Source: Natronoarchaeum mannanilyticum
GTDB taxonomy: Archaea; Halobacteriota; Halobacteria; Halobacteriales; Natronoarchaeaceae
Reading direction: 5' to 3'
Assembly: GCF_039522665.1 (NCBI RefSeq)
Contig: NZ_BAAADV010000001.1
Coordinates: 868,001 to 932,000 of the forward strand
Length of the DNA: 64,000 bases
The translations under genes were made by a program, and so were the position numbers. The notes under the pieces were generated by a model. It worked only from the letters and a program-made list of their open reading frames with translations. It was not told where the DNA came from and searched no databases. The number at the start of each line of letters is the position of its first letter. Position 1 is the stretch's first letter. Shown here piece by piece: positions 1 through 64,000 of this stretch.

Positions 1-146
1 GCGGGCGTGCCGCCCTCGGGCATCATCACTTCCTGGTCCCAGTTGAGGATCCCCGCCGCGTTCCGGACGTTCGTCAGTCGCTTGACCGTGCCGAGAAACG
101 CCTCGTACTCCTCGGGCGTCTCCTCCGCTGTCGCGTCTGTTGCCAT
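1..146 (-). CDS. Carboxypeptidase M32 (Taq-type), N-terminal fragment
   Basis: Only the first 48 codons lie in the window; the rest is beyond the left edge. The visible protein begins MATDATAEETPEEYEAF and contains LNWDQEVMMPEGG, the hallmark N-terminal segment of M32 metallocarboxypeptidases (thermostable carboxypeptidase 1 family), which remove C-terminal residues from peptides in the cytoplasm using a metal bound by a HEXXH motif further downstream (not visible here). The start is an ATG at 146. The call rests on the N-terminal motif alone, but that motif is very characteristic. Confidence 0.85.
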   Translation of the reverse strand, partial: MATDATAEETPEEYEAFLGTVKRLTNVRNAAGILNWDQEVMMPEGGTP

Positions 147-275
147 GGTCGCGAGTTAGAGGGCGACCACGTATGAATCCAACTGTCGCAGAAGATCATT
201 CGGAATACGGCGACGAATCGGCCGACGGCAACGCGTCGACGGCCTCCCTCGACCGACCGCCGCGCGACGACGTCA

Positions 276-1394
276 CTACTCGGCCGGCCACAGCTCGGCG
301 ACGCCGCGGTAGAGCTCGTAACACCGCTCCAGCACGTCGAGCGAGACCGACTCGTCGGCGGTGTGTGCCTCGCCCGGTTCCGCCGGGCCGCAGACCACGC
401 ACGTCGTTCCCGCCTGCGCGAGCCACCCGGCGTCGGTGGCGTGGGGCTTGGTCACGAGTGCGGGCTCGCCCTCGGCGTCCCCCGGGACGGCGTCGTGCGC
501 TTCCGCGGCGGCGTCAAGCGCGGCCTCGGCGAACGCGTCGTCGTCGCAGCGCATCGGCGGGAGATCCTGCTCGATCTCGACGTCGACGCCGGAGACCGTC
601 TCGACGCGCTCGATCGGTGCGCGCTCCCCCGGAACCGTGCGCTCGTCGACGGTCACCTCGCAGGCGTCGGGGACGACGTTCCAGGCCGTCCCTCCATCGA
701 TCTCCGTGGCGACGAGGCTCCCCGAGAGCTCCTCGCCCGCGACCTCGACAGTCGGCGGTGCGATCGCGCGCAGCTCGTCGACGGCGTCGGTCGCGCGGTA
801 GATCGCGTTCTCGCCCTCCTCGGGACTGCTCGCGTGCGCGCTCGCCCCGCTCGCGCGGATCGTGCTCGCGCGGCGACCCTTGTGCGCCACCGCCACGTCC
901 GTCACGCCGGGCGCCGAGTAGCCCGTCGAGCCCTCGCCGACGACCGCGTAGTCGGGCGCAAACCCCTCGTCGATCGCCGCGCGGGCGCCGACGCCGCCCT
1001 GCTCCTCGCCGGCGAAGCTGGCGAAGACGAGCTCGATCGCGGGCTCCGCGTCGCGGAACGCCAGTAGCATCGCCGCCACGGCGCCTTTCATGTCCGCGCT
1101 CCCGCGGCCGTACAGTCGGCCGTCGCGGCGCTCGACGGCGTATTCCGTCTCGCCGCCGTCGGTCTCGTCCACGACCTGCGAGTCGTCCGGCGGCACGACG
1201 TCGTGGTGGCCGACGAGCGCCAGCGACCGATCGCCGTCGCCCGTCCGCGCGATCACGTTTCCGCTGTCGTCGATCTGCACCGACGCCGCGGTCTCCTCGG
1301 CCAGCCACTCCGCGATCGCCTCGCCCGCCTCGCGCTCGTCCTCGTGGCTCGGGATCGCGACGAGGTCCGCCGCGAGTCGATCGAGTTCGTTCAC
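276..1394 (-). CDS. M20 family metallopeptidase/deacylase (ArgE/DapE/LysK-like)
   Basis: A 372-residue cytoplasmic zinc hydrolase of the M20 family, which cleaves N-acyl groups or peptide bonds from amino acids. Metal-ligand motifs are in order: GHHDVV (about residues 62-67), GRGSADMKG (about 95-103), FAGEEQGG with the catalytic Glu and a ligand Glu (about 130), VGEG (about 152) and a C-terminal PGEAHTADE. The central dimerisation domain contains HKGRRAST. Substrate cannot be fixed from sequence: succinyl-diaminopimelate desuccinylase, acetylornithine deacetylase and acetyl-lysine deacetylase share this layout. No amino-acid biosynthesis genes adjoin it, so a scavenging role is equally possible. 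It is transcribed in the same direction as the M32 peptidase but about 130 bases separate them. Confidence 0.88.
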   Translation of the reverse strand: MNELDRLAADLVAIPSHEDEREAGEAIAEWLAEETAASVQIDDSGNVIARTGDGDRSLALVGHHDVVPPDDSQVVDETDGGETEYAVERRDGRLYGRGSADMKGAVAAMLLAFRDAEPAIELVFASFAGEEQGGVGARAAIDEGFAPDYAVVGEGSTGYSAPGVTDVAVAHKGRRASTIRASGASAHASSPEEGENAIYRATDAVDELRAIAPPTVEVAGEELSGSLVATEIDGGTAWNVVPDACEVTVDERTVPGERAPIERVETVSGVDVEIEQDLPPMRCDDDAFAEAALDAAAEAHDAVPGDAEGEPALVTKPHATDAGWLAQAGTTCVVCGPAEPGEAHTADESVSLDVLERCYELYRGVAELWPAE

Positions 1395-1668
1395 GCCCGG
1401 ACGTTGTCCCGCCGCAGCAAAAATTCGTGGCTACCGGAGCGAGGATGGCGCGGCTGCGACGCCGTCGCAGCCGCCTCCCAGAAACGAACGCGCCACGCGA
1501 TGGTGCGAACTGGCTGCGACGAGTGGCGGGTTGCGTTCGGTCGGTTCGCGTAGGTCCGGGTTGCTCGCGGATACTGACTGGTTCCGTACCCGACGCACGC
1601 GAGCTTACTACGCCGGCTTCTAGCTACCCGCGCCATTACTTTGGGTGCTACGCGGGTTCAGTGACACG

Positions 1669-2784
1669 ATGCACAGCGACGCGCTCGACGCCACGTACGA
1701 GGTGCGCCGGTACCGTCCGGAGGATCGGTCCGGCGTGCTCGCCCTCGACGAGGCGGTGTGGGACCGCAACAGGGGCGGGCGCTGGTTCGACTGGAAGTAC
1801 GGCCAGAATCCCTACGTCGACCACGTGCCGCTGTTCGTCGCGGTCACCGACGACGAGGTCGTCGGCGCGCGTCCGTTCATGGCGTTTCAGCTGCGGGCTG
1901 GCGACGAAACCGCGCTGGCGCTCCAGCCCGCCGACACGATGGTCCACCCCGACCACCGCCGGCAGGGGCTGTTCACGCGGATGACCGAGCGCGCGCTGGA
2001 GTTCTACCGCGAGCGCGGCGTCGAGCTGTTCTTCAACTTCCCGAACGAGGCGTCGCTGCCGGGCTACCGCAAGCTCGGCTGGCGATCGGTCGACGACAAG
2101 CGCACGTTCTACCGGGTCCAGAGCCCCGACGCGTTCGTCCCGCAGTACGCAGACGGCCGGGCGGCGACGCTGCTGGGACAGCTCGCCGCGCCGATCGTCC
2201 GGGGATACCACGATGTCCGAACCGAGCTCGCCCAGCCGCCGCCCGAGCTGTCGGTCGACCGGCGGGCGGGCGTCGACGCCGAGGCGCTGACCGAACTGTA
2301 TCGGCGGAATCCGCCGAGCCAGCTCCACGCCCGCCGCGACGTCGAGTTCTACGAGTGGCGCTTCGACAGCCCCGTCTGGTCGCACTCGACGTACGTCGCC
2401 GCCGCCGACGGCGACCCCGCCGTGGGGCTGGTCACGCGCACCCGGACGACGAACGACGACATCGCGATCGCCCAGATCGCCGAGGTGGTGCCGATGGACG
2501 GCGGCCGGCGCTGGCGCGAGGGCGTGGCGGAACTGCTCGGCGACGCGCTGGGCGACCACGCCGACGCCGACGTCGTCGCGATCACCGGCGCGGTCGTCCC
2601 CGACGACGTGCTGACCGCATACGGCTTCTCGCCGGACGATCGCCTGCCCCTCTCGAAGTTCTCCGACCACCGCTGCGCGCTGGTCGTCCGCCCGCTCGAC
2701 GGCGAGTCGTGGTCGCTCAACGGCCGGGATCTCACCCGGTCGGTCAACTGGCTGCTGAGTTACGGCGAGCGGGACACGACCTGA
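1669..2784 (+). CDS. GNAT family N-acetyltransferase
   Basis: A 371-residue protein whose N-terminal half is a GNAT fold. It has an acetyl-CoA loop MVHPDHRRQGLFTRM (about residues 90-104), preceded by the beta-strand ALALQPADT and followed by FFNFPNEASLPGYRKLGW. The C-terminal half resembles the second domain of Eis-like acetyltransferases. The acceptor is unknown. The ATG at 1669 is preferred over an in-frame GTG at 1645 because a TATA-like TTACTTTG at 1634-1641 lies about 30 bases before it, which fits a leaderless transcript. It stands alone, with roughly 150 non-coding bases on its 3' side. Confidence 0.8.
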   Translation: MHSDALDATYEVRRYRPEDRSGVLALDEAVWDRNRGGRWFDWKYGQNPYVDHVPLFVAVTDDEVVGARPFMAFQLRAGDETALALQPADTMVHPDHRRQGLFTRMTERALEFYRERGVELFFNFPNEASLPGYRKLGWRSVDDKRTFYRVQSPDAFVPQYADGRAATLLGQLAAPIVRGYHDVRTELAQPPPELSVDRRAGVDAEALTELYRRNPPSQLHARRDVEFYEWRFDSPVWSHSTYVAAADGDPAVGLVTRTRTTNDDIAIAQIAEVVPMDGGRRWREGVAELLGDALGDHADADVVAITGAVVPDDVLTAYGFSPDDRLPLSKFSDHRCALVVRPLDGESWSLNGRDLTRSVNWLLSYGERDTT

Positions 2785-2931
2785 GTGGCGGCGCTGGCGG
2801 CGTCAGCGACGGCGAAAGCTTGGATTACCGCAGGATAGCGTCCGGCTTGAAGTCCCGATGCCGATGGTAAACGCCGACCGTTTTCAGAATGGCTGATAAT
2901 AACAAACACCGCTCGTCGGAACGCTCAACCG

Positions 2932-4008
2932 ATGCGATCGCGCCAGTCAGACACAGCCTCCGATTCGACGCCCGGCCTCCATCGGCCGACAGAACCCGAT
3001 CAGCCGTCCAGTCCCGATAGCGGGGAGCCGTCCGCGTCCGGGCCGCCAGAGGACGCCGATCGATCGCCCGATTCGACCGCCGAGGCCGCCGGTCCGGACG
3101 CGTCCGATTCGACCGGCCGGATCTCGGCCGCCGTCGCCGCCGCGCTGCGGTGCTACAGGCTCGCGCTACTGGTCGCCAGTCTCCCCGTGATTCTCGGCGA
3201 GTACCTGCGCCCGGAAAACGGCGCGCAGTACGGCGTCGGCGTCGCCGACAAGCTCGTCCTCGCGGGGAAGATGCTGCGGAACAACCGCGCGATCCCGACC
3301 GGCTCGTCGTTCGTCGAACATCTCGTGATGGCGACGGAGGTGCTCTCGACGCCCCGAGACGTCGAGGGGACGATCGTCGAGTGCGGGGCGTACAAGGGCG
3401 GGAGCACCGCCAACCTCTCGCTGGTCGCCGGGCTGTGCGACCGCGATCTCGTGGTGTTCGACTGCTTCGAGGGGATGCCCGACCCCGGCGACGCCGACGC
3501 CGAGCACCTGCTGGTCGCCTCCGAGCGCGTCCACACCTACGAGGAGAACTCGTGGTCGGCTTCGCTCCGAGAGGCCGTCGACAACATCGAGCGGTACGGC
3601 GATCCGTCGGCGGTGACGATCCGCCCGGGCTACTTCGAGGAGACGATGCCGGCGTTCGACGAGCCGGTCGCGCTGGCGTTCCTCGACGTCGGGCTGCGCT
3701 CCTCGGCCGAGACGGCGGTCCGGGAGCTGTGGCCGCTGCTCGGCGACGACCGCTACCTGTTCACCCACGAGGCCAAACACATGGAGATCGCGGGGCTGTT
3801 CTTCGAGCGCGAGTGGTGGCGCGAACATCTCGACGCCGACCCGCCGGGGCTCGTCGGCGCCGGGAGCGGACTCGGCCTCCATCCCGGCGCGAACGGCTTT
3901 TCCAGCTTGCTCGCGTACGCCCGCAAGAACCCCGACACCGGGGCGTTCGACACCGTCGCCGAGACCGGCGAGGACAACACCGTCGACGCCTCGGTCCGCA
4001 AAAACTGA
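2932..4008 (+). CDS. TylF/MycF-like methyltransferase domain protein
   Basis: A 358-residue protein. Residues 1-62 are a Ser/Pro/Asp-rich tail, residues about 65-95 form a hydrophobic or amphipathic segment that may touch the membrane, and residues about 115-340 resemble the macrocin O-methyltransferase (TylF) family. Supporting motifs are a SAM loop IVECGAYKGGSTANLS, then VVFDCFEGMP and GYFEETMP. In TylF enzymes the strand after this normally reads L-D-x-D-x-Y; here it is FLDVGLRSS, so the second acidic residue of that metal/substrate site is missing. No sugar or antibiotic pathway genes are nearby, so the acceptor is unknown and activity is uncertain. Confidence 0.72.
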   Translation: MRSRQSDTASDSTPGLHRPTEPDQPSSPDSGEPSASGPPEDADRSPDSTAEAAGPDASDSTGRISAAVAAALRCYRLALLVASLPVILGEYLRPENGAQYGVGVADKLVLAGKMLRNNRAIPTGSSFVEHLVMATEVLSTPRDVEGTIVECGAYKGGSTANLSLVAGLCDRDLVVFDCFEGMPDPGDADAEHLLVASERVHTYEENSWSASLREAVDNIERYGDPSAVTIRPGYFEETMPAFDEPVALAFLDVGLRSSAETAVRELWPLLGDDRYLFTHEAKHMEIAGLFFEREWWREHLDADPPGLVGAGSGLGLHPGANGFSSLLAYARKNPDTGAFDTVAETGEDNTVDASVRKN

Positions 4009-4329
4009 TCAGGACTCGGGCGCCTCGTCCTCGGCGTCCCGCTGGACGCGTCCGAGCCGTTCGAGCGCGTCGCGAAGCCGCTCGTCGGTCTCCGGCGCGG
4101 CGTCGCTGCGGAGTTCGACGAGTTCGCGCTGGATCGACTCCAGGCGGTCGGGCCGCGCGTCGGTCTCCGCGCCCTGCATCCGATCGAGCGCCTCCGCCAC
4201 CTCGTTGAGCGGGTCGTTCAGTTCCGGCTTGGCGTCCTCGCGGGCGTGCTGGAGCCGGCTCTGGACGGCGTCGAGTTCGTCGGCCGGTTCGTGGCCGTCG
4301 TCGCTATTTTCGTCCGGCGAGTCAGGCAT
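4009..4329 (-). CDS. Small helical acidic protein, unknown function
   Basis: A 106-residue hydrophilic protein, predicted by eye to be almost wholly helical, with two similar helical segments (LDAVQSRLQHAREDA and LESIQRELVELRSDA) that suggest a repeated coiled hairpin. No catalytic motif, Cys or membrane segment is seen. It resembles short haloarchaeal conserved helical proteins of unknown role. Its ATG overlaps the end of the upstream thioredoxin-fold gene by eight bases, so the two are very likely co-transcribed and translationally coupled. Confidence 0.72.
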   Translation of the reverse strand: MPDSPDENSDDGHEPADELDAVQSRLQHAREDAKPELNDPLNEVAEALDRMQGAETDARPDRLESIQRELVELRSDAAPETDERLRDALERLGRVQRDAEDEAPES

Positions 4330-4597
4330 AGTGCTCCTCCAGATGCGCCACGATGTCGTCGCTCTCGTAGAGCGTCGTCTCGCGATCCGCGTCGACGAGG
4401 TAGGGAATTTGATCCTGTCCGCCTTCCTCGACGAGCCGGCGATGGCTCGTCTCGTTTCGCACGTCGCCGTCGACGCTCCGCGGGTTGTGGATTACGTAGG
4501 TAACGCCCAGCTCGGCGAGTTTTTCGCGCACGTCGGTCGAGTGGGGGCAGTCCTCGTCCTGGTAGAGTTCGAGCACGTGGGCAGGTACGGCGTCCAC
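4322..4597 (-). CDS. Glutaredoxin/GST N-terminal domain protein
   Basis: About 91 residues with a thioredoxin fold of the glutathione S-transferase N-terminal or glutaredoxin type: HVLELYQDEDCPHSTDVREK (strand, active loop, helix), then DQIPYLVD with the cis-proline, and TTLYESDDIVAHLEEHY. The active site is C-P-H-S, so it has a single Cys and would work by a monothiol mechanism. No ATG fits; the proposed start is the GTG at 4597, with a TTG three codons upstream as an alternative. A longer in-frame extension exists but is Arg-rich and overlaps the opposing membrane-protein gene, so it was rejected. Confidence 0.72.
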   Translation of the reverse strand: MDAVPAHVLELYQDEDCPHSTDVREKLAELGVTYVIHNPRSVDGDVRNETSHRRLVEEGGQDQIPYLVDADRETTLYESDDIVAHLEEHYA

Positions 4598-4708
4598 GCC
4601 CGTCAACGCTGTTCGCCGTTGGATTGAACGTCTCGCTGACAGTCTTTTCGTGTCGCTCGACCGTCGGATGTGCGCGGTTTTTTCACGGGTCGCGCTCAGT
4701 GAGAGGAT

Positions 4709-5077
4709 ATGAACGCTCGAACCGCGCTCTCCGCGCTGGGGGTCGGCGCCGCGATATTTCTCGCCGTCGGCGCCGCGGTGACCATCGCGCTCGACGCCAA
4801 CACGTCCTACTCCGCGCTCGTGGGGGTTCCATCCGGGCTGCTCGTCGGCGTCTGCGCCGGGATCTTCGCCTACGTCGCGCTCGCGCGCGGCGTCACCGCA
4901 CGGTTCCGCCGCTCGCTGCTCTCGACGGCCGGCGGGGGGTACGCCGCGGTCGGCGTGCTCGTGGCCTGGAACCTCGTGCCGTCGGTGCGCGCGGCCGTCT
5001 CGGTCCGGGAGGTCGGCGCGGTCGCCGCGGCGGCGCTGGCCGTCGCCTACGTCGCGCTGGTCGTTCGGGAGCGGTGA
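4709..5077 (+). CDS. Four-helix membrane protein, unknown function
   Basis: A 122-residue protein with four hydrophobic stretches (about residues 7-27, 36-58, 72-90 and 98-118) separated by short polar loops such as ALARGVTARFRR. No signal cleavage site, metal motif or enzyme motif is seen. It is divergent from the glutaredoxin-like gene. Its reading frame has the expected haloarchaeal codon bias and it starts at a clear ATG. No family could be named. Confidence 0.7.
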   Translation: MNARTALSALGVGAAIFLAVGAAVTIALDANTSYSALVGVPSGLLVGVCAGIFAYVALARGVTARFRRSLLSTAGGGYAAVGVLVAWNLVPSVRAAVSVREVGAVAAAALAVAYVALVVRER

Positions 5078-5150
5078 GCGCGGACCGATAGTCCGGCCGT
5101 TTCGGATCGCTGCCATCGCGGCGCGCTGGCGCGTCGCGGTACCGCTACGG

Positions 5151-5193
5151 CGCCGCCGCACGATGCCGCGCCGACGCCGCCGCACGATGCCGC
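5151..5193. repeat. 19-base direct repeat, two copies
   Basis: CGCCGCCGCACGATGCCGC occurs at 5151-5169 and again at 5175-5193 (24-base period) in the short gap before the PIN-ATPase gene. It is too short and GC-rich to assign a role, and may simply be slippage. Confidence 0.6.
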
Positions 5194-5266
5194 TGTGGCA
5201 TCGACGAACGCCACCGCCGGCGGGCCGTTGGACACCCTTTTCAACGTACGGGCCCGAGATGGCCGT

Positions 5267-7141
5267 ATGAACGTAGTTCCGGACACGAGCGTGGTCATCG
5301 ACGGCCGCGTGTCCGATCGCGTCGAGAGCGGCGAGTTCGACGGTGCGACGATATCGGTCCCCGAGGCCGTGGTCGCGGAGTTAGAGGCCCAGGCCAACGA
5401 GGGCCACGACAGCGGCTGGAACGGGTTAGAGGAGCTCCAGCGGCTCGCGGAGCTGGCCGACGCGGGCGACGTCGACCTGAAGTACGTCGGCGAGCGCCCC
5501 GACGCCATCGAGCGGGGTCACGCCAGCGAGGGCGAGATCGACGCGCTCATCCGCGATCTGGCGGCCGATCTGGGGGCGACGTTCGTCACCAGCGACATCG
5601 TCCAGAGCGAGGTCGCCGAGGCCAAAGGGCTCGACGTCGAGTACATCGCCCCCGAGACCGAGGACGTCGGGACGCTGTCGGTCGAGGAGTACTTCGACGA
5701 CCAGACGATGAGCGTCCACCTCAAGACCGACACGGAGCCGATGGCCAAGCGCGGCGAGATCGGCGACATGCACTACGAGTCGATCCGCGAGGGCGTCCTC
5801 TCGGAGTCGGAGATGAAGGAGATGGTCCAGGAGGTCGAGAACGCCGCCAAGGAGTCCTCCGAGGGGTTCATCGAGCTTTCCGAACCCGGGATGACGATCG
5901 TCCAGTTCCGCGACTACCGGATCGCGATGGCCCAGCCGCCGTTCGCCGACGGCGTCGAGATCACCGCGGTGCGGCCGATCGTCCAGACCGACCTCGACGA
6001 CTACGAGTTCGCCGACGAGCTGCGGGATCGGCTCCAGGAGCGCCAGCGCGGCGTCCTGATCTCGGGGTCGCCCGGCGCCGGGAAGTCGACGTTCGCGCAG
6101 GCGGTCGCGCACTTCCTCGTCGACAACGACTACTCCGTCAAGACGATGGAGAAACCGCGCGACCTCCAGGTCGGCCCGGAGATCACCCAGTACACCGAGC
6201 TCGGCGGCGACATGGCGCTGACGGCCGACTCGCTGCTGATGGTCCGCCCCGACTACACGATCTACGACGAGGTCAGGAAAACGGACGACTTCGAGGTGTT
6301 CGCGGACATGCGCCTCGCGGGCGTCGGCATGATCGGCGTCGTCCACGCGACGCGGGCGATCGACGCGCTCCAGCGCCTCGTGGGCCGGGTCGAACTCGGC
6401 ATGATCCCCCAGGTCGTCGACACCGTCGTCTACATCGAGGCCGGCGAGGTCCACACCGTCTACGACGTCACGACCGAGGTGAAGGTGCCCCACGGCCTGA
6501 TGGAGGAGGATCTGGCTCGCCCGGTGATCGTCATCCGAGACTTCGAGACGGGCGAACCCGCCTACGAGATCTACACGTTCAACCGCCAGGTCGTCACCGT
6601 GCCGCTGAACGACGACGAGGACGGCGACGAGGCCGGCGTCGACCGCATCGCCCGCCAGGAGATCGAACGCGAGATCCGCTCGATCGCGCAGGGCCACGTC
6701 GACGTCGAACTCAAGAGTCAAAATAGCGCCGTGGTGTACGTCGAGGACGACGACATCTCGACGGTCATCGGCAAGGGCGGCGGACGCATCCAGGACGTCG
6801 AGAACCGGCTGGGCATCGACATCGACGTCAGGACGCACGACGAGAAGCCGCCGGGCGCCGGTGCGGGTGGCGGCGGCAGCGCGGGGGGCCAGTCCGGCGG
6901 AGACTCCTCGGGCGGCGGGGCCGGCCAGATCGTCCAGCCGGAGATCACCTCCCAGCACGTGATCGTCCCCGTCGAGGGCCACGCCGGCGAAACTGTGGAG
7001 ATCCAGGCCGACGACGAGTACCTCTTCACCGCGACGGTGAGCCGCGGCGGGGAGGTGCAGGTCTCGCGGGGCAGCGCCATCGCGGAAGAACTCGAGCGCG
7101 CGATCGACCGCAAGCGCCGGATCACGGTCGTCCCGTCGTAA
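5267..7141 (+). CDS. PIN domain / secretion-type ATPase / KH domain protein
   Basis: A 624-residue archaeal three-part protein. An N-terminal PIN nuclease-like domain ([15 protein letters not shown], about residues 1-130, with acidic residues of the PIN site) is followed by a PilT/GspE-type ATPase with Walker [11 protein letters not shown] and [20 protein letters not shown]. After that comes a KH RNA-binding domain with [13 protein letters not shown], then a Gly-rich linker and a short C-terminal beta domain. The family is called PINc/VapC-type ATPase, and its role (likely RNA processing or quality control) is not established. The ATG at 5267 is chosen because MNVVPDTS is the domain start and a TATA-like CCTTTTCAA lies at 5236-5244; an upstream in-frame start would add 24 non-conserved residues. 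Confidence 0.92.
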
Positions 7142-7160
7142 AGCGGTCGGCGCCGATCGG

Positions 7161-7478
7161 TTAGTTTTCGCCCGCGTCGACGCCGCCGAGCTGCGCCTCG
7201 ATGTCCTGCAGTAGCACCGTCACCGCCTCGGCCCGCCGGTACTCGGCGTCGTTCGATCCGCGGGCGTCGGTGACGCGCTCGACGAGTTCCTCGTCCGGGT
7301 CGCTGTCGGACAGTTCGAGCACGCGCTCGCAGACCGTGGCGGACAGCTCGGGGACGAACGCCGAGACGCTCTCCCAGCAGTCGTCGTTCGTCGGCGCTCC
7401 GTCGGCGCGCTCGCGGGCGTCCATCACGAGGTTGTCGATCAGCGCGTCGTACTGCTCGGGGCTGTCGAGCTGTGTCAT
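7161..7478 (-). CDS. Conserved-looking 105-residue acidic protein, unknown function
   Basis: A hydrophilic, largely helical 105-residue protein beginning MTQLDSPEQYDALIDNLVMD. It has two Cys residues (DDCWES and ATVCERV) but no recognisable metal motif. It ends 20 bases from the PIN-ATPase stop and converges with it. Its codon composition is that of a real gene and its start is a clean ATG. Function not recognised. Confidence 0.65.
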   Translation of the reverse strand: MTQLDSPEQYDALIDNLVMDARERADGAPTNDDCWESVSAFVPELSATVCERVLELSDSDPDEELVERVTDARGSNDAEYRRAEAVTVLLQDIEAQLGGVDAGEN

Positions 7479-7601
7479 TGGCGGACGGTGGGGGCGGCGG
7501 CGGATAAAACTCGCGCAGCCGGCTAGGAGATGTTGCTACCGCAGTTGTGATCGCTGTGTTCTCCGGGATAGTACTGGTTTCCAACACCGCCCCGAAAGCC
7601 C

Positions 7602-7687
7602 CCGCCGCGCTCGACCGGTTGCGACTCGCTGCGCTCCTCGCCTTCGGCTGCGGTGCTTGCATCGTCTCACCGGGTCGAGCGCGGCGG
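7602..7687. repeat. 15-base perfect inverted repeat with 56-base loop
   Basis: CCGCCGCGCTCGACC at 7602-7616 is the exact reverse complement of 7673-7687. The loop is itself made of short CGCT/GCGG alternations that can pair internally, so a branched stem-loop is possible. Confidence 0.75.
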
Positions 7688-7799
7688 CCCCTTTCATTCC
7701 ACCCAAGCAGCAGCCTCGTCCTCCCCAACCGATTCGCTCGCTCCGCTCGCTCATCCCTCGCGCGACGCTGTCTCGCCACGAGGGCTCGACAGCGCGCGC

Positions 7800-7904
7800 C
7801 ACCGCAACCGCAACGGCCCGGCGCGCCCCCCGTGGCGCGCCGACGGGGAAGGGCCGGGCCGCGCGTGGTCGCCCTTGAGCGACCCGCGCATGGCGGTTGC
7901 GGTG
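7800..7904. repeat. Nested inverted repeats
   Basis: CACCGCAACCGC at 7800-7811 pairs exactly with 7893-7904. Inside it, GGCCCGG (7815-7821) pairs with CCGGGCC (7854-7860), and GGCGCGCC appears at 7820-7827 and 7834-7841. This arrangement allows a long multi-branched hairpin. Confidence 0.7.
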
Positions 7905-7935
7905 TTTCCTGGTGGACTGAAAGGGCGAGGTCCGG

Positions 7936-7996
7936 TCGACGGTTCTCGGACGGCCCTATCCGACCGAAGGGAGGATATCCGGGCGAGAACCGTCGA
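7936..7996. repeat. 13-base perfect inverted repeat
   Basis: TCGACGGTTCTCG at 7936-7948 is exactly complementary to 7984-7996, leaving a 35-base loop that contains GAGGATATCC. Confidence 0.75.
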
Positions 7997-8102
7997 GCGG
8001 GCCGAGGGCTTTCGGGGTGGTATCATCAGTAGCTGTTGCAATTGCTGGGAGCGGGCCGAGGGCGTTCGAGACGTTCTCGTCAGTAGCTGCAGGAGCCCAT
8101 CC
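7995..8102. repeat. Two-copy imperfect 54-base tandem repeat
   Basis: GAGCGGGCCGAGGGC at 7995-8009 recurs at 8049-8063, and CAGTAGCTG at 8027-8035 recurs at 8081-8089, both with a 54-base offset. The parts between are diverged. The second copy ends about 45 bases before the hisS start. Confidence 0.65.
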
Positions 8103-8145
8103 TCGAAAGGCAGGTTTCAAGCGGCCCCTCGGCGAATCACTCGAT

Positions 8146-9453
8146 ATGTACGACCGCATCAAGGGCTTTCGCGACTTCTACCCCGACGAGATGCAGGCTC
8201 GCCGGCAGGTCTTCGACGAGATCGAGGACACCGTCCGTGCCTACGGGTTCCGAGAGATCGACACGCCGACCCTCGAGCCGGCCGAGATGTACATCGACAA
8301 GAGCGGCGAGGAGATCGTCGACGAGCTCTACAGCTTCGAGGACCAGGGCGGCCGTCACGTCGCCCTGACGCCCGAGCTGACGCCGACGGTCGCGCGGATG
8401 GTCGTCGCCAAGCAACAGGAGCTCTCGAAGCCGATCAAGTGGTTCTCGACGCGGCCGTTCTGGCGCTACGAGGAGCCCCAGCAGGGCCGGTTCCGCGAGT
8501 TCTACCAGACCAACGTCGACATATTCGGGTCCAGTAGTCCGGACGCCGACGCCGAGATTCTCGCGGTCGCGGGCGACATGCTGACGAACCTCGGTCTGGA
8601 ACAGTCCGACTTCGAGTTCCGCGTCTCCCATCGCGACATCCTCGGCGGCCTGCTGGAGACGTTCGAGGACGATGTCGACGTGCGCGAGGCGATCCGCGCG
8701 GTCGACAAGAGCCAGAAGGTCGAGCAGGCGGAGTACCACGACCTGCTCGTCGGCGCCGGGCTGAGCTACGATCAGGCCGAGCAGTTCGACGAGCTGCTCG
8801 ACGTCGAAGAAGAGAACCTCGACGAGCTGATCGAGTTCGCCGGCACCGAGCGCATCGAAGAGGCCGTCACGAACCTGCAGAACGTGCTCGACGCCGCGGA
8901 CGACTTCGGCGTCCGCGAGCACTGCACGCTCTCCCTCGAAACTGCCCGCGGCCTCGATTACTACACCGGCGTCGTGTTCGAGTGCTTCGATTCGACGGGC
9001 GAAGTCTCCCGGGCCGTCTTCGGCGGGGGGCGCTACGACGACCTGATCGAGAGCTTTGGCGGCCAGCCCACGCCCGCGGTCGGCTTCGCGCCGGGCGACG
9101 CCACGCTCTCCTTGCTCCTCCAGCGCGCCGGCGTCTGGCCCGAGGAGGCCCTCTCGACCGACTACTACGTGCTGCAGGTCGGCGACACCCGGCCCGTCGC
9201 GGCGCGGATCGCCCGCGACCTGCGCGAGCGGGGCCACGTCGTCGAGACCGACGTTTCGGGCCGGAGCTTCGGCGCCCAGATGAACTACGCCGACGCGATC
9301 AACGCCGAGACGGTCGTCATTGCCGGCGAGCGCGACCTCGAAAACGGCGAGGTGACGGTCAAGGACATGGAGAGCGGCGACCAGACCACCGCGCCCGTCG
9401 ACGAGTTCCCCGGCGATCGCGAGCGGCCGACGTTCGAGGACTTCGCGGAGTAG
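8146..9453 (+). CDS. hisS: Histidyl-tRNA synthetase
   Basis: A 435-residue class II aminoacyl-tRNA synthetase that charges tRNA-His. The N-terminus MYDRIKGFRDFYPDEM is the usual start of the family. Motif 2 is FWRYEEPQQGRFREFYQTN, the histidine-binding ARGLDYYTG is at about residue 270, motif 3 includes the GGGRYDDL region, and a C-terminal anticodon-binding domain covers about 340-435. The ATG at 8146 fits these homologous boundaries; an in-frame extension back to 8017 would run through the tandem-repeat region and is not protein-like. No partner gene is adjacent. Confidence 0.96.
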   Translation: MYDRIKGFRDFYPDEMQARRQVFDEIEDTVRAYGFREIDTPTLEPAEMYIDKSGEEIVDELYSFEDQGGRHVALTPELTPTVARMVVAKQQELSKPIKWFSTRPFWRYEEPQQGRFREFYQTNVDIFGSSSPDADAEILAVAGDMLTNLGLEQSDFEFRVSHRDILGGLLETFEDDVDVREAIRAVDKSQKVEQAEYHDLLVGAGLSYDQAEQFDELLDVEEENLDELIEFAGTERIEEAVTNLQNVLDAADDFGVREHCTLSLETARGLDYYTGVVFECFDSTGEVSRAVFGGGRYDDLIESFGGQPTPAVGFAPGDATLSLLLQRAGVWPEEALSTDYYVLQVGDTRPVAARIARDLRERGHVVETDVSGRSFGAQMNYADAINAETVVIAGERDLENGEVTVKDMESGDQTTAPVDEFPGDRERPTFEDFAE

Positions 9454-9487
9454 TCGCTCCGGATCGCGTTTCTAGTCCGAGAGCGAC

Positions 9488-9523
9488 GCCGCACTGAAGC
9501 GGCAGAATATGCCGCGTATATTC
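9488..9523. promoter_or_regulatory. Hairpin and AT palindrome after hisS
   Basis: A five-base stem GCCGC/GCGGC (9488-9492 and 9499-9503) follows hisS directly. It is then followed by the palindrome GAATAT-N7-ATATTC at 9505-9523, about 83 bases before the next gene. The first could help end hisS transcription; the second has the look of a dimer-binding operator. Neither role is proven. Confidence 0.35.
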
Positions 9524-9605
9524 AGGAATTCGCCGAGTAAACGTCCAGCGAGGCGCGAGAACCGCTACCGTCTACCGTGGCGTACTGTAGCACGGTGACG
9601 AACCA

Positions 9606-10118
9606 ATGACTGCACAGTATCGAGCGGAGACGGCGGAGAGAGAAATTCACCACGAGGGGAGCCTCCGGATCGGCGGCCTGCTGATGGCGCTGGCCGGCGT
9701 CGCCTTTGTCGGCTACGGCGTCGCGTTCCTGGCTCGCAACTTCTTCGGGACGGGGTTCGAGCTCGGCGTCGACACGATCGGCGGGTTCACCAGGGCCGAG
9801 CTCGCCGCCCAATCCCCGGAGATCATGCACTACATCGGCCACCTCCACGTCGCCGTCGCGGCGTTCATCATCGCGACGGGGATCGCCGTGGCCGCGCTGG
9901 CGTGGTACGGCGTCCGCGGGGGGATGCTGTGGGCGTGGGCGACCGCGGTCGTCGCCTCGGTCGTGGCGCTCGGGCTGGCGCTCCCGCTGCACTACACCGG
10001 CGGGTTCGCCCACGACGCGGTGGTCCACCTCGGGCCGATCTACCTGGCGACGGGCGTGTTCCTGATCGGCACCGTGCTCGCGCTGTACTCGCTCCTGCCG
10101 ACGGCGCGGGGCGCGTGA
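9606..10118 (+). CDS. Four-helix membrane protein, unknown function
   Basis: A 170-residue integral membrane protein with four hydrophobic helices (about residues 22-44, 75-98, 103-122 and 132-160). Loop histidines EIHHEGS, IMHYIGHLHV and LHYTGGFAHDAVVH recur near helix ends. The histidines could bind heme or metal, but no accepted motif is present. The N-terminus has a short cytoplasmic stretch. No neighbour points to a function. Confidence 0.72.
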   Translation: MTAQYRAETAEREIHHEGSLRIGGLLMALAGVAFVGYGVAFLARNFFGTGFELGVDTIGGFTRAELAAQSPEIMHYIGHLHVAVAAFIIATGIAVAALAWYGVRGGMLWAWATAVVASVVALGLALPLHYTGGFAHDAVVHLGPIYLATGVFLIGTVLALYSLLPTARGA

Positions 10119-10350
10119 CCTGGCGGCCGCGGCGATCGAGCGAGGAGAGCGACGACCGAGTCGCTCTCGACTGTTACTTCGGAAAATAAAGGAAGGTCAC
10201 TTCAATTTCTACACGAAAGGAGCAAAATCCTGAGCAGTCATGTCTGTGGATCGGGACGGATCGGATTCCCTCGAGCCGGGCCCGACGTTCCGCCGCCGCG
10301 AGTTTTGCGCCGACCGGCCGCTTGATGCCGTCTCCGGACCCAGTTCCGCC

Positions 10351-11037
10351 GTGCACGTTCACCACCTCCAGCACGTCCCCTACGAGCCGCCCGCGGCGAT
10401 CGCCGACTGGGCGCGCGACCGCGGCCACGAGCTGACGGGGACGCACCTCCACGACGGCGAACCGCTGCCCGAGCCCGACGAGTTCGACGTTCTGGTCGTG
10501 ATGGGCGGACCGATGGGCGTCTACGACGACGAGGAGTACCCCCACCTCGTCGACGAGCGCGAGCTGATCCGCGCCGTCCACGAGGACGGCCGGCCCGTCC
10601 TCGGCGTCTGCCTGGGCGCCCAGCTGCTCGCCGCGGCGCTGGGCGCCGACGTCTACCCGCACGAGCGCTCCGAGATCGGCTGGTTCCCCGTCGAGGCGAC
10701 CGACGCCGCCGCCGAGTCGCCGCTGGCGCCGCTGGGTGAGTCCTACGAGGCGCTCCACTGGCACGGCGACACGTACGACCTGCCCGAGGGCGCGACGCAG
10801 CTCGCCCGGACCGAGACCTGCGAACAGCAGGCCTTCACCATTGGAAACTCGCTGGGGCTGCAGTTTCACCTCGAAGCGACGCCGAAGAGCGTTCGCGATC
10901 TGGTCGACGCCGCCGGCGAGCTGGGCGACGGCGAGCACGTCCAGTCAGAGGATGAGTTGCTGGACGTCGGCGCGCCGTACGAAGCGTGTCGCGAGGGGCT
11001 GTACGAGGTGCTGGATCGGCTGGCGGCGTCGGCCTGA
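10351..11037 (+). CDS. Class I glutamine amidotransferase-like protein
   Basis: A 228-residue protein with a complete type 1 glutaminase fold: VVMGGPMGVYDDE, nucleophile elbow GVCLGAQLLA, and catalytic pair LQFHLEATP. It is of the stand-alone class resembling GMP-synthase glutaminase domains, and the acceptor of the released ammonia is unknown. The GTG at 10351 gives the family-typical start VHVHHLQHVPYEPP. An in-frame ATG at 10240 would add 37 poorly conserved residues but has an AT-rich tract before it (10180-10235), so it cannot be excluded. The gene converges with egsA. Confidence 0.88.
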   Translation: MHVHHLQHVPYEPPAAIADWARDRGHELTGTHLHDGEPLPEPDEFDVLVVMGGPMGVYDDEEYPHLVDERELIRAVHEDGRPVLGVCLGAQLLAAALGADVYPHERSEIGWFPVEATDAAAESPLAPLGESYEALHWHGDTYDLPEGATQLARTETCEQQAFTIGNSLGLQFHLEATPKSVRDLVDAAGELGDGEHVQSEDELLDVGAPYEACREGLYEVLDRLAASA

Positions 11038-11058
11038 GAACCCCACGTCCGCCGGCGC

Positions 11059-12117
11059 TCAGATCACGTCCGTCTTCTCGGCGACCGACCGCGCCGCCGA
11101 CTCCTCGATGCCGTCGCCCAGTATCGTGTAGCGGTCGCGGATCTCGTGACAGGTCGACAGCGCCTCGACGACCTCGTCGGGCTCCAGGTCGAGTTCCGCC
11201 GCGGTCGTCGGAGCGTCGATGCTATCCAGCGCCCGGCGGATGTCCCGCCAGATGCCGTCCTCGCCGCCGTGGAGGTAGGCCGTCATGATCGAACCGACGC
11301 CGACCTGGTGGCCGTGGAGCGCTCGACCGGGGGCGATCCGGTCGAGCTGGTGGGAAAAGAGGTGCTCGGCGCCGGAGGCCGGCCGCGAGGAGCCGGCGAT
11401 CGACATCGCGACGCCGGAGGACACCAGCGCCTTCACGACGATCCACGACGATTCCTCCAGGCCGGGGCGGATCGAGTCGGCGTTGTCGACCAGGATTTCG
11501 GCGGTCATCTCCGAGAGAGCGGCGCCGTACTCGGAGTACTGGACGCTCTTGAGCCGGTCGGCCAGCCGCCAGTCCAGCACGGCGGTGTAGTTGCTGATGA
11601 TGTCCGCACAGCCCGCCGTGGTCAGCTCCCAGGGCGCGTTCGCGAGGATCTCGGTGTCGGCGACGACCGCCAGCGGCGGCTCGGCGGCGACGCTGTGGCG
11701 CGTGTCGCCGTCCGGCACCGACCCGCGGTTGCTGACGATCCCGTCGTGGCTCGCCGCCGTCGGCACCGAGACGAACCCGCGGCCGACGTCGTCGCTGGCC
11801 ATCTTCGCGATGTCGATCGCCTTCCCGCCGCCGACGCCGATCAGGAACCCGGGATCGACCTCGCGGGCGGTGTCGATCACGCGCTGGATCGCCTCGAAGC
11901 TGGCGTCCTCGACCTCGACGATCGCCGGGTCGACCCCCTCGGCTGCGAACTGCTCGACGATCCGGTCGGCCGCGATCTCGCGGGGCGTCGGGCTGGTGAC
12001 GATCAGCGGCCGACCCTGGAGGTGGAGCTCCCGGACGGCCTCGACCGTCTGGTCGATGACGCCGTGGCCCACCAGCACGTTCCGCGGCAGGCGGATCCAG
12101 GTAGACTTCTCGAACAT
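11059..12117 (-). CDS. egsA: sn-Glycerol-1-phosphate dehydrogenase
   Basis: A 352-residue enzyme that reduces dihydroxyacetone phosphate to sn-glycerol-1-phosphate, the step that fixes the archaeal stereochemistry of membrane ether lipids. Signatures are the NAD(P)-binding GVGGGKAIDIAKM, then VPTAASHDGIVSNRGS, typical of G1P dehydrogenases, and metal-ligand histidines in SGAEHLFSHQLD and ALHGHQVG. The length is normal for the family. The ATG at 12117 gives MFEKSTWIRLPRNVLVGHG, the usual N-terminus; the longer in-frame extension is Arg-rich shadow sequence. The gene is monocistronic or the distal member after the downstream-facing reductase gene. Confidence 0.96.
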   Translation of the reverse strand: MFEKSTWIRLPRNVLVGHGVIDQTVEAVRELHLQGRPLIVTSPTPREIAADRIVEQFAAEGVDPAIVEVEDASFEAIQRVIDTAREVDPGFLIGVGGGKAIDIAKMASDDVGRGFVSVPTAASHDGIVSNRGSVPDGDTRHSVAAEPPLAVVADTEILANAPWELTTAGCADIISNYTAVLDWRLADRLKSVQYSEYGAALSEMTAEILVDNADSIRPGLEESSWIVVKALVSSGVAMSIAGSSRPASGAEHLFSHQLDRIAPGRALHGHQVGVGSIMTAYLHGGEDGIWRDIRRALDSIDAPTTAAELDLEPDEVVEALSTCHEIRDRYTILGDGIEESAARSVAEKTDVI

Positions 12118-12188
12118 ACTGGGGCGAAGACACCCGAGTGTGAAAAGGTTGCCCCGAGGGCGCGACAGCCCCGGCGCACCGCACGCGC

Positions 12189-13193
12189 TCAGAGCGTGTC
12201 GAGCACGCCGAGAACCCGTTCTTCGGCCTCCCGATCCGGCCCGTTCTCCCGTCCGGTCCGATCGCTTTCCAGGTGATCCTCGACGGCGCGCTCGATCCCT
12301 TCCTCGACCGGAACCGGCTCCCACCCCAGGTTCGCGAGCTTCTCGGTCGACATCACGTGCGGATACGATCGGTACAGCGGGAAATCGGTCAGTTCCAGAC
12401 CGGCGGTCGCCAGTTCGCGCTCGCCGGCGGTGACGACCTCGACGTCGGCGTCCAGCGCGTCCGCGACCGTCTCGACGGCCTCCTGCAGCGTGAGCAGCCG
12501 TCGATCGCCCGTGTTGTACGCCTCGCCCGGTTCTCCCTCCTCGGCGACGACTCGCAGCGCGCGGGCGACCGACTCGACGTACACGCGGTGCCAGAGATTC
12601 GTCCCGTCGCCGGGGACGATCACCCGATCGTGTTCGTTCACGCGGTCGATCCAGTAGTCGAAGCGCTCGGTGTAATCGTGAGGGCCGTACACCACGGGCG
12701 GGCGGAGGCTCATCGCGTTTACGCCGCGCTCGGCCGCCGCCTCGAACACCGCCCGGTCGCCCTCGGCCTTGCGCGGGCCGTAGCTCTCGTGGGAGTCGTC
12801 GCGGGCCTGCTCCTCGGTGCACTCGCACAGCGTCGTCTCGTCCTCGCGCTTGGGAACGTCCTCCTCTCCGTACGCGGCGCCGCTGGAGACGTACACGTAC
12901 GCGTCGACGTCGTCGAACAGCCGCGTCGCCGTCCGCACCTCCTTCGGTTTGTACGCGACGCAGTCGATCACCACGTCGGGATCGGCCGCCGCGGCGTCCG
13001 CGAGGTTGCCGTCGTCGGTGCGGTCGCCCTCGATGTGCTCGACGTCCGGATCGTCGGCGAAGGGGTTCTCGTGGTTCCCGCGGTTGAAGATCGTCACGTC
13101 GTAGCCGCGCTCGCGGAACTCCTCGACCGCGAACCGGCCGATGAACCGCGTGCCGCCGATGATCAGGACCGAATCGCCCGTCTCAGTGCTCAT
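12189..13193 (-). CDS. NAD-dependent epimerase/dehydratase-like reductase
   Basis: A 334-residue extended short-chain dehydrogenase. It has a Rossmann start VLIIGGTRFIGRF (a GGTRFIG variant of GxxGxxG), a catalytic SSGAAYGEE, Y-x-x-x-K in ESYGPRKAEGD (about residue 145) and RPPVVYGPHDY. The GGTRFIG class includes nucleotide-sugar-modifying and RNA-binding plant relatives, so the substrate is uncertain. It lies 71 bases upstream of egsA on the same strand and may be co-transcribed, but a functional link with lipid synthesis is only inferred. Confidence 0.86.
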   Translation of the reverse strand: MSTETGDSVLIIGGTRFIGRFAVEEFRERGYDVTIFNRGNHENPFADDPDVEHIEGDRTDDGNLADAAAADPDVVIDCVAYKPKEVRTATRLFDDVDAYVYVSSGAAYGEEDVPKREDETTLCECTEEQARDDSHESYGPRKAEGDRAVFEAAAERGVNAMSLRPPVVYGPHDYTERFDYWIDRVNEHDRVIVPGDGTNLWHRVYVESVARALRVVAEEGEPGEAYNTGDRRLLTLQEAVETVADALDADVEVVTAGERELATAGLELTDFPLYRSYPHVMSTEKLANLGWEPVPVEEGIERAVEDHLESDRTGRENGPDREAEERVLGVLDTL

Positions 13194-13374
13194 GGATCCG
13201 GATTCGTCGCGGGGGCAAAAACGGTGGCGACCGGGCGGCGAGAGCCCGGCCGTGCGGTGACGACCGAGCAGCGGCGGCTCAGGTGGGCGGCGCCGATCCG
13301 GAAGCGGCGTCCTGCGAGCGCGAACCCGTTCGCGTCCCGCCCCTTTTAGGTCGCCGCGCCGATACGAACCACCG

Positions 13375-14646
13375 ATGATCGAGTATCACGCGCTGCTGCT
13401 GGCGCTGCTGGTCGGCTCGCAGGCGCTGTTCTCGGCGCTGGCGATCCTGAACGTTCGCCACGGCGCCCGCGAGAGCCGGGCCAACGCGGAGTGGCTCGAC
13501 GAGCGGATCGGCATCGAGTCGGTCGACGAACTGATCGACTACAACCGGGCGACCGCCGGCCTGGGACAGCTCCAGAGCTGGACGCTGCTCGCGCTCCTGC
13601 TGGTCGCGCTGTACGCCGGGGCGCTCGGGGACGCCGTCGCCGCGCTGCGCGGGGCGGGGCTGGGGCCGATCACGCAAGGACTCGCCTTCTTCCTCGGCAT
13701 CCTTCTGGTCCAGCGGATCGCGCAGGCGCCCTTCGACCTCTACGAGACGTTCGTGATCGACGAGCAGTTCGAGTTCAACGAGCAGACGCCGCGGCTGTGG
13801 CTGCGCGACGCCGCCGTCGGGACTGTCGTCGCGCTCGTCCTGGGCGGCGCGCTGCTGGGCGCGGTGCTGTGGGTGATCGCGGCGGCGCCGACGTGGTGGT
13901 GGGTCGGCGCGTGGCTGCTGGTCGTCGGCTTCGGGCTGGTGATGCAGATCCTCTACCCGCGCGTGATCGCGCCGCTGTTCAACGAGTTCGAGCCCGTCGC
14001 GGACGGCGAGCTCCACGACGCCGTCGTCGACGTGTTCGATCGGGCCGGCTTCGAGACCTCCGACATCTACACGATGGACGCGAGTCGCCGGTCCTCGCGG
14101 CTCAACGCCTACTTCACCGGGTTCGGCTCGACCAAGCGCGTCGTGCTGTTCGACACGCTCGTCGAGCAGCTGTCGGTTCCCGAGATCCAGAGCGTGCTCG
14201 CCCACGAGCTGGCCCACTGGAAGAAGGCCCACATCTGGAAGGGGCTGGGGGCCTCGGCGATCCGGACGGGCGTCGCGTTCGCGGCGCTGGGCTACCTCGT
14301 CGACGCGACGTGGCTGTACGCCATGTTCGACCTCCCCGCGGAGGCGACCTACGCCGGGCTGTTCGTCGCGGCGCTGTTCGTCTACCCCCTGTTCGGTCTG
14401 ACGGCGCCGCTGGTCAACCGGTTCTGGCTCGGCTTCGAGCGCGAGGCCGACGCGTTCGCCGTCGACGTGATGGGCGACGGCCGCCCGATGGCCGACGCGC
14501 TCGCCGAGCTCGCCCGCGAGAACTTAGCGAACCCGTTCCCCCATCCCTGGTACGCCGCGTTCCACCACACCCACCCGCCGATCCCCGAGCGGATCAGGGC
14601 AGTTCAGTCCGAGGACGACCCTGACGACGCGGCCGCGTCGGCGTGA
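13375..14646 (+). CDS. M48 family (Ste24/CAAX-type) membrane metalloprotease
   Basis: A 423-residue integral membrane zinc protease. Hydrophobic helices cover residues about 5-25, 65-85, 95-115, 145-195, 300-325 and 330-350. The zinc site H277-E-L-A-H sits in VLAHELAHWKKAH, and the distal ligand Glu is probably in GFEREADAFAVDVM. The architecture, with the long N-terminal membrane half and the NEFEP segment, matches Ste24-type CAAX proteases. Archaea mostly lack classical CAAX substrates, so the natural target is unknown; membrane protein turnover is plausible. The start ATG follows a TTTTAGG tract by about 25 bases. Confidence 0.92.
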   Translation: MIEYHALLLALLVGSQALFSALAILNVRHGARESRANAEWLDERIGIESVDELIDYNRATAGLGQLQSWTLLALLLVALYAGALGDAVAALRGAGLGPITQGLAFFLGILLVQRIAQAPFDLYETFVIDEQFEFNEQTPRLWLRDAAVGTVVALVLGGALLGAVLWVIAAAPTWWWVGAWLLVVGFGLVMQILYPRVIAPLFNEFEPVADGELHDAVVDVFDRAGFETSDIYTMDASRRSSRLNAYFTGFGSTKRVVLFDTLVEQLSVPEIQSVLAHELAHWKKAHIWKGLGASAIRTGVAFAALGYLVDATWLYAMFDLPAEATYAGLFVAALFVYPLFGLTAPLVNRFWLGFEREADAFAVDVMGDGRPMADALAELARENLANPFPHPWYAAFHHTHPPIPERIRAVQSEDDPDDAAASA

Positions 14647-14778
14647 GCCCTCGGATGACCCCCTTCCGAGAAGCATCACCGACATGGTATGCCATGGCCG
14701 CCGACGTGATTCGGGCGGGCGAGTTGTATATTCATGGCCTGTGGTTTTAGGATATGGTCGTGAACAATTCGGTTGCCT

Positions 14779-14801
14779 GGATTCGGACGTCGTCTGAATC
14801 C
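14779..14801. promoter_or_regulatory. Inverted repeat upstream of the HTH_10 gene
   Basis: GGATTCGGA (14779-14787) pairs with TCTGAATCC (14793-14801) with one mismatch around a five-base centre, about 90 bases before the regulator's start. It could be an operator. A TATA-like TTTATCAATATA lies at 14855-14866. Confidence 0.4.
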
Positions 14802-14887
14802 GGTGCCTCTGACATGACCGCGGCGGGGTCGCCCCCCGCTTTTCCTGATGCCGGAATGTTTATCAATATAGCTGTCACGTACCTAAT

Positions 14888-15541
14888 ATGATCGTCGAGT
14901 TCGGGGTCGACGAGGCGCCCCTGGAGGCGGCCTTTCGGCGGGCCCCGGAGATGGAAGTCGAGATGGAGCATCTCGCGGCGACCGACGAGATCCCGCTGCG
15001 CGCGTTCTTCTGGAGCTACGGCGATCAGTTCGATCGGTTCGAGGCCGGCCTCGGCGAGGACGACGGCGTCGAACGCTGGACCTGCCTCGAGACGAAACCG
15101 GGGCGGCGGCTCTACCGGGTGACCCACCCACCGGAACTGCCGATGGTCACTCTCTACCAGCACGCCGTCGAGCACGACGCGATCATCCGCTCGGCGACGA
15201 TCACGTCGGACAGGTACCGCGCCCGGATGTTCGTCCCCGACAGGGACGCGCTGGCGTCGTGGCGCGAGGCGTGCGGAGCGGACGGCCTCTCGATCGACGT
15301 TTGCGCGCTCTACGGCGCCGAGCAGACGCCGCCGGAGCGCCACCACGGCCTCTCGGAGCAACAGCGCGAGGCGCTGCTGGCCGCCGCCGACCTGGGGTAT
15401 TTTTCGATCCCGCGCGAGACGTCGCTGGCCGGGCTGGCCGACCAGCTCGGCGTGTCGAGCCAGGCCGTCTCGGAGCGGCTCCGGCGGGGGATGGAGAATC
15501 TCGTCGACGGCGCGCTCGTCGAGGACGACGGACAGAAGTAG
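14888..15541 (+). CDS. HTH_10 (bacterio-opsin activator-type) transcription regulator
   Basis: A 217-residue haloarchaeal regulator. Residues about 1-155 form a sensory/dimer domain common to Bat-like proteins (start MIVEFGVDEAPLEAAF). The C-terminal 55 residues form the HTH_10 helix-turn-helix: LSEQQREALLAAADLGYFSIPR followed by SLAGLADQLGVSSQAVSERLRRG. It lacks the PAS and GAF domains of the full-length bacterio-opsin activator. The start ATG sits about 25 bases after a TATA-like stretch. It converges with gltB; targets are unknown. Confidence 0.93.
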   Translation: MIVEFGVDEAPLEAAFRRAPEMEVEMEHLAATDEIPLRAFFWSYGDQFDRFEAGLGEDDGVERWTCLETKPGRRLYRVTHPPELPMVTLYQHAVEHDAIIRSATITSDRYRARMFVPDRDALASWREACGADGLSIDVCALYGAEQTPPERHHGLSEQQREALLAAADLGYFSIPRETSLAGLADQLGVSSQAVSERLRRGMENLVDGALVEDDGQK

Positions 15542-15583
15542 CGGGTTCTACGGCGTCGAAAAGAGAGAACTGATCGACGAGCG

Positions 15584-20113
<4,530 letters not shown>

Positions 20114-20353
20114 ACGTCCAGACTTGATCTTCTCCAATAAGAGGGTTCTCCTGAATGGCTAAGGGTATTATAGACACATACAAGGAAATATTAGGTCTGT
20201 GTATCTTCCGGATCGTTCGTAGAGAAATTGGACGCCCGTTCGGCACCTTTTGTAGAGTCGGCGCGCCGCGGCGGCGACGAACCCGCCGTTCTGCCGACCG
20301 CGGCAAACGAAGGCCGCCAAACGTTCAAATCGGATCGGGCACCACCCCGGACC

Positions 20354-21484
20354 GTGACCTTCGTCATCGGACGCGGCGCCGACGCCACCGAGCAGCGATC
20401 GTCGAACTCCGCGTCGGCATCGTCGCCCGAGCGCGACGTCGCTCGCGACGCCTCGCCCGAGTACGCCGGCAAGCTCGGAACGTACCGTGCGCTCGACGGC
20501 AGCGCCGGCGCGCCGCTGTACCTCGATCTCGACGGCCCGCACGCCGCCTTGCTCGTCGGCAAGCGCGGCTACGGCAAGTCCTACACGATGGGCGTGATCG
20601 CGGAGTCGCTGGCCCGGTCGAGCGGCGTCGCGCCCGTCGTCGTCGATCCGATGGGCGTGTTCCGCGAACTCTCGGCGCCCGCCGACGGCGAATCGGTGCC
20701 GGCCGACGTCGTCGCAAAGCCGAGCGTCGCGCCGTCCGCGCTCGACCCCCGCTCGTGGTGCTCGCTGCTCGGGCTCTCGCCGGAGAGCGGCCCCGGAAGT
20801 CTGGTCTGGCAGGCCGCGCAAGCGGCCTCGACGCTCGCGGGAGTGCGCGAGCGCGTCGAGTCGACGGACGCGCCGGCCGCCGACGTCCGCGCGGCGCACA
20901 ACCACATCGAGCTCGCGGCGTCGTGGGGCGTGTTCGACCCCGACGGCCTCGATAGCGCCGATCTCGGCGGACCCGAAATCACGGTCGTCGACGTCTCCGG
21001 GCTCGACGCCGCACCGATGAACGCGGTCTGTCGCGGCGTCGCCGAGGCGCTGTACCGGGCACGCGTGACCGGGGCGATCGATCGGCTCCCCTGGCTCCTG
21101 CTCGACGAAGCCCACGCCTTCTTCGACGGCGTCGCCGAGCCCGCGCTCAGGACGATTCTGACGCGCGGTCGCGCGCCGGGCGTGAGCCTCGTCGCGGCGA
21201 CCCAGCGCCCCAGCGCGGTGCCCGACGTCGGCATCGCCCAGTCGGACGTGCTCGTGGCACACCGGCTCACCGCCGGTCCGGATCTCGACGCGCTTGAGCG
21301 CGCGCAGCCGACGTACCTGAGCGGGTCGCTGGAGGAGCGGTTGCCGGCCGCCCCCGGCGAGGTCGTGGTGATCGACGACGCGACCGAAACGGTCCACGCC
21401 GCGACGGTCCGGACGCGCGACACGCCTCACGGCGGCGACAGTCCGCGAGCGCGCGACGCCGGCGGCGGACCCGGCGGCGGCTGA
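20354..21484 (+). CDS. HerA-like P-loop ATPase (DUF87 type)
   Basis: A 376-residue ATPase with Walker A LLVGKRGYGKSYTMG, a Walker B WLLLDEAHAFFDG, and VSLVAATQRPSAVPD, which carries the sensor residues and arginine typical of HerA/FtsK-like pumps. HerA normally pairs with the nuclease NurA in end resection, but no nuclease gene is adjacent, so this is a stand-alone paralogue of unknown job. The GTG at 20354 (VTFVIGRG) is chosen because a TATA-like CGTTCAAAT lies about 30 bases upstream and the sequence before it is not protein-like. The Gly/Arg-rich C-terminus is probably disordered. Confidence 0.82.
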   Translation: MTFVIGRGADATEQRSSNSASASSPERDVARDASPEYAGKLGTYRALDGSAGAPLYLDLDGPHAALLVGKRGYGKSYTMGVIAESLARSSGVAPVVVDPMGVFRELSAPADGESVPADVVAKPSVAPSALDPRSWCSLLGLSPESGPGSLVWQAAQAASTLAGVRERVESTDAPAADVRAAHNHIELAASWGVFDPDGLDSADLGGPEITVVDVSGLDAAPMNAVCRGVAEALYRARVTGAIDRLPWLLLDEAHAFFDGVAEPALRTILTRGRAPGVSLVAATQRPSAVPDVGIAQSDVLVAHRLTAGPDLDALERAQPTYLSGSLEERLPAAPGEVVVIDDATETVHAATVRTRDTPHGGDSPRARDAGGGPGGG

Positions 21485-21544
21485 TCGACGCACGATCGGC
21501 GCAAAAAAGAACGAGCGATTCCCGAGGGCGCTTCCGCAGCGCGA

Positions 21545-22537
21545 TCAGCAGTCGTCGCCGCTCGACATCGCACTGCCGTTGCCGGCGCTCTCGTTGCCGT
21601 CGACGCCGACGGCGTCGTCGCTGACGTTCCCGCCGTCGGTGGCGTTGCCGTCGTCCGCGGCCGCGTCGACGTCGTCGTCGGCGGCGTCGTCGGTCGCGGC
21701 GTCTTCCTCGTCGTCCTCCGTATCGTCTTCGGCGTCCCCCTCGTCCTTGGCGTCGTCACCCTCACCCGCGTCCTCGGCGTCGTCGCCCTCGGTGTCGGGC
21801 GTCAGGGCGTCGACGTCGAGCAGCAGGTCGAACGACGGCTGGTCGTCCTCGGGTTCGAGGTAGCCGACGGCGTACGCCGAGTAGATCGTGTTCGGCGCGA
21901 GGTCGACGTCGAACTCGGCGACGGCCTCCTCGCCGTCGGCGGGCCGGATCTCCAGCGTGTACGAGTCGGCGGGCACCTCGACGTACTCGGCGTTCCCGAA
22001 CTCGAGGTCGGTCACCAGCTCCTGGTCGCCGGCGACGACGTCGACCGCCGGCGCGTCCGGCGACGCGTGGACGACGCGGACGCGACTCTGGTCCTCCTCG
22101 AGCTCGTCGAGGTCCACTTCGAGCAACAGCAGTTCGAGCGGCTGGTCGCCGTCCTCGGCGGCCTCGCCGACCACGACCGCGGTGGCCGCGCCCGCCGGAA
22201 CGTCGACCGACTGGTCGATCACGGCCGCGTCGGTGTCCTCGCCGGTCGGGACGACCGTCACGTCGTACTCGCCCGACAGCAAGACGAGGTAGTCGCTCAC
22301 CTCGCCGAACGCCACGTCTTCGAGCACGAGCACGTCGTTGACGTACACGTCGACGTTCGGCGCGTCGGGCGACGCGTGGAACCCCTTGATGCTGGCTACG
22401 TTCCCGCCGTCGCCGTTTCCATTTTCGTCGTCCGATTCGGAGTCGTCGCCGCCGGCGGTCGCGATCCCCGTGCCGCCGAGGATGGCCGCCGCTCCCATGC
22501 CGGTCAGTACAGTGCGCCGCGTAGTGTCTCCCGTCAT
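21545..22537 (-). CDS. Secreted tandem DUF4397 protein with acidic tail
   Basis: A 330-residue exported protein. The Tat-type signal has TRRTVLTGMGAAAILGGTG (about residues 5-24). Two DUF4397 beta-domains follow, each opening with a matched motif: FHASPDAPNVDVYVND (about 53) and VHASPDAPAVDVVAGD (about 157). From about residue 240 the chain is a long Asp/Glu/Ala/Asn tail, ending in a terminal Cys (GDDC). DUF4397 domains are found in cell-surface proteins of unknown function. There is no lipobox near the signal, so release or surface retention is undecided. Its promoter shows TTTAATATC about 25 bases upstream. Confidence 0.85.
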   Translation of the reverse strand: MTGDTTRRTVLTGMGAAAILGGTGIATAGGDDSESDDENGNGDGGNVASIKGFHASPDAPNVDVYVNDVLVLEDVAFGEVSDYLVLLSGEYDVTVVPTGEDTDAAVIDQSVDVPAGAATAVVVGEAAEDGDQPLELLLLEVDLDELEEDQSRVRVVHASPDAPAVDVVAGDQELVTDLEFGNAEYVEVPADSYTLEIRPADGEEAVAEFDVDLAPNTIYSAYAVGYLEPEDDQPSFDLLLDVDALTPDTEGDDAEDAGEGDDAKDEGDAEDDTEDDEEDAATDDAADDDVDAAADDGNATDGGNVSDDAVGVDGNESAGNGSAMSSGDDC

Positions 22538-22846
22538 ATGATACGGTGCTAACTAAGGATATTAAACTAAAGTGCGTTGTTATGACTATAGATTTTTAAT
22601 TTAGGCGTTGGATTTGTTCAGAAGCTGAATCCATGCCGGCGGTTGCAGGGTCGCCAGCGCGTTCGGTGGGGTCACTGGCGCGCTGAGTATCGGATTGTTG
22701 CGCGACTCGGGGGAGAGAGCGCCGTAGTCCCCCGATTTCTTCTCAGGTCGCCGGCGAGATGGAGCGGCGTCGGGCCGCCGCGAGCGCGACGCCGTAGTAT
22801 CCGCTTCGAAGGCTTTATCGGCGGCGTGGGCCACGCTTCGGGTAAC
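22538..22846. other. 309-base divergent gap with two hairpins
   Basis: The left part is AT-rich and holds the DUF4397 promoter. To the right are a seven-base stem CAGCGCG/CGCGCTG (22655-22661 with 22679-22685) and a seven-base stem CGGGGGA/TCCCCCG (22708-22714 with 22728-22734). The second is followed by a pyrimidine-rich ATTTCTTCTC. A TATA-like GGCTTTATCG at 22811-22820 serves rpl10e. No gene is seen. Confidence 0.55.
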
Positions 22847-23377
22847 ATGGCAGAGAAACCGGCCTCGATGTACCGGAATATCGATAAGCCGCCCTACACC
22901 CGCAAGGAGTTCATGGGCGGCATCCCCGGCTCGAAGATCGCACAGCACCAGATGGGCGACCTCCAATCGGACCCCGAGGACTACCCCGTCCAGATCAGCC
23001 TCGTCACCGAGGAGGAGGTCCAGCTCCGCCACGGCTCGCTGGAAGCCTCCCGGCTGTCGGCGAACCGCCACCTCATCAAGGAACTCGGCGAGGGCAACTA
23101 CAAGATGATCCTCCGCAAGTTCCCCCACCACGTCATCCGGGAGAACAAACAGGCGACCGGCGCCGGTGCGGACCGTGTTTCCGACGGGATGCGCCAGGCG
23201 TTCGGGAAGATCGTCGGCACCGCCGCCCGCATCCCCGAAGGCGACCGCATCTTCACCGCCTACTGCACCGTCGAGCAGGCCTCCGTCGTCAAGGAGGCGT
23301 TCCGCCGGTCGTACAACAAGCTCTCCCCGCCGTGTCGCATCGTCGTCGAGCGCGGCGAGGACAAGCTCGTCTCCTGA
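22847..23377 (+). CDS. rpl10e: Ribosomal protein L10e (uL16)
   Basis: A 176-residue large-subunit ribosomal protein of the archaeal/eukaryotic L10e group, counterpart of bacterial L16, bound near the tRNA acceptor sites. It starts [20 protein letters not shown] and has the conserved [20 protein letters not shown] and [15 protein letters not shown] blocks, with normal length and composition. The ATG at 22847 lies about 30 bases after a TATA-like GGCTTTATCG, so the mRNA is probably leaderless. In-frame sequence upstream is not ribosomal-protein-like. The gene stands apart from the main ribosomal operons. Confidence 0.97.
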
Positions 23378-23508
23378 GGCCGGTCGAGCGGTTCCTCTCT
23401 CCCGGTTCTGACGCATTTACTTCTCGCAGCCCGCTGCAGTAACGCTCCGTCAGCGACGGCGCCGCGCGTTCGGCTGCCTTTTTGCCGCTCCGGTTCCCAG
23501 AGAGCGGT

Positions 23509-24381
23509 ATGCTGACGCTCGCGGTCGCGAACCGCGCGGAGACGTTCGAGCGGATGGCCGAGCCGCTGGCCGAGCGGGGGATCGAAGCGCGCCACTGCCG
23601 GGTCTCCGAGCGGACGGTGTCGCTCACCGGCGAGAGACCGTGGTCGCCCGACGAGTTCGACGTCGGGTTCGTCTTCCCCGGACGGATGATCGAGGGCGGG
23701 GCGGCCGACGCCGCGCTCGATATCCCGTGGCTCAACGGGCGATCGGCCGTGCTCACCTCGCGGAACAAGGCGGGCGTGTTCGCCAGCCTCGACCGGGCCG
23801 GCCTGCCGGTGCCCGAGACGACGCTCGTGTCGAACCCCGTCGACGACGAGGAACTGATCGAGGCCTTCCAGCGGTTCGATCCTCCTGTGGTCGTCAAGCC
23901 CACCTCCACGACGCGCGGGGTCGGCGTCGCGCGGGTCGACGATCTGGACTCCTTCCTGGGCGTCGTCGACTACCTCGATCTCGTCCACGACTTCCAGGCG
24001 ACCGGCGACAAGTCGTTCCTGATCCAGGAGTACCTGCCCGACGCGCGAGACTACCGGGCGATGGTGCTCGACGGCGAGTTCGTCGGCGCGGTCGAGCGGC
24101 GGCTCCCCGACGACGCGCTGGCGGCGGGCCAGTGGAAGCACAACGTCCACCGGGGCGCCGAGGCGACGGGCGTCGACCTGCCCGACGAGTGGCGGCGTCT
24201 GGCCGAGCGCGTCGCCGCCGAACTGGAGCTGTCGTTCGTCGGCGTCGACCTGCTCGCGAGCGGGGACCGGGTGGTCGTGAGCGAGACGAACGCCCGGCCG
24301 ACGATCGACGCCGAGACGAAGTACGAGCCGGGCTTCTACGACCGGCTGGCGGCGTCGATCCGGAAGCGGGCCGAAGAGTGA
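23509..24381 (+). CDS. RimK-type ATP-grasp ligase
   Basis: A 290-residue ATP-grasp enzyme of the RimK/LysX/MptN group. Such ligases join an amino acid, often glutamate, to a carboxylate on a cofactor, peptide or protein. The N-terminal Rossmann-like part (MLTLAVANRAETFERMAEPL) precedes PWLNGRSAVLTSRNKAG. The ATP-binding lysine is in PPVVVKPTSTTRGVGV, the substrate region in FLIQEYLPDARDYRAMVL, and metal-ligand residues in VVSETNARPTID. The substrate is not evident from context; tetrahydromethanopterin- or F420-like glutamylation and protein tagging are candidates. The ATG at 23509 is preferred, about 25 bases after CCTTTTTGCC. Confidence 0.86.
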   Translation: MLTLAVANRAETFERMAEPLAERGIEARHCRVSERTVSLTGERPWSPDEFDVGFVFPGRMIEGGAADAALDIPWLNGRSAVLTSRNKAGVFASLDRAGLPVPETTLVSNPVDDEELIEAFQRFDPPVVVKPTSTTRGVGVARVDDLDSFLGVVDYLDLVHDFQATGDKSFLIQEYLPDARDYRAMVLDGEFVGAVERRLPDDALAAGQWKHNVHRGAEATGVDLPDEWRRLAERVAAELELSFVGVDLLASGDRVVVSETNARPTIDAETKYEPGFYDRLAASIRKRAEE

Positions 24382-24394
24382 GCGAGAAGAGGAC

Positions 24395-24784
24395 TTACTC
24401 CAGGTCGATGTCTGCCGAATCGTCGGCGCGGTCGAACACGACCTCGAGGACGCCGTTGTTGTACGTCGCGTCGGCGGTGTGCTCGTCGACGCGGCTGGGC
24501 AGCGTCACCCGATCGTCGTAGGTGCGCCGTTCGCTGGCGGCGCCGATCGTCAGCACCGTCCCGTCGCACTGGAGGTCGATGTCCTCTTTCTCGACGCCGG
24601 GGATGTCCGCGATGACGCGGACCTCCTCGTCGGTCTCGTGGACGTCCACGTGAGTGTCGCTGCCGAACCCGGCGTCGTTCTCGAAGCCGACGTCGACGTC
24701 GCCCTGCCCGATCACGTCGTTCATCATCCGCTCGATTTCCCGGAAGAGATCGTCGAAGGGGTCGTCGCGGTCGTCGCGGTGCAT
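24395..24784 (-). CDS. Hsp20/alpha-crystallin small heat-shock protein
   Basis: A 129-residue small chaperone. The N-terminal helix MHRDDRDDPFDDLFREIERM precedes the alpha-crystallin domain (about residues 43-125) with THVDVHETDEEVRVIADIPG, VEKEDIDLQCDGTVLTIGA and the closing motif ATYNNGVLEVVFDRA. It would bind unfolding proteins as an oligomer without ATP. The gene converges with the ATP-grasp ligase, 13 bases apart. Confidence 0.94.
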   Translation of the reverse strand: MHRDDRDDPFDDLFREIERMMNDVIGQGDVDVGFENDAGFGSDTHVDVHETDEEVRVIADIPGVEKEDIDLQCDGTVLTIGAASERRTYDDRVTLPSRVDEHTADATYNNGVLEVVFDRADDSADIDLE

Positions 24785-24882
24785 ACGCCTTGGTAGTTCC
24801 TACCCGTGCAAAAATCTTCTGTCGACCCCGGAATTCGCCGGCGCGCGATGGGTGATCCGCGCCACTCAGTTATCTGTGCCGC

Positions 24883-25938
24883 TCAGTCGTCGGCCGCCAC
24901 CCGCGGGTCCGGGCGGGCGTCGCCGTCCCGTTCGAGTCCCAGCGCGGCGTTCGTCCGGGCGACGCTCTCCTCGGCGTCGGCCATGTCGAACATCGCCCGG
25001 AGCGCGTCGACGTTCTCGGGCACGACGTCGGCCTCCTGGTGGATCGCCTGGAAGCAGTAGAAGTCCCGTTCCTCGACTGTGATCGACTCGCCCCAGACGC
25101 AGTTCTCCCAGACGTCCCCGCGCGGGCGGCCGGCGTCGCGGGCGTACTCGCGGAGCTGGCCGCAGCTCCCGATCCCCGAGCGCTCGGGGACGACGAACAG
25201 CCGCGACTCGGCGTCGAGCAGGTCGCACACGTCGCGGGAGTCGGGCGTCGATTCGAGCGTGACGTTGACGCTGTGGAGGTGCATCAGCGTTGCAGGCACT
25301 GTGAGCCCGAGCGTGTCGATCGAGAGGTCCGGGAAGATCGTCTGCACGTCGGGACCGTGGTGGGAAGGCACCTCGACGGGGTCCGGCAGGATGTCGTTGA
25401 TCGGCCCGCGATCGGACTGGGTGGGATCGCCGCCCCTGCGCACCAGCGTCGTCCGGACCTTTTCGATCCCGTAGGTCTCCGCGAGCGGTGCGAGCAGGCG
25501 CGAGAGCCCGGTCGTGTTGCAGGAGACGACCCGCACGTAGTCGGCGTCCCGTGCGTCGTCGAAGTTCGCCCGCGCGTTGAAGCTCGTCTCGGCCACGTCG
25601 GGCGCCTCGGCGCCCTGGAACACGGCTGGCGTGTCGCGGGCCTCGTACAGCGGGCGGTACTCGGCGCCGACGCCGCCCGGCGTCGCGTCGACGACGACGT
25701 CGCTGGCGTCGACCATGTCCCCGACCGTCCCGTCGACGGCGAGTCCCGCCGCGTGGAACTCGTCGACCGACTCCTCGTCGCACGCGTAGAGGGGGTAGCC
25801 CGCGGTGCGAGCCCCCTCGGCCGCGAAGTCGGGGCTCGTCTTCGTCACGCCCGCGATCGTCATATCCGGCTGTGCCCGCACCGCGTCGGCGACGCGCTTG
25901 CCGATTGTACCGTACCCGTTGACGCCCACCTGGAGCAT
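24883..25938 (-). CDS. gapB: Type II glyceraldehyde-3-phosphate dehydrogenase
   Basis: A 351-residue archaeal-type GAPDH ([20 protein letters not shown]) with catalytic C140 in [13 protein letters not shown] and the archaeal-type [19 protein letters not shown] segment. In Haloferax the type II enzyme acts in gluconeogenesis, reducing 1,3-bisphosphoglycerate. It is divergent from the type I gene, with 390 bases between. The ATG at 25938 is 25-32 bases downstream of a TATA-like GATTTATC (minus strand, 25963-25970), which argues against an upstream in-frame start. A TrmB-like site lies just upstream of that TATA box. Confidence 0.94.
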
Positions 25939-26328
25939 GTATGGGGTTGCGAGAGGGACCGGGATAAATCTTCGTGTTAGTTGATAGATCCTTACTCGAA
26001 AGAGAGTTGTTAACGGTCGGACCCCGGTATGTCGGCGAGATTCGTTGATCGACCGACGGAACGATCGATTTCCGATCTCTGACACGCTTGGGATACGATA
26101 CCACTCCTCACTCGGTCCCGACGCGTTCCGGCCGCCGCGAACGGCTACCAGTAAGATATCTTATGTTCGTTCGGCGGCGTCGCGTTTGTTTCTGTACGAT
26201 CCTCGTTTTTTGAGGAATCGACCGGTCAGGCGCCGGTTTGTAATCCTCAACAATTAATTACAATACGGATCTGGGCGTCGACTCCTATTTAGGTAAATAC
26301 TTTACTCGGAAGGTCGTACCAAGTCAGT
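25939..26328. promoter_or_regulatory. Divergent control region of the two GAPDH genes
   Basis: This 390-base gap has no reading frame of note. It contains the gapB TATA-like box (25963-25970), the gap TATA-like TAAATAC (26294-26300) and two related elements. TTACTCGAAAGAGAGTT at 25992-26008 fits the reported Halobacterium TrmB motif TACT-N7-GAGTA with one mismatch. TTACTCGGAAGGTCGTA at 26302-26318 keeps the first half only. The first sits upstream of the gapB TATA box (an activator position), the second directly downstream of the gap TATA box (a repressor position). The middle part is AT-rich with no clear function. Confidence 0.6.
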
Positions 26329-27366
26329 ATGAGTGACTCAGCAGACGATACGCTCCGCGTAGGGCTGAACGGGTTCGGACGCATCGGGCGCAACGTGTTC
26401 CGCGCCTCGCTGGTGACCGACGGCATCGAGGTCGTCGGCATCAACGACGTGATGGACGTCGACGACATGGCCTATCTCCTGAAGTACGACAGCGTCCACG
26501 GCCGCACCGAGGACGTCGAGATCGACGACGACGGCGACCTCGTCGTGCAGGGAACGACGATCCCGATCCTCTCGGAGAAGGATCCCGCCGAGCTCCCCTG
26601 GGACGACCTCGACGTCGACGTCGCCTTCGAGTGCACCGGCCTGTTCCGCAACTACGACGACGCCTACAAGCACGTCGAGGCCGGCGCCGACAAGACGATC
26701 ATCTCCGCGCCGCCGAAGGGCGAGAAGGAGGTCCTGACGATCGTCTACGGCGTCAACCACGACGAGTACGAGGGTCAGGACGTCGTCTCGAACGCCTCCT
26801 GTACCACGAACTCCGTCGCGCCGGTCGCGAAGGTACTCGACGAGGAGTTCGGCATCGAGTCGGGCGTCCTGACGACGACCCACGCCTACACCGGCACCCA
26901 GAGCCTCGTCGACGGTCCGAATCGCAAGCGCCGCCGCGGCCGTGCCGCCGCCGAGAACATCGTCCCGACCTCGACCGGCGCCGCGCAGGCGACGACCGAA
27001 GTTCTGCCCGAACTCGAGGGCAAGCTCGACGGCATGGCGATGCGCGTGCCCGTCCCGGACGGCTCGATCACCGACCTCACGGTCAACCTCGAGGAGGACG
27101 CCTCCATCGAGGAGGTCAACGCCGCGTTCGAGGACGCCGCCGAGGGCGAGCTCGAGGGCGTCATGGGCTACACCGAGGACGAGATCGTCTCGCGGGACGT
27201 CGTCGGCCAGCCCTACTCCTCGCTGATCGACGCCGACTCGACGATGAAGGTCGGCGGTCAGGTGAAGGTGCTCGCGTGGTACGACAACGAGTACGGCTTC
27301 TCGAACCGGATGCTCGACCTCGCGGCCCACGTCGTCGAGGAGTCCGAGCTCGAAGCCTCGGCCTGA
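26329..27366 (+). CDS. gap: Type I glyceraldehyde-3-phosphate dehydrogenase
   Basis: A 345-residue bacterial-type GAPDH (VGLNGFGRIGRNVFRASL) with catalytic C158 in NASCTTNSVAPV, the HAYTGTQ segment and the closing WYDNEYGFSNRM. It oxidises glyceraldehyde-3-phosphate with NAD+ and phosphate; in Haloferax the type I enzyme serves sugar breakdown. It is 53 bases upstream of pgk on the same strand, so it is probably co-transcribed with the next enzyme of the pathway. The start ATG is about 30 bases after TAAATAC, consistent with a leaderless message. Confidence 0.96.
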   Translation: MSDSADDTLRVGLNGFGRIGRNVFRASLVTDGIEVVGINDVMDVDDMAYLLKYDSVHGRTEDVEIDDDGDLVVQGTTIPILSEKDPAELPWDDLDVDVAFECTGLFRNYDDAYKHVEAGADKTIISAPPKGEKEVLTIVYGVNHDEYEGQDVVSNASCTTNSVAPVAKVLDEEFGIESGVLTTTHAYTGTQSLVDGPNRKRRRGRAAAENIVPTSTGAAQATTEVLPELEGKLDGMAMRVPVPDGSITDLTVNLEEDASIEEVNAAFEDAAEGELEGVMGYTEDEIVSRDVVGQPYSSLIDADSTMKVGGQVKVLAWYDNEYGFSNRMLDLAAHVVEESELEASA

Positions 27367-27419
27367 CGCCGTAGCAGCCACCGAACCGCTCACTCACTCT
27401 TTCGCAGCTACCACCATTC

Positions 27420-28637
27420 ATGTTCAACACCATCGACGACCTCGAACCCGAGCAGCGACTCCTGATGCGCGTCGACCTGAACGCGCCGGTCGACGACGGC
27501 GCGGTCCAGGACAACCGCCGCTTCGCCCGCCACGCCGAGACGATCGCCGAACTGATCGACGACGGCCACGCCGTCGCCCTGATGGCCCACCAGGGTCGCC
27601 CGGGTCGCGACACGTTCGTCACGCTCGAACAGCACGCCGACATCCTCGCCGACCACGTAGGTGAGGACGTCGACTACGTCCCCTCGACGTACGGCGACGA
27701 GGCCCTCGACGCGATCGCGGAGCTCGAATCGGGCGACGTGCTCGTCCTGGAGAACGTCCGGATGACCGACGACGAGCTCGCCGACCGCACCCCCGAGGAA
27801 CACGGCGAGAGCGACCTCGTGCAGACGCTCGCGCCCGAGTTCGACGCCTACGTCAACGACGGCTACTCGGTCGCCCACCGGCCCCACGCCTCGATCGTCG
27901 GCTTCCCGCAGGTCATGGACAGCTACGCCGGCCGCGTGATGGCCGAGGAGTACGAGTACAACACCTCGATCGAACGGCGCGAGTTCGACGGCAAGGTGAC
28001 GATGGTGCTGGGCGGCACCAAGGTCGAGGACGTCGTCGCCGCGATGGAGAACCTCGACGAGAAGGTCGACCAGTTCCTGCTGGGCGGGATCGTCGGCCAG
28101 CTGTTCCTCCGCTCGGAGGGGTACGAGATCGGCATCGACACGCCCGAGGGCCCCGGCCTGTACGACGAGAGCTGGGACGAAAACGAAGACACCATCCGCG
28201 AGGTCAAAGAGCGGTACGGCGACCGCATCTCGCTGCCGGTCGACGTCGCCCGCGAGGGCGAGGACGGCGAGCGCGTCACCGAGCGCGTCGAGGACGCCGC
28301 CGACCACCCCGACGAGTACCTGGACGTCGGCGAGGAAACCGTCGAGGCGTACCAGCCTCACGTCCGGGAGTCCGAGGCGGTGCTCGTGAAGGGCGCGCTC
28401 GGCGTCTTCGAGATGGAGCAGTTCAGCCACGGCACCGTCGGCGTCCTGCGGGCGGTCGCCGAGACCGACTGCTACTCGGTGGTCGGCGGCGGCGACACCT
28501 CCCGTACGGTCACGATGTACGATCTGGGCGAGGAGAACTTCGATCACCTCTCGATCGCCGGCGGCGCCTACCTGCGCGCTCTGACCGGCGCGCCGCTGCC
28601 GGCCGTCGAGGCGCTCGAAGCGGCCGCCGAGCGGTAA
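27420..28637 (+). CDS. pgk: Phosphoglycerate kinase
   Basis: A 405-residue cytoplasmic kinase that interconverts 1,3-bisphosphoglycerate and 3-phosphoglycerate with ADP/ATP. Seen motifs are RVDLNAPVDDG at the N-terminus, AHQGRPG, VLVLENVRM, the ATP-side VLGGTKVEDVV, and VVGGGDTSRTV near the C-terminus. The length is normal for the archaeal enzyme. It works in both glycolysis and gluconeogenesis and follows the type I GAPDH gene directly. Confidence 0.96.
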   Translation: MFNTIDDLEPEQRLLMRVDLNAPVDDGAVQDNRRFARHAETIAELIDDGHAVALMAHQGRPGRDTFVTLEQHADILADHVGEDVDYVPSTYGDEALDAIAELESGDVLVLENVRMTDDELADRTPEEHGESDLVQTLAPEFDAYVNDGYSVAHRPHASIVGFPQVMDSYAGRVMAEEYEYNTSIERREFDGKVTMVLGGTKVEDVVAAMENLDEKVDQFLLGGIVGQLFLRSEGYEIGIDTPEGPGLYDESWDENEDTIREVKERYGDRISLPVDVAREGEDGERVTERVEDAADHPDEYLDVGEETVEAYQPHVRESEAVLVKGALGVFEMEQFSHGTVGVLRAVAETDCYSVVGGGDTSRTVTMYDLGEENFDHLSIAGGAYLRALTGAPLPAVEALEAAAER

Positions 28638-28713
28638 GGATCCCGACACTGGATTTGCAAACCGCGCAACCGGTTGCAGTCGCTTTCAAGTAGTTGGAAC
28701 CCTCCTTGTGGGT

Positions 28714-31041
28714 ATGGACGCCTCGGGGTCCTTCACAGTGCTGTACGTCGACGCCGAGCCGCCAACGTCGACATCAGTCTCCGAGGACGAACAGTTCGAC
28801 GCCGCCGTCGCGACGAGCGTCGGCGACGCCGTCGGACGGGTCGTCGATAGCGAGATCGACTGCGTCGTCGTATCGGCGACGCGCGAGGATTGGCAGTCAG
28901 TCGCCGAACGGGTGCGCGACGCCGCGCCGAGGATGCCGGTAGTCCTCGTCGACGCCGTGCCGGAGGACATCGTCGACGCCGAGGACGCGGTCGACGAGTA
29001 CGTCCGCGCGGACGATCCGGATCCGTCGCGCACGCTCGCTCGGCGGATCGAGGGCGTCGTCGCGCGGAGCGACGCCGACGCCCGAAACGAGGAGGCGGAC
29101 GGCCGATTCTACCGCGATCTCGTCGACGAGGCGTCGGACGCGATCCTCGTCGTCGACGGGTCGAGCACGATCCGGTTCGCCAACGACACCGTCGCGGAGG
29201 TGTTCGGCTACGCGCCCGACGAGATCGAGGGCGAGCCGCTGACGATGCTGATCCCCGAATCGCTCCGCGAGAACCACCTGGCGGGGATGGAAGCGTACCT
29301 CGACTCGGGCGAGCGAACGATCGACTGGAACTACGTGGAGCTGCCGGGCCGCCACAGCGACGGCCGCGAGCTCACGCTGGCGATCTCCTTCGAGGAACAC
29401 TACAGAGACGGCGAGAGGCTGTTCTCGGGAATCGTCCGGGACGTCACCGAGCGCAACGCCCGCGAGCGTCGTCTCCGGGAGTACAAGCGCCAGTTCGACG
29501 CCGTGTTCGACGATCCCGACTCCTTCATCGTGCTGTTGGACCCCGACGGGATCGTCCGCAAGGCCAACGACACCGCCCTGAAGTTCGTCGACGCGGACTT
29601 CGAGTCGGTCCACGGAGCTCCCTTCTGGAACACGCCCTGGTGGGACCACTCCGGCGCGCCGCGCGAGAAACTCGAGGAGTGGGTCGAGCGGGCCGCTGGC
29701 GGCGAGTCGGTGCGCTACGAGGCGACCCACCACGGCCCCGACGGCGAGACGGCGACGATCGACGGGACGATCCGACCGGTCACCGACGAGGACGGCCGGG
29801 TCGTCTCGCTGATCGCCGAGGGCCGGGACATCTCCGAGCGCCAGCGGATTCAGGAGGAGCTCCAGACCAGCGAGCGCTCGCTGCGCGAGCTGTACGAGGT
29901 CACGTCGAACCCCGATCTCTCCTTCGACGAGAAGCTCCACCGGATTCTCGGGATCGGCTGCTCGCGGCTGGGGCTCTCGCTGGGCTTTCTGACGCGCATC
30001 GAGGACGGCCGCCAGGAGATCCTCGCAGTCGAAGGGGACCACGAGGAGCTCCGCGAGGGCGCGACGTCGCCGCTCTCGGAAGCCTACTGCGAGGCGACGA
30101 TCGAGTCCGACGATCTGGTCGGCGCCGAGGACGCCTCGACGGCCGACTGGCTCGACGCCGCAACGTACGATCGCTGGGGGCTGTCCTGTTACCTGGGCTC
30201 GAAGATCGAGGTCCACGGCGAGCTGTTCGGAACCTTCTGCTTCGCCGACGACGCCGCGCGCGAGAAGCTCTTCTCGGACTCCGAGCGAACGTTCGTCGAA
30301 CTGCTCGCCCAGTGGGCCAGCCACGAACTCGAACGCGAGCGCCGACAGGAACAGCTCGAACGGGCGAACGACCAACTCGAGCGGACCAACGATCAGCTCG
30401 AACGCACGAACGACCGGCTCGAACAGTTCGCCAGCGTCGTCAGCCACGACATCCGGAACCCGCTGACGGTCGCGATGGGCCACCTCGACGTCGCCCGAGA
30501 GCGCGGTGACGGCGACGACGAGCAGCTCGAAGAGGTCGAGCGCTCGCTCGAGCGGATCGACGCGCTGATCGACGACCTGCTGACGCTCGCCCGGCAGGGC
30601 GACTCGGTCGGCGAGATCGAGGCCGTCGCTCTCGACGCCGTCGCGCGGGACGCCTGGGAGACGGCAGACACCGCCGAAGCGAGCGTCGAGTTCGACGATC
30701 CGCCGACGATCCGCGCCGACGAGTCCCGGCTGCGCCAGCTGCTGGAGAACTTCTTTCGAAATGCGATCGACCACGGCCCCGACGACGTGACCGTCGGGGT
30801 GGGCGCGCTGCCCGAGGGCGAGGGATTTTTCGTGGAGGACGACGGTCCCGGCATTCCCTCCGAGGAGCGCGAGCAGGTGTTCGAGCAGGGACACACGACC
30901 TCGCCCGACGGAACGGGGTTCGGGCTGGCGATCGTCGACCAGATCGTCGACGCCCACGACTGGGCAATCGACCTCGGCGAGAGCGAGGACGGGGGAGCGC
31001 GATTCGAGATTACCGGCGTCGAGACGGTCGCAAGCGAGTGA
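28714..31041 (+). CDS. PAS-GAF sensor histidine kinase with degenerate receiver
   Basis: A 775-residue soluble kinase. In order it has a receiver-like domain (about 1-125), a PAS domain (about 130-255, DEASDAILVVDG), a second PAS (about 265-385), a GAF domain (about 405-550), a coiled linker of three heptads ERTNDQL, a dimerisation domain with the phospho-accepting His in VVSHDIRNPLTVAM, and an ATPase domain (NFFRNAIDHG, DDGPGIPS, GTGFGLAIV). The receiver-like part has VDAEPP and VVSATRED where a functional receiver has an acidic pair and a phospho-Asp, so it is probably not phosphorylated. No response regulator is adjacent. The ATG at 28714 follows CTTTCAAG by about 27 bases. Confidence 0.93.
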   Translation: MDASGSFTVLYVDAEPPTSTSVSEDEQFDAAVATSVGDAVGRVVDSEIDCVVVSATREDWQSVAERVRDAAPRMPVVLVDAVPEDIVDAEDAVDEYVRADDPDPSRTLARRIEGVVARSDADARNEEADGRFYRDLVDEASDAILVVDGSSTIRFANDTVAEVFGYAPDEIEGEPLTMLIPESLRENHLAGMEAYLDSGERTIDWNYVELPGRHSDGRELTLAISFEEHYRDGERLFSGIVRDVTERNARERRLREYKRQFDAVFDDPDSFIVLLDPDGIVRKANDTALKFVDADFESVHGAPFWNTPWWDHSGAPREKLEEWVERAAGGESVRYEATHHGPDGETATIDGTIRPVTDEDGRVVSLIAEGRDISERQRIQEELQTSERSLRELYEVTSNPDLSFDEKLHRILGIGCSRLGLSLGFLTRIEDGRQEILAVEGDHEELREGATSPLSEAYCEATIESDDLVGAEDASTADWLDAATYDRWGLSCYLGSKIEVHGELFGTFCFADDAAREKLFSDSERTFVELLAQWASHELERERRQEQLERANDQLERTNDQLERTNDRLEQFASVVSHDIRNPLTVAMGHLDVARERGDGDDEQLEEVERSLERIDALIDDLLTLARQGDSVGEIEAVALDAVARDAWETADTAEASVEFDDPPTIRADESRLRQLLENFFRNAIDHGPDDVTVGVGALPEGEGFFVEDDGPGIPSEEREQVFEQGHTTSPDGTGFGLAIVDQIVDAHDWAIDLGESEDGGARFEITGVETVASE

Positions 31042-31165
31042 TCGAGGCCGCGATTCGTCGCCGAGCTCGCTGACGGGGACGCCGCGCCGCCCGGTCGCGA
31101 CGCCGGCGAGCGGGCGAAAGCGACCGTTCCGAAGGGCTAAAGCGCGCGGCAGAAGACGTGCGAGT

Positions 31166-33721
31166 ATGAAGTTCCACGAGGCGGCGAACTTCCTCTACGA
31201 CCTTCGGCGGTTCGGTCCGCGCCCCGGGATCGAGTCGACCGCCGACCTCCTCTCTCACCTCGACGACCCCCACGACGGGCTGGCGTGCGTGCAGATCGCG
31301 GGGTCGAACGGCAAGGGCTCGACCGCCCGGATGGTCGAGTCGATCCTGCGCGAGGCCGGACTGACGGTGGGGCTGTTCACGTCGCCCCACCTCGAGGACC
31401 TGCGCGAGCGAATCCGCGTCGACGGGCGGAAGATCCAGACGGGCGCCGTCGCCGATTTCGCCGACGAGATCGCGCCGTACGTCCGCGAGAAGGGCGCCGA
31501 CGGCGTCTCGCCGACGTTCTTCGAGGCGACCACCGCGATGGCGCTGTGGCAGTTCGACCGCCGGGACGTCGACGTCGCCGTGCTCGAAGTCGGCATCGGC
31601 GGCAAGCTCGACGCGACGAGCGTCGTCGACCCGATCGCGAGCGCGGTGACGACGGTGACGCTGGAACACACCGACGTGCTCGGCGATACTATCCCCGAGA
31701 TCGCACGGGACAAGGCCCACGTCGCGCCCGCCGACGCGCCGCTGGTCACCGGCGCCGAGGGCGAAGCGCTCGACGCCGTCCGCGAGGTCGCCGGCGACGT
31801 GCTGACCGTCGGTAAAGGGGACGACGTGGTGCCGTCCTACGGCGGTCGGCGGAACCACACCGAGTCGGCCGTCGCGATCGAGGGACCCGACTGGTCGGTC
31901 GACGGGCGCGTCCCGACGGTCGGCGCCTATCAGGCCGACAACGCCGGCATCGCCGCCGCGCTCGCCCGGCAGGTGACCGAGCGCCTGAGCGGCGAGCCGG
32001 TCGTCGAAGGGAAGATCGAACGCGGTCTCCGGCAGGCCCACTGGCCGGGCCGGTTCGAGGTACTGGAACGCGATCCCCTGACCGTGCTCGACGGCGCGCA
32101 CAACCCCGGCGCCTGCGAGAAGCTCGCCGGCGCGCTCGCGGAGTTCGACTACGACGATCTCCACGTCGTCTTCGGGGCGATGCACGACAAGGCCCACGGA
32201 GAGATGGCCGCCGCGCTCCCGACGCCCGACCGCGTCGTCGCCTGCGAACCGGATCTCGATCGCTCCGAGGACGCCGCCGTGCTCGCGGAGGTGTTCGAGC
32301 GCGCCGGCGCCGGCGAGGTAGCGACGAGAGGCTCGGTCGAAGGCGCCGTCGCCGAGGCGCTCGCGGCCGCCGACGCGGACGACTGCGTGCTGGTGACCGG
32401 CTCGCTGTTCACCGTCGCCGAAGCCAGGACGCGCTGGTCGCGCCTGGAGATTCCCAGGCGCGTCCGCGATCTCGACGACGCGCGCTCGGTGCTCGACGGC
32501 GCGCACGTGCCGGAGGCCGAGATCGAGCGGACGGCGCCCGACGGCGTCCACCGCGTGCTGACGACGCGCGTCCGGACGCGCCAGGCCCGCCGGCTCGAAG
32601 CCGCGATGCTCGCGGTCGGGGGCGACTGCGCGCTCTCGGGCGTCAGCGAGCAGGACGACGCCGTCGTCGACGTCGCACTGCTGGGGACGCTCGCGGAGTT
32701 CGAGGCGCTCGTCGATCGGCTCGACGACCGCGACGGCGGGCTCGGATCGATCGCCGACGAGTTACGGGCGACGCTGGAGCTGGAGGGCGACGCCGCTGCT
32801 CCGGAGAGCGACATCGACGCGCGGGCCGGCTCCGCCACCGGCAGCCGCGACTACCCCTGGCAGGACGGCACCGCGGTGATGGGCATTCTAAATGTCACGC
32901 CCGATAGCTTCCACGACGGCGGCGAGTACGACGCCGTCGAGGACGCCGCGGCGCGGGCCGAACGGATGGTCGAGGAGGGCGCCGACATCGTCGACGTCGG
33001 CGGCGAGAGCACCCGGCCGGGCGCCGAGCCGGTCCCGGTCGAGGAGGAGAAAGAACGCGTCGTCCCGGTCGTCGAGCGCGTCGCCGACCTCGACGCGATG
33101 ATCTCGGTCGACACTCGCCGGGCCGCGGTGGCGCGAGCCGCACTGGAGGCCGGCGCCGATATCCTCAACGACGTGTCGGGGCTGGAGGATCCGGAGATGC
33201 GCTTCGTCGCCGCGGAGTACGACGCCCCGCTCGTGGTGATGCACAGCGTGAACGCGCCCGTCGACCCCGACGCGGACGTCGAGTACGACGACGTCGTGAC
33301 GGACGTGATCGACCAGCTGCGCGAGCGCGTGCTGCTGGCCGAGAAGGCCGGCCTGGATCGCGAGCGGATCATCGTCGATCCCGGACTCGGGTTCGCGAAG
33401 TCCGCGTCCGAGGAGTTCAAGCTACTCGGGCGGATCGACGAGTTCGACGCCTTCGGCTGTCCGGTGCTGGTCGGCCATTCCCACAAGTCGATGTACGCGC
33501 TCACCGGGCAGTCGGCCGGCGAGCGCGGCCCGCCGACGGTCGCGGCGTCGGCGCTGGCAGCCGACCGCGGCGCCGACATCGTGCGGGTCCACGACGTCGC
33601 GGAGAACGTCGCCGCGGTCAACGTCGCCGCGGCGGCGTCGGCGTCCAGCCGTGACGACGTCGAGACGGGGCCCGACGAGCTGCGCTCGTCGGCATCCGGC
33701 GACGAATCGGACGACGAGTGA
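31166..33721 (+). CDS. folCP: Folylpolyglutamate synthase - dihydropteroate synthase fusion
   Basis: An 851-residue bifunctional folate enzyme known from Haloferax and relatives. Residues 1 to about 425 are the FolC ligase (P-loop AGSNGKGST at 45-53, FTSPHLEDLRERI, EVGIGGKLDAT). Residues about 426-545 resemble the extra N-terminal domain of some bacterial dihydropteroate synthases (RRLEAAMLAVGGDCALSG, VDVALLGTLAEFEALVDRL). Residues about 560-835 are the DHPS barrel (MGILNVTPDSFHDGG, DVGGESTRPGAEPV, DPGLGFAKS, GHSHKSMYAL). It would join the pterin to p-aminobenzoate and add glutamates. The usual Arg of G-x-S-R-K is His here. Confidence 0.94.
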   Translation: MKFHEAANFLYDLRRFGPRPGIESTADLLSHLDDPHDGLACVQIAGSNGKGSTARMVESILREAGLTVGLFTSPHLEDLRERIRVDGRKIQTGAVADFADEIAPYVREKGADGVSPTFFEATTAMALWQFDRRDVDVAVLEVGIGGKLDATSVVDPIASAVTTVTLEHTDVLGDTIPEIARDKAHVAPADAPLVTGAEGEALDAVREVAGDVLTVGKGDDVVPSYGGRRNHTESAVAIEGPDWSVDGRVPTVGAYQADNAGIAAALARQVTERLSGEPVVEGKIERGLRQAHWPGRFEVLERDPLTVLDGAHNPGACEKLAGALAEFDYDDLHVVFGAMHDKAHGEMAAALPTPDRVVACEPDLDRSEDAAVLAEVFERAGAGEVATRGSVEGAVAEALAAADADDCVLVTGSLFTVAEARTRWSRLEIPRRVRDLDDARSVLDGAHVPEAEIERTAPDGVHRVLTTRVRTRQARRLEAAMLAVGGDCALSGVSEQDDAVVDVALLGTLAEFEALVDRLDDRDGGLGSIADELRATLELEGDAAAPESDIDARAGSATGSRDYPWQDGTAVMGILNVTPDSFHDGGEYDAVEDAAARAERMVEEGADIVDVGGESTRPGAEPVPVEEEKERVVPVVERVADLDAMISVDTRRAAVARAALEAGADILNDVSGLEDPEMRFVAAEYDAPLVVMHSVNAPVDPDADVEYDDVVTDVIDQLRERVLLAEKAGLDRERIIVDPGLGFAKSASEEFKLLGRIDEFDAFGCPVLVGHSHKSMYALTGQSAGERGPPTVAASALAADRGADIVRVHDVAENVAAVNVAAAASASSRDDVETGPDELRSSASGDESDDE

Positions 33722-33733
33722 GCGCGGGCGGGG

Positions 33734-33922
33734 CTACTGCCAGCGGTCGAGCGCGACGAACGACGTCTCCTCCGCGGTGATCCAGTGGGTCACCAGCTTC
33801 TCCTCCGAGCAGTTCCGCGGAAAGATCGTGCACGTTGACGGTTCGCCGTCGTTGCTCACGGTGACGTGTTCGAGCTCGCCGAGCTTCGCGGGCGCCGCGG
33901 TATCGGACATCCGTTGCGACAT
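33734..33922 (-). CDS. Small conserved haloarchaeal protein, unknown function
   Basis: A 62-residue protein starting at the ATG at 33922 (MSQRMSDTAAP). Its core HVTVSNDGEPSTCTIFPRNC and the ending VTHWITAEETSFVALDRW match a short haloarchaeal family (the W-I-T-A-E-E-x-S-F-V motif) that I recall as widespread in the class and uncharacterised. It converges with folCP, 12 bases apart. A TTG at 33934 could extend it by four residues. Confidence 0.78.
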   Translation of the reverse strand: MSQRMSDTAAPAKLGELEHVTVSNDGEPSTCTIFPRNCSEEKLVTHWITAEETSFVALDRWQ

Positions 33923-34386
33923 GGCTTGTCTCAATCGTGACTTGTACGCCGAGATTACTTACATGTTGTCCAAATATTCTGCCAATGACTCTGTAGACGT
34001 GTAGTGGATTACGAGTGTACTAGCGTATCTTACGAAAGTCTTTTACGTCAGAAGCTGGTATTCGTGAACAAGCCACACAGGAGGTGATCCGATTCGACAC
34101 ACAGGAACGATCGATCAAGTCCGAGTTGCACCGTCCCGGTCCGTAGGGTGCCGAACGTTGCTGAGTCATCCCGATCCAACCACTCGCGTCGGCGCCCACG
34201 ACCACTTCCAGTCCGTCTGTCTTCGAGACCGAATCGCTGCCACCGGTCCTACCCGTCGCTCTTTGTCGCGTCCGTGGATAGAGATCCATCATCACCGTCG
34301 GGCAAGTCCGCGCGTGGCTCGATCCGAGCGTCGTCGCCGTGGTCCGAGAGACGACCGGCGACAAAGAGTAGACCGAGTAGTCCGGC
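33923..34386. other. 464-base gap without a recognised gene
   Basis: The stretch is noticeably richer in A/T than its neighbours, especially 33923-34080, which is the promoter side of the small gene. Reading frames in both directions (for example minus 34020-34390) lack haloarchaeal codon bias and match no family I recognise. It could be a decayed gene or IS remnant upstream of the glycosyltransferase terminus, but no terminal repeats were found. Confidence 0.4.
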
Positions 34387-35448
34387 TTACAGCAGCCCGT
34401 ACTGCGCCCGCAGCTCGCGGTAGAGGTCCAGATACTGGTCGAGCACGGCGCCGCGATCGAACCCCGAGAAGTCCTCGTCGACGGCCAGCGGCTCCATCTC
34501 GCCGGCCTCGCGGATGGCGTCGGCGAGCTCCTGCTCGCTGGTCGTTCGGAAGCCCCGCTCGCGCCCCTCGACGAGCTCGTGGGCGCTGGAGTCGGCGTGG
34601 TACTCGACGATACCGACGCAGCCACACGCCAGCGCCCACAGCAGCTCGGTCGCGAACTTGCACTGTCGAGCGGTCTGGACGAACACGTGGGCGCTCCGGT
34701 AGATCGCGACGCGGTCCTCGCGGGAGAGCTCGCCGACGAACTCGATGCGATCCTCGATCCGCAGGTCCCGCGCTTGCTGCTCGTAGTTCTCGCGCTCGGG
34801 GCCGTCGCCGATTACGGTCGCGGACCACTCGAAGTCCCGCAGTTCCGCGAGGCCGAGCAGCAGGCTCTCCAGGTTGGCGCCCTCGTCGAGCCGGCGGGCG
34901 TACACGACGTGGCGCTCGTCGGCCGGCTCGGTCGAGCGGATCAGGTCGAAGTCGACGCTGTTGGAGATCACCTGCAGGCGCTCCATGTCGGCGCCGCGCT
35001 CGCGCAGGCGCGTCCGGACGAGCCGCGAGGGCGTGACGATGCGGTCGGGCGCCGTCAGCGCGCGCCGGGTGAGAAAGCCGCCGTCGGCGCCCTCGGGATC
35101 GTACCAGTCGGCCAGCAGCGGCGTCCGGGCCAGCGTCGCGCCGACGCTCGCGGCGGTGATCGCCGGCGGAAACGTCGCGCCGGCGTGAACGATGTCGGGA
35201 TCCGCGCGGGCGACGGCGAACGGCGCCCGCAGGAGAAACGACTGGCGGGCCGTCTCGTCGAGAGTTACCCCGTGGTAGGTCAGCCCCGCCTCCTCGCGCG
35301 TGTCGTCGGTGTTCGACCACCACCTGGCGCAGAAGACGTGGACGTCGTGGCCCCGGTCGGCCAGCGACGACGCCACCCGCCGGAGCCGCCGTTCCGGGGG
35401 TGCGTCACGGTGGTGCGTAGTCGTCAACGAAACCAGCGCGACGCGCAT
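34387..35448 (-). CDS. GT-B glycosyltransferase (GT4 family-like)
   Basis: A 353-residue cytoplasmic glycosyltransferase. The N-terminal acceptor domain starts MRVALVSLTTTHHRDAPPERRL. The sugar-nucleotide domain has VVYARRLDEGANLESLLLG, ATVIGDGPERENYEQQA, IEFVGELSREDRVAIYRSAH and, in place of the usual E-x(7)-E, ATELLWALACGCVGIVEY. It would transfer a sugar to a lipid, protein or other glycan, but there is no glycan cluster around it. It begins with an ATG about 25 bases after an AT-rich tract (35467-35480). Confidence 0.88.
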   Translation of the reverse strand: MRVALVSLTTTHHRDAPPERRLRRVASSLADRGHDVHVFCARWWSNTDDTREEAGLTYHGVTLDETARQSFLLRAPFAVARADPDIVHAGATFPPAITAASVGATLARTPLLADWYDPEGADGGFLTRRALTAPDRIVTPSRLVRTRLRERGADMERLQVISNSVDFDLIRSTEPADERHVVYARRLDEGANLESLLLGLAELRDFEWSATVIGDGPERENYEQQARDLRIEDRIEFVGELSREDRVAIYRSAHVFVQTARQCKFATELLWALACGCVGIVEYHADSSAHELVEGRERGFRTTSEQELADAIREAGEMEPLAVDEDFSGFDRGAVLDQYLDLYRELRAQYGLL

Positions 35449-35551
35449 ACCGCCCCAGATGAAACGATCTATTAAAAATCCCGGCTATTCTCCGGCGCGG
35501 TCGGGGCGGGCGACGGTGTGGGGCGTGTCGACGTGGAGATGCGAACGTCGC

Positions 35552-35656
35552 GGCGACGACGGCGTCGGCAGGCCGCTGCGGCGACGGCGTCGGCAGGCCG
35601 CTGCGGCGACAACGGCGCCGGGACGCCGCTGTGACGACGGCGTCGGGACGCCCCGA
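35552..35656. repeat. Four imperfect 25-28 base tandem repeats
   Basis: Units of the form GGCGAC(GAC)GGCGTCGGCAGGCCGCTGC run four times in the gap before the S9 peptidase gene. Two nearly identical units are followed by two diverged ones, alternating 28 and 25 bases. They are non-coding as far as can be seen and end about 50 bases before the start codon. Confidence 0.7.
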
Positions 35657-35709
35657 GTTGCGACGCCACGCGCCGGAAGCTACTCGGATACGGCGGTGCT
35701 GGATCCGGT

Positions 35710-37542
35710 ATGACCTACTCGATCGAGCGGTACCTCAACGTCCGCAGCGCCTACGGCTCCTCGTTCGGTCCCGAGGGCGACCGGCTGGCATTCCTGATGG
35801 ACACCACCGGCGTCCCGCAGGTGTGGACGCTCGACGGGCCGCGGCGCTGGCCGACCCAGCGCACCTTCGCCGACGAGCGCGTCACCTTCGCGGACTGGTC
35901 GCCCGAGCGCAGCGAGTTGGCGTTCGGGATGGACGAGGGCGGCAACGAGCGCCAGCAGCTCTTTCTCCTGGACGCCGAAACGGGTGAGATCGACAACGTG
36001 ACCGGAATGCCCGACGCCAAGCACCGCTGGGGCGGCTGGTCGAGTGACGGCGAGCGCTTCGCGTTCGCCTCCAATCGCCGCGACGAGGCCGTCTTCGACG
36101 TGTACGTCCAGCGCCGGGACGAGCGCGGCGACGAGGCCAAACTCGTCCACGAGGGCTCGGGCTGGCTCTCGGTCGCCGGCTGGAGCCCCGACGACGACCG
36201 GCTGCTCGTCCACGAGGCTCGCGCGAGCTTCGACCACGACCTGCACGTGCTCGACCTCGATTCGGGCGAGATGGAGCACGTCACGCCCCACGACGGCGAC
36301 GTGCGCTACAGCGGCGCCGAGTGGGGCCCCGACGGCGAGGCGGTCTATCTGGTGACCGACGAGGGGGCCGACACCCTCTATCTCGCTCGTCTCGATCTCG
36401 CATCGAACGCGCTCGAAACCGTCGAGGAGGGCGGCGACTGGAACGTCGACGGCGTCGCGCTCGACGCCGACAGCGGGCGACTGGTCTACTCGCGCAACGT
36501 CGAGGGCTACACCGAGATCACGGCCGGCGAACTCGTCGGCCCGACCGAAATCGAGGAAGTTCCGGCGCCGGATCTCCCCGAGGGAACCGCGGGCGGCGTC
36601 GACTTCGCGCCCGGCGGCGACCGGTACGCGATCACCGCCAGCGGGCGCGGGACGAACGCGAACGTCCACGTCGTCGAGTTCGAGACCGGCGAGATCGAGC
36701 GCTGGACCGACGCGCCGACGGCGGGCATTCCCCGGGAGACGTTCCGGGCGCCCGATCTCGTGCGCTTCGAGAGTTTCGACGGGCTCGAGGTGCCGGCGTA
36801 TCTCTCGCTGCCGGGGGACGCCGCAGACGGGCCTGACGCCGACGACGAATCGACGGACGGCGACGTGCCCGTGATCGTCGACATCCACGGCGGTCCCGAG
36901 AGCCAGCGCCGGCCGTCCTTCAGCTCGGTCAAGCAGTACTTCCTCGATCGGGGGTACGCCGTCTTCGAGCCGAACGTCCGCGGGTCGTCGGGCTACGGGC
37001 GGGAGTACACCCACCTCGACGACGTCCGCAAGCGGATGGATTCGGTGAAGGATATCAGGGCGGGCGTCGAGTGGCTTCACGACCACCCGGCGGTCGATCC
37101 CGATCGGATCGCCGTCATGGGCGGCTCCTACGGTGGGTTCATGACGCTGGCGTGCCTGACCGAGTACCCCGACCTCTGGGCGGCCGGCGTCGACGTCGTC
37201 GGCATCGCCAACTTCGTCACGTTCCTGGAGAACACCGGCGAGTGGCGACGCGAACTGCGGGAAGCCGAGTACGGTTCGCTCGCGGAGGACCGCGAGTTCC
37301 TGGAGTCGATCAGTCCGATCAACAACGTCGAGAAGATCGCCGCACCGTTGTTCGTGCTCCACGGCGCAAACGATCCCCGCGTGCCCGTCGGCGAGGCCGA
37401 GCAGATCGCGGAGCGGGCCGGCGAGCAGGGCGTCCCGACGCGCAAGCTGATCTTCGAGGACGAGGGCCACGGGTTCACCAAGTTGGAGAACAAGATCGAG
37501 GCGTACTCCGCGATCGCGGCGTTCCTCGACGAGCACGTCTGA
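35710..37542 (+). CDS. S9 family prolyl-oligopeptidase-like peptidase
   Basis: A 610-residue serine peptidase with an N-terminal beta-propeller (about residues 1-350, repeated W-S-P-D/E-R blocks such as ADWSPERSELAF and AGWSPDDDRLLV) and an alpha/beta-hydrolase domain. Catalytic residues are S473 in GGSYGGFM, Asp in GANDPRVPVGEA and His in DEGHGFTK. The oxyanion part is DIHGGPESQRR. It resembles acylaminoacyl/dipeptidyl peptidases and should trim short peptides in the cytoplasm; no signal peptide is present. The start ATG is clear. Confidence 0.94.
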   Translation: MTYSIERYLNVRSAYGSSFGPEGDRLAFLMDTTGVPQVWTLDGPRRWPTQRTFADERVTFADWSPERSELAFGMDEGGNERQQLFLLDAETGEIDNVTGMPDAKHRWGGWSSDGERFAFASNRRDEAVFDVYVQRRDERGDEAKLVHEGSGWLSVAGWSPDDDRLLVHEARASFDHDLHVLDLDSGEMEHVTPHDGDVRYSGAEWGPDGEAVYLVTDEGADTLYLARLDLASNALETVEEGGDWNVDGVALDADSGRLVYSRNVEGYTEITAGELVGPTEIEEVPAPDLPEGTAGGVDFAPGGDRYAITASGRGTNANVHVVEFETGEIERWTDAPTAGIPRETFRAPDLVRFESFDGLEVPAYLSLPGDAADGPDADDESTDGDVPVIVDIHGGPESQRRPSFSSVKQYFLDRGYAVFEPNVRGSSGYGREYTHLDDVRKRMDSVKDIRAGVEWLHDHPAVDPDRIAVMGGSYGGFMTLACLTEYPDLWAAGVDVVGIANFVTFLENTGEWRRELREAEYGSLAEDREFLESISPINNVEKIAAPLFVLHGANDPRVPVGEAEQIAERAGEQGVPTRKLIFEDEGHGFTKLENKIEAYSAIAAFLDEHV

Positions 37543-37593
37543 GACGCAGAAAAGCGCGACCGGGCGGCGGCGTCGAGCCGCCCCGAGACGGGC

Positions 37594-38412
37594 TCACTCC
37601 CGCCGGTAGTCGGGCAGCGCGTCGTCCTGCAGCACCGCCGTCCGGCCGCCGTCGACGACCAGCGAGGTGCCGGTGACGAACGCGGCGTCGTCGCTCGCGA
37701 GGAACGTCACGGCGCCGGCAATGTCCTCGGGGCGGCCCAGTCGTCCGAGCGGGTGGCTCGCCTTCGCGCGCTCGTGGGTCTCCTCGTCGAGGCCCTCGGT
37801 GGTGCGCTCGATCTCGGTCCAGCCCGGCGCGACCGAGTTCACCCGGATCTCCGGGCCCAGGTCGAGCGCCATCGCGCGGGTCATCCCCTCGACGGCCGGC
37901 TTGACGGCGTTGTACGGAAACATCCCCGGCGTCGTCGCGAACGCGTGGTTCGAGGAGACGTTGACGACGGCGCCCTCCTCCATGTGCTCGGCGGCCCGTT
38001 TCACGCAGAGCCAGTACGCCCGGAGATCGGTCTCGACGACGAGGTTCCAGTCCTCCATCGTCGCCTCCTCGACGCCGGTGTAGGTCTCGACGCCGGCGTT
38101 GTTCACCACCACGTCGAGCGCGCCGTACTCCTCGGCGGCGGCGTCGATCAGCGCCGCGACGGCGTCGGGGTCGCGCAGGTCGACTTCGACGAACGTCGCT
38201 TCGCCATCGTCCTCGCGGATCGACGCCGCGACCGACTCGCCGTCCCCGACGGTGCGCCCGGAGACGACGACCGAGGCGCCCTCGGCGGCGAACCGCCGGG
38301 CGATCGTCTCGCCGAGGCCGCGCGTCGAGCCGGTGACGACGACGACGTCGCCCGCGAATCGGTCGGGACACGGCGTCTCGGACGGCGCCGGCGCGACGCG
38401 CTCGTCGGTCAC
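37594..38412 (-). CDS. Short-chain dehydrogenase/reductase
   Basis: A 272-residue classical SDR. It has a cofactor loop VVVTGSTRGLGETIA, NNAGVETYTG, the catalytic Ser in VVNVSSNHA, Tyr-Lys in FPYNAVKPAVEG, and the C-terminal FVTGTSLVVDGGRTA. The Arg after TGST and the GRT segment after strand 2 suggest NADP(H). It is FabG-like or glucose-dehydrogenase-like; the substrate is unknown. The GTG at 38412 is chosen because it precedes the Rossmann fold by a short tail and the upstream frame is Arg-rich. It is divergent from the xylose-dehydrogenase-like gene, so a shared sugar pathway is possible but unproven. Confidence 0.88.
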   Translation of the reverse strand: MTDERVAPAPSETPCPDRFAGDVVVVTGSTRGLGETIARRFAAEGASVVVSGRTVGDGESVAASIREDDGEATFVEVDLRDPDAVAALIDAAAEEYGALDVVVNNAGVETYTGVEEATMEDWNLVVETDLRAYWLCVKRAAEHMEEGAVVNVSSNHAFATTPGMFPYNAVKPAVEGMTRAMALDLGPEIRVNSVAPGWTEIERTTEGLDEETHERAKASHPLGRLGRPEDIAGAVTFLASDDAAFVTGTSLVVDGGRTAVLQDDALPDYRRE

Positions 38413-38600
38413 GGCGCTCCCTCCGGGGTGTCGGTCGGCTTCTGCACGTCGTCCGGTTCTGACAGTGTGGCAACTCGTCGCACGGTCGACTAGTGTGCGG
38501 TACCGCCCTTCCCTCCTTCGGCGACCGGTCGTCCGCCGGCGTCGCGAAACGCGCTTCCGGTGCGTCAACGTTTATTCCCGGGGCGCTCCCAGTTCGAGCC

Positions 38601-39674
38601 ATGCAACAGTGGCTCGACGAGTACGAGGAGCGGGACTGGCAGACGGTCGACGACGGGACGGTCAGATACGCGCTGATCGGCCTGGGCTGGTGGACGAAAG
38701 ACGTCGCGATCCCGGCGATCGAGCGATCGGACCTGGGCGAGGTGAGCGTGCTGGTCAGCAGCTCGACCGAGAAGGCCGAGCGCATCGCCGACGAGAACGG
38801 CGTCGAGCGCGGGATCAGCTACGACGAGTACCACGAGGGCGCCGCGAGCGACGCCTACGACGCGGTGTACATCGGGACGCCGAACGCCTACCACCTCGAG
38901 TACGCCGAGACGGCCGCCGACCTCGGGAAGGCGGTGCTGTGCGAGAAGCCGATGGAGGCGACCGTCGAGCGCGCCGAGGCGATGGTCGAGGCCTGCGAGG
39001 ACGCCGACGTGCCGCTGATGATCGCCTACCGGATGCAGACCGAGCCGGCGGTGCGCCGCGCACGCGAACTGATCGAGGAGGGGTTCATCGGCGAGCCCGC
39101 GACGGTCCAGGGCCACAACAGCCAGCGACTGCTGGAGATGATCCCCGACGAGGATCAGTGGCGCCTCGACCCCGACGTATCGGGCTACGGGACGTCGGTG
39201 ATGGACCTGGGCATCTACTCGATCAACACCGCCCGCTACCTGCTCGGTCGCGACCCGGTCGCCGTCGAGTCGCGGATGTCCTCGCTCCACGACGCCTTCG
39301 AGGACGTTCCCGACGAGCGCTCCTCCTCGCTGCTCCAGCTCGAAGGCGACGTCCGGATGGTCACGACGACGAGCCAGAACGCCCAGACGGACACCCAGCT
39401 CAAGCTCACGGGGACCGAAGGGCAGATCGAACTCGATCCCGCGTTCCACGGCGACGTCGCGCTCCGGCTCACGAAGGGCGACCTCGTCGTCGACGTCGAC
39501 CACCGCGAGTTCGACGCCGAGCGCGAGGTGCTGGAGCTGTTCGACTACTTCTCGGACCGCGTGCTCGGCGACGCCGAGATCGGGCCGGACGGGCGCCACG
39601 GGCTCGAAGACATGCGGATCATCCGAGCGATCCACGAGTCCGCCGAGACGGGCGAGCCGGTCGAGCTGCGGTAG
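38601..39674 (+). CDS. Gfo/Idh/MocA oxidoreductase, D-xylose dehydrogenase-like
   Basis: A 357-residue sugar dehydrogenase. The Rossmann start VRYALIGLGWWTKD, the CEKPMEAT motif (catalytic Lys) and the second domain closely resemble haloarchaeal D-xylose 1-dehydrogenase (Gfo6/XacA), which oxidises xylose with NADP+ in the first step of its degradation. Other pentose genes are absent here, so another sugar is possible. The ATG at 38601 follows TTTATTCC (38570-38577) by about 25 bases. TruA starts three bases after its stop, so the two are likely one transcript despite unrelated functions. Confidence 0.85.
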   Translation: MQQWLDEYEERDWQTVDDGTVRYALIGLGWWTKDVAIPAIERSDLGEVSVLVSSSTEKAERIADENGVERGISYDEYHEGAASDAYDAVYIGTPNAYHLEYAETAADLGKAVLCEKPMEATVERAEAMVEACEDADVPLMIAYRMQTEPAVRRARELIEEGFIGEPATVQGHNSQRLLEMIPDEDQWRLDPDVSGYGTSVMDLGIYSINTARYLLGRDPVAVESRMSSLHDAFEDVPDERSSSLLQLEGDVRMVTTTSQNAQTDTQLKLTGTEGQIELDPAFHGDVALRLTKGDLVVDVDHREFDAEREVLELFDYFSDRVLGDAEIGPDGRHGLEDMRIIRAIHESAETGEPVELR

Positions 39675-39677
39675 GCG

Positions 39678-40484
39678 ATGCGCGCCTACCGGATCGCCTA
39701 CGACGGACAGCCGTACCGCGGCTTCCAGCGCCAGCCCGACGTTCCCACCGTCGAGGGCGAGATTCTCGACGCGCTGGACGCGCTCAGCGTGCTCGACGAC
39801 CGTGAAGTTCCCGAAGGCTACGCCGCGGCCGGCCGGACCGACGCCGGCGTCTCGGCGCTGGCCCAGACGGTCGCGTTCGAGGCGCCCGACTGGCTGACGC
39901 CCGCGGCGCTCAACAGCGAGTTGCCCGCGGACGTCCGTGCGTGGGCCAGCGCGGAGGTCGACGTCGAGTTCCACGCGACCCACGACGCCGCGAGCCGGAC
40001 CTACACCTACTGGCTGTACGCGGCAGACGCCGACGCGGAGCGCGCGCGTGACGCCCTCGACGCGCTCGCGGGACGCCACGACTTCCACAACCTGACGAGC
40101 GACGACGAGAACACGGTCCGAGAACTTTCGGCGTCGCTGCGCGTCGACGAACCGTTCTTCGTCCTCACGCTGCGGGCCGGCGGCTTCTGCCGACAGCTCG
40201 TTCGGCGCGTCGTCACGCTCGTCCGCGCGGTCGCCGTCGGCGACGCGTCGCTCGCGAAGATCGACCGCGTGCTCGGTGCCGACCCGATCGACGGGCCCGA
40301 GGGCGTCGGCCCGGCACCGGCCGAGCCGCTGGTGCTCGCGGACGTCGCCTACCCTGACGTGACGTTCGACCGCGACGCCGACGCGGCGGCGAGCGCCCGC
40401 CAAGTGTTCCGGGCGAAGCGGATCGAGCGGGCGGCCGGCGCACGCGTCGCGGGACGGATCGCCGAGGGCGTCGGCGAGGACTGA
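39678..40484 (+). CDS. truA: tRNA pseudouridine(38-40) synthase
   Basis: A 268-residue TruA enzyme, which isomerises uridines 38-40 of the tRNA anticodon arm. Catalytic D55 lies in AAGRTDAGVSALAQ; the N-terminal strand MRAYRIAYDGQPYRGFQRQP, RTYTYWLY and FCRQLVRRVV are family blocks. It begins three bases after the upstream dehydrogenase stop codon and so probably relies on its transcript. Confidence 0.95.
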   Translation: MRAYRIAYDGQPYRGFQRQPDVPTVEGEILDALDALSVLDDREVPEGYAAAGRTDAGVSALAQTVAFEAPDWLTPAALNSELPADVRAWASAEVDVEFHATHDAASRTYTYWLYAADADAERARDALDALAGRHDFHNLTSDDENTVRELSASLRVDEPFFVLTLRAGGFCRQLVRRVVTLVRAVAVGDASLAKIDRVLGADPIDGPEGVGPAPAEPLVLADVAYPDVTFDRDADAAASARQVFRAKRIERAAGARVAGRIAEGVGED

Positions 40485-40574
40485 CCGCGATCGGGCGGCG
40501 TCCCGGAACTCCGTTTTCGGCCGCACGTCGCCGGAGAAGCAAGACTTACCACCGCGACAGTCAACCGTTCGCAC

Positions 40575-42365
40575 ATGAGTTCGGTGCCCGAACGCTCCGA
40601 GATCGACGAGGAATACAAGTGGGATCTCGAGAGCATCTACGCGAGCGACGAGGACTGGGAAACGGCGTACGAGGAGACCGAAGAACGGATCGAGGAGCTG
40701 GCCAGCTACGAGGGCGAAGCGACCCGCGACGGGGAGACGCTGCTGGAGCTGTTCGAACTCTACGAGTCGGTGATGCGATCCGTCCAGCAGATCTCGGCGT
40801 ACGCGCGGATGCGCCGCGACGAGGACACCCGCGACCAGGAGTACCAGGCGATGACGACGCGCGCCCAGTCGCTGGGCGCACAGGCGTCCAGCGCGGCGAG
40901 CTTCCTCGAACCCGAACTGCAGGCGCTCGATCGCGAGGAGATCGACGAGCTGATCGCGTCGACCGAGGGGCTGGAGGAGTACGGCCACTACGTCGACGAC
41001 GTGATGCGGATGAAGCCCCACACCCGCTCGGCCGAGATCGAGGGGCTGCTGGCCGATCTCTCGGAGGTGACGGGCTCCCCCGGCGAGATCTACAACATCC
41101 TGACGAACGCCGACGTGGAGTTCCCGACCGTCGAAGACCCCGACGGCGAGGCCGTCGAGATCTCGCTGGCGAACTTCACGAAGCTCCAGAAGCGCCCGAA
41201 CCGCGAGTTCCGCCGCGAGGTGTACGAGCAGTTCTACGACGAGTGGGGCCATATCCGCAACACGGTCGCGACGTCGTACCGCAAGAGCGTCACCGCCGAC
41301 GTGAAGCTCGCCCGAGCGCGCAACTACGACACCGCCCGCGAGGCGGCGATGCACGGCCCGAACGTCCCGACGGACGTGTACGACACGCTCCTGGAGACGG
41401 TCGACGACAACCTCGACAAGCTCCACCGCCACGCGGAGCTCAAGCGGGAGGCGCTGGGCGTCGACGAGCTTCGGATGTGGGACCTGTACATGCCGATGAC
41501 CGAGACCGAGAGCCCGGAGGTCCCTTACGAGGAGGCCCGCGAGCACGTCGTCGAAGCCGTCGGCGCGCTCGGCGACGACTACCGGGCCCGGGTCGACGAG
41601 GGGCTGGATTCGCGGTGGGTCGACGTCTACGAGAACCGGGGCAAGCAGTCGGGCGCGTACTCCGGCGGCACGTACGACACTCAGCCGTTCATCCTGATGA
41701 ACTACCAGGACGACGTGGCGTCGATGTACACGCTAGCCCACGAGCTGGGCCACTCGCTGCACTCCCAGTACACCAGCGAGCACCAGCCCTACGTGTACAG
41801 CGACTACGAGATCTTCACCGCCGAGGTCGCCAGCACCGTCAACGAGGCGCTGCTGACCGAGCACCTCTTAGAGACCGTCGACGACCCGACGTTCCGACGC
41901 CACGTCCTCAACGAGTACCTGGAGCGGTTCCGGTCGACGCTGTACCGCCAGACGATGTTCGCCGAGTTCGAGCACCGCGCCCACGAGATCGTCGAAGAGG
42001 GCGGCGCTCTCACGCCCGACCGACTCGACGAGCTGTACCGCGAGCTCAAAGAGCGGTTCTACGAGCCGGCCGCGTTCGACGACCGGATCGACCGCGAGTG
42101 GATGCGCATCCCGCACTTCTACCGGGCGTACTACGTCTACCAGTACAGCACCGGCATCAGCGCGGCGGTGGCGCTGGCCAACGACATCCTCGCGGACGGC
42201 GATGAGTCGGCCGAGCAGTATCTGGAGTTCCTCAAGCGCGGCTCGCGGGAGTACCCGCTGGAGCTGCTCGAGGACGCCGGCGTCGACATGCGCTCGCCCG
42301 ATCCGATCGAGTCGGCGCTGTCGACGTACGACGACCGACTCGACGAGATGGCCGAGCTACTCTGA
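40575..42365 (+). CDS. pepF: Oligoendopeptidase F (M3 family)
   Basis: A 596-residue cytoplasmic zinc endopeptidase that degrades short peptides. The zinc site H389-E-L-G-H393 sits in TLAHELGHSLHSQ, with the third ligand Glu in DYEIFTAEVASTVNE. The N-terminal helical domain (ERSEIDEEYKWDLESIY) and C-terminal Y-x-x-x-Y region (FYRAYYVYQYSTG) are typical. Length is normal. It converges with trmB, 33 bases apart, with no clear partner. Confidence 0.96.
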   Translation: MSSVPERSEIDEEYKWDLESIYASDEDWETAYEETEERIEELASYEGEATRDGETLLELFELYESVMRSVQQISAYARMRRDEDTRDQEYQAMTTRAQSLGAQASSAASFLEPELQALDREEIDELIASTEGLEEYGHYVDDVMRMKPHTRSAEIEGLLADLSEVTGSPGEIYNILTNADVEFPTVEDPDGEAVEISLANFTKLQKRPNREFRREVYEQFYDEWGHIRNTVATSYRKSVTADVKLARARNYDTAREAAMHGPNVPTDVYDTLLETVDDNLDKLHRHAELKREALGVDELRMWDLYMPMTETESPEVPYEEAREHVVEAVGALGDDYRARVDEGLDSRWVDVYENRGKQSGAYSGGTYDTQPFILMNYQDDVASMYTLAHELGHSLHSQYTSEHQPYVYSDYEIFTAEVASTVNEALLTEHLLETVDDPTFRRHVLNEYLERFRSTLYRQTMFAEFEHRAHEIVEEGGALTPDRLDELYRELKERFYEPAAFDDRIDREWMRIPHFYRAYYVYQYSTGISAAVALANDILADGDESAEQYLEFLKRGSREYPLELLEDAGVDMRSPDPIESALSTYDDRLDEMAELL

Positions 42366-42398
42366 GAGGGCTGCGTTCGGCGACCGCCCGGCGCGAAC

Positions 42399-43475
42399 TT
42401 ACGCGTCGGCGTCCTGCTCGTCCGGTCGCTCCAGGGTGACCTCGAACGCCTCGAAGTCCTCGACGAACGCGCCCTCGCCGCCGATGGTGAACCGGCGGTT
42501 GCCGGTGTCGATCGTGAAGGCGTTCTCGACGGGGAACGAGTTGGTCGCGGGCTTGACCAGCCCCTGCCGGACGCCGACAACCTCGCCCTCGATCGTCTCC
42601 TCGCCGTTCTCGGTCGCGACCGGCCGTCCGCGCACGGTCGCGACGACGTCCTGTCCCTGCTGCATGTGGAGCGCGACCTGCAGGACGGCGTTCCGGAAGT
42701 CCGGCGTGGACAGGGGCAGTTCGCGGGCGCGCTCGACGTGGAGCTCCTCGGCGACCGGCCAGTAGTTGCCGAGGAACGAGCCGATCAGCACCGGGACGAG
42801 CTGGCGCTGGGCCAGCGAGATGGCGTTCGAGTCGCTGTTGGACTGGGTCAGCATGTCGTTGGGCGCGATCAGGCCGAGCGAGCGATCGACCGTCAGCATC
42901 AGCGGCGCGCGCGCGTGCCACACCCTGACCGCGCTGGCGACGCCGTCGAGCTGCTCGATGGGATAGTTCTCCGCTTCGGGGCCGCTGAGCAACAGCAGGA
43001 CGAGCACGCCGCGGTCGAGCGTCTCGCGCAGCGTCGGCTGGATCCGCGTCAGCAGCGACGCCGGCAGCGTCAGCGTCACTTCCTCGTCGGCGCTCTCGAG
43101 GAGCCGCTCGATGCGCTTGAGCACGGTCGGCCGGGACTTGATCACCTCGAACTGCTCGATCTCGTCGTCGGTGCTGGTGTAGCGACGTTCGAGTTCGGGC
43201 TCCATCGTCTCGATCGTCCCGTTGAGCCGCTCGATCACCTCCGACGGCGGCCGGGCCTTGATCATCGTCGGCACCGAGTGATCGTTGACCTCGACGAAGC
43301 CGCGCTCCTCTAACTCCTCGCTGATGCTGTAGACGTAGCGCTTGGAGACGTCGGCGTCGTTCGCGACTTCGCTCGCCTTGGCTTCTCCTCTGTTCAGAAT
43401 CGCCAGATACGTGTCGATCTCCTTCTCCGAGAGGCCGAACTGGGACAGCAGATCGGCGAGGCCCCTTTCATCCAT
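42399..43475 (-). CDS. trmB: TrmB family sugar-responsive regulator
   Basis: A 358-residue regulator. A winged helix-turn-helix (about residues 10-75: FGLSEKEIDTYLAILNRGEA, ASEVANDADVSKRYVYSI) is followed by a coiled segment and a sugar-binding C-terminal domain with a phospholipase-D-like middle and a beta-rich end. TrmB proteins bind trehalose, maltose or glucose and control sugar uptake and, in haloarchaea, gluconeogenesis. It is divergent from the GH15 gene and close to the ABC sugar transporter, matching that role. A TATA-like AATAATAAAT lies at 43508-43517. Confidence 0.93.
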   Translation of the reverse strand: MDERGLADLLSQFGLSEKEIDTYLAILNRGEAKASEVANDADVSKRYVYSISEELEERGFVEVNDHSVPTMIKARPPSEVIERLNGTIETMEPELERRYTSTDDEIEQFEVIKSRPTVLKRIERLLESADEEVTLTLPASLLTRIQPTLRETLDRGVLVLLLLSGPEAENYPIEQLDGVASAVRVWHARAPLMLTVDRSLGLIAPNDMLTQSNSDSNAISLAQRQLVPVLIGSFLGNYWPVAEELHVERARELPLSTPDFRNAVLQVALHMQQGQDVVATVRGRPVATENGEETIEGEVVGVRQGLVKPATNSFPVENAFTIDTGNRRFTIGGEGAFVEDFEAFEVTLERPDEQDADA

Positions 43476-43645
43476 GATTATTGACTACATCACTCTTGCT
43501 CGCGGGCAATAATAAATGGCAAGGACCGAAGCCGCGAGGACGCGCTTGGACGAGAAGCGACGCTGACGGCGGACTAACGGCGTCCCGAGACAGTCCTACC
43601 TGCCGATCGGCGTGCAATAAACCGTGAATTAGTATTTCAACAATG

Positions 43646-43652
43646 TTTATAT
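43646..43652 (+). promoter_or_regulatory. TATA-like box of the GH15 gene
   Basis: TTTATAT sits 25-31 bases before the ATG at 43677. The segment after it, CCGACGGTCCACTGTGTCGG (about 43654-43673), has matching CCGAC and GTCGG ends and may be an operator. Confidence 0.6.
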
Positions 43653-43676
43653 CCGACGGTCCACTGTGTCGGAACG

Positions 43677-45707
43677 ATGAAACTGCGGACAGCGCTACGG
43701 GACTACAAAGAGCGGCGTGGCAGCGAGACGGCGTTCCCGGGGGAACGCCGTTCGACTGCCGGCATCTTCTCGGGTCTCGACGATCGCCTCGTGCACGTCG
43801 GGCCCGACGGCTCGCTCCGCGATTTCTCGTATCCTCTGACCGGGTACGGCGGCATCGAACACCTGCGCTTCGGACTGCGGGTCGACGACGAGATCCGCTG
43901 GTTCGACGAGTACGACGCAGAGCGACAGTCCTACGTCGAGGACACGGCGATCGTCGAGACCGAACGGTCCGTCGGCGATTCGACGGTCGTCCAGCGGGAT
44001 CTGACGCTCGGCGACGGCCACGTCACGAACGTGCGCGTCGAGGGCGAGGCCGACGCGGTCTGCGTCTCGGCGACGTTCTCGCCGGACGACACCGGCACCC
44101 AGCTCGCGCAGCTCGACCACGGCGACGCGGTCGAGGTCTTCCACCGGCGCGAGCACGACTACTTCGCCGCGTCGACCGGCTTCGAGGAGCTCTCCGGACA
44201 AGTTCCCGAGCAGATCGACGAGGTACTGGCCGACGGCGACCCGGTCGAGTTCCCCCGGGACGTCGACGACGGCCGCTACGAGGAGAACAAGCTCGGCGGG
44301 ACGGTGTACGGCGTCGCCCCGCTCGACGACGGCGCGGTAACGTTCGCGTCGCTGCTGACCGCGGTCGACGAGATCGACCGCGCCGAAGCGCTCGATCGGA
44401 CGCGCTCGCTGGCGACCGACCACGACGCCGACGCGATCGCGACGGCCGGCGCGCGCCAGCTTCCCGACTGGGACACCGGCCTGTCGGGCGACGGAGGGGC
44501 GACCGACGACCTTCGCGTGCTCTCTCTGCTGTCGTGCCAGACCGGCGCGCGGATCGCCGGCCCCGACTTCGACCCGACGTACGCGTACTCGGGCGGGTAC
44601 GGCTACACCTGGTTCCGCGACGACGCCGAGATCTCGCGGTTCCTGCTGGAGGCCGACGAGCGGACCGGCCTCGATCTCTCAGGGTTCCACGAGGCCAGCG
44701 CGCAGTTCTACGCCCGGACCCAGCAGCCCGACGGCACCTGGCCCCACCGCGTGTGGCCCGACGACGGCAGCCTCGCGCCGGGGTGGGCCCACGGCCGCCT
44801 CGAGGCGACCGACGGCGCCGACTATCAGGCCGACCAGACCGGCAGCGTCGCGGCGTTCCTGGCGACGTACCTCCGGGTCGGCGAACCCGAGGACCCAGCG
44901 GCGATCGAGGCGACGATCGCGGACGCGCTCGACGGGCTGGCCGCGACGACCGACGACGACGGCCTGCCCGAGACGGCCCAGAACGCCTGGGAGAACATGA
45001 CCGGCCGGTTCGCCCACACGACGGCGACGTTCCTGCACGCCTACGCGGCGATCGCCCGAGCGCCCGTCGACGACGAGCTCGCTGAACGCGCCCTCGCGGG
45101 CGCGAGCGACGTCTACGAGAGCGTCGACGAGCTGTGGATGGACGATCGGGGCGCGTACGCGCTCCGGATCGAGGACGGCGAACTCGACGAGCGACTCGAC
45201 TCCAGCGCGCTCGCGCTGGCCGACGCCCACCGCGAGTACGCGGCGGTCGCCGAGATCGACGACGAGCGACTCGACCGCCTGGTCAGCCACGTCGAGACGA
45301 CGATCGACGGGCTGTCCCGCGATCCCGAGGACAGCGACGTCCGTGGCGTCGTCCGATTCGAGGAGGACCCCTGGCGCCGACGCGAGCAGGCCGACGAGAA
45401 GATCTGGACGGTGTCGACGGCGTGGGCGGCGAACGCCGCGACGAAGCTCGGCGCGCTGCTGGCCGAGTACGACCGCGAGGAGGCCGCCGACGCGTACGAT
45501 CGGGCGGTCGAGCTGCTCGATATCATCGCGCCCGGCGGCCCGCTGTGTCTCGACAGCGGTTACCTGCCCGAGCAGATGTTCGACGACGGCACGCCCGACA
45601 GCGCGACGCCGCTCGGATGGCCCCACGCGCTCCGACTTGCGACCGACACCGAACTGCGGACCCGCGGCCCGATCGCCGACGAGGAGCCGGTCGTCGCCGA
45701 CGACTGA
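43677..45707 (+). CDS. Glycoside hydrolase family 15 (glucoamylase/trehalase-like)
   Basis: A 676-residue enzyme with an N-terminal beta-sandwich domain (about 1-270) and a GH15 (alpha/alpha)6 barrel. Seen motifs are YSGGYGYTWFRDDAEISRFL, TWPHRVWPDDG, the general-acid region NAWENMTGRFAHTT, and GYLPEQMFDDG near the base Glu. It should hydrolyse alpha-glucosidic bonds. It has no signal peptide, so it would act on imported sugars such as maltose, maltodextrin or trehalose, consistent with the neighbouring ABC transporter. The message appears leaderless. A terminator-like T-run and hairpin follow its stop codon. Confidence 0.93.
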   Translation: MKLRTALRDYKERRGSETAFPGERRSTAGIFSGLDDRLVHVGPDGSLRDFSYPLTGYGGIEHLRFGLRVDDEIRWFDEYDAERQSYVEDTAIVETERSVGDSTVVQRDLTLGDGHVTNVRVEGEADAVCVSATFSPDDTGTQLAQLDHGDAVEVFHRREHDYFAASTGFEELSGQVPEQIDEVLADGDPVEFPRDVDDGRYEENKLGGTVYGVAPLDDGAVTFASLLTAVDEIDRAEALDRTRSLATDHDADAIATAGARQLPDWDTGLSGDGGATDDLRVLSLLSCQTGARIAGPDFDPTYAYSGGYGYTWFRDDAEISRFLLEADERTGLDLSGFHEASAQFYARTQQPDGTWPHRVWPDDGSLAPGWAHGRLEATDGADYQADQTGSVAAFLATYLRVGEPEDPAAIEATIADALDGLAATTDDDGLPETAQNAWENMTGRFAHTTATFLHAYAAIARAPVDDELAERALAGASDVYESVDELWMDDRGAYALRIEDGELDERLDSSALALADAHREYAAVAEIDDERLDRLVSHVETTIDGLSRDPEDSDVRGVVRFEEDPWRRREQADEKIWTVSTAWAANAATKLGALLAEYDREEAADAYDRAVELLDIIAPGGPLCLDSGYLPEQMFDDGTPDSATPLGWPHALRLATDTELRTRGPIADEEPVVADD

Positions 45708-45718
45708 GCCGATACCCG

Positions 45719-45753
45719 TTTTTTGGCGCTCGCTCGCGACAGCGCCCGCTTTT
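45719..45753. terminator. Terminator-like T-run and hairpin
   Basis: Six Ts at 45719-45724 follow the GH15 stop by 12 bases. They precede the stem GGCGCT/AGCGCC (45725-45730 with 45741-45746) and four more Ts (45750-45753). T-rich tracts are the usual archaeal termination signal. Confidence 0.55.
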
Positions 45754-45767
45754 CGACTGCGGAGAGC

Positions 45768-45823
45768 GAGCCGACGACCTCGAACGCCGAGCGACGAGCC
45801 GACGACCTCGAACGCCGAGCGAC
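45768..45823. repeat. 28-base tandem repeat, two copies plus a fragment
   Basis: The unit at 45768-45795 is repeated exactly at 45796-45823, and a third copy starts at 45824 but breaks down after about six bases. It lies between two converging genes and has no spacers, so it is not a CRISPR. Confidence 0.8.
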
Positions 45824-45903
45824 GAGCCGGCGGCTCCGAAGAAGCGACAAAAGAATGGCAGAAGAACGGTCGTCAGATGCGTCAGTGCGACGGCGCGAGC
45901 GCG

Positions 45904-47046
45904 TCAGTCCGACGCTGCGGGCGCCGCGCGGGTCGCCTCGGCCGACAGCACGTCCACGCCCGTGTCCGGCGAGAACAGGTGGACGTGGTTCTCGTCGAAC
46001 GTGAGCTCGATCGAATCGCCGTCCTCCGGTTCCACGTCGGCATCGACACGCGCGATGAAGTCGTCGGCGATGTCGAGGTGGAGGTAGTTGTCGCTACCGA
46101 CCGGTTCGAGCACCTCGACGGTCGCCGTGAAGGACTTGTTGCTGCCCGAGCGCGTCGGGTAGACGTTCTCCGGGCGAACACCCATGGTGAACCGCTGGCC
46201 GGAGAGATCCTGCTCGAGCCCCTGAACGTACTCGGAGCTGAGGTGGTACTGGAAGCGCCCGTCGACGGACGACAACTGGACGCCGTCGTCCGTCGCGGAC
46301 GCCTCGACGTCGATGAAGTTCATGCTCGGCGAGCCGATGAAGCCGCCGACGAACTCGTTGACGGGGTTCTCGTACACCTCTTTGGGCCTGCCGACCTGCT
46401 GGAGTTTGCCGTCGTTGAGGATCACGATACGGTCGCCCATCGTCATCGCCTCCTCCTGATCGTGGGTGACGTAGACGGAGGTGACGCCGAGCTTGTTCTG
46501 CAGGCGCTGGATCTCAGTGCGCATCGTCGTTCGGAGCTTGGCGTCGAGGTTCGAGAGCGGTTCGTCGAAGAGGAACACTTCGGGCTCGCGGACGATCGCC
46601 CGGCCGAGCGCGACGCGCTGTTTCTGTCCGCCCGAGAGCTCGTCCGGCTTGTCGGCGAGCAGCTCCTCGATGTCCATCATCTCGGCGGCCTGGCGGACGC
46701 GCTCGCGGCGTTCGTCTGGACCCAGGTCGGTGCTCATCCGGAGGCCGAACTCCATGTTCTCGAACACCGTCTTGTGGGGGTACAGCGCGTAGTTCTGGAA
46801 CACCATCGCGATGTCGCGGTTCTTCGCGTGGACGTCCGTGACGTCCTCGTCGCCGATGTGGATCGTGCCGGACGTGGCGCGTTCGAGTCCGGCGAGCATC
46901 CGCAGGGTTGTCGTCTTCCCGCAGCCGGAGGGGCCGACGACGGTGACGAACTCCTCGTCCGCGATCTCTAGCGACAGGTCGTCGACCGCCACGATGCTCC
47001 CGGCGTCGTACTCCTTGCGCAGGTCCTGGACCGTGATACTTGCCAT
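45904..47046 (-). CDS. Sugar ABC transporter ATPase (MalK/UgpC/MsmX family)
   Basis: A 380-residue cytoplasmic ATPase. It shows Walker A VGPSGCGKTTT, Q-loop VFQNYALYP, signature LSGGQKQRVALGRA, Walker B VFLFDEPLSNLD and H-loop YVTHDQEEAM. The C-terminal TOBE/regulatory domain starts near residue 240. It supplies energy to carbohydrate permeases; MalK-type ATPases can serve several. It is divergent from the binding protein and permease operon, with a 437-base control region between. The start at 47046 (MASITVQDL) lies about 25 bases from a GTTATAC box. Confidence 0.95.
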   Translation of the reverse strand: MASITVQDLRKEYDAGSIVAVDDLSLEIADEEFVTVVGPSGCGKTTTLRMLAGLERATSGTIHIGDEDVTDVHAKNRDIAMVFQNYALYPHKTVFENMEFGLRMSTDLGPDERRERVRQAAEMMDIEELLADKPDELSGGQKQRVALGRAIVREPEVFLFDEPLSNLDAKLRTTMRTEIQRLQNKLGVTSVYVTHDQEEAMTMGDRIVILNDGKLQQVGRPKEVYENPVNEFVGGFIGSPSMNFIDVEASATDDGVQLSSVDGRFQYHLSSEYVQGLEQDLSGQRFTMGVRPENVYPTRSGSNKSFTATVEVLEPVGSDNYLHLDIADDFIARVDADVEPEDGDSIELTFDENHVHLFSPDTGVDVLSAEATRAAPAASD

Positions 47047-47483
47047 TATTATTTTTCGTGGTATCAAACCGTATAACTCTTGCCCAAACGAATCAAGCTG
47101 AGAGGAACGAATTCATCGTACGTGACTGCAGACGAGTGGTACCGTGGCACACGGTGGTACACAGCGGCGCAGCTGTCCCGACGCGCGGGAACATCTCGCG
47201 TGACGGTAGCTGTGAAGTGTTGCGATCGCAAGCAGTACGCGCGCGAGAGCACCATGGGTTACACGAAAATAATAAGGAGTATCGATCACACGGGTCGTAG
47301 TAGATCGTGATCACCGCGAGAGATCGCGGGGATTCTAGCATTATAGATAGTGTTATATATGACGTCTTCCAATTACTCGGATAGTTCAAGCGGGGACTCA
47401 TATCAACGGTAGATCAGTTCGGCGGCGAAACGATAACCCAAACCATTAAATACACGAGGACATTATTCATCATCAATTCATCC
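47047..47483. promoter_or_regulatory. Divergent control region of the sugar ABC transporter
   Basis: This 437-base gap has no credible gene. It holds a TATA-like GTATAAC (47071-47077) for the ATPase and ATTAAATA (47445-47452) for the binding protein. Possible operators are an imperfect palindrome at 47139-47160 with the direct repeat GTGGTAC-N11-GTGGTAC, the palindrome GTGATCAC at 47308-47315, and CGCGA-N4-TCGCG shortly after. TTACTCGGA at 47373-47381 matches the elements between the two GAPDH genes. Confidence 0.55.
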
Positions 47484-48722
47484 ATGCCAATGGATAGACG
47501 CAGCGTACTGAAAGGCGCGAGTGGTATTGCAGCAGCAAGCACCCTGTCGGGCTGTCTCGGCTTCCTCGGCGGCGGCGGCGGCGGCGGAAACCAGGGCGAC
47601 GCGATGCTCTGGCACGCGATGACCGAGTCGGAGACGGAGACGTTCGAGGAGAGCCTCAGCATCTACAACGACGAGAACGACGCCGAGATCGTCGCCGAGG
47701 AGAACGGCGACCTCCGTAACAACGTCGAGACCACGCTCCCCACCGGCGACGGCCCCGAGATGTACCGCTGGGCGCAGGACTGGGCTGGCAACCACTACCA
47801 GCGCGACTTCCTGTACGACGCCAGCGACGACATCGACTTCAACCTCGAGGACACGTTCAGCCAAGCTGCCGTGCAGGCGATCACGGTCGGCGCCGACGAC
47901 GCCGTCGTCGGGCTCCCGGTCGGCGGCGAGACAGTGACGCTGCTGTACAACAAGGACATGGTCGACTCTCCGCCCGAGACGTACGCGGAGATGGAGTCGA
48001 CCATGGAGGAGTACCACGACCCGAGCAACGGACAGTACGGCCTCTCGCACCCGATCGACGCGTACTTCGTCAGCGCCTGGATGCACGCCTTCGGCGGCTA
48101 CTACTTCCAGGTCAACGAGGACGGCGAGGGCGTGACCGGGCTGGACCTCGACGAGACCAAACGCGGGATGGAGTTCGTCCGCGACAGCATCTGGCCGTAC
48201 GTGCCGGCCGACACCAACCCCGGCCCGCAGCAGGCGATCTTCCAGAACGGAAGCGCACCGTTCGCGGTCAACGGTCCCTGGTCCATCGCGACGTTCGAGG
48301 ACAACGGCATCAACGTCGGCGTCACCTCGTTCCCGACCGTCGACGGCAACACGCCGTCGCCGTACACGGGTACCTCGATGTGGTACTTCACGACCCGCAT
48401 GGCCGACGACGAGGACCGCCGCGAGTCCGCGCTGGACTACGCCAAGTGGATCTCGCAAAGCGAGGAGCGCCAGAGAGCCTACGCCGACGCTCACAGCGAC
48501 GTCCCGGTGCTGAACTCGATCTCGGCCGAGGATCTCGGCGATCAGGTCGCCGGGTTCAAGGGCTCCTACGAGGGCGGGATCGCGATGCCGAACCACCCCA
48601 AGATGGGGTCGGTCTGGACGCCCACCGAGGACGCCATGAACGCAGTGCTACAGGACGACGCCGACATCGACTCCCGATTCGATGAGGCGGCCGAGACAGT
48701 CCGTAGCAACTGGGAAGAGTAA
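47484..48722 (+). CDS. Sugar ABC transporter substrate-binding lipoprotein
   Basis: A 412-residue secreted binding protein of the extracellular solute-binding family 1 (maltose-binding type). The signal MPMDRRSVLKGASGIAAAS carries a twin-arginine pair and a lipobox LSGC with the modified Cys at residue 24, followed by a Gly-rich linker. The mature domain has typical PEMYRWAQDWAG and GSAPFAVNGPWSIA segments. It should be anchored to the cell surface and deliver a sugar to the two permeases that follow. The second ATG (47490, MDRRS) is an equally good start. Confidence 0.94.
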   Translation: MPMDRRSVLKGASGIAAASTLSGCLGFLGGGGGGGNQGDAMLWHAMTESETETFEESLSIYNDENDAEIVAEENGDLRNNVETTLPTGDGPEMYRWAQDWAGNHYQRDFLYDASDDIDFNLEDTFSQAAVQAITVGADDAVVGLPVGGETVTLLYNKDMVDSPPETYAEMESTMEEYHDPSNGQYGLSHPIDAYFVSAWMHAFGGYYFQVNEDGEGVTGLDLDETKRGMEFVRDSIWPYVPADTNPGPQQAIFQNGSAPFAVNGPWSIATFEDNGINVGVTSFPTVDGNTPSPYTGTSMWYFTTRMADDEDRRESALDYAKWISQSEERQRAYADAHSDVPVLNSISAEDLGDQVAGFKGSYEGGIAMPNHPKMGSVWTPTEDAMNAVLQDDADIDSRFDEAAETVRSNWEE

Positions 48723-48743
48723 CCCAGCCACCAGAAATTTTTT

Positions 48744-49709
48744 ATGAGCCTGTCTAGCGATTCCATCGATAGATCCTGGTTAAAGGACCGCCTACCGTCC
48801 TCCGAGGACAAGGCTGGCGCGTTAGTGCTACCGGGGCTTCTCGCCTACACCGGGTTCATGCTGTTCCCGTTGTTCTACCTGTTTTTCCTGTCGTTCACTA
48901 GCGCGCAAGCTCCCGAGGACCTCATCAACAACACCTGGACGTTCATCGCCCTCGACAACTACCTCAATCTGATTCAGGAGACGCAGTTCTGGCAGTCGAT
49001 GGGGATCACCTGGCTGTTCGTGTTCTGTAGCATGACGATGAAGATCGGCTTCAGCATCTTCGTCGCGCTCGTGCTCACCCACGAACGGGTCAAGGGCAAG
49101 CGCTACATGCGCGCGATCGTGATCATCCCGCTCGGTCTGCCGGGGATCTTCAAGATCACCATCTGGCGGAGCATCTTCAGCAACGCGCGATTCGGGCTGG
49201 CGAACACGCTCTACATGAACACCATGGAGACGTTGGGCCAGAGTCCGGAACCGATACAGTGGCTGGCAAACCGCTGGCTGGCGTTCGCCAGCTACGTGGT
49301 CACCGAGCTGTGGCTCGCGTACCCGTTCATGGTGATCATCATCGTGAGCGCGCTGCAGGACGTCTCCGGAGAGCTCCACGACGCGGCGAAAGTCGACGGC
49401 GCGGGCTATCTCCACCGGTTCGTCCACGTGACGCTGCCCGCGATCAAGCGGCCGGTCTGGTTCGCGTCGATCCTGACCGCGGCCGCCTCGTTCCAGCAGT
49501 TCCTGGTTCCCTACGTGTTCAACGAAGGGGGTCCAGCGAGAAACAACGAACTGATCCTCGTGTACGGATACCGCGAGGCGTTCGTCCGAACGCCACAGAA
49601 CATGGCGCTGGCGTCCGCGATCATGTTTAGCGCGCTGATCTTCATCGCGATGTTCATGTGGATCAACGTCAAGAAAGGCCGTCTCGCAGACGGGGTGCAG
49701 AACGCATGA
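48744..49709 (+). CDS. Sugar ABC transporter permease (MalF-like)
   Basis: A 321-residue inner permease with six hydrophobic helices and the ATPase-docking EAA loop ELHDAAKVDGAGYLHRFVHV at about residues 210-230. It pairs with the next permease and the divergent ATPase. It starts 21 bases after the binding-protein stop, in one operon. The last bases overlap the next gene's start (ATGA), so translation is likely coupled. Confidence 0.94.
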   Translation: MSLSSDSIDRSWLKDRLPSSEDKAGALVLPGLLAYTGFMLFPLFYLFFLSFTSAQAPEDLINNTWTFIALDNYLNLIQETQFWQSMGITWLFVFCSMTMKIGFSIFVALVLTHERVKGKRYMRAIVIIPLGLPGIFKITIWRSIFSNARFGLANTLYMNTMETLGQSPEPIQWLANRWLAFASYVVTELWLAYPFMVIIIVSALQDVSGELHDAAKVDGAGYLHRFVHVTLPAIKRPVWFASILTAAASFQQFLVPYVFNEGGPARNNELILVYGYREAFVRTPQNMALASAIMFSALIFIAMFMWINVKKGRLADGVQNA

Positions 49710-50737
49710 GCATGCGACAATCCATCCTTCAGAACATCCGCGACGACATCGTCCACACGCTGCGCTGGCCGATTCGCGTCGCGGAGGACGTACAGAAGAC
49801 GATCATCGGCCTCCGAGAAGGTCGAGTTACGTACAGAGACGTCGCGACGACGGCCCTGGCGTCGCTCTCGGCGCTCGTGTTCGTCGTCCTGCTGATGTTC
49901 CCGGTGTACTGGGTGATCAACTCCTCGATCGCCGCCGGAACGCCCGCGGCGAACCTCTACAGTCAGGGGATCTTCGCGTCACCCGCCGAGTGGAACCTCG
50001 AATCCTACGGGTGGCTCTGGGGCGAGTCTGACTTCTTCTTCGAGGACGGATACCCCGGTGGCGGCGCCGGGTTCGGCGAGATCTGGAACGCCTTCCTCGC
50101 CTCGAATCTCGCCAACAGCCTCCGGCTCTCGATCCCGACGGTCGTGTTCTCGTTCCTGTTGATCGTCCCCGGCGCGTACACGCTGTCGCGCCACGAGTTC
50201 ACTGGGCGGAAACCGCTGCTGTACGGGTACGTGATGCTGACCCAGGTCGGCGGCGGGCTCAACATCGCGGCGCTGATCGCGCTGTACGTGGTGTTCAACG
50301 CGGCTGGCCTCACCAACAGCCACCTCGCGCTCGCGATGTTCTACGCGGCCGGCGCGGTGCCGTTCAACACCTGGCTGCTGAAGACGTTCATGGACAACAT
50401 CCCCGAGTCCTACACCGAGGCGGCGCTGGTCGACGGCGCCTCTCGTCGTCGGATCGTCTGGGAGGTCATCCTTCCGCTGACGAAACCCGGCCTCGCGGTG
50501 GTGCTGATCTTCACGTTCCTCGCGGGATGGAACGAGTTCATCGTCGCCCAGCTGATGCTGAGCGCCGACAGCCACCCGCTCTCGGTGGGGCTGTACTCGC
50601 TCGTCGACGAGCGCGCCACGCCGTGGTCGCAGTTCGCGGCGTACGCGCTCACCTACGCGACGCCCGTGGCGCTGATCTACTTCTTCTCCCAGCGCTACGT
50701 GGAGAGCGGCCTGTCGTTCGGCGGCATGGAAGGGTAA
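49706..50737 (+). CDS. Sugar ABC transporter permease (MalG-like)
   Basis: A 343-residue permease with six hydrophobic helices and the EAA loop ESYTEAALVDGASRRRIVWE near residue 240. MSMRQSILQNIRDD is the start at 49706, which overlaps the MalF-type gene's stop codon. An in-frame upstream start at 49658 would lie inside the previous gene. The N-terminal stretch of about 50 residues before the first helix is longer than in bacterial MalG. Confidence 0.94.
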   Translation: MSMRQSILQNIRDDIVHTLRWPIRVAEDVQKTIIGLREGRVTYRDVATTALASLSALVFVVLLMFPVYWVINSSIAAGTPAANLYSQGIFASPAEWNLESYGWLWGESDFFFEDGYPGGGAGFGEIWNAFLASNLANSLRLSIPTVVFSFLLIVPGAYTLSRHEFTGRKPLLYGYVMLTQVGGGLNIAALIALYVVFNAAGLTNSHLALAMFYAAGAVPFNTWLLKTFMDNIPESYTEAALVDGASRRRIVWEVILPLTKPGLAVVLIFTFLAGWNEFIVAQLMLSADSHPLSVGLYSLVDERATPWSQFAAYALTYATPVALIYFFSQRYVESGLSFGGMEG

Positions 50738-50826
50738 CCCCTTCCGTCGCGGCGTTTTTCTTCGAGCGGAGAGACCTACCGGACCCAAAAGGCACTTCTT
50801 ACGCCGGGGCCTACCACGGGTAACCA

Positions 50827-52065
50827 ATGGCGCACAGTCCCTCGCTTCCTGACCGCCCCCGGCTCGAACTCGACCCCGAGATGACCGACGAGGAACGGCT
50901 GGCGGCGCTTCGGGAGCACTACGCGGACATTCTCGACGTCAACGAGGAACTCACAGAACAGCTAGACGCCGCCGATCGCCGGCGCGAGGAACTCAGGGAG
51001 AAAGCCGAGAAGCTCGAACGCCAAAACGAGGCGCTCAAAACCTCCTCCCTGTACGTCGCGACGGTCGAGGAAGTGACCGACGAGGAGGTCGTCGTCAAAC
51101 AGCACGGCAACAACCAGGAGGTGCTGACCGAGGTGTCGCCGTCGCTGGCCGACGACCTGGAGGCAGGCGACCGCGTCGCGGTCAACGATTCCTTTAGCAT
51201 CCAGACGACGCTCGACCAGGAGACCGACGCGCGGGCCCAGGCGATGGAGGTCGACGAGTCGCCCGACGTCACCTACGCCGACATCGGCGGCATCGACGAG
51301 CAGATCCGGGAGGTCCGGGAGGCCGTCGAGCAGCCGCTGGTCGAGCCCGAGCGCTTCGAGGAGGCCGGTATCGACCCGCCCAGCGGCGTCCTGCTGCACG
51401 GGCCGCCGGGCACCGGCAAGACGATGCTCGCGAAGGCCGTCGCCAACGAGACCGACGCGACGTTCATCAAGATGGCCGGCTCCGAGCTCGTCCGGAAGTT
51501 CATCGGCGAGGGCTCCCGGCTGGTCCGGGACCTCTTCGAGCTGGCGACCGAGCGCGAGCCGTCGATCATCTTCATCGACGAGATCGACGCGATCGCCGCC
51601 AAGCGCACCGAGTCCAAGACCTCCGGCGACGCCGAGGTCCAGCGGACGATGATGCAGCTGCTCTCGGAGATGGACGGCTTCGAGACCCGCGGCGAGGTGC
51701 GGATCATCGCGGCGACGAACCGCTTCGACATGCTCGATCGCGCGATCCTCCGGCCCGGCCGGTTCGACCGCCTCATCGAGGTGCCCGAACCGGACTTCGA
51801 CGGCCGCGAGCAGATCCTGCAGATCCACACCCGCGACATGAACCTCTCGGACGATCTGGACTTCACGACGCTGGCCAGCCGGACCGAGGGCAAGAGCGGC
51901 GCCGAACTGGAGAGCCTGGCGACGGAGGCCGGGATGTTCGCCATCCGCGAGGGCCGCACCGAGGTTCGGATGCAGGACTTCGAGGAGGCCATGGAGAAAC
52001 TCGAAGAGGACGACGAAGCCGGCGATCAGATCGCCTCGGCCGGCTACGCCGACTACGCGTACTGA
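50827..52065 (+). CDS. pan: Proteasome-activating nucleotidase
   Basis: A 412-residue AAA+ unfoldase that feeds proteins to the 20S proteasome. An N-terminal coiled coil (about residues 35-75) is followed by an OB domain and an AAA domain with Walker A GPPGTGKTMLAKA, Walker B IIFIDEIDAIA and sensor/Arg-finger residues in AILRPGRFDR. The C-terminus reads ADYAY, so the Tyr is last rather than second to last as in the canonical HbYX docking motif. The gene stands alone, as is usual in haloarchaea, which often have two PAN paralogues. Confidence 0.96.
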   Translation: MAHSPSLPDRPRLELDPEMTDEERLAALREHYADILDVNEELTEQLDAADRRREELREKAEKLERQNEALKTSSLYVATVEEVTDEEVVVKQHGNNQEVLTEVSPSLADDLEAGDRVAVNDSFSIQTTLDQETDARAQAMEVDESPDVTYADIGGIDEQIREVREAVEQPLVEPERFEEAGIDPPSGVLLHGPPGTGKTMLAKAVANETDATFIKMAGSELVRKFIGEGSRLVRDLFELATEREPSIIFIDEIDAIAAKRTESKTSGDAEVQRTMMQLLSEMDGFETRGEVRIIAATNRFDMLDRAILRPGRFDRLIEVPEPDFDGREQILQIHTRDMNLSDDLDFTTLASRTEGKSGAELESLATEAGMFAIREGRTEVRMQDFEEAMEKLEEDDEAGDQIASAGYADYAY

Positions 52066-52239
52066 CGACGGCGTTCGTCCGCGCTGACGGGGCTGCTCGC
52101 CACTTTTCTCGCCCGCATCCGTCGCCCGACGCCATTCCCACCGTCGCGGAGCGCCGGCTCACCGCCGCGACGACAGCGTCCCGACGGTTCCGCCCGGCCG
52201 ATTCGTAACGCATTATCCCGCGCGCGCACTTGTCCGGGT

Positions 52240-52734
52240 ATGGAACCGATTCGGATCGTCTGGGGGACCGGCGAGGGCCCCACCGAGATGGCGTCGTACG
52301 ACGCCGCGCTGGCCGACGCCGGGATCGAGAACTACAACCTCGTCTCGGTCTCCTCGATCGTCCCCGCGGGCGCGGAGATCGACCCCGTCGGGACCGCGCC
52401 GGACCTCGGCCCCGCGGGCGAGCGTCTCACCGTCGTCGAAGGGCGCGCGACGGCGCCACCGGCCGCGGACGCGACGGCCGCCGACACCGTCAGCGCGGGG
52501 CTCGGCTGGGTCCGCGACGACGACGGCCCGGGGCTGTTCTACGAGGCGGCCGGCCGAACGTCGCCGGACGAGGCCAGCCGCCGCGTGATCGAAGGGCTCG
52601 AAGCCGGCCAGGAGCTCCGCGACTGGGCGTTCGGCGAACCGGAGTATCAGGTCGTCAGCGCCGACGTCGCGGAGGACAGACACACGACCGTCGTCGTGAT
52701 CGCGGCGTACGGCCGGAGCGAGCCGATTCTCTGA
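52240..52734 (+). CDS. pdaD: Pyruvoyl-dependent arginine decarboxylase
   Basis: A 164-residue proenzyme that cleaves itself between S38 and S39 in NLVSVSSIVPAGAE to make the pyruvoyl cofactor, then converts arginine to agmatine. The GLGWVRDDDG and FYEAAGR segments and size match archaeal PdaD. In archaea agmatine is a precursor of polyamines and of the agmatidine base in tRNA-Ile2. The ATG at 52240 is typical, with a TATA-like GCATTATCCC about 30 bases before it. Confidence 0.95.
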   Translation: MEPIRIVWGTGEGPTEMASYDAALADAGIENYNLVSVSSIVPAGAEIDPVGTAPDLGPAGERLTVVEGRATAPPAADATAADTVSAGLGWVRDDDGPGLFYEAAGRTSPDEASRRVIEGLEAGQELRDWAFGEPEYQVVSADVAEDRHTTVVVIAAYGRSEPIL

Positions 52735-52873
52735 GGCCGTCGCGGCACCCGACACAGCCGTCCGGAGCGGTCGAACGGACACGTCATTTTATGCCGGACG
52801 AACGTGAAGGATTTAGTATCACACGCCGTGCCAACACCCACCATGCCGACTGGCCGGCGGACGAGGTGAAATC

Positions 52874-53317
52874 ATGTCACAGCTGTACCTCGCGAGTACG
52901 ATCGCGACCGGCGCCGCGCTGCTCGTCGTCGCGTACCTGTTCGCCCGGACGAACGAACGTCACCGCGCCGCGGCCGTCGGTTCGTTCGAATCGCGGAGAC
53001 CGCAGAGCACCGGGGGAACGACCGACTCGCAACTGAGTCGGCTCGCGCGGACGCCGCTCGCCTGGTATCTGGGCTTCGCGGCGGCGGCGCTCGGCGTCGT
53101 CGGGGCGGGAATCGCCGCGGTCGCCGGCCTCGCCGGCAGCGCGGGTGCCGTCGCCGCGCTGGCGCTCGTCGCGCTCGTCGGCCTGTACCTCGTCGTCGGG
53201 ACGTACGCGATGGCCAAGAGCCGCGGGCGGCCCGAGTCGCTGGCCGTCGCCGAGGGGATCGGCGTGCTCGGCGGGCTCGCGCTCCTCGGGATGGTCGTCG
53301 TCCTGGTGCTGGGCTGA
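52874..53317 (+). CDS. Membrane protein, unknown function
   Basis: A 147-residue protein with four hydrophobic segments (about residues 4-22, 63-88, 90-112 and 122-146) and a polar loop rich in Ser/Thr/Gln between the first two. No motif was recognised. Only two bases separate it from the next gene, so they are almost certainly one operon and may act together. Confidence 0.72.
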   Translation: MSQLYLASTIATGAALLVVAYLFARTNERHRAAAVGSFESRRPQSTGGTTDSQLSRLARTPLAWYLGFAAAALGVVGAGIAAVAGLAGSAGAVAALALVALVGLYLVVGTYAMAKSRGRPESLAVAEGIGVLGGLALLGMVVVLVLG

Positions 53318-53319
53318 CC

Positions 53320-54039
53320 GTGCCGAGCGACGACCGACGAGCCGACGGCGGACGGGCCGAGGCGACGCCGGCGGCGGGCCATCGCCTCGCGGCGACGCTC
53401 GCGCGCCGAGACGTGCAAGCGGTCACGGCGCTGATCGTCGCGCAGGCGATACTGGTCGCGGGCTACTTCGCGGCGACGAGCGCTCGCCCGACCAGCCTCC
53501 GGTACGTTTGGTACCCGGTAGTCTGGATCACGGTCGGCGTCTGGGCGGCCGCGTCGCGCTCGACGCCGTCGGCGGATCGACGCCGCCGCGTGCTGGCGGC
53601 GGCCGTGGCCGCCGGCTACCTGCTCGTCCTCGCCCGGCTGGGAAACGTCGTCGCCCCCGCGAGCCACGGCGCCGGCGGCGTGCGCGTGATCGCGGCGTCG
53701 CCGGGATGGGGCCCGACGCTCCAGTACAGCGGCGCGGCGCTGACGGTGACCGCGATTCCGTTCGTCGTGATCGGCTACGCCGCGCTGTCGTACCTGGTGT
53801 ACGCCGCGGTGCTCGACGCCAGCGGCGCGGCGCTGTCCGGACTGGTCGGACTGGCGGCCTGCGCGAGCTGTAGCCTCCCGCTGGTCGCCGCGCTGATCGC
53901 GGGCATCGCGGGCACCGGCGCCGCGAACGCGGCGTACGCTCTCTCGCTCGACGTCGCGACGCTGGCGTACCTCCTGTCGGCGGCGGGGCTGTACTGGGGG
54001 CCGGCGATCGGCGGGGCGATCGGCGGTCGGCCGTCGTGA
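53320..54039 (+). CDS. Membrane protein with CASC motif, unknown function
   Basis: A 239-residue protein starting at a GTG, with a polar N-terminal tail of about 35 residues and six hydrophobic helices. A C-A-S-C motif (LAACASCSLPLVAALI, about residue 185) faces a helix, a spacing that could bind copper or heme or form a disulfide. It shares an operon with the preceding membrane protein and converges with the oxidase subunit IV-like gene. A role in oxidase assembly is only a guess from position. Confidence 0.72.
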   Translation: MPSDDRRADGGRAEATPAAGHRLAATLARRDVQAVTALIVAQAILVAGYFAATSARPTSLRYVWYPVVWITVGVWAAASRSTPSADRRRRVLAAAVAAGYLLVLARLGNVVAPASHGAGGVRVIAASPGWGPTLQYSGAALTVTAIPFVVIGYAALSYLVYAAVLDASGAALSGLVGLAACASCSLPLVAALIAGIAGTGAANAAYALSLDVATLAYLLSAAGLYWGPAIGGAIGGRPS

Positions 54040-54056
54040 CTGGCCGAAATCGGGAG

Positions 54057-54323
54057 TCAGCTCCAGACCGAGAACGTCGCCGCGCCGGCGAGCAAGAGCA
54101 CCATAAAGAGGCCGGTGAGCATCACGTAGGTCACCGGTCGGGGCTCCTCGCGCAGGTGCTGGAAGTAGCCCGCGATCAGGCCGATCTTGATCGCGGCGGC
54201 GACGAACGTCGCGGCGATCGCCTGCTGGTAGCTCAGGAAGGCGACTTCGAAGAACGCGAACTTCGAGATCGCCAGCGCCATCAGCACGACGTAGATCGCG
54301 AAGTACGTCCGGAGCGACGCCAT
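54057..54323 (-). CDS. Cytochrome c oxidase subunit IV-like protein
   Basis: An 88-residue membrane protein with three hydrophobic helices (MASLRTYFAIYVVLMALAIS, then about 35-52 and 63-83). The middle contains IKIGLIAGYFQHLREEP, the signature of the prokaryotic cytochrome oxidase subunit IV / CoxD-like family (A-x-x-K-x-x-L-x-x-x-x-F-x-H-L). It is a small accessory subunit that stabilises the oxidase. It starts at the ATG at 54323; an upstream extension is unlikely. The main oxidase subunits lie about 2.5 kb away on the same strand. Confidence 0.87.
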   Translation of the reverse strand: MASLRTYFAIYVVLMALAISKFAFFEVAFLSYQQAIAATFVAAAIKIGLIAGYFQHLREEPRPVTYVMLTGLFMVLLLAGAATFSVWS

Positions 54324-54467
54324 CACTATCCATCTGGGTCGCCCGAAACTTATAGATTCGCCTGTGAATAACACGCACGCTACCGCGGAGCAACCGCCGT
54401 CGTGCCGCCGGATCGAGCGGAGCAGACGACAGGATGATGATGCTCGGCCGGCACGGTGCAGACGAGA

Positions 54468-55883
54468 ATGACAGCGGGCTCACTGCGCGGACGCCGCGCC
54501 GTAGCGACGGCCGCGCTGGCGCTGACGGTCGGCGTCGCCGTCGGCAGCGACGTCGCGGCGGCGAGCAACGTCGTCAGCGGCCTGCAGGGCGGCAGCGGCA
54601 CCGTGACGGTGCCGACGTGGCTGTTCTTGCTGACCGGCGGGGCGGTCATCGCGGCCTCGGGGATGCTCTCGATGCTCGTGACCGATCGGGCGTTCCTGGA
54701 GGAGATCCACAGCTGGTCGCTGACGCTGCCGGAACCCGAGGCGGTTCGGAAATGGCTCGGCAGACTGGGCGCAGCGGTCACCGCGATCGTGCTGGCGCTG
54801 GTCGTCTACACCGGCTTCACCGGCCCGCAGCTCGGGAGCGCGAGCTTCGCCGTGCTGGTCGTGTTCGTCGGCGCGCGCGCCGGGCTGACGATGGTCGCGT
54901 ACGCCGTCGGGAACCCCTGGCCGGCGATCGATCCGTGGCGTCGCGTCGCCGCCGCGCTTCCCCACGGCTTCGTCGAGTACCCCGCCGACTGGAAGCGCTG
55001 GCCCGCGGTCGCCGCGCTGCTGGCGCTAATCTACGTCGAGATCGTGACACCGCTGACGCAGTCCCCCGCGACGCTCGCCTGGGCCGTGCTGGGCTACTCG
55101 GCGTTCGCGGTCGCGGGCGCCGTCGCGGTCGGGCCCGACGCCTGGGTCCGGAACGGCGACCCCGTCTCGACGTGGTTCCGGTTCTACGGAGCCGTCGGGC
55201 CGCTCCAGCGCACGGGCGAGGGCTGGTCGCTGCGCCCGCCCGGATCGCGGCTCCGCGAGGCCGATCTCGTCACCGACCTCTCGGACGTCGCCTTCGTCGT
55301 GTTGCTGGTCTGGGAGCTAACCCTGAGCGGGTTCGTCGTGACGCCGCCGGGCGAGACGGTCGTCGAGGCGCTGGTCGGCGTCGGCCTCCCGCCGGTCGTC
55401 GCGTACTTGCTGCTCCTGCTCGCCGGCTTCGCGCTATTCTTGGGCGCGTACCTGCTGGCGGCCCGCCGTTCGCGCGAGCGCGCGACGACGTACCTCACGG
55501 CTCGCTACCTCGCGCTGCGCTTCGCCCCCTCGCTGCTGGCGATCGCGGGCGGCTACCACCTCGCGCACTACTTCGCCTTCTTCGTCTCGCAGACGCCGTC
55601 GCTGTGGACCGCGCTGGTCAACCCGCTCTCGCCGCCCGCGCCGCCGGCGTTCACCCGGCTGGTGCTGCCGGGCTGGTTCGGCACGCTCGACATCGCCTTC
55701 GTGCTCGCGGGACACGTGCTGGCGGTCTGGGCGGCCCACGCGACCTCCTTCGACCTGTTCCCCGGGCGCCTGCAGGCGATCCGCAGCCAGATCCCCTTCG
55801 TCGCCGTGATGGTCGCCTACACGATGCTGTCGCTGTGGCTGCTGTCGATGCCGACCGGGACGACGCCGTTCGTGCAGGGGTGA
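54468..55883 (+). CDS. Polytopic membrane protein in the oxidase region, unknown
   Basis: A 471-residue protein with about ten to eleven hydrophobic helices and a signal-like N-terminus (RRAVATAALALTVGVAVGSD). Conserved-looking loops include GNPWPAIDPWRR, VEYPADWKRWPA and GYHLAHYFAFF with paired histidines that might ligate heme or copper. No family was recognised. It is opposed to the subunit IV-like gene, so an oxidase-related role rests on location only. The ATG at 54468 is chosen; a GTG lies four codons upstream. Confidence 0.75.
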   Translation: MTAGSLRGRRAVATAALALTVGVAVGSDVAAASNVVSGLQGGSGTVTVPTWLFLLTGGAVIAASGMLSMLVTDRAFLEEIHSWSLTLPEPEAVRKWLGRLGAAVTAIVLALVVYTGFTGPQLGSASFAVLVVFVGARAGLTMVAYAVGNPWPAIDPWRRVAAALPHGFVEYPADWKRWPAVAALLALIYVEIVTPLTQSPATLAWAVLGYSAFAVAGAVAVGPDAWVRNGDPVSTWFRFYGAVGPLQRTGEGWSLRPPGSRLREADLVTDLSDVAFVVLLVWELTLSGFVVTPPGETVVEALVGVGLPPVVAYLLLLLAGFALFLGAYLLAARRSRERATTYLTARYLALRFAPSLLAIAGGYHLAHYFAFFVSQTPSLWTALVNPLSPPAPPAFTRLVLPGWFGTLDIAFVLAGHVLAVWAAHATSFDLFPGRLQAIRSQIPFVAVMVAYTMLSLWLLSMPTGTTPFVQG

Positions 55884-55889
55884 TCGAGG

Positions 55890-56276
55890 CTACGCGACGC
55901 CGAACTTCCCGTCGACGTCGAACGCCACGGCCAGCGCCGCCACCACCGCGGATGCGGGCAGGACGGCGAGAACGACGAGCACCTGCAACCGCGAGAACGG
56001 CGGGAGGAGGATATTTCCGAGAACGATCGAAAGGGCGACGAGGGGGATGGAGACGAGCACCGCAGTCGTGAGGAATCGAGCGACGAACTCGTGCGTCTCG
56101 TACGCTCGTTCCCCGAGCCGGAACACGATGAGGGGTACGAGAACGGCCACTGCGAGGCCGGAGAGCACTCTCAGGTAGAACTCGGAGAACGCATTCACCA
56201 CCCACGGTATGAGAGCCACGGACGCGGTGAAAGCGATACTCGCGAGGACGAACTTCCGGAATTTCTCCCGCGCCAT
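55890..56276 (-). CDS. Small four-helix membrane protein, unknown function
   Basis: A 128-residue protein with four hydrophobic helices (about residues 8-25, 32-50, 65-88 and 96-120) starting MAREKFRKFVLASIAF. It has a short charged loop RLGERAYETHEF. No motif or family was recognised. It converges with the larger membrane protein, seven bases apart. The in-frame extension beyond 56276 is not protein-like. Confidence 0.65.
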   Translation of the reverse strand: MAREKFRKFVLASIAFTASVALIPWVVNAFSEFYLRVLSGLAVAVLVPLIVFRLGERAYETHEFVARFLTTAVLVSIPLVALSIVLGNILLPPFSRLQVLVVLAVLPASAVVAALAVAFDVDGKFGVA

Positions 56277-56408
56277 AATTCCGGCTGATTTCGAGAGCAT
56301 AAATAATCTGCTGGTGCCACGCGCCCGGACTACATCCCGCGTCTGCGGTGAGTCCGGGGGTAACACATTTGGTAAGAGGGAACGAATCACACGATAATCG
56401 ACCGCGCC

Positions 56409-56768
56409 ATGTCCGCACCGACGAACGACGCCGGAACGCCCGCGGCGTCCGACGACGCCGCGGCGCAGGTATCTTCCAGTGCCGCCGGGACCGCGTCTGC
56501 GCCCGAGCCGACCGTCGCGGTGCCCGAGGGAGAACAGCCCGCGGCGCGGTGTCGCTACTGCGACCGGCCGTTTCGAGACGAGCGCCTGTACGCGCTCCAC
56601 CTCGGCGAGGCCCACCCCGACGCGTGCAGCGACGCGGAGCGCGAGCGCTACGAGGCGATCTACGACGAGGAGAACCACGATCTCTTCACCTTCCACGTCA
56701 AGGTCGTCGTGACGCTGCTGGTCACCTACTTCGTCTTCACGTACCTGTACGGGTTCGTCTGGGCGTGA
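56409..56768 (+). CDS. C2H2 zinc-finger protein with C-terminal membrane anchor
   Basis: A 119-residue protein. A Ser/Ala/Pro-rich tail (1-45) is followed by a C2H2-type finger CRYCDRPFRDERLYALHLGE (Cys-x2-Cys, His-x4-His to EAH) and one C-terminal membrane helix (FHVKVVVTLLVTYFVFTYLY, about 95-118). Such finger-plus-anchor proteins are known beside haloarchaeal oxidase genes but have no assigned function; copper or zinc handling during oxidase assembly is a reasonable idea. It converges with the CoxA-CoxC gene, 27 bases apart. Confidence 0.82.
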   Translation: MSAPTNDAGTPAASDDAAAQVSSSAAGTASAPEPTVAVPEGEQPAARCRYCDRPFRDERLYALHLGEAHPDACSDAERERYEAIYDEENHDLFTFHVKVVVTLLVTYFVFTYLYGFVWA

Positions 56769-56795
56769 TAGGAAAATCGAGAAAGGCGGAGCGGC

Positions 56796-59324
56796 CTACA
56801 GCAGATAGAACAGCGGGAACAGTAGCACCCACACGATGTCGACGAAGTGCCAGTACAGTCCGAAGTACTCGACGGGCTCGTCGTCGCCGAGATACGCCCC
56901 GCCGGCCGCGCGGTAGATCATGAACAGCGCGACCAGCATCCCGAGGATCACGTGGAACCCGTGCATCCCGGTCGTGAGGTAGTACACCGACTCCTCGATG
57001 CCCGACCACGGGTAGACGCCGATGGCGAACTCGTGGGACCACTCCCAGGCCTTGATCCCCAGGAACACTAGCCCCAGCAGGACGGTGGCGACTAAGCTGG
57101 CGACCAGCCCGCGCTTGCTCCCGCGCTCGGCGAACACCATCGCGAGGACGACGGTGAAGCTGCTGGTCAGCAACACGAGCGTGTTCACCAGCCCCGGCAG
57201 GGCGTTCGGCGGCACCGAGTGCCATTCGGTCCACCCGTAGTTGATCCGGATGAACAGGTACGCGCCGATCAGCGCGCCGAACACGACGACGTCCGACGCG
57301 AGGAAGAACCAGACGCCGAGCTTCTCCTTCTCGACGCCGTCGAACGGCCAGCGCTCGGCGATCGCCGGCTCGGGCGCGTGGAAGCTCTCCATCCCGAACT
57401 GGTAGGAGCTGTAGAGGGTGACGCCGAGCCCGACCGCCAGCGGCGCGAGGTAGACGTCCTGGACGAGTTCGCCCTGCCGAAACGCCGACAGCCCGGCGAA
57501 CAGGAAGAACAGCCCGACGCCGACGCCGAGCGGCCAGATGCTCGCGTGGTCGGGCCCGTCGCCGTGGGCGGTCTCGGTCGGCGTCGGCGTCGCGGTCGCG
57601 CCGGTCGGGACGGCGGGGCGGCCGACGGCGGTTCCGCCATCCGCGGAGGGATCGCCGCCGGCACTCGCGCCCCCGTCGGCCGCGCGCGCCCGATCGTCCT
57701 CGTCGTCGACAAAGGAGAGCCCGCCGTCGGCGAACGAGACGCGCCCGGCCCAGTTCTCCAGGGGCGGCGGCGAGGGGATCGCCCACTCGGTCGTCGCGGC
57801 GTACTCCCAGGGGTTGTCGCCGGCGGGGTCGCCCGAGAGGAAGCTGTGGTACAGGTTGTAGAACATCACGAGGAACGAGCCGCCGAGGACGAACCCGCCG
57901 ATCGTCGCGAGTTGGTGCCACGGCGTCAGGCCGGTGGCGTACTCGAACACGCGCCGGGGCGTCTCCCAGGCGGCGAACATCGGGAAGTACAGCAGGTTGA
58001 ACCCGACGAAGTACAGCGCGAAGTGGACCTTTCCGAGGGTCTCGTCGTACATCTTCCCGGTCATCTTCGGGAACCAGTAGTAGAGCCCGCCGATCAGCGC
58101 CGTCACGCCCGCGACCATCACGTAGTGGAAGTGCGCGACTACCCAGTACGTGCCCCGGAACTCGTAGTCGAGCACGATCGCGCCGAGAAAGACGCCGGTG
58201 ATCCCGCCGATGATGAACAGTATCAGCGCGCCCAGCGAGAACAGGAACGGCGTCGTGACCCGGATCTTCCCCTTCGCCATCGTGTAGATCATCGAGAACA
58301 CCATCAGGTCGAAGGGCAGGGAGATCCCGATCGTCGAGGCCATCATCAGCGTCTTGATCTCCAGGTTGATCGTCGTCAGGAACATGTGGTGCATCCAGAC
58401 GAGGAAGCTCTGGACCGCCACGAGGATCATCGCGAGGATCACCCACTTGCGCCCGACCAGCCGGCGCCCGCAGAACGACTGGAACGCCTCGAACATCACG
58501 CCAAGCGCCGGGAAGAACACGATGTACACCTCCGGGTGGCCGAAGAACCAGAAGATGTGGGCCCACAGCAGCGAGCCGCCCGACTCCGTCGCGGCGAGGT
58601 AGGTCGTCCCGACGATCCGGTCCGACAGCAGGATCACCAGCGCGGCCAAAAGCGCCGCGAACGCGAACAGCATCATCCAGACGGTCAGCAGGATCGACCA
58701 CGAGAACATCGGGAGCTGCCACAGCCCCATCCCCTCCGCGCGCCCGCGATGGATCGTCACGAGGAAGTTGATCGTGCCGACGGTGACCGACAGGACGAAC
58801 AGCGTCAGCGCCAGGATCGTCATCGTCCCGCCGATCGAGGGCGTGAACATCGGCAGCTGCCCGCCGGTGGCCTCGGCCATCTCGACGTTCAACGGGGCGT
58901 ACATCGTCCAGCCGCCCTGGAACGCCCCGCCCTGGAAGAACGAGGACAGGACGAGCAGCCCCGAGAACAGGTAGAGCCAGTAGCTCAGGGCGTTGAGTCG
59001 AGGAAATGCCAGATCTTTCGCGCCGATCTGCAGGGGGACGACGTAGTTGGCGAAACCGAACGCGAAGGGCGAGAGGAACCAGAACACCATCACCAGCCCG
59101 TGAACGGTGACCGCCTGGTTGTACGCCGACGCCGAGAGGATCGAGGCGCCGGGGGACCACAGCTGGATCCGAAAGAGCAGCGCGAGAATCCCGCCGGCCA
59201 CCAGGAAGAACAGCGAGGTCACGATGTAGAGGATCCCGACGTCCTTGTGGTTCGTCGTGACGAGCCAGCGCCTGACCGAGGACATCGGCGGGAGGTGGTG
59301 CTCGTGGGCGTCTTCGGTGCTCAT
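56796..59324 (-). CDS. coxA: Cytochrome c oxidase subunit I-III fusion
   Basis: An 842-residue terminal oxidase protein. Residues about 20-530 are subunit I of the A-type heme-copper oxidase. They have NHKDVGILY, the D-channel region NYVVPLQIGAKDLAFPRLN, a FGHPEVY with the proton-path Glu, copper ligands in MHHMFLT, and heme ligands in WVVAHFHYVMV. A variable Ala/Asp/Thr-rich linker (about 545-605) joins it to a subunit III domain (about 640-842: KLGVWFFLASDVVVFGALIG, YWHFVDIVWVLLF). It reduces oxygen and pumps protons. Its start overlaps the coxB stop by four bases. Confidence 0.95.
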   Translation of the reverse strand: MSTEDAHEHHLPPMSSVRRWLVTTNHKDVGILYIVTSLFFLVAGGILALLFRIQLWSPGASILSASAYNQAVTVHGLVMVFWFLSPFAFGFANYVVPLQIGAKDLAFPRLNALSYWLYLFSGLLVLSSFFQGGAFQGGWTMYAPLNVEMAEATGGQLPMFTPSIGGTMTILALTLFVLSVTVGTINFLVTIHRGRAEGMGLWQLPMFSWSILLTVWMMLFAFAALLAALVILLSDRIVGTTYLAATESGGSLLWAHIFWFFGHPEVYIVFFPALGVMFEAFQSFCGRRLVGRKWVILAMILVAVQSFLVWMHHMFLTTINLEIKTLMMASTIGISLPFDLMVFSMIYTMAKGKIRVTTPFLFSLGALILFIIGGITGVFLGAIVLDYEFRGTYWVVAHFHYVMVAGVTALIGGLYYWFPKMTGKMYDETLGKVHFALYFVGFNLLYFPMFAAWETPRRVFEYATGLTPWHQLATIGGFVLGGSFLVMFYNLYHSFLSGDPAGDNPWEYAATTEWAIPSPPPLENWAGRVSFADGGLSFVDDEDDRARAADGGASAGGDPSADGGTAVGRPAVPTGATATPTPTETAHGDGPDHASIWPLGVGVGLFFLFAGLSAFRQGELVQDVYLAPLAVGLGVTLYSSYQFGMESFHAPEPAIAERWPFDGVEKEKLGVWFFLASDVVVFGALIGAYLFIRINYGWTEWHSVPPNALPGLVNTLVLLTSSFTVVLAMVFAERGSKRGLVASLVATVLLGLVFLGIKAWEWSHEFAIGVYPWSGIEESVYYLTTGMHGFHVILGMLVALFMIYRAAGGAYLGDDEPVEYFGLYWHFVDIVWVLLFPLFYLL

Positions 59325-60208
59325 CGACTCTCACCCCGGTCGCGGGCCGCGATCGGGGGGGACGCCCCGGACGCCGCAGCGGCGCTCGGGGCCGGCCGGG
59401 ACGCTGCGACGTCGTTCGGGGTTGGCCCGGACGCCGCGGCGTCCCCGGCGTCGAGCCTGTTCGCCGAAGCGTTCGCGCCGTCGCTCTCGTTCGCCGCCGC
59501 TTCGCTGCTATCGGACTGATTCGCGAGCCACTGCTCGTAGGCCTCGGGTTCCATCACGATCACGTCGGCCGTCATGCCCGAGTGGCCGGTGCCGCAGAGC
59601 TCGAAGCACTCGGCGCGGTACTCGCCGGTTTCGCCGGTGTCGAACCACGTCGTCGACGTCTGGCCGGGGATAGCGTCGGTCTTGACGTGCTTCTCGGGGA
59701 TGCCGAAGGTGTGCCAGACGTCGCCCGAGGTCGCCCGGAGCACGACCCGCTCGTTGGCGGGCACGCGCAGTTCGTTGACCGTCGTGACGCCGTTATCGTA
59801 CTCGAACTGCCAGGTGAAGTCCTCGCCGGTGACGTTGATCTGTTCGGCGTCGGCGGTGTTGGGCTGGCCCTCGACGTACAGTAGCGCCGAGTACGTCCAG
59901 ATGATCAGCCCGACGACGATGATCGCGCTGATCGCAAAGGAGAGGAACAGCTTCCGACCCCCGCCGCCGCCGGACGGCAGCTCGCCGATACGGGGTTGTT
60001 TCTTCGCCGCCGCGCCGTCCGCGGCATCCACGGCGGCGCCGTCGTCGCGATTCCTGTAGGCGTTGTACAGCGTGTACCCGATCACGACGACGCCGACGAG
60101 CGTCCCCAGCGCCAGGAACACCGTGAAGATGGACTGGAAGATCTCGGCGCGCGACTGTCCGGCGAACTGCAGCGGAACCGCGAGTGCGGCCGGGCTACTC
60201 ACGAGCAC
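59321..60208 (-). CDS. coxB: Cytochrome c oxidase subunit II
   Basis: About 295 residues. Two membrane helices (about residues 20-50 and 85-108) are followed by an external CuA domain with all ligands: His in GDVWHTFGIP, then CFELCGTGHSGM carrying Cys, Glu, Cys, His and Met. A low-complexity Ala/Ser/Asn/Asp tail of about 60 residues ends the chain. It receives electrons from a halocyanin or cytochrome. The GTG at 60208 is the proposed start because the TATA-like box (60235-60244) is 27-36 bases before it; a TTG at 60217 would sit too close. It leads the coxB-coxA operon. Confidence 0.93.
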   Translation of the reverse strand: MLVSSPAALAVPLQFAGQSRAEIFQSIFTVFLALGTLVGVVVIGYTLYNAYRNRDDGAAVDAADGAAAKKQPRIGELPSGGGGGRKLFLSFAISAIIVVGLIIWTYSALLYVEGQPNTADAEQINVTGEDFTWQFEYDNGVTTVNELRVPANERVVLRATSGDVWHTFGIPEKHVKTDAIPGQTSTTWFDTGETGEYRAECFELCGTGHSGMTADVIVMEPEAYEQWLANQSDSSEAAANESDGANASANRLDAGDAAASGPTPNDVAASRPAPSAAAASGASPPIAARDRGESR

Positions 60209-60234
60209 ATTACTCAAAATTCACATGGATCTCA

Positions 60235-60244
60235 CTTATCTATT
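60235..60244 (-). promoter_or_regulatory. TATA-like box of coxB
   Basis: Read on the minus strand this is AATAGATAAG, 27-36 bases before the proposed GTG start. The spacing favours GTG 60208 over TTG 60217. Confidence 0.5.
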
Positions 60245-60417
60245 GCGGGTGTCGGTAACGCTACACACGAGAAGAGTTAACACAGATATCGACTCCGAGA
60301 GTCGGGACGGGTTCGTCAAACCGGGAGACGCAAGCGCGTTTCGTCATCCTGATCAATTGGCGCGGCGCTCGGCGAGATAAGAAGGCTTATTCGGAATCCC
60401 GACCGACGTGGCGCCAT

Positions 60418-61305
60418 ATGATTCAGTTCGAGGTACCGGAAATCGACTACGACCGGTACACGAACCGCCAGCTCGCGGCGGTGCCCCTCGCGGTACTTGC
60501 CGTGGCGCTGGTGGTGATCGCCGGGTGGTGGGTCGTCACCGGCGCGCCGGCCACGCTCGGGCTCGACTTCGTCGGCGGGACGGAGCTCCGGCTCCAGACG
60601 ACCGACAGCCCCGACGAGATCAGGGAAGCGTTCGACGAGGACGTCGAATCGATCTCGACGGTCGGCGGCGAGCAGAACACCTACCTCGTCCAGTTCTCGA
60701 GTAGCGACTCCGAGACGCTGGCCCAGCAGGCCAACGACGAGCTCGAACCAGTGCCCGACGCCGAGGACGGCGAGGTCGTCAGCCAGGAGAGTTCGATCCC
60801 GCCGACGTTCGGGCAGGAGAACCAGAGCCTCGCACTGTGGGGGCTGGTCATCGCGTTCGTCGGGATGAGCGCGATCGCGTTCATCCTGTTCCGGACGTTC
60901 GTCCCGAGCATCGCGATCGTGATCTCCGCGTTCAGCGACGTGATGATCCCGCTGGCGGTGATGAACCTCGCGGGCATCCCGCTGTCGCTGGGGACCGTCG
61001 CCGCCCTGCTGATGTTGATCGGTTACAGCGTGGACTCCGATATCCTGCTGAACAACCACATCCTCCGGCGGCGCGGCGAGTTCTACGAGAGCACCTACCG
61101 CGCGATGAACACCGGCGTGACGATGACCGTCACCTCCATCGCCGCGATGACCGTGATGACGATCGTGGCGACGTTCTTCGGCATCGGGCTGCTGTCGGAC
61201 ATCGGCCTCGTGCTGGTCGTCGGCCTCTCCGCCGACCTGATGAACACCTACATGCTCAACCTCAGTCTGCTTCGCTGGTACAAGTTCGAGGGGGTGGCGC
61301 GATGA
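60418..61305 (+). CDS. secF: Protein-export membrane protein SecF
   Basis: A 295-residue RND-superfamily subunit that aids Sec-dependent export. The N-terminal helix precedes the external domain starting GLDFVGGTELRLQ, and five further helices carry FVPSIAIVISAFSDVMIPLAVM, the LMLIGYSVDSDILLNNHILR family motif and SADLMNTYMLNLSLLRW. It overlaps secD by the ATGA junction and they should be translated together. A TATA-like GCTTATTCGG lies about 25-33 bases before its ATG. Confidence 0.96.
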   Translation: MIQFEVPEIDYDRYTNRQLAAVPLAVLAVALVVIAGWWVVTGAPATLGLDFVGGTELRLQTTDSPDEIREAFDEDVESISTVGGEQNTYLVQFSSSDSETLAQQANDELEPVPDAEDGEVVSQESSIPPTFGQENQSLALWGLVIAFVGMSAIAFILFRTFVPSIAIVISAFSDVMIPLAVMNLAGIPLSLGTVAALLMLIGYSVDSDILLNNHILRRRGEFYESTYRAMNTGVTMTVTSIAAMTVMTIVATFFGIGLLSDIGLVLVVGLSADLMNTYMLNLSLLRWYKFEGVAR

Positions 61306-62882
61306 AGCCGATCGAACTCGTCCGGAACAACCTCCGGATCTCGATCCTCGTCGCGCTGATCGCGCTGGCGTGTTTCTTCCTGTTCGTCCCCGGCGCCGGT
61401 CTGGGCGACGACATCGGCGGCAACGAGACGGCGGTCGACACGCCGACGAACCTCAAGTACGGCATCGAGCTCGGCGGCGGCGCCCGGATCCGGGCGCCCG
61501 TCGACGGCGTCACGGCCGAGAACGTCGACGTCAGTCGGGACGAACAGGGTGAGCTCGCCGCCGCGGTGGCAAACGAGCTCGGCCTCGACCAGCCGCGGGT
61601 GGCGGTCAGCGCCGAGGGCAACACCGTCGAGGTGTTCAGCGGCAACGTCAGCGACGCCGAACTCGAAACGGCCTTACAGGAGACCGGACACGGGAGCGGC
61701 GACGTCACGATACGCAGCGGCGTCACCGCCGAGACCCGCGACACGATGGTCGAAGTGCTCGAAACCCGCGTCCAGAACACCGGCTTCACCGGCGCGACGG
61801 TGAGCGAGGTGCAGGTCGGCGACGAGTGGTACATCGTCGTCGAGGCGCCCGGCCGGAACGTCGACATCGGCGAACTCCGGGACGTCATCCAGAACCGCGG
61901 CGTCGTCGAAGTCGTCGCGCACTACCCGACCGACAACCAGAGCGGCAACGGGACCGGCTACGAACAGCAGGTCGCGCTGCGAGCCGACGGCATCACGCAG
62001 GTCGGCAACATCGAGTCACAGGAGGGCGGCGACGGCTACCAGTTCTCCGTGACGCTCACCCAGGAGGCCGCGCCCGGGTACTCGGACCTGATGGTCGAGT
62101 CCGGGATCGCGAGCAATCCCCAGTGCGCGTACTCCGAGGACACCGATCCCAGTCAGTGGGGCTACTGTCAGCTGATCGTCTACGACAACGAGACGATCAC
62201 CGGACTGACGATGAACCCCGGGCTCGGCGACTTGATGGAAAACGACCAGTTCGCGCTGGATCCGACGTTCGTCGTCTCGACGCCGGACCGCCAGAGCGCC
62301 CAGGAGATCCGCACCAGCATGCAGCAGGGTAGCCTGCCCGCGACGCTGGACCTGGGCGAGGACTCCAGCAGCTACGAAATCCAGCCCGATCAGGCCCAGC
62401 AGTTCCGGACCAGCTCGGCGCTGACCGGCCTCATCGCGGTGCTAACGGTCGTGCTCGTGGTGTTCCTGCGGTACGGTAACCCGCGGGTCGCGGCGCCGAT
62501 GTCGGTCACCGCGCTCTCGGAGGTGGTGATACTGCTCGGCTTCGCTGCGGCGATCAAGATGCCGATCGACCTCTCGCACGTCGCCGGGTTCATCGCGGTC
62601 GTCGGGACCGGGGTGGACGACCTGATCATCATCGCCGACGAGGTGTTAGACGAGGGCGACGTCAGCTCCGGCCGGGTGTTCGACAGTCGGTTCCGGAAGG
62701 CGTTCTGGGTGATCGGCGCCGCGGCGGCGACGACGATCATCGCGATGAGCCCGCTGGCGGTGCTCTCGCTCGGCGAGCTGCGCGGGTTCGCCATCATCAC
62801 GATCCTCGGCGTGCTGATCGGCGTGTTCATCACCCGACCCGCCTACGGGAACATCCTCCGGCGGCTGAAGACGGACAAGTAG
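61302..62882 (+). CDS. secD: Protein-export membrane protein SecD
   Basis: A 526-residue partner of SecF. A first helix (MKPIELVRNNLRISILVALI) leads to a large external domain (about 45-360, with YGIELGGGARIRAPVDG), then five helices with FLRYGNPRVAAPMSV and the motif FIAVVGTGVDDLIIIADEVL. The complex draws exported chains across the membrane. Its first codon overlaps the secF stop. Archaeal SecD lacks the second bacterial-type P1 head insert but is otherwise similar. Confidence 0.96.
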   Translation: MKPIELVRNNLRISILVALIALACFFLFVPGAGLGDDIGGNETAVDTPTNLKYGIELGGGARIRAPVDGVTAENVDVSRDEQGELAAAVANELGLDQPRVAVSAEGNTVEVFSGNVSDAELETALQETGHGSGDVTIRSGVTAETRDTMVEVLETRVQNTGFTGATVSEVQVGDEWYIVVEAPGRNVDIGELRDVIQNRGVVEVVAHYPTDNQSGNGTGYEQQVALRADGITQVGNIESQEGGDGYQFSVTLTQEAAPGYSDLMVESGIASNPQCAYSEDTDPSQWGYCQLIVYDNETITGLTMNPGLGDLMENDQFALDPTFVVSTPDRQSAQEIRTSMQQGSLPATLDLGEDSSSYEIQPDQAQQFRTSSALTGLIAVLTVVLVVFLRYGNPRVAAPMSVTALSEVVILLGFAAAIKMPIDLSHVAGFIAVVGTGVDDLIIIADEVLDEGDVSSGRVFDSRFRKAFWVIGAAAATTIIAMSPLAVLSLGELRGFAIITILGVLIGVFITRPAYGNILRRLKTDK

Positions 62883-62938
62883 AGCGTTCGCTTTCGCTGG
62901 CCGGATTCTCGTTTTGCGTCGTCGTTTCGCCGATTAGC

Positions 62939-63586
62939 TTAGAACTGATCCAACGCCGACTGCTCGGCGGCCGCCAGCGCGTCCTCGCAGGTGCCCCAGC
63001 TCTCGCGGGCGCAGTCCGGTAGCTCGCCGTACTCCTCGACGTACGACCGGATGAACTCGCGAGTGGTCGAGTCGCTCGGGTAGCCGCTGCCCACGTCGCC
63101 GTACGTCTCGGCGAGCGCGTCGACATGGCGATCCCGTGCGACCTTCGCGAGCACGCTCGCCGCGCTGACGACCGGGTACGTCTCGTCGGCGCCGTGTTCG
63201 GCGCATACCTCGACGTCGGCGTCGACGCCGTCGCCGACGCGTCGGGCGAACCGTTCGGCGTCGGTGTGGCAGGCGTCGACGATTCCCGCGGTTCCAGGCT
63301 CGACGACGGCGTCGAGCGCCCGCGCCTGGGCGTCGACGGTCAGCTCGTTCATCCCGGATTCGGGGGCGTCGATGCGCTCGGTCGGGATCTCCACGACGGA
63401 CGCCTGAACGCGGTCGTCGCCGCGCAGCTCGGCCGCGAGCTCCTCGCGGCGCTCCCGGGAGAGTTGCTTCGAGTCGTCGACGCCGGCCGGGATCGCCGCC
63501 GCGGCGTCGACCGCGACCGCCGCGACGAACATCGAGCCGAGCGCCGGGCCGCGGCCGGCCTCGTCGGCGCCGAAGGCGTACTCCAT
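62939..63586 (-). CDS. rnhB: Ribonuclease HII
   Basis: A 215-residue nuclease that cuts RNA in RNA-DNA hybrids, including single ribonucleotides. The start MEYAFGADEAGRGPALGSM has catalytic D8 and E9, VVDACHTDAERF near residue 103 gives the third acidic residue, and YPVVSAASVLAKVARDR near 146 is typical. The ATG at 63586 fits the family start; the in-frame extension to 63841 overlaps the acidic small gene and is not conserved. It converges with secD, 56 bases apart. Confidence 0.96.
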   Translation of the reverse strand: MEYAFGADEAGRGPALGSMFVAAVAVDAAAAIPAGVDDSKQLSRERREELAAELRGDDRVQASVVEIPTERIDAPESGMNELTVDAQARALDAVVEPGTAGIVDACHTDAERFARRVGDGVDADVEVCAEHGADETYPVVSAASVLAKVARDRHVDALAETYGDVGSGYPSDSTTREFIRSYVEEYGELPDCARESWGTCEDALAAAEQSALDQF

Positions 63587-63644
63587 CGAGCGATAGCAGC
63601 CGCTGGGCGCGCAAAGTCGTTTCGCAAAAACATGGCGGGTGTGC

Positions 63645-63809
63645 TCAGTCGTCGGCCGCCGGCTCGGGCGCCGTCGGTTCGACGGGCTCGTCCTCGTCGT
63701 GCGGATCGTCATCGACGTGCAGGTCGTCCTCGACGCGCTCGTCGTCGGCGTCCGCTTCGAGCAGCTCCTCTTCGAGGGCCAGTTCGTCGTCGACGTAGTG
63801 ATGGCACAT
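63645..63809 (-). CDS. 54-residue acidic protein, unknown function
   Basis: A very short gene encoding MCHHYVDDELALEEELLEAD followed by an Asp/Glu/Pro-rich chain to PEPAADD. The N-terminal Cys-His-His may bind a metal. The composition and clean ATG/TGA suggest a real haloarchaeal microprotein. It is 58 bases upstream of rnhB on the same strand, so it may be co-transcribed. Confidence 0.6.
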   Translation of the reverse strand: MCHHYVDDELALEEELLEADADDERVEDDLHVDDDPHDEDEPVEPTAPEPAADD

Positions 63810-63930
63810 ACTGTCTCCCCCTCCGTGGTACTATCTGGCACGAACGGGAATAAGCGTCACGCCGGCAGGAGACGGCCGTCGGTCGCGAGCCCGTCGGGAC
63901 GCCGAAGCTCCCTCGAATCGTCTGTAAACA

Positions 63931-63940
63931 GTTATCCGAC
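63931..63940 (+). promoter_or_regulatory. TATA-like box of the ATP synthase subunit D gene
   Basis: AGTTATCCGA lies about 23-32 bases before the ATG at 63963, the usual spacing for a leaderless transcript. Confidence 0.45.
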
Positions 63941-63962
63941 TCGGCCCACAAGGACCCGGTAA

Positions 63963-64000
63963 ATGGCCAAAGACGTCAAGCCCACTCGGAAGAACCTGAT
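63963..64000 (+). CDS. atpD: A-type ATP synthase subunit D, N-terminal fragment
   Basis: Only 12 full codons are visible: MAKDVKPTRKNL. That is the near-invariant start of the archaeal A-type ATP synthase subunit D (central stalk), which in haloarchaea begins M-A-x-D-V-K-P-T-R-K-N-L-M. The rest of the gene, and any downstream neighbours, are beyond the right edge. Confidence 0.75.
   Translation, partial: MAKDVKPTRKNL

Follow-up and report, generated by a model that had tools for sequence, protein, structure and literature searches.

The window, a stretch of 64,000 nt from Natronoarchaeum mannanilyticum, carries the gluconeogenic gapII (gapB) and the glycolytic gapI, two glyceraldehyde-3-phosphate dehydrogenase (GAPDH) genes that are divergent and head to head with 390 bp between their starts at 25938 (minus strand) and 26329 (plus strand). 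The question raised by this locus is whether one TrmB regulator switches both genes in opposite directions. A preliminary description had proposed this from two similar elements, one upstream of the gapII TATA box and one at the gapI TATA box, and from a TrmB gene elsewhere in the window. The divergent layout is common, being present in 33 of 38 gapI loci (the window included, and L094 counted, where the gapI start is miscalled). Two of the five other loci (L092, L093) have no gapII near gapI, and in three Haloferax loci (L045, L054, L064) the two genes face each other. The features discussed are as follows.

24883..25938, minus strand: gapII (gapB), type II gluconeogenic GAPDH (NF003251 of NCBIfam, 492 bits, cut-off 185)
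25963..25973, minus strand: probable gapII TATA/BRE region (GATTTAT), placed from sequence and spacing
25993..26008, minus strand: TrmB-type palindrome (site 1), probable activator site, core -70 to -55 from the gapII ATG (matrix and conservation)
26301..26304, plus strand: probable core TTTA of the gapI TATA box, inside TAAATACTTTA (family alignment and distance in relatives)
26302..26318, plus strand: claimed site 2, overlapping the gapI TATA box, unsupported as a TrmB site
26320..26335, plus strand: place of the TACTC-N6-GAGT palindrome that many relatives carry over the gapI start codon, absent in the window
26329..27366, plus strand: gapI, type I glycolytic GAPDH (TIGR01534, 427 bits, cut-off 367)
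27420..28637, plus strand: pgk, downstream of gapI (bifunctional PGK/TIM model PRK13962, 258.6 bits, under the family cut-off of 883)
42399..43475, minus strand: TrmB-family paralogue beside a GH15 glucoamylase-like gene (NF047392, 154 bits, cut-off 500)

The palindrome upstream of gapII and its probable regulator

The first of the two elements, TTACTCGAAAGAGAGTT, was confirmed at 25992-26008. The plain pattern TACTN7GAGTA with two mismatches gave 71 matches in the window against a shuffle mean of 45, and one of 100 shuffles reached 71; this pattern is too loose to single out two sites, and a matrix was therefore used. The matrix is symmetric, has 20 columns and was built from 43 distinct gapII sites with the window's genus left out. 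Site 1 scored 21.0 bits and ranked first of the 63,981 window positions. When the intergenic region was shuffled 2000 times, a fraction of 0.0015 of the shuffles reached this score. Among the ten palindrome positions of site 1, one is a mismatch. Two further matches of the matrix in the window were set aside, at 2746 (15.3 bits), which lies within the long ORF 1645-2784, and at 26834 (13.0 bits), which lies within gapI.

The palindrome recurs at gapII across haloarchaea. Among the 66 upstream regions of haloarchaeal gapII genes that were compared, TACTC-N6-GAGTA was found at -80 to -61 in 60 when up to three mismatches were allowed (4.7 expected), in 49 with up to two (0.7 expected) and in 33 with at most one (0.08 expected), the expected counts being taken from a first-order Markov model. 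It was missing at three mismatches in that interval from the other six of the 66. Five non-haloarchaeal loci, the partial gapII matches L069, L074 and L076, and four duplicate loci of the window and its congener had been dropped from this set, in which some genomes are present twice, from two collections. In the congeneric genome G001 a large part of the intergenic region is diverged, yet the palindrome of site 1 and its distance from the TATA box are kept. The identification of site 1 as a TrmB-type motif upstream of the gapII promoter is thus upheld, and its position upstream of BRE/TATA at about -70 is the one expected for gapII activation, as had been predicted. Site 1 is very probably a binding site of TrmB.

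The TrmB gene to which the preliminary description had assigned this site is a member of the TrmB family but is not the TrmB orthologue. The protein encoded at 42399-43475 scored 154.2 bits on NF047392, the haloarchaeal TrmB equivalog, for which the cut-off is 500, and the orthologue, with 610.6 bits, is encoded on another contig (C7, 43341-44387, of the same genome, G000). The two proteins exhibit 31% identity. Their DNA-contacting pairs also differ, Tyr-Ser in the window paralogue against Tyr-Asp in the C7 protein, and Tyr-Asp is the pair listed as DNA-contacting in Halobacterium TrmB (PMC4158304). The paralogue gene is divergent from a glucoamylase-like gene with a GH15 match in 43677-45707, and because it faces this gene a local role is suggested; the best match of the gapII matrix (asymmetric form) seen between the two genes was 7.3 bits. 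The paralogue is more likely a local regulator, and although it shares its family and domains with TrmB, it is highly improbable that site 1 is bound by this protein and not by the C7 TrmB, given the score, the Tyr-Ser pair and the facing glucoamylase-like gene.

In the proposed mechanism, the TrmB orthologue from contig C7 would bind the palindrome (core -70 to -55) just upstream of the gapII BRE/TATA when sugar is absent, and the bound protein would promote transcription of the gluconeogenic GAPDH. Sugar would then release TrmB from the palindrome. Binding, the direction of regulation and the response to sugar are extended to this organism by analogy with Haloarcula and Halobacterium. In Haloarcula hispanica, TrmB is on the gapII promoter without glucose and deletion of trmB lowers gapII expression (PMC10817205). 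The part of the proposal that concerns gapII is sound and of a known kind, TrmB activation of gapII having already been published in Haloarcula.

A motif search over the genome, as the preliminary description had proposed, was run with TACTN7GAGT and gave 48 matches against 21 for the reversed control. With the same gapII matrix, the region upstream of ppsA in this genome scored 16.7 bits at -76 to -61 and the aldolase-fbp gene pair scored 17.3 bits at -143 to -128. In Haloarcula, TrmB binds the ppsA and fbp promoters, and gapII, ppsA and fbp are all TrmB-bound in both Halobacterium and Haloarcula (PMC10817205). This matrix found no such site at the other fructose-bisphosphatase match of the genome (L158, where the locus reaches 8.1 bits at most) or at a weaker ppsA-like match (L162 and L163, nothing above 7.5 bits). 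From site 1 together with the ppsA and aldolase-fbp sites, it is concluded that a TrmB regulon is very probably present in this genome and that gapII is a member. The system so predicted resembles that of Haloarcula hispanica TrmB (HAH_1548) in its palindrome in the gapII promoter, in activation without glucose and in the ppsA and fbp sites. It also resembles that of Halobacterium salinarum TrmB (VNG1451C, motif TACT-N7-8-GAGTA) in motif type and in having an orthologous regulator, and differs from the latter in that gapI is present here and in that the regulon is one predicted from sequence.

Two side observations were made with regard to this regulon. An 11.2-bit match (L077:2587) lies about 35-50 bp upstream of the organism's own trmB and is possibly a weak autoregulatory site. 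A ATCTATCA-like block at 25980-25991, beside the gapII palindrome, was seen by eye to recur in many relatives and might be the site of a second regulator, such as TbsP. In Haloferax volcanii, gapII is reportedly controlled by TbsP and TrmB, an account said to be that of Hackley et al. in Mol Microbiol in 2024; TrmB control of gapII there is as proposed here.

The proposed second site at the gapI TATA box

The second element, TTACTCGGAAGGTCGTA, was likewise confirmed at 26302-26318, and it had been read as the site through which TrmB represses gapI. The left half-site TACTC is complete and the right half-site is poor. Site 2 scored 10.1 bits, which places it fifth in the window by the symmetric matrix and fourth by the asymmetric one. 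Shuffling the 80-nt gapI core promoter reproduced this score in a fraction of 0.036 of the trials, and shuffling the intergenic region with site 1 removed did so in 0.075, which makes the score a marginal one. The score is not comparable to the 16.7-21.0 bits of the likely real sites of this genome; low-scoring real sites are nonetheless possible, since the lowest training site of the gapII matrix has 3.4 bits.

The location of the element offers another account of its sequence. Site 2 starts inside the TTTA at 26301-26304, the probable TATA core, and the stretch TAAATACTTTA at the gapI TATA box is common to the eight family members aligned (of nine known), with TTTA at equal distance from gapI in many relatives. 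Outside the window's genus, CTC follows TTTA only in G034 among the six other family members aligned. Ten genomes with no detected TrmB orthologue were examined, and in nine of them TTACTC was present at the TATA-like stretch upstream of gapI, as TTACTCA in all six genomes of genus g29 and as TTACTCG in three of the four of genus g25 (TTACTCG thus 3/10), so that the sequence is not restricted to genomes with a detected TrmB orthologue. TrmB absence here means no match at E 1e-100 or better, and weaker TrmB paralogues may exist in these genomes; the comparison applies to the half-site and not to the whole palindrome, the full-matrix score there being at most 8.3.

Several observations favour a functional element at this place. 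Site 2 is identical in the single other congeneric genome, where it lies within an identical block of 31 nt, and the region is therefore constrained in the genus. In G034, which belongs to the same family, a 12.2-bit match lies almost at this position. TTACTCG occurs 24 times in the 464 kb of background searched, and the only occurrence followed within 18-45 nt by an ATG-started ORF that has at least 100 codons is the one at this gapI. Because of the congener conservation, the G034 match and the rarity of TTACTCG so placed, a weak or half-site operator at site 2 is regarded as unsupported rather than disproved.

A repressor site here would also agree with what is known of the family. In Thermococcales, Tgr/TrmBL1 activates from sites upstream of BRE/TATA and represses from sites downstream of them or over the transcription start, and repression by TrmB, TrmBL1 and Tgr agrees with a site that lies at the TATA box or beyond it in the downstream direction (PMC4158304); the Tgr/TrmBL1 motif, TATCAC-N5-GTGATA, differs from that of haloarchaeal TrmB. 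In Haloarcula, gapI/pgk shifts in the repressed direction, below significance (p = 0.079) (PMC10817205). Together with the complete left half-site, the rank of fifth in the window and the unchanged 31-nt block, this is what can be said for TrmB binding at the edge of the TATA box of gapI as well, so that both genes would be switched oppositely in this organism. The shuffle fractions of 0.036-0.075, the poor right half-site, the coincidence with the probable TATA box itself, the TTACTC of genomes without a TrmB orthologue at E 1e-100 and the 16.7-21 bits of the likely real sites stand against it and make it unlikely. The reading considered to be well favoured from the sequence is that TrmB activates gapII from site 1, a conserved site, and that site 2 consists of the TATA box of gapI and a half-site that resembles the TrmB motif in part. 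The gapI half of the proposed switch is hence unsupported in this genome, and the regulator named for it is the wrong paralogue.

Control of gapI in the window's genus may instead lie with another factor acting on a conserved stretch that lies about 55-145 bp before the gapI start, with no TrmB input. Judged by eye, parts of 26184-26275 are better conserved between the window and the congener than the remainder of the intergenic region is. The activator GfcR is a candidate factor, being an activator of GAPDH I in Haloferax volcanii (PMC11519228, after Johnsen et al. 2023). This alternative is a tenable one, held at somewhat less than even confidence.

A palindrome over the gapI start codon in relatives

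A different picture was obtained at gapI of other haloarchaea. The gapII-trained matrix was scanned over -60 to +15 around the gapI start in 79 loci, and in 58 of these the best match lay at one fixed place, with its core at -9 to +6 (A of ATG = 0), and scored at least 13 bits. In Haloferax (L045), for instance, the site reads ACTACTCGAACATGAGTGAA, and in Natronosalvus (L046) it reads ACTACTCACATATGAGTGAA. Counted over the loci with family and genus assigned, the site was present at this threshold in 51 of 71 genomes and 26 of 34 genera, distributed by family as f4 14/15, f5 25/26, f9 6/6, f2 2/2, f1 4/8, f3 0/12 and f10 0/2. The genomes were not a random sample, the best gapI matches having been taken first and then a hand-chosen spread. 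Another set of 30 gapI loci, taken from 28 genomes and picked so that TrmB-less lineages and gapI copies away from gapII were represented, yielded three at 13 bits or more, one at 12.6 and 26 without the site. With both sets combined, 27 of 47 genera have the site at 13 bits or more.

The four best of the further 30 loci all adjoin gapII, and none of the 17 f4 gapI copies without gapII nearby has the site. Two genomes encode two gapI copies each (L196, L197, L222, L223), and only the copy beside gapII carries it, at 20.8 against -8.1 bits in G053 and 20.8 against -29.5 bits in G086. The window is without the site (-10.6 bits at 26320..26335), as is its genus, and so are all five genomes of genus g11 (inferred Haloarcula). 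The latter agrees with Table 2 of the Haloarcula hispanica study, which lists no TrmB ChIP peak at gapI (PMC10817205). Since the site is missing in the window's genus, in the f3 genomes examined (inferred Haloarcula included) and in f4 copies away from gapII, the start-codon wiring would have been gained or lost several times.

The co-occurrence with TrmB was compared by eye. All 50 surveyed genomes of the 51 that bear the site have a TrmB match at E 1e-100 or better, which is a consistency check only, because 249 of 292 surveyed genomes have such a match. The site was absent in all 10 examined gapI genomes without TrmB, and this says little, because all of them are in groups without the site anyway (f3, and f4 copies away from gapII).

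The right half of the site is partly set by the common protein start Met-Ser-Glu or Met-Ser-Lys, encoded by ATG-AGT-(G/A)AA, and the information therefore lies in the TACTC or TATTC at -9 to -5. A general start context was considered as the source of the element, and in a small control none of 20 other ATGAGT starts scored 15 bits or more. This control began with 24 "non-GAPDH" starts, of which four scoring at least 15 bits were dropped on inspection: L045 and L054 are gapI, L057 is a gapI start read on the opposite strand, and L188 had been fetched by pattern match. Across 13 genomes, WACTCNNNNATGAGT occurs 3-15 times per genome against 0-2 times for the reversed pattern, and four of the eight non-gapI places that were fetched (L185-L192) look like real gene starts (L185, L188, L189 and L190). 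The start-codon element is rare, and genes other than gapI carry it as well.

In G263 and G242, small ORFs that resemble each other and are about 51 aa long (MSKI...GG-LTG) were also observed to start with WACTC-N4-ATGAGT; the ORFs with this start lie at position 2937 of L189 and position 2006 of L190, both on the minus strand. Two proteins of less than 50 aa are among the TrmB-bound, TrmB-induced genes in PMC10817205.

Positions -7 and +6 of the start-codon site covary, with C/G in 28 genomes, T/A in 18, C/A in five, T/G in two and A/G in one; the two T/G genomes (genera g3 and g14) do not reach 13 bits. Fisher's test at the genus level, with one row with A at -7 left out, gave p = 3e-5, the genera not being independent. 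An RNA hairpin at the gapI start codon was rejected, as the neighbouring positions do not pair. The pattern is consistent with one departure from the palindrome being tolerated, and the signal is inflated by shared ancestry.

A possible two-gene switch in haloarchaea

Taken together with the gapII site, the start-codon palindrome at -9 to +6 would allow TrmB to repress gapI directly in many haloarchaea, giving a two-gene switch under one sugar sensor, and the chances of this are judged to be about even. Control of two opposing GAPDH genes by one regulator, as had been envisaged for the window, is thus plausible in other haloarchaea through the start-codon site. In the literature searched, no TrmB site over the start codon of gapI was described; a Haloferax TrmB/TbsP paper, outside that scope, may have one.

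What began as a guess on one genome has in this way become a testable prediction on gapI in other haloarchaea. TrmB is predicted to bind at gapI where the start-codon site is present, for example in Haloferax (L045), Natronosalvus (L046) and Natrarchaeobius (L049), and to be absent from gapI where the site is missing, in the window's genus, in Salinarchaeum (L060) and probably in Haloarcula. The opposing GAPDH enzymes should not run together, and promoters under one sugar sensor would be a means by which haloarchaea switch between burning sugar and making it.
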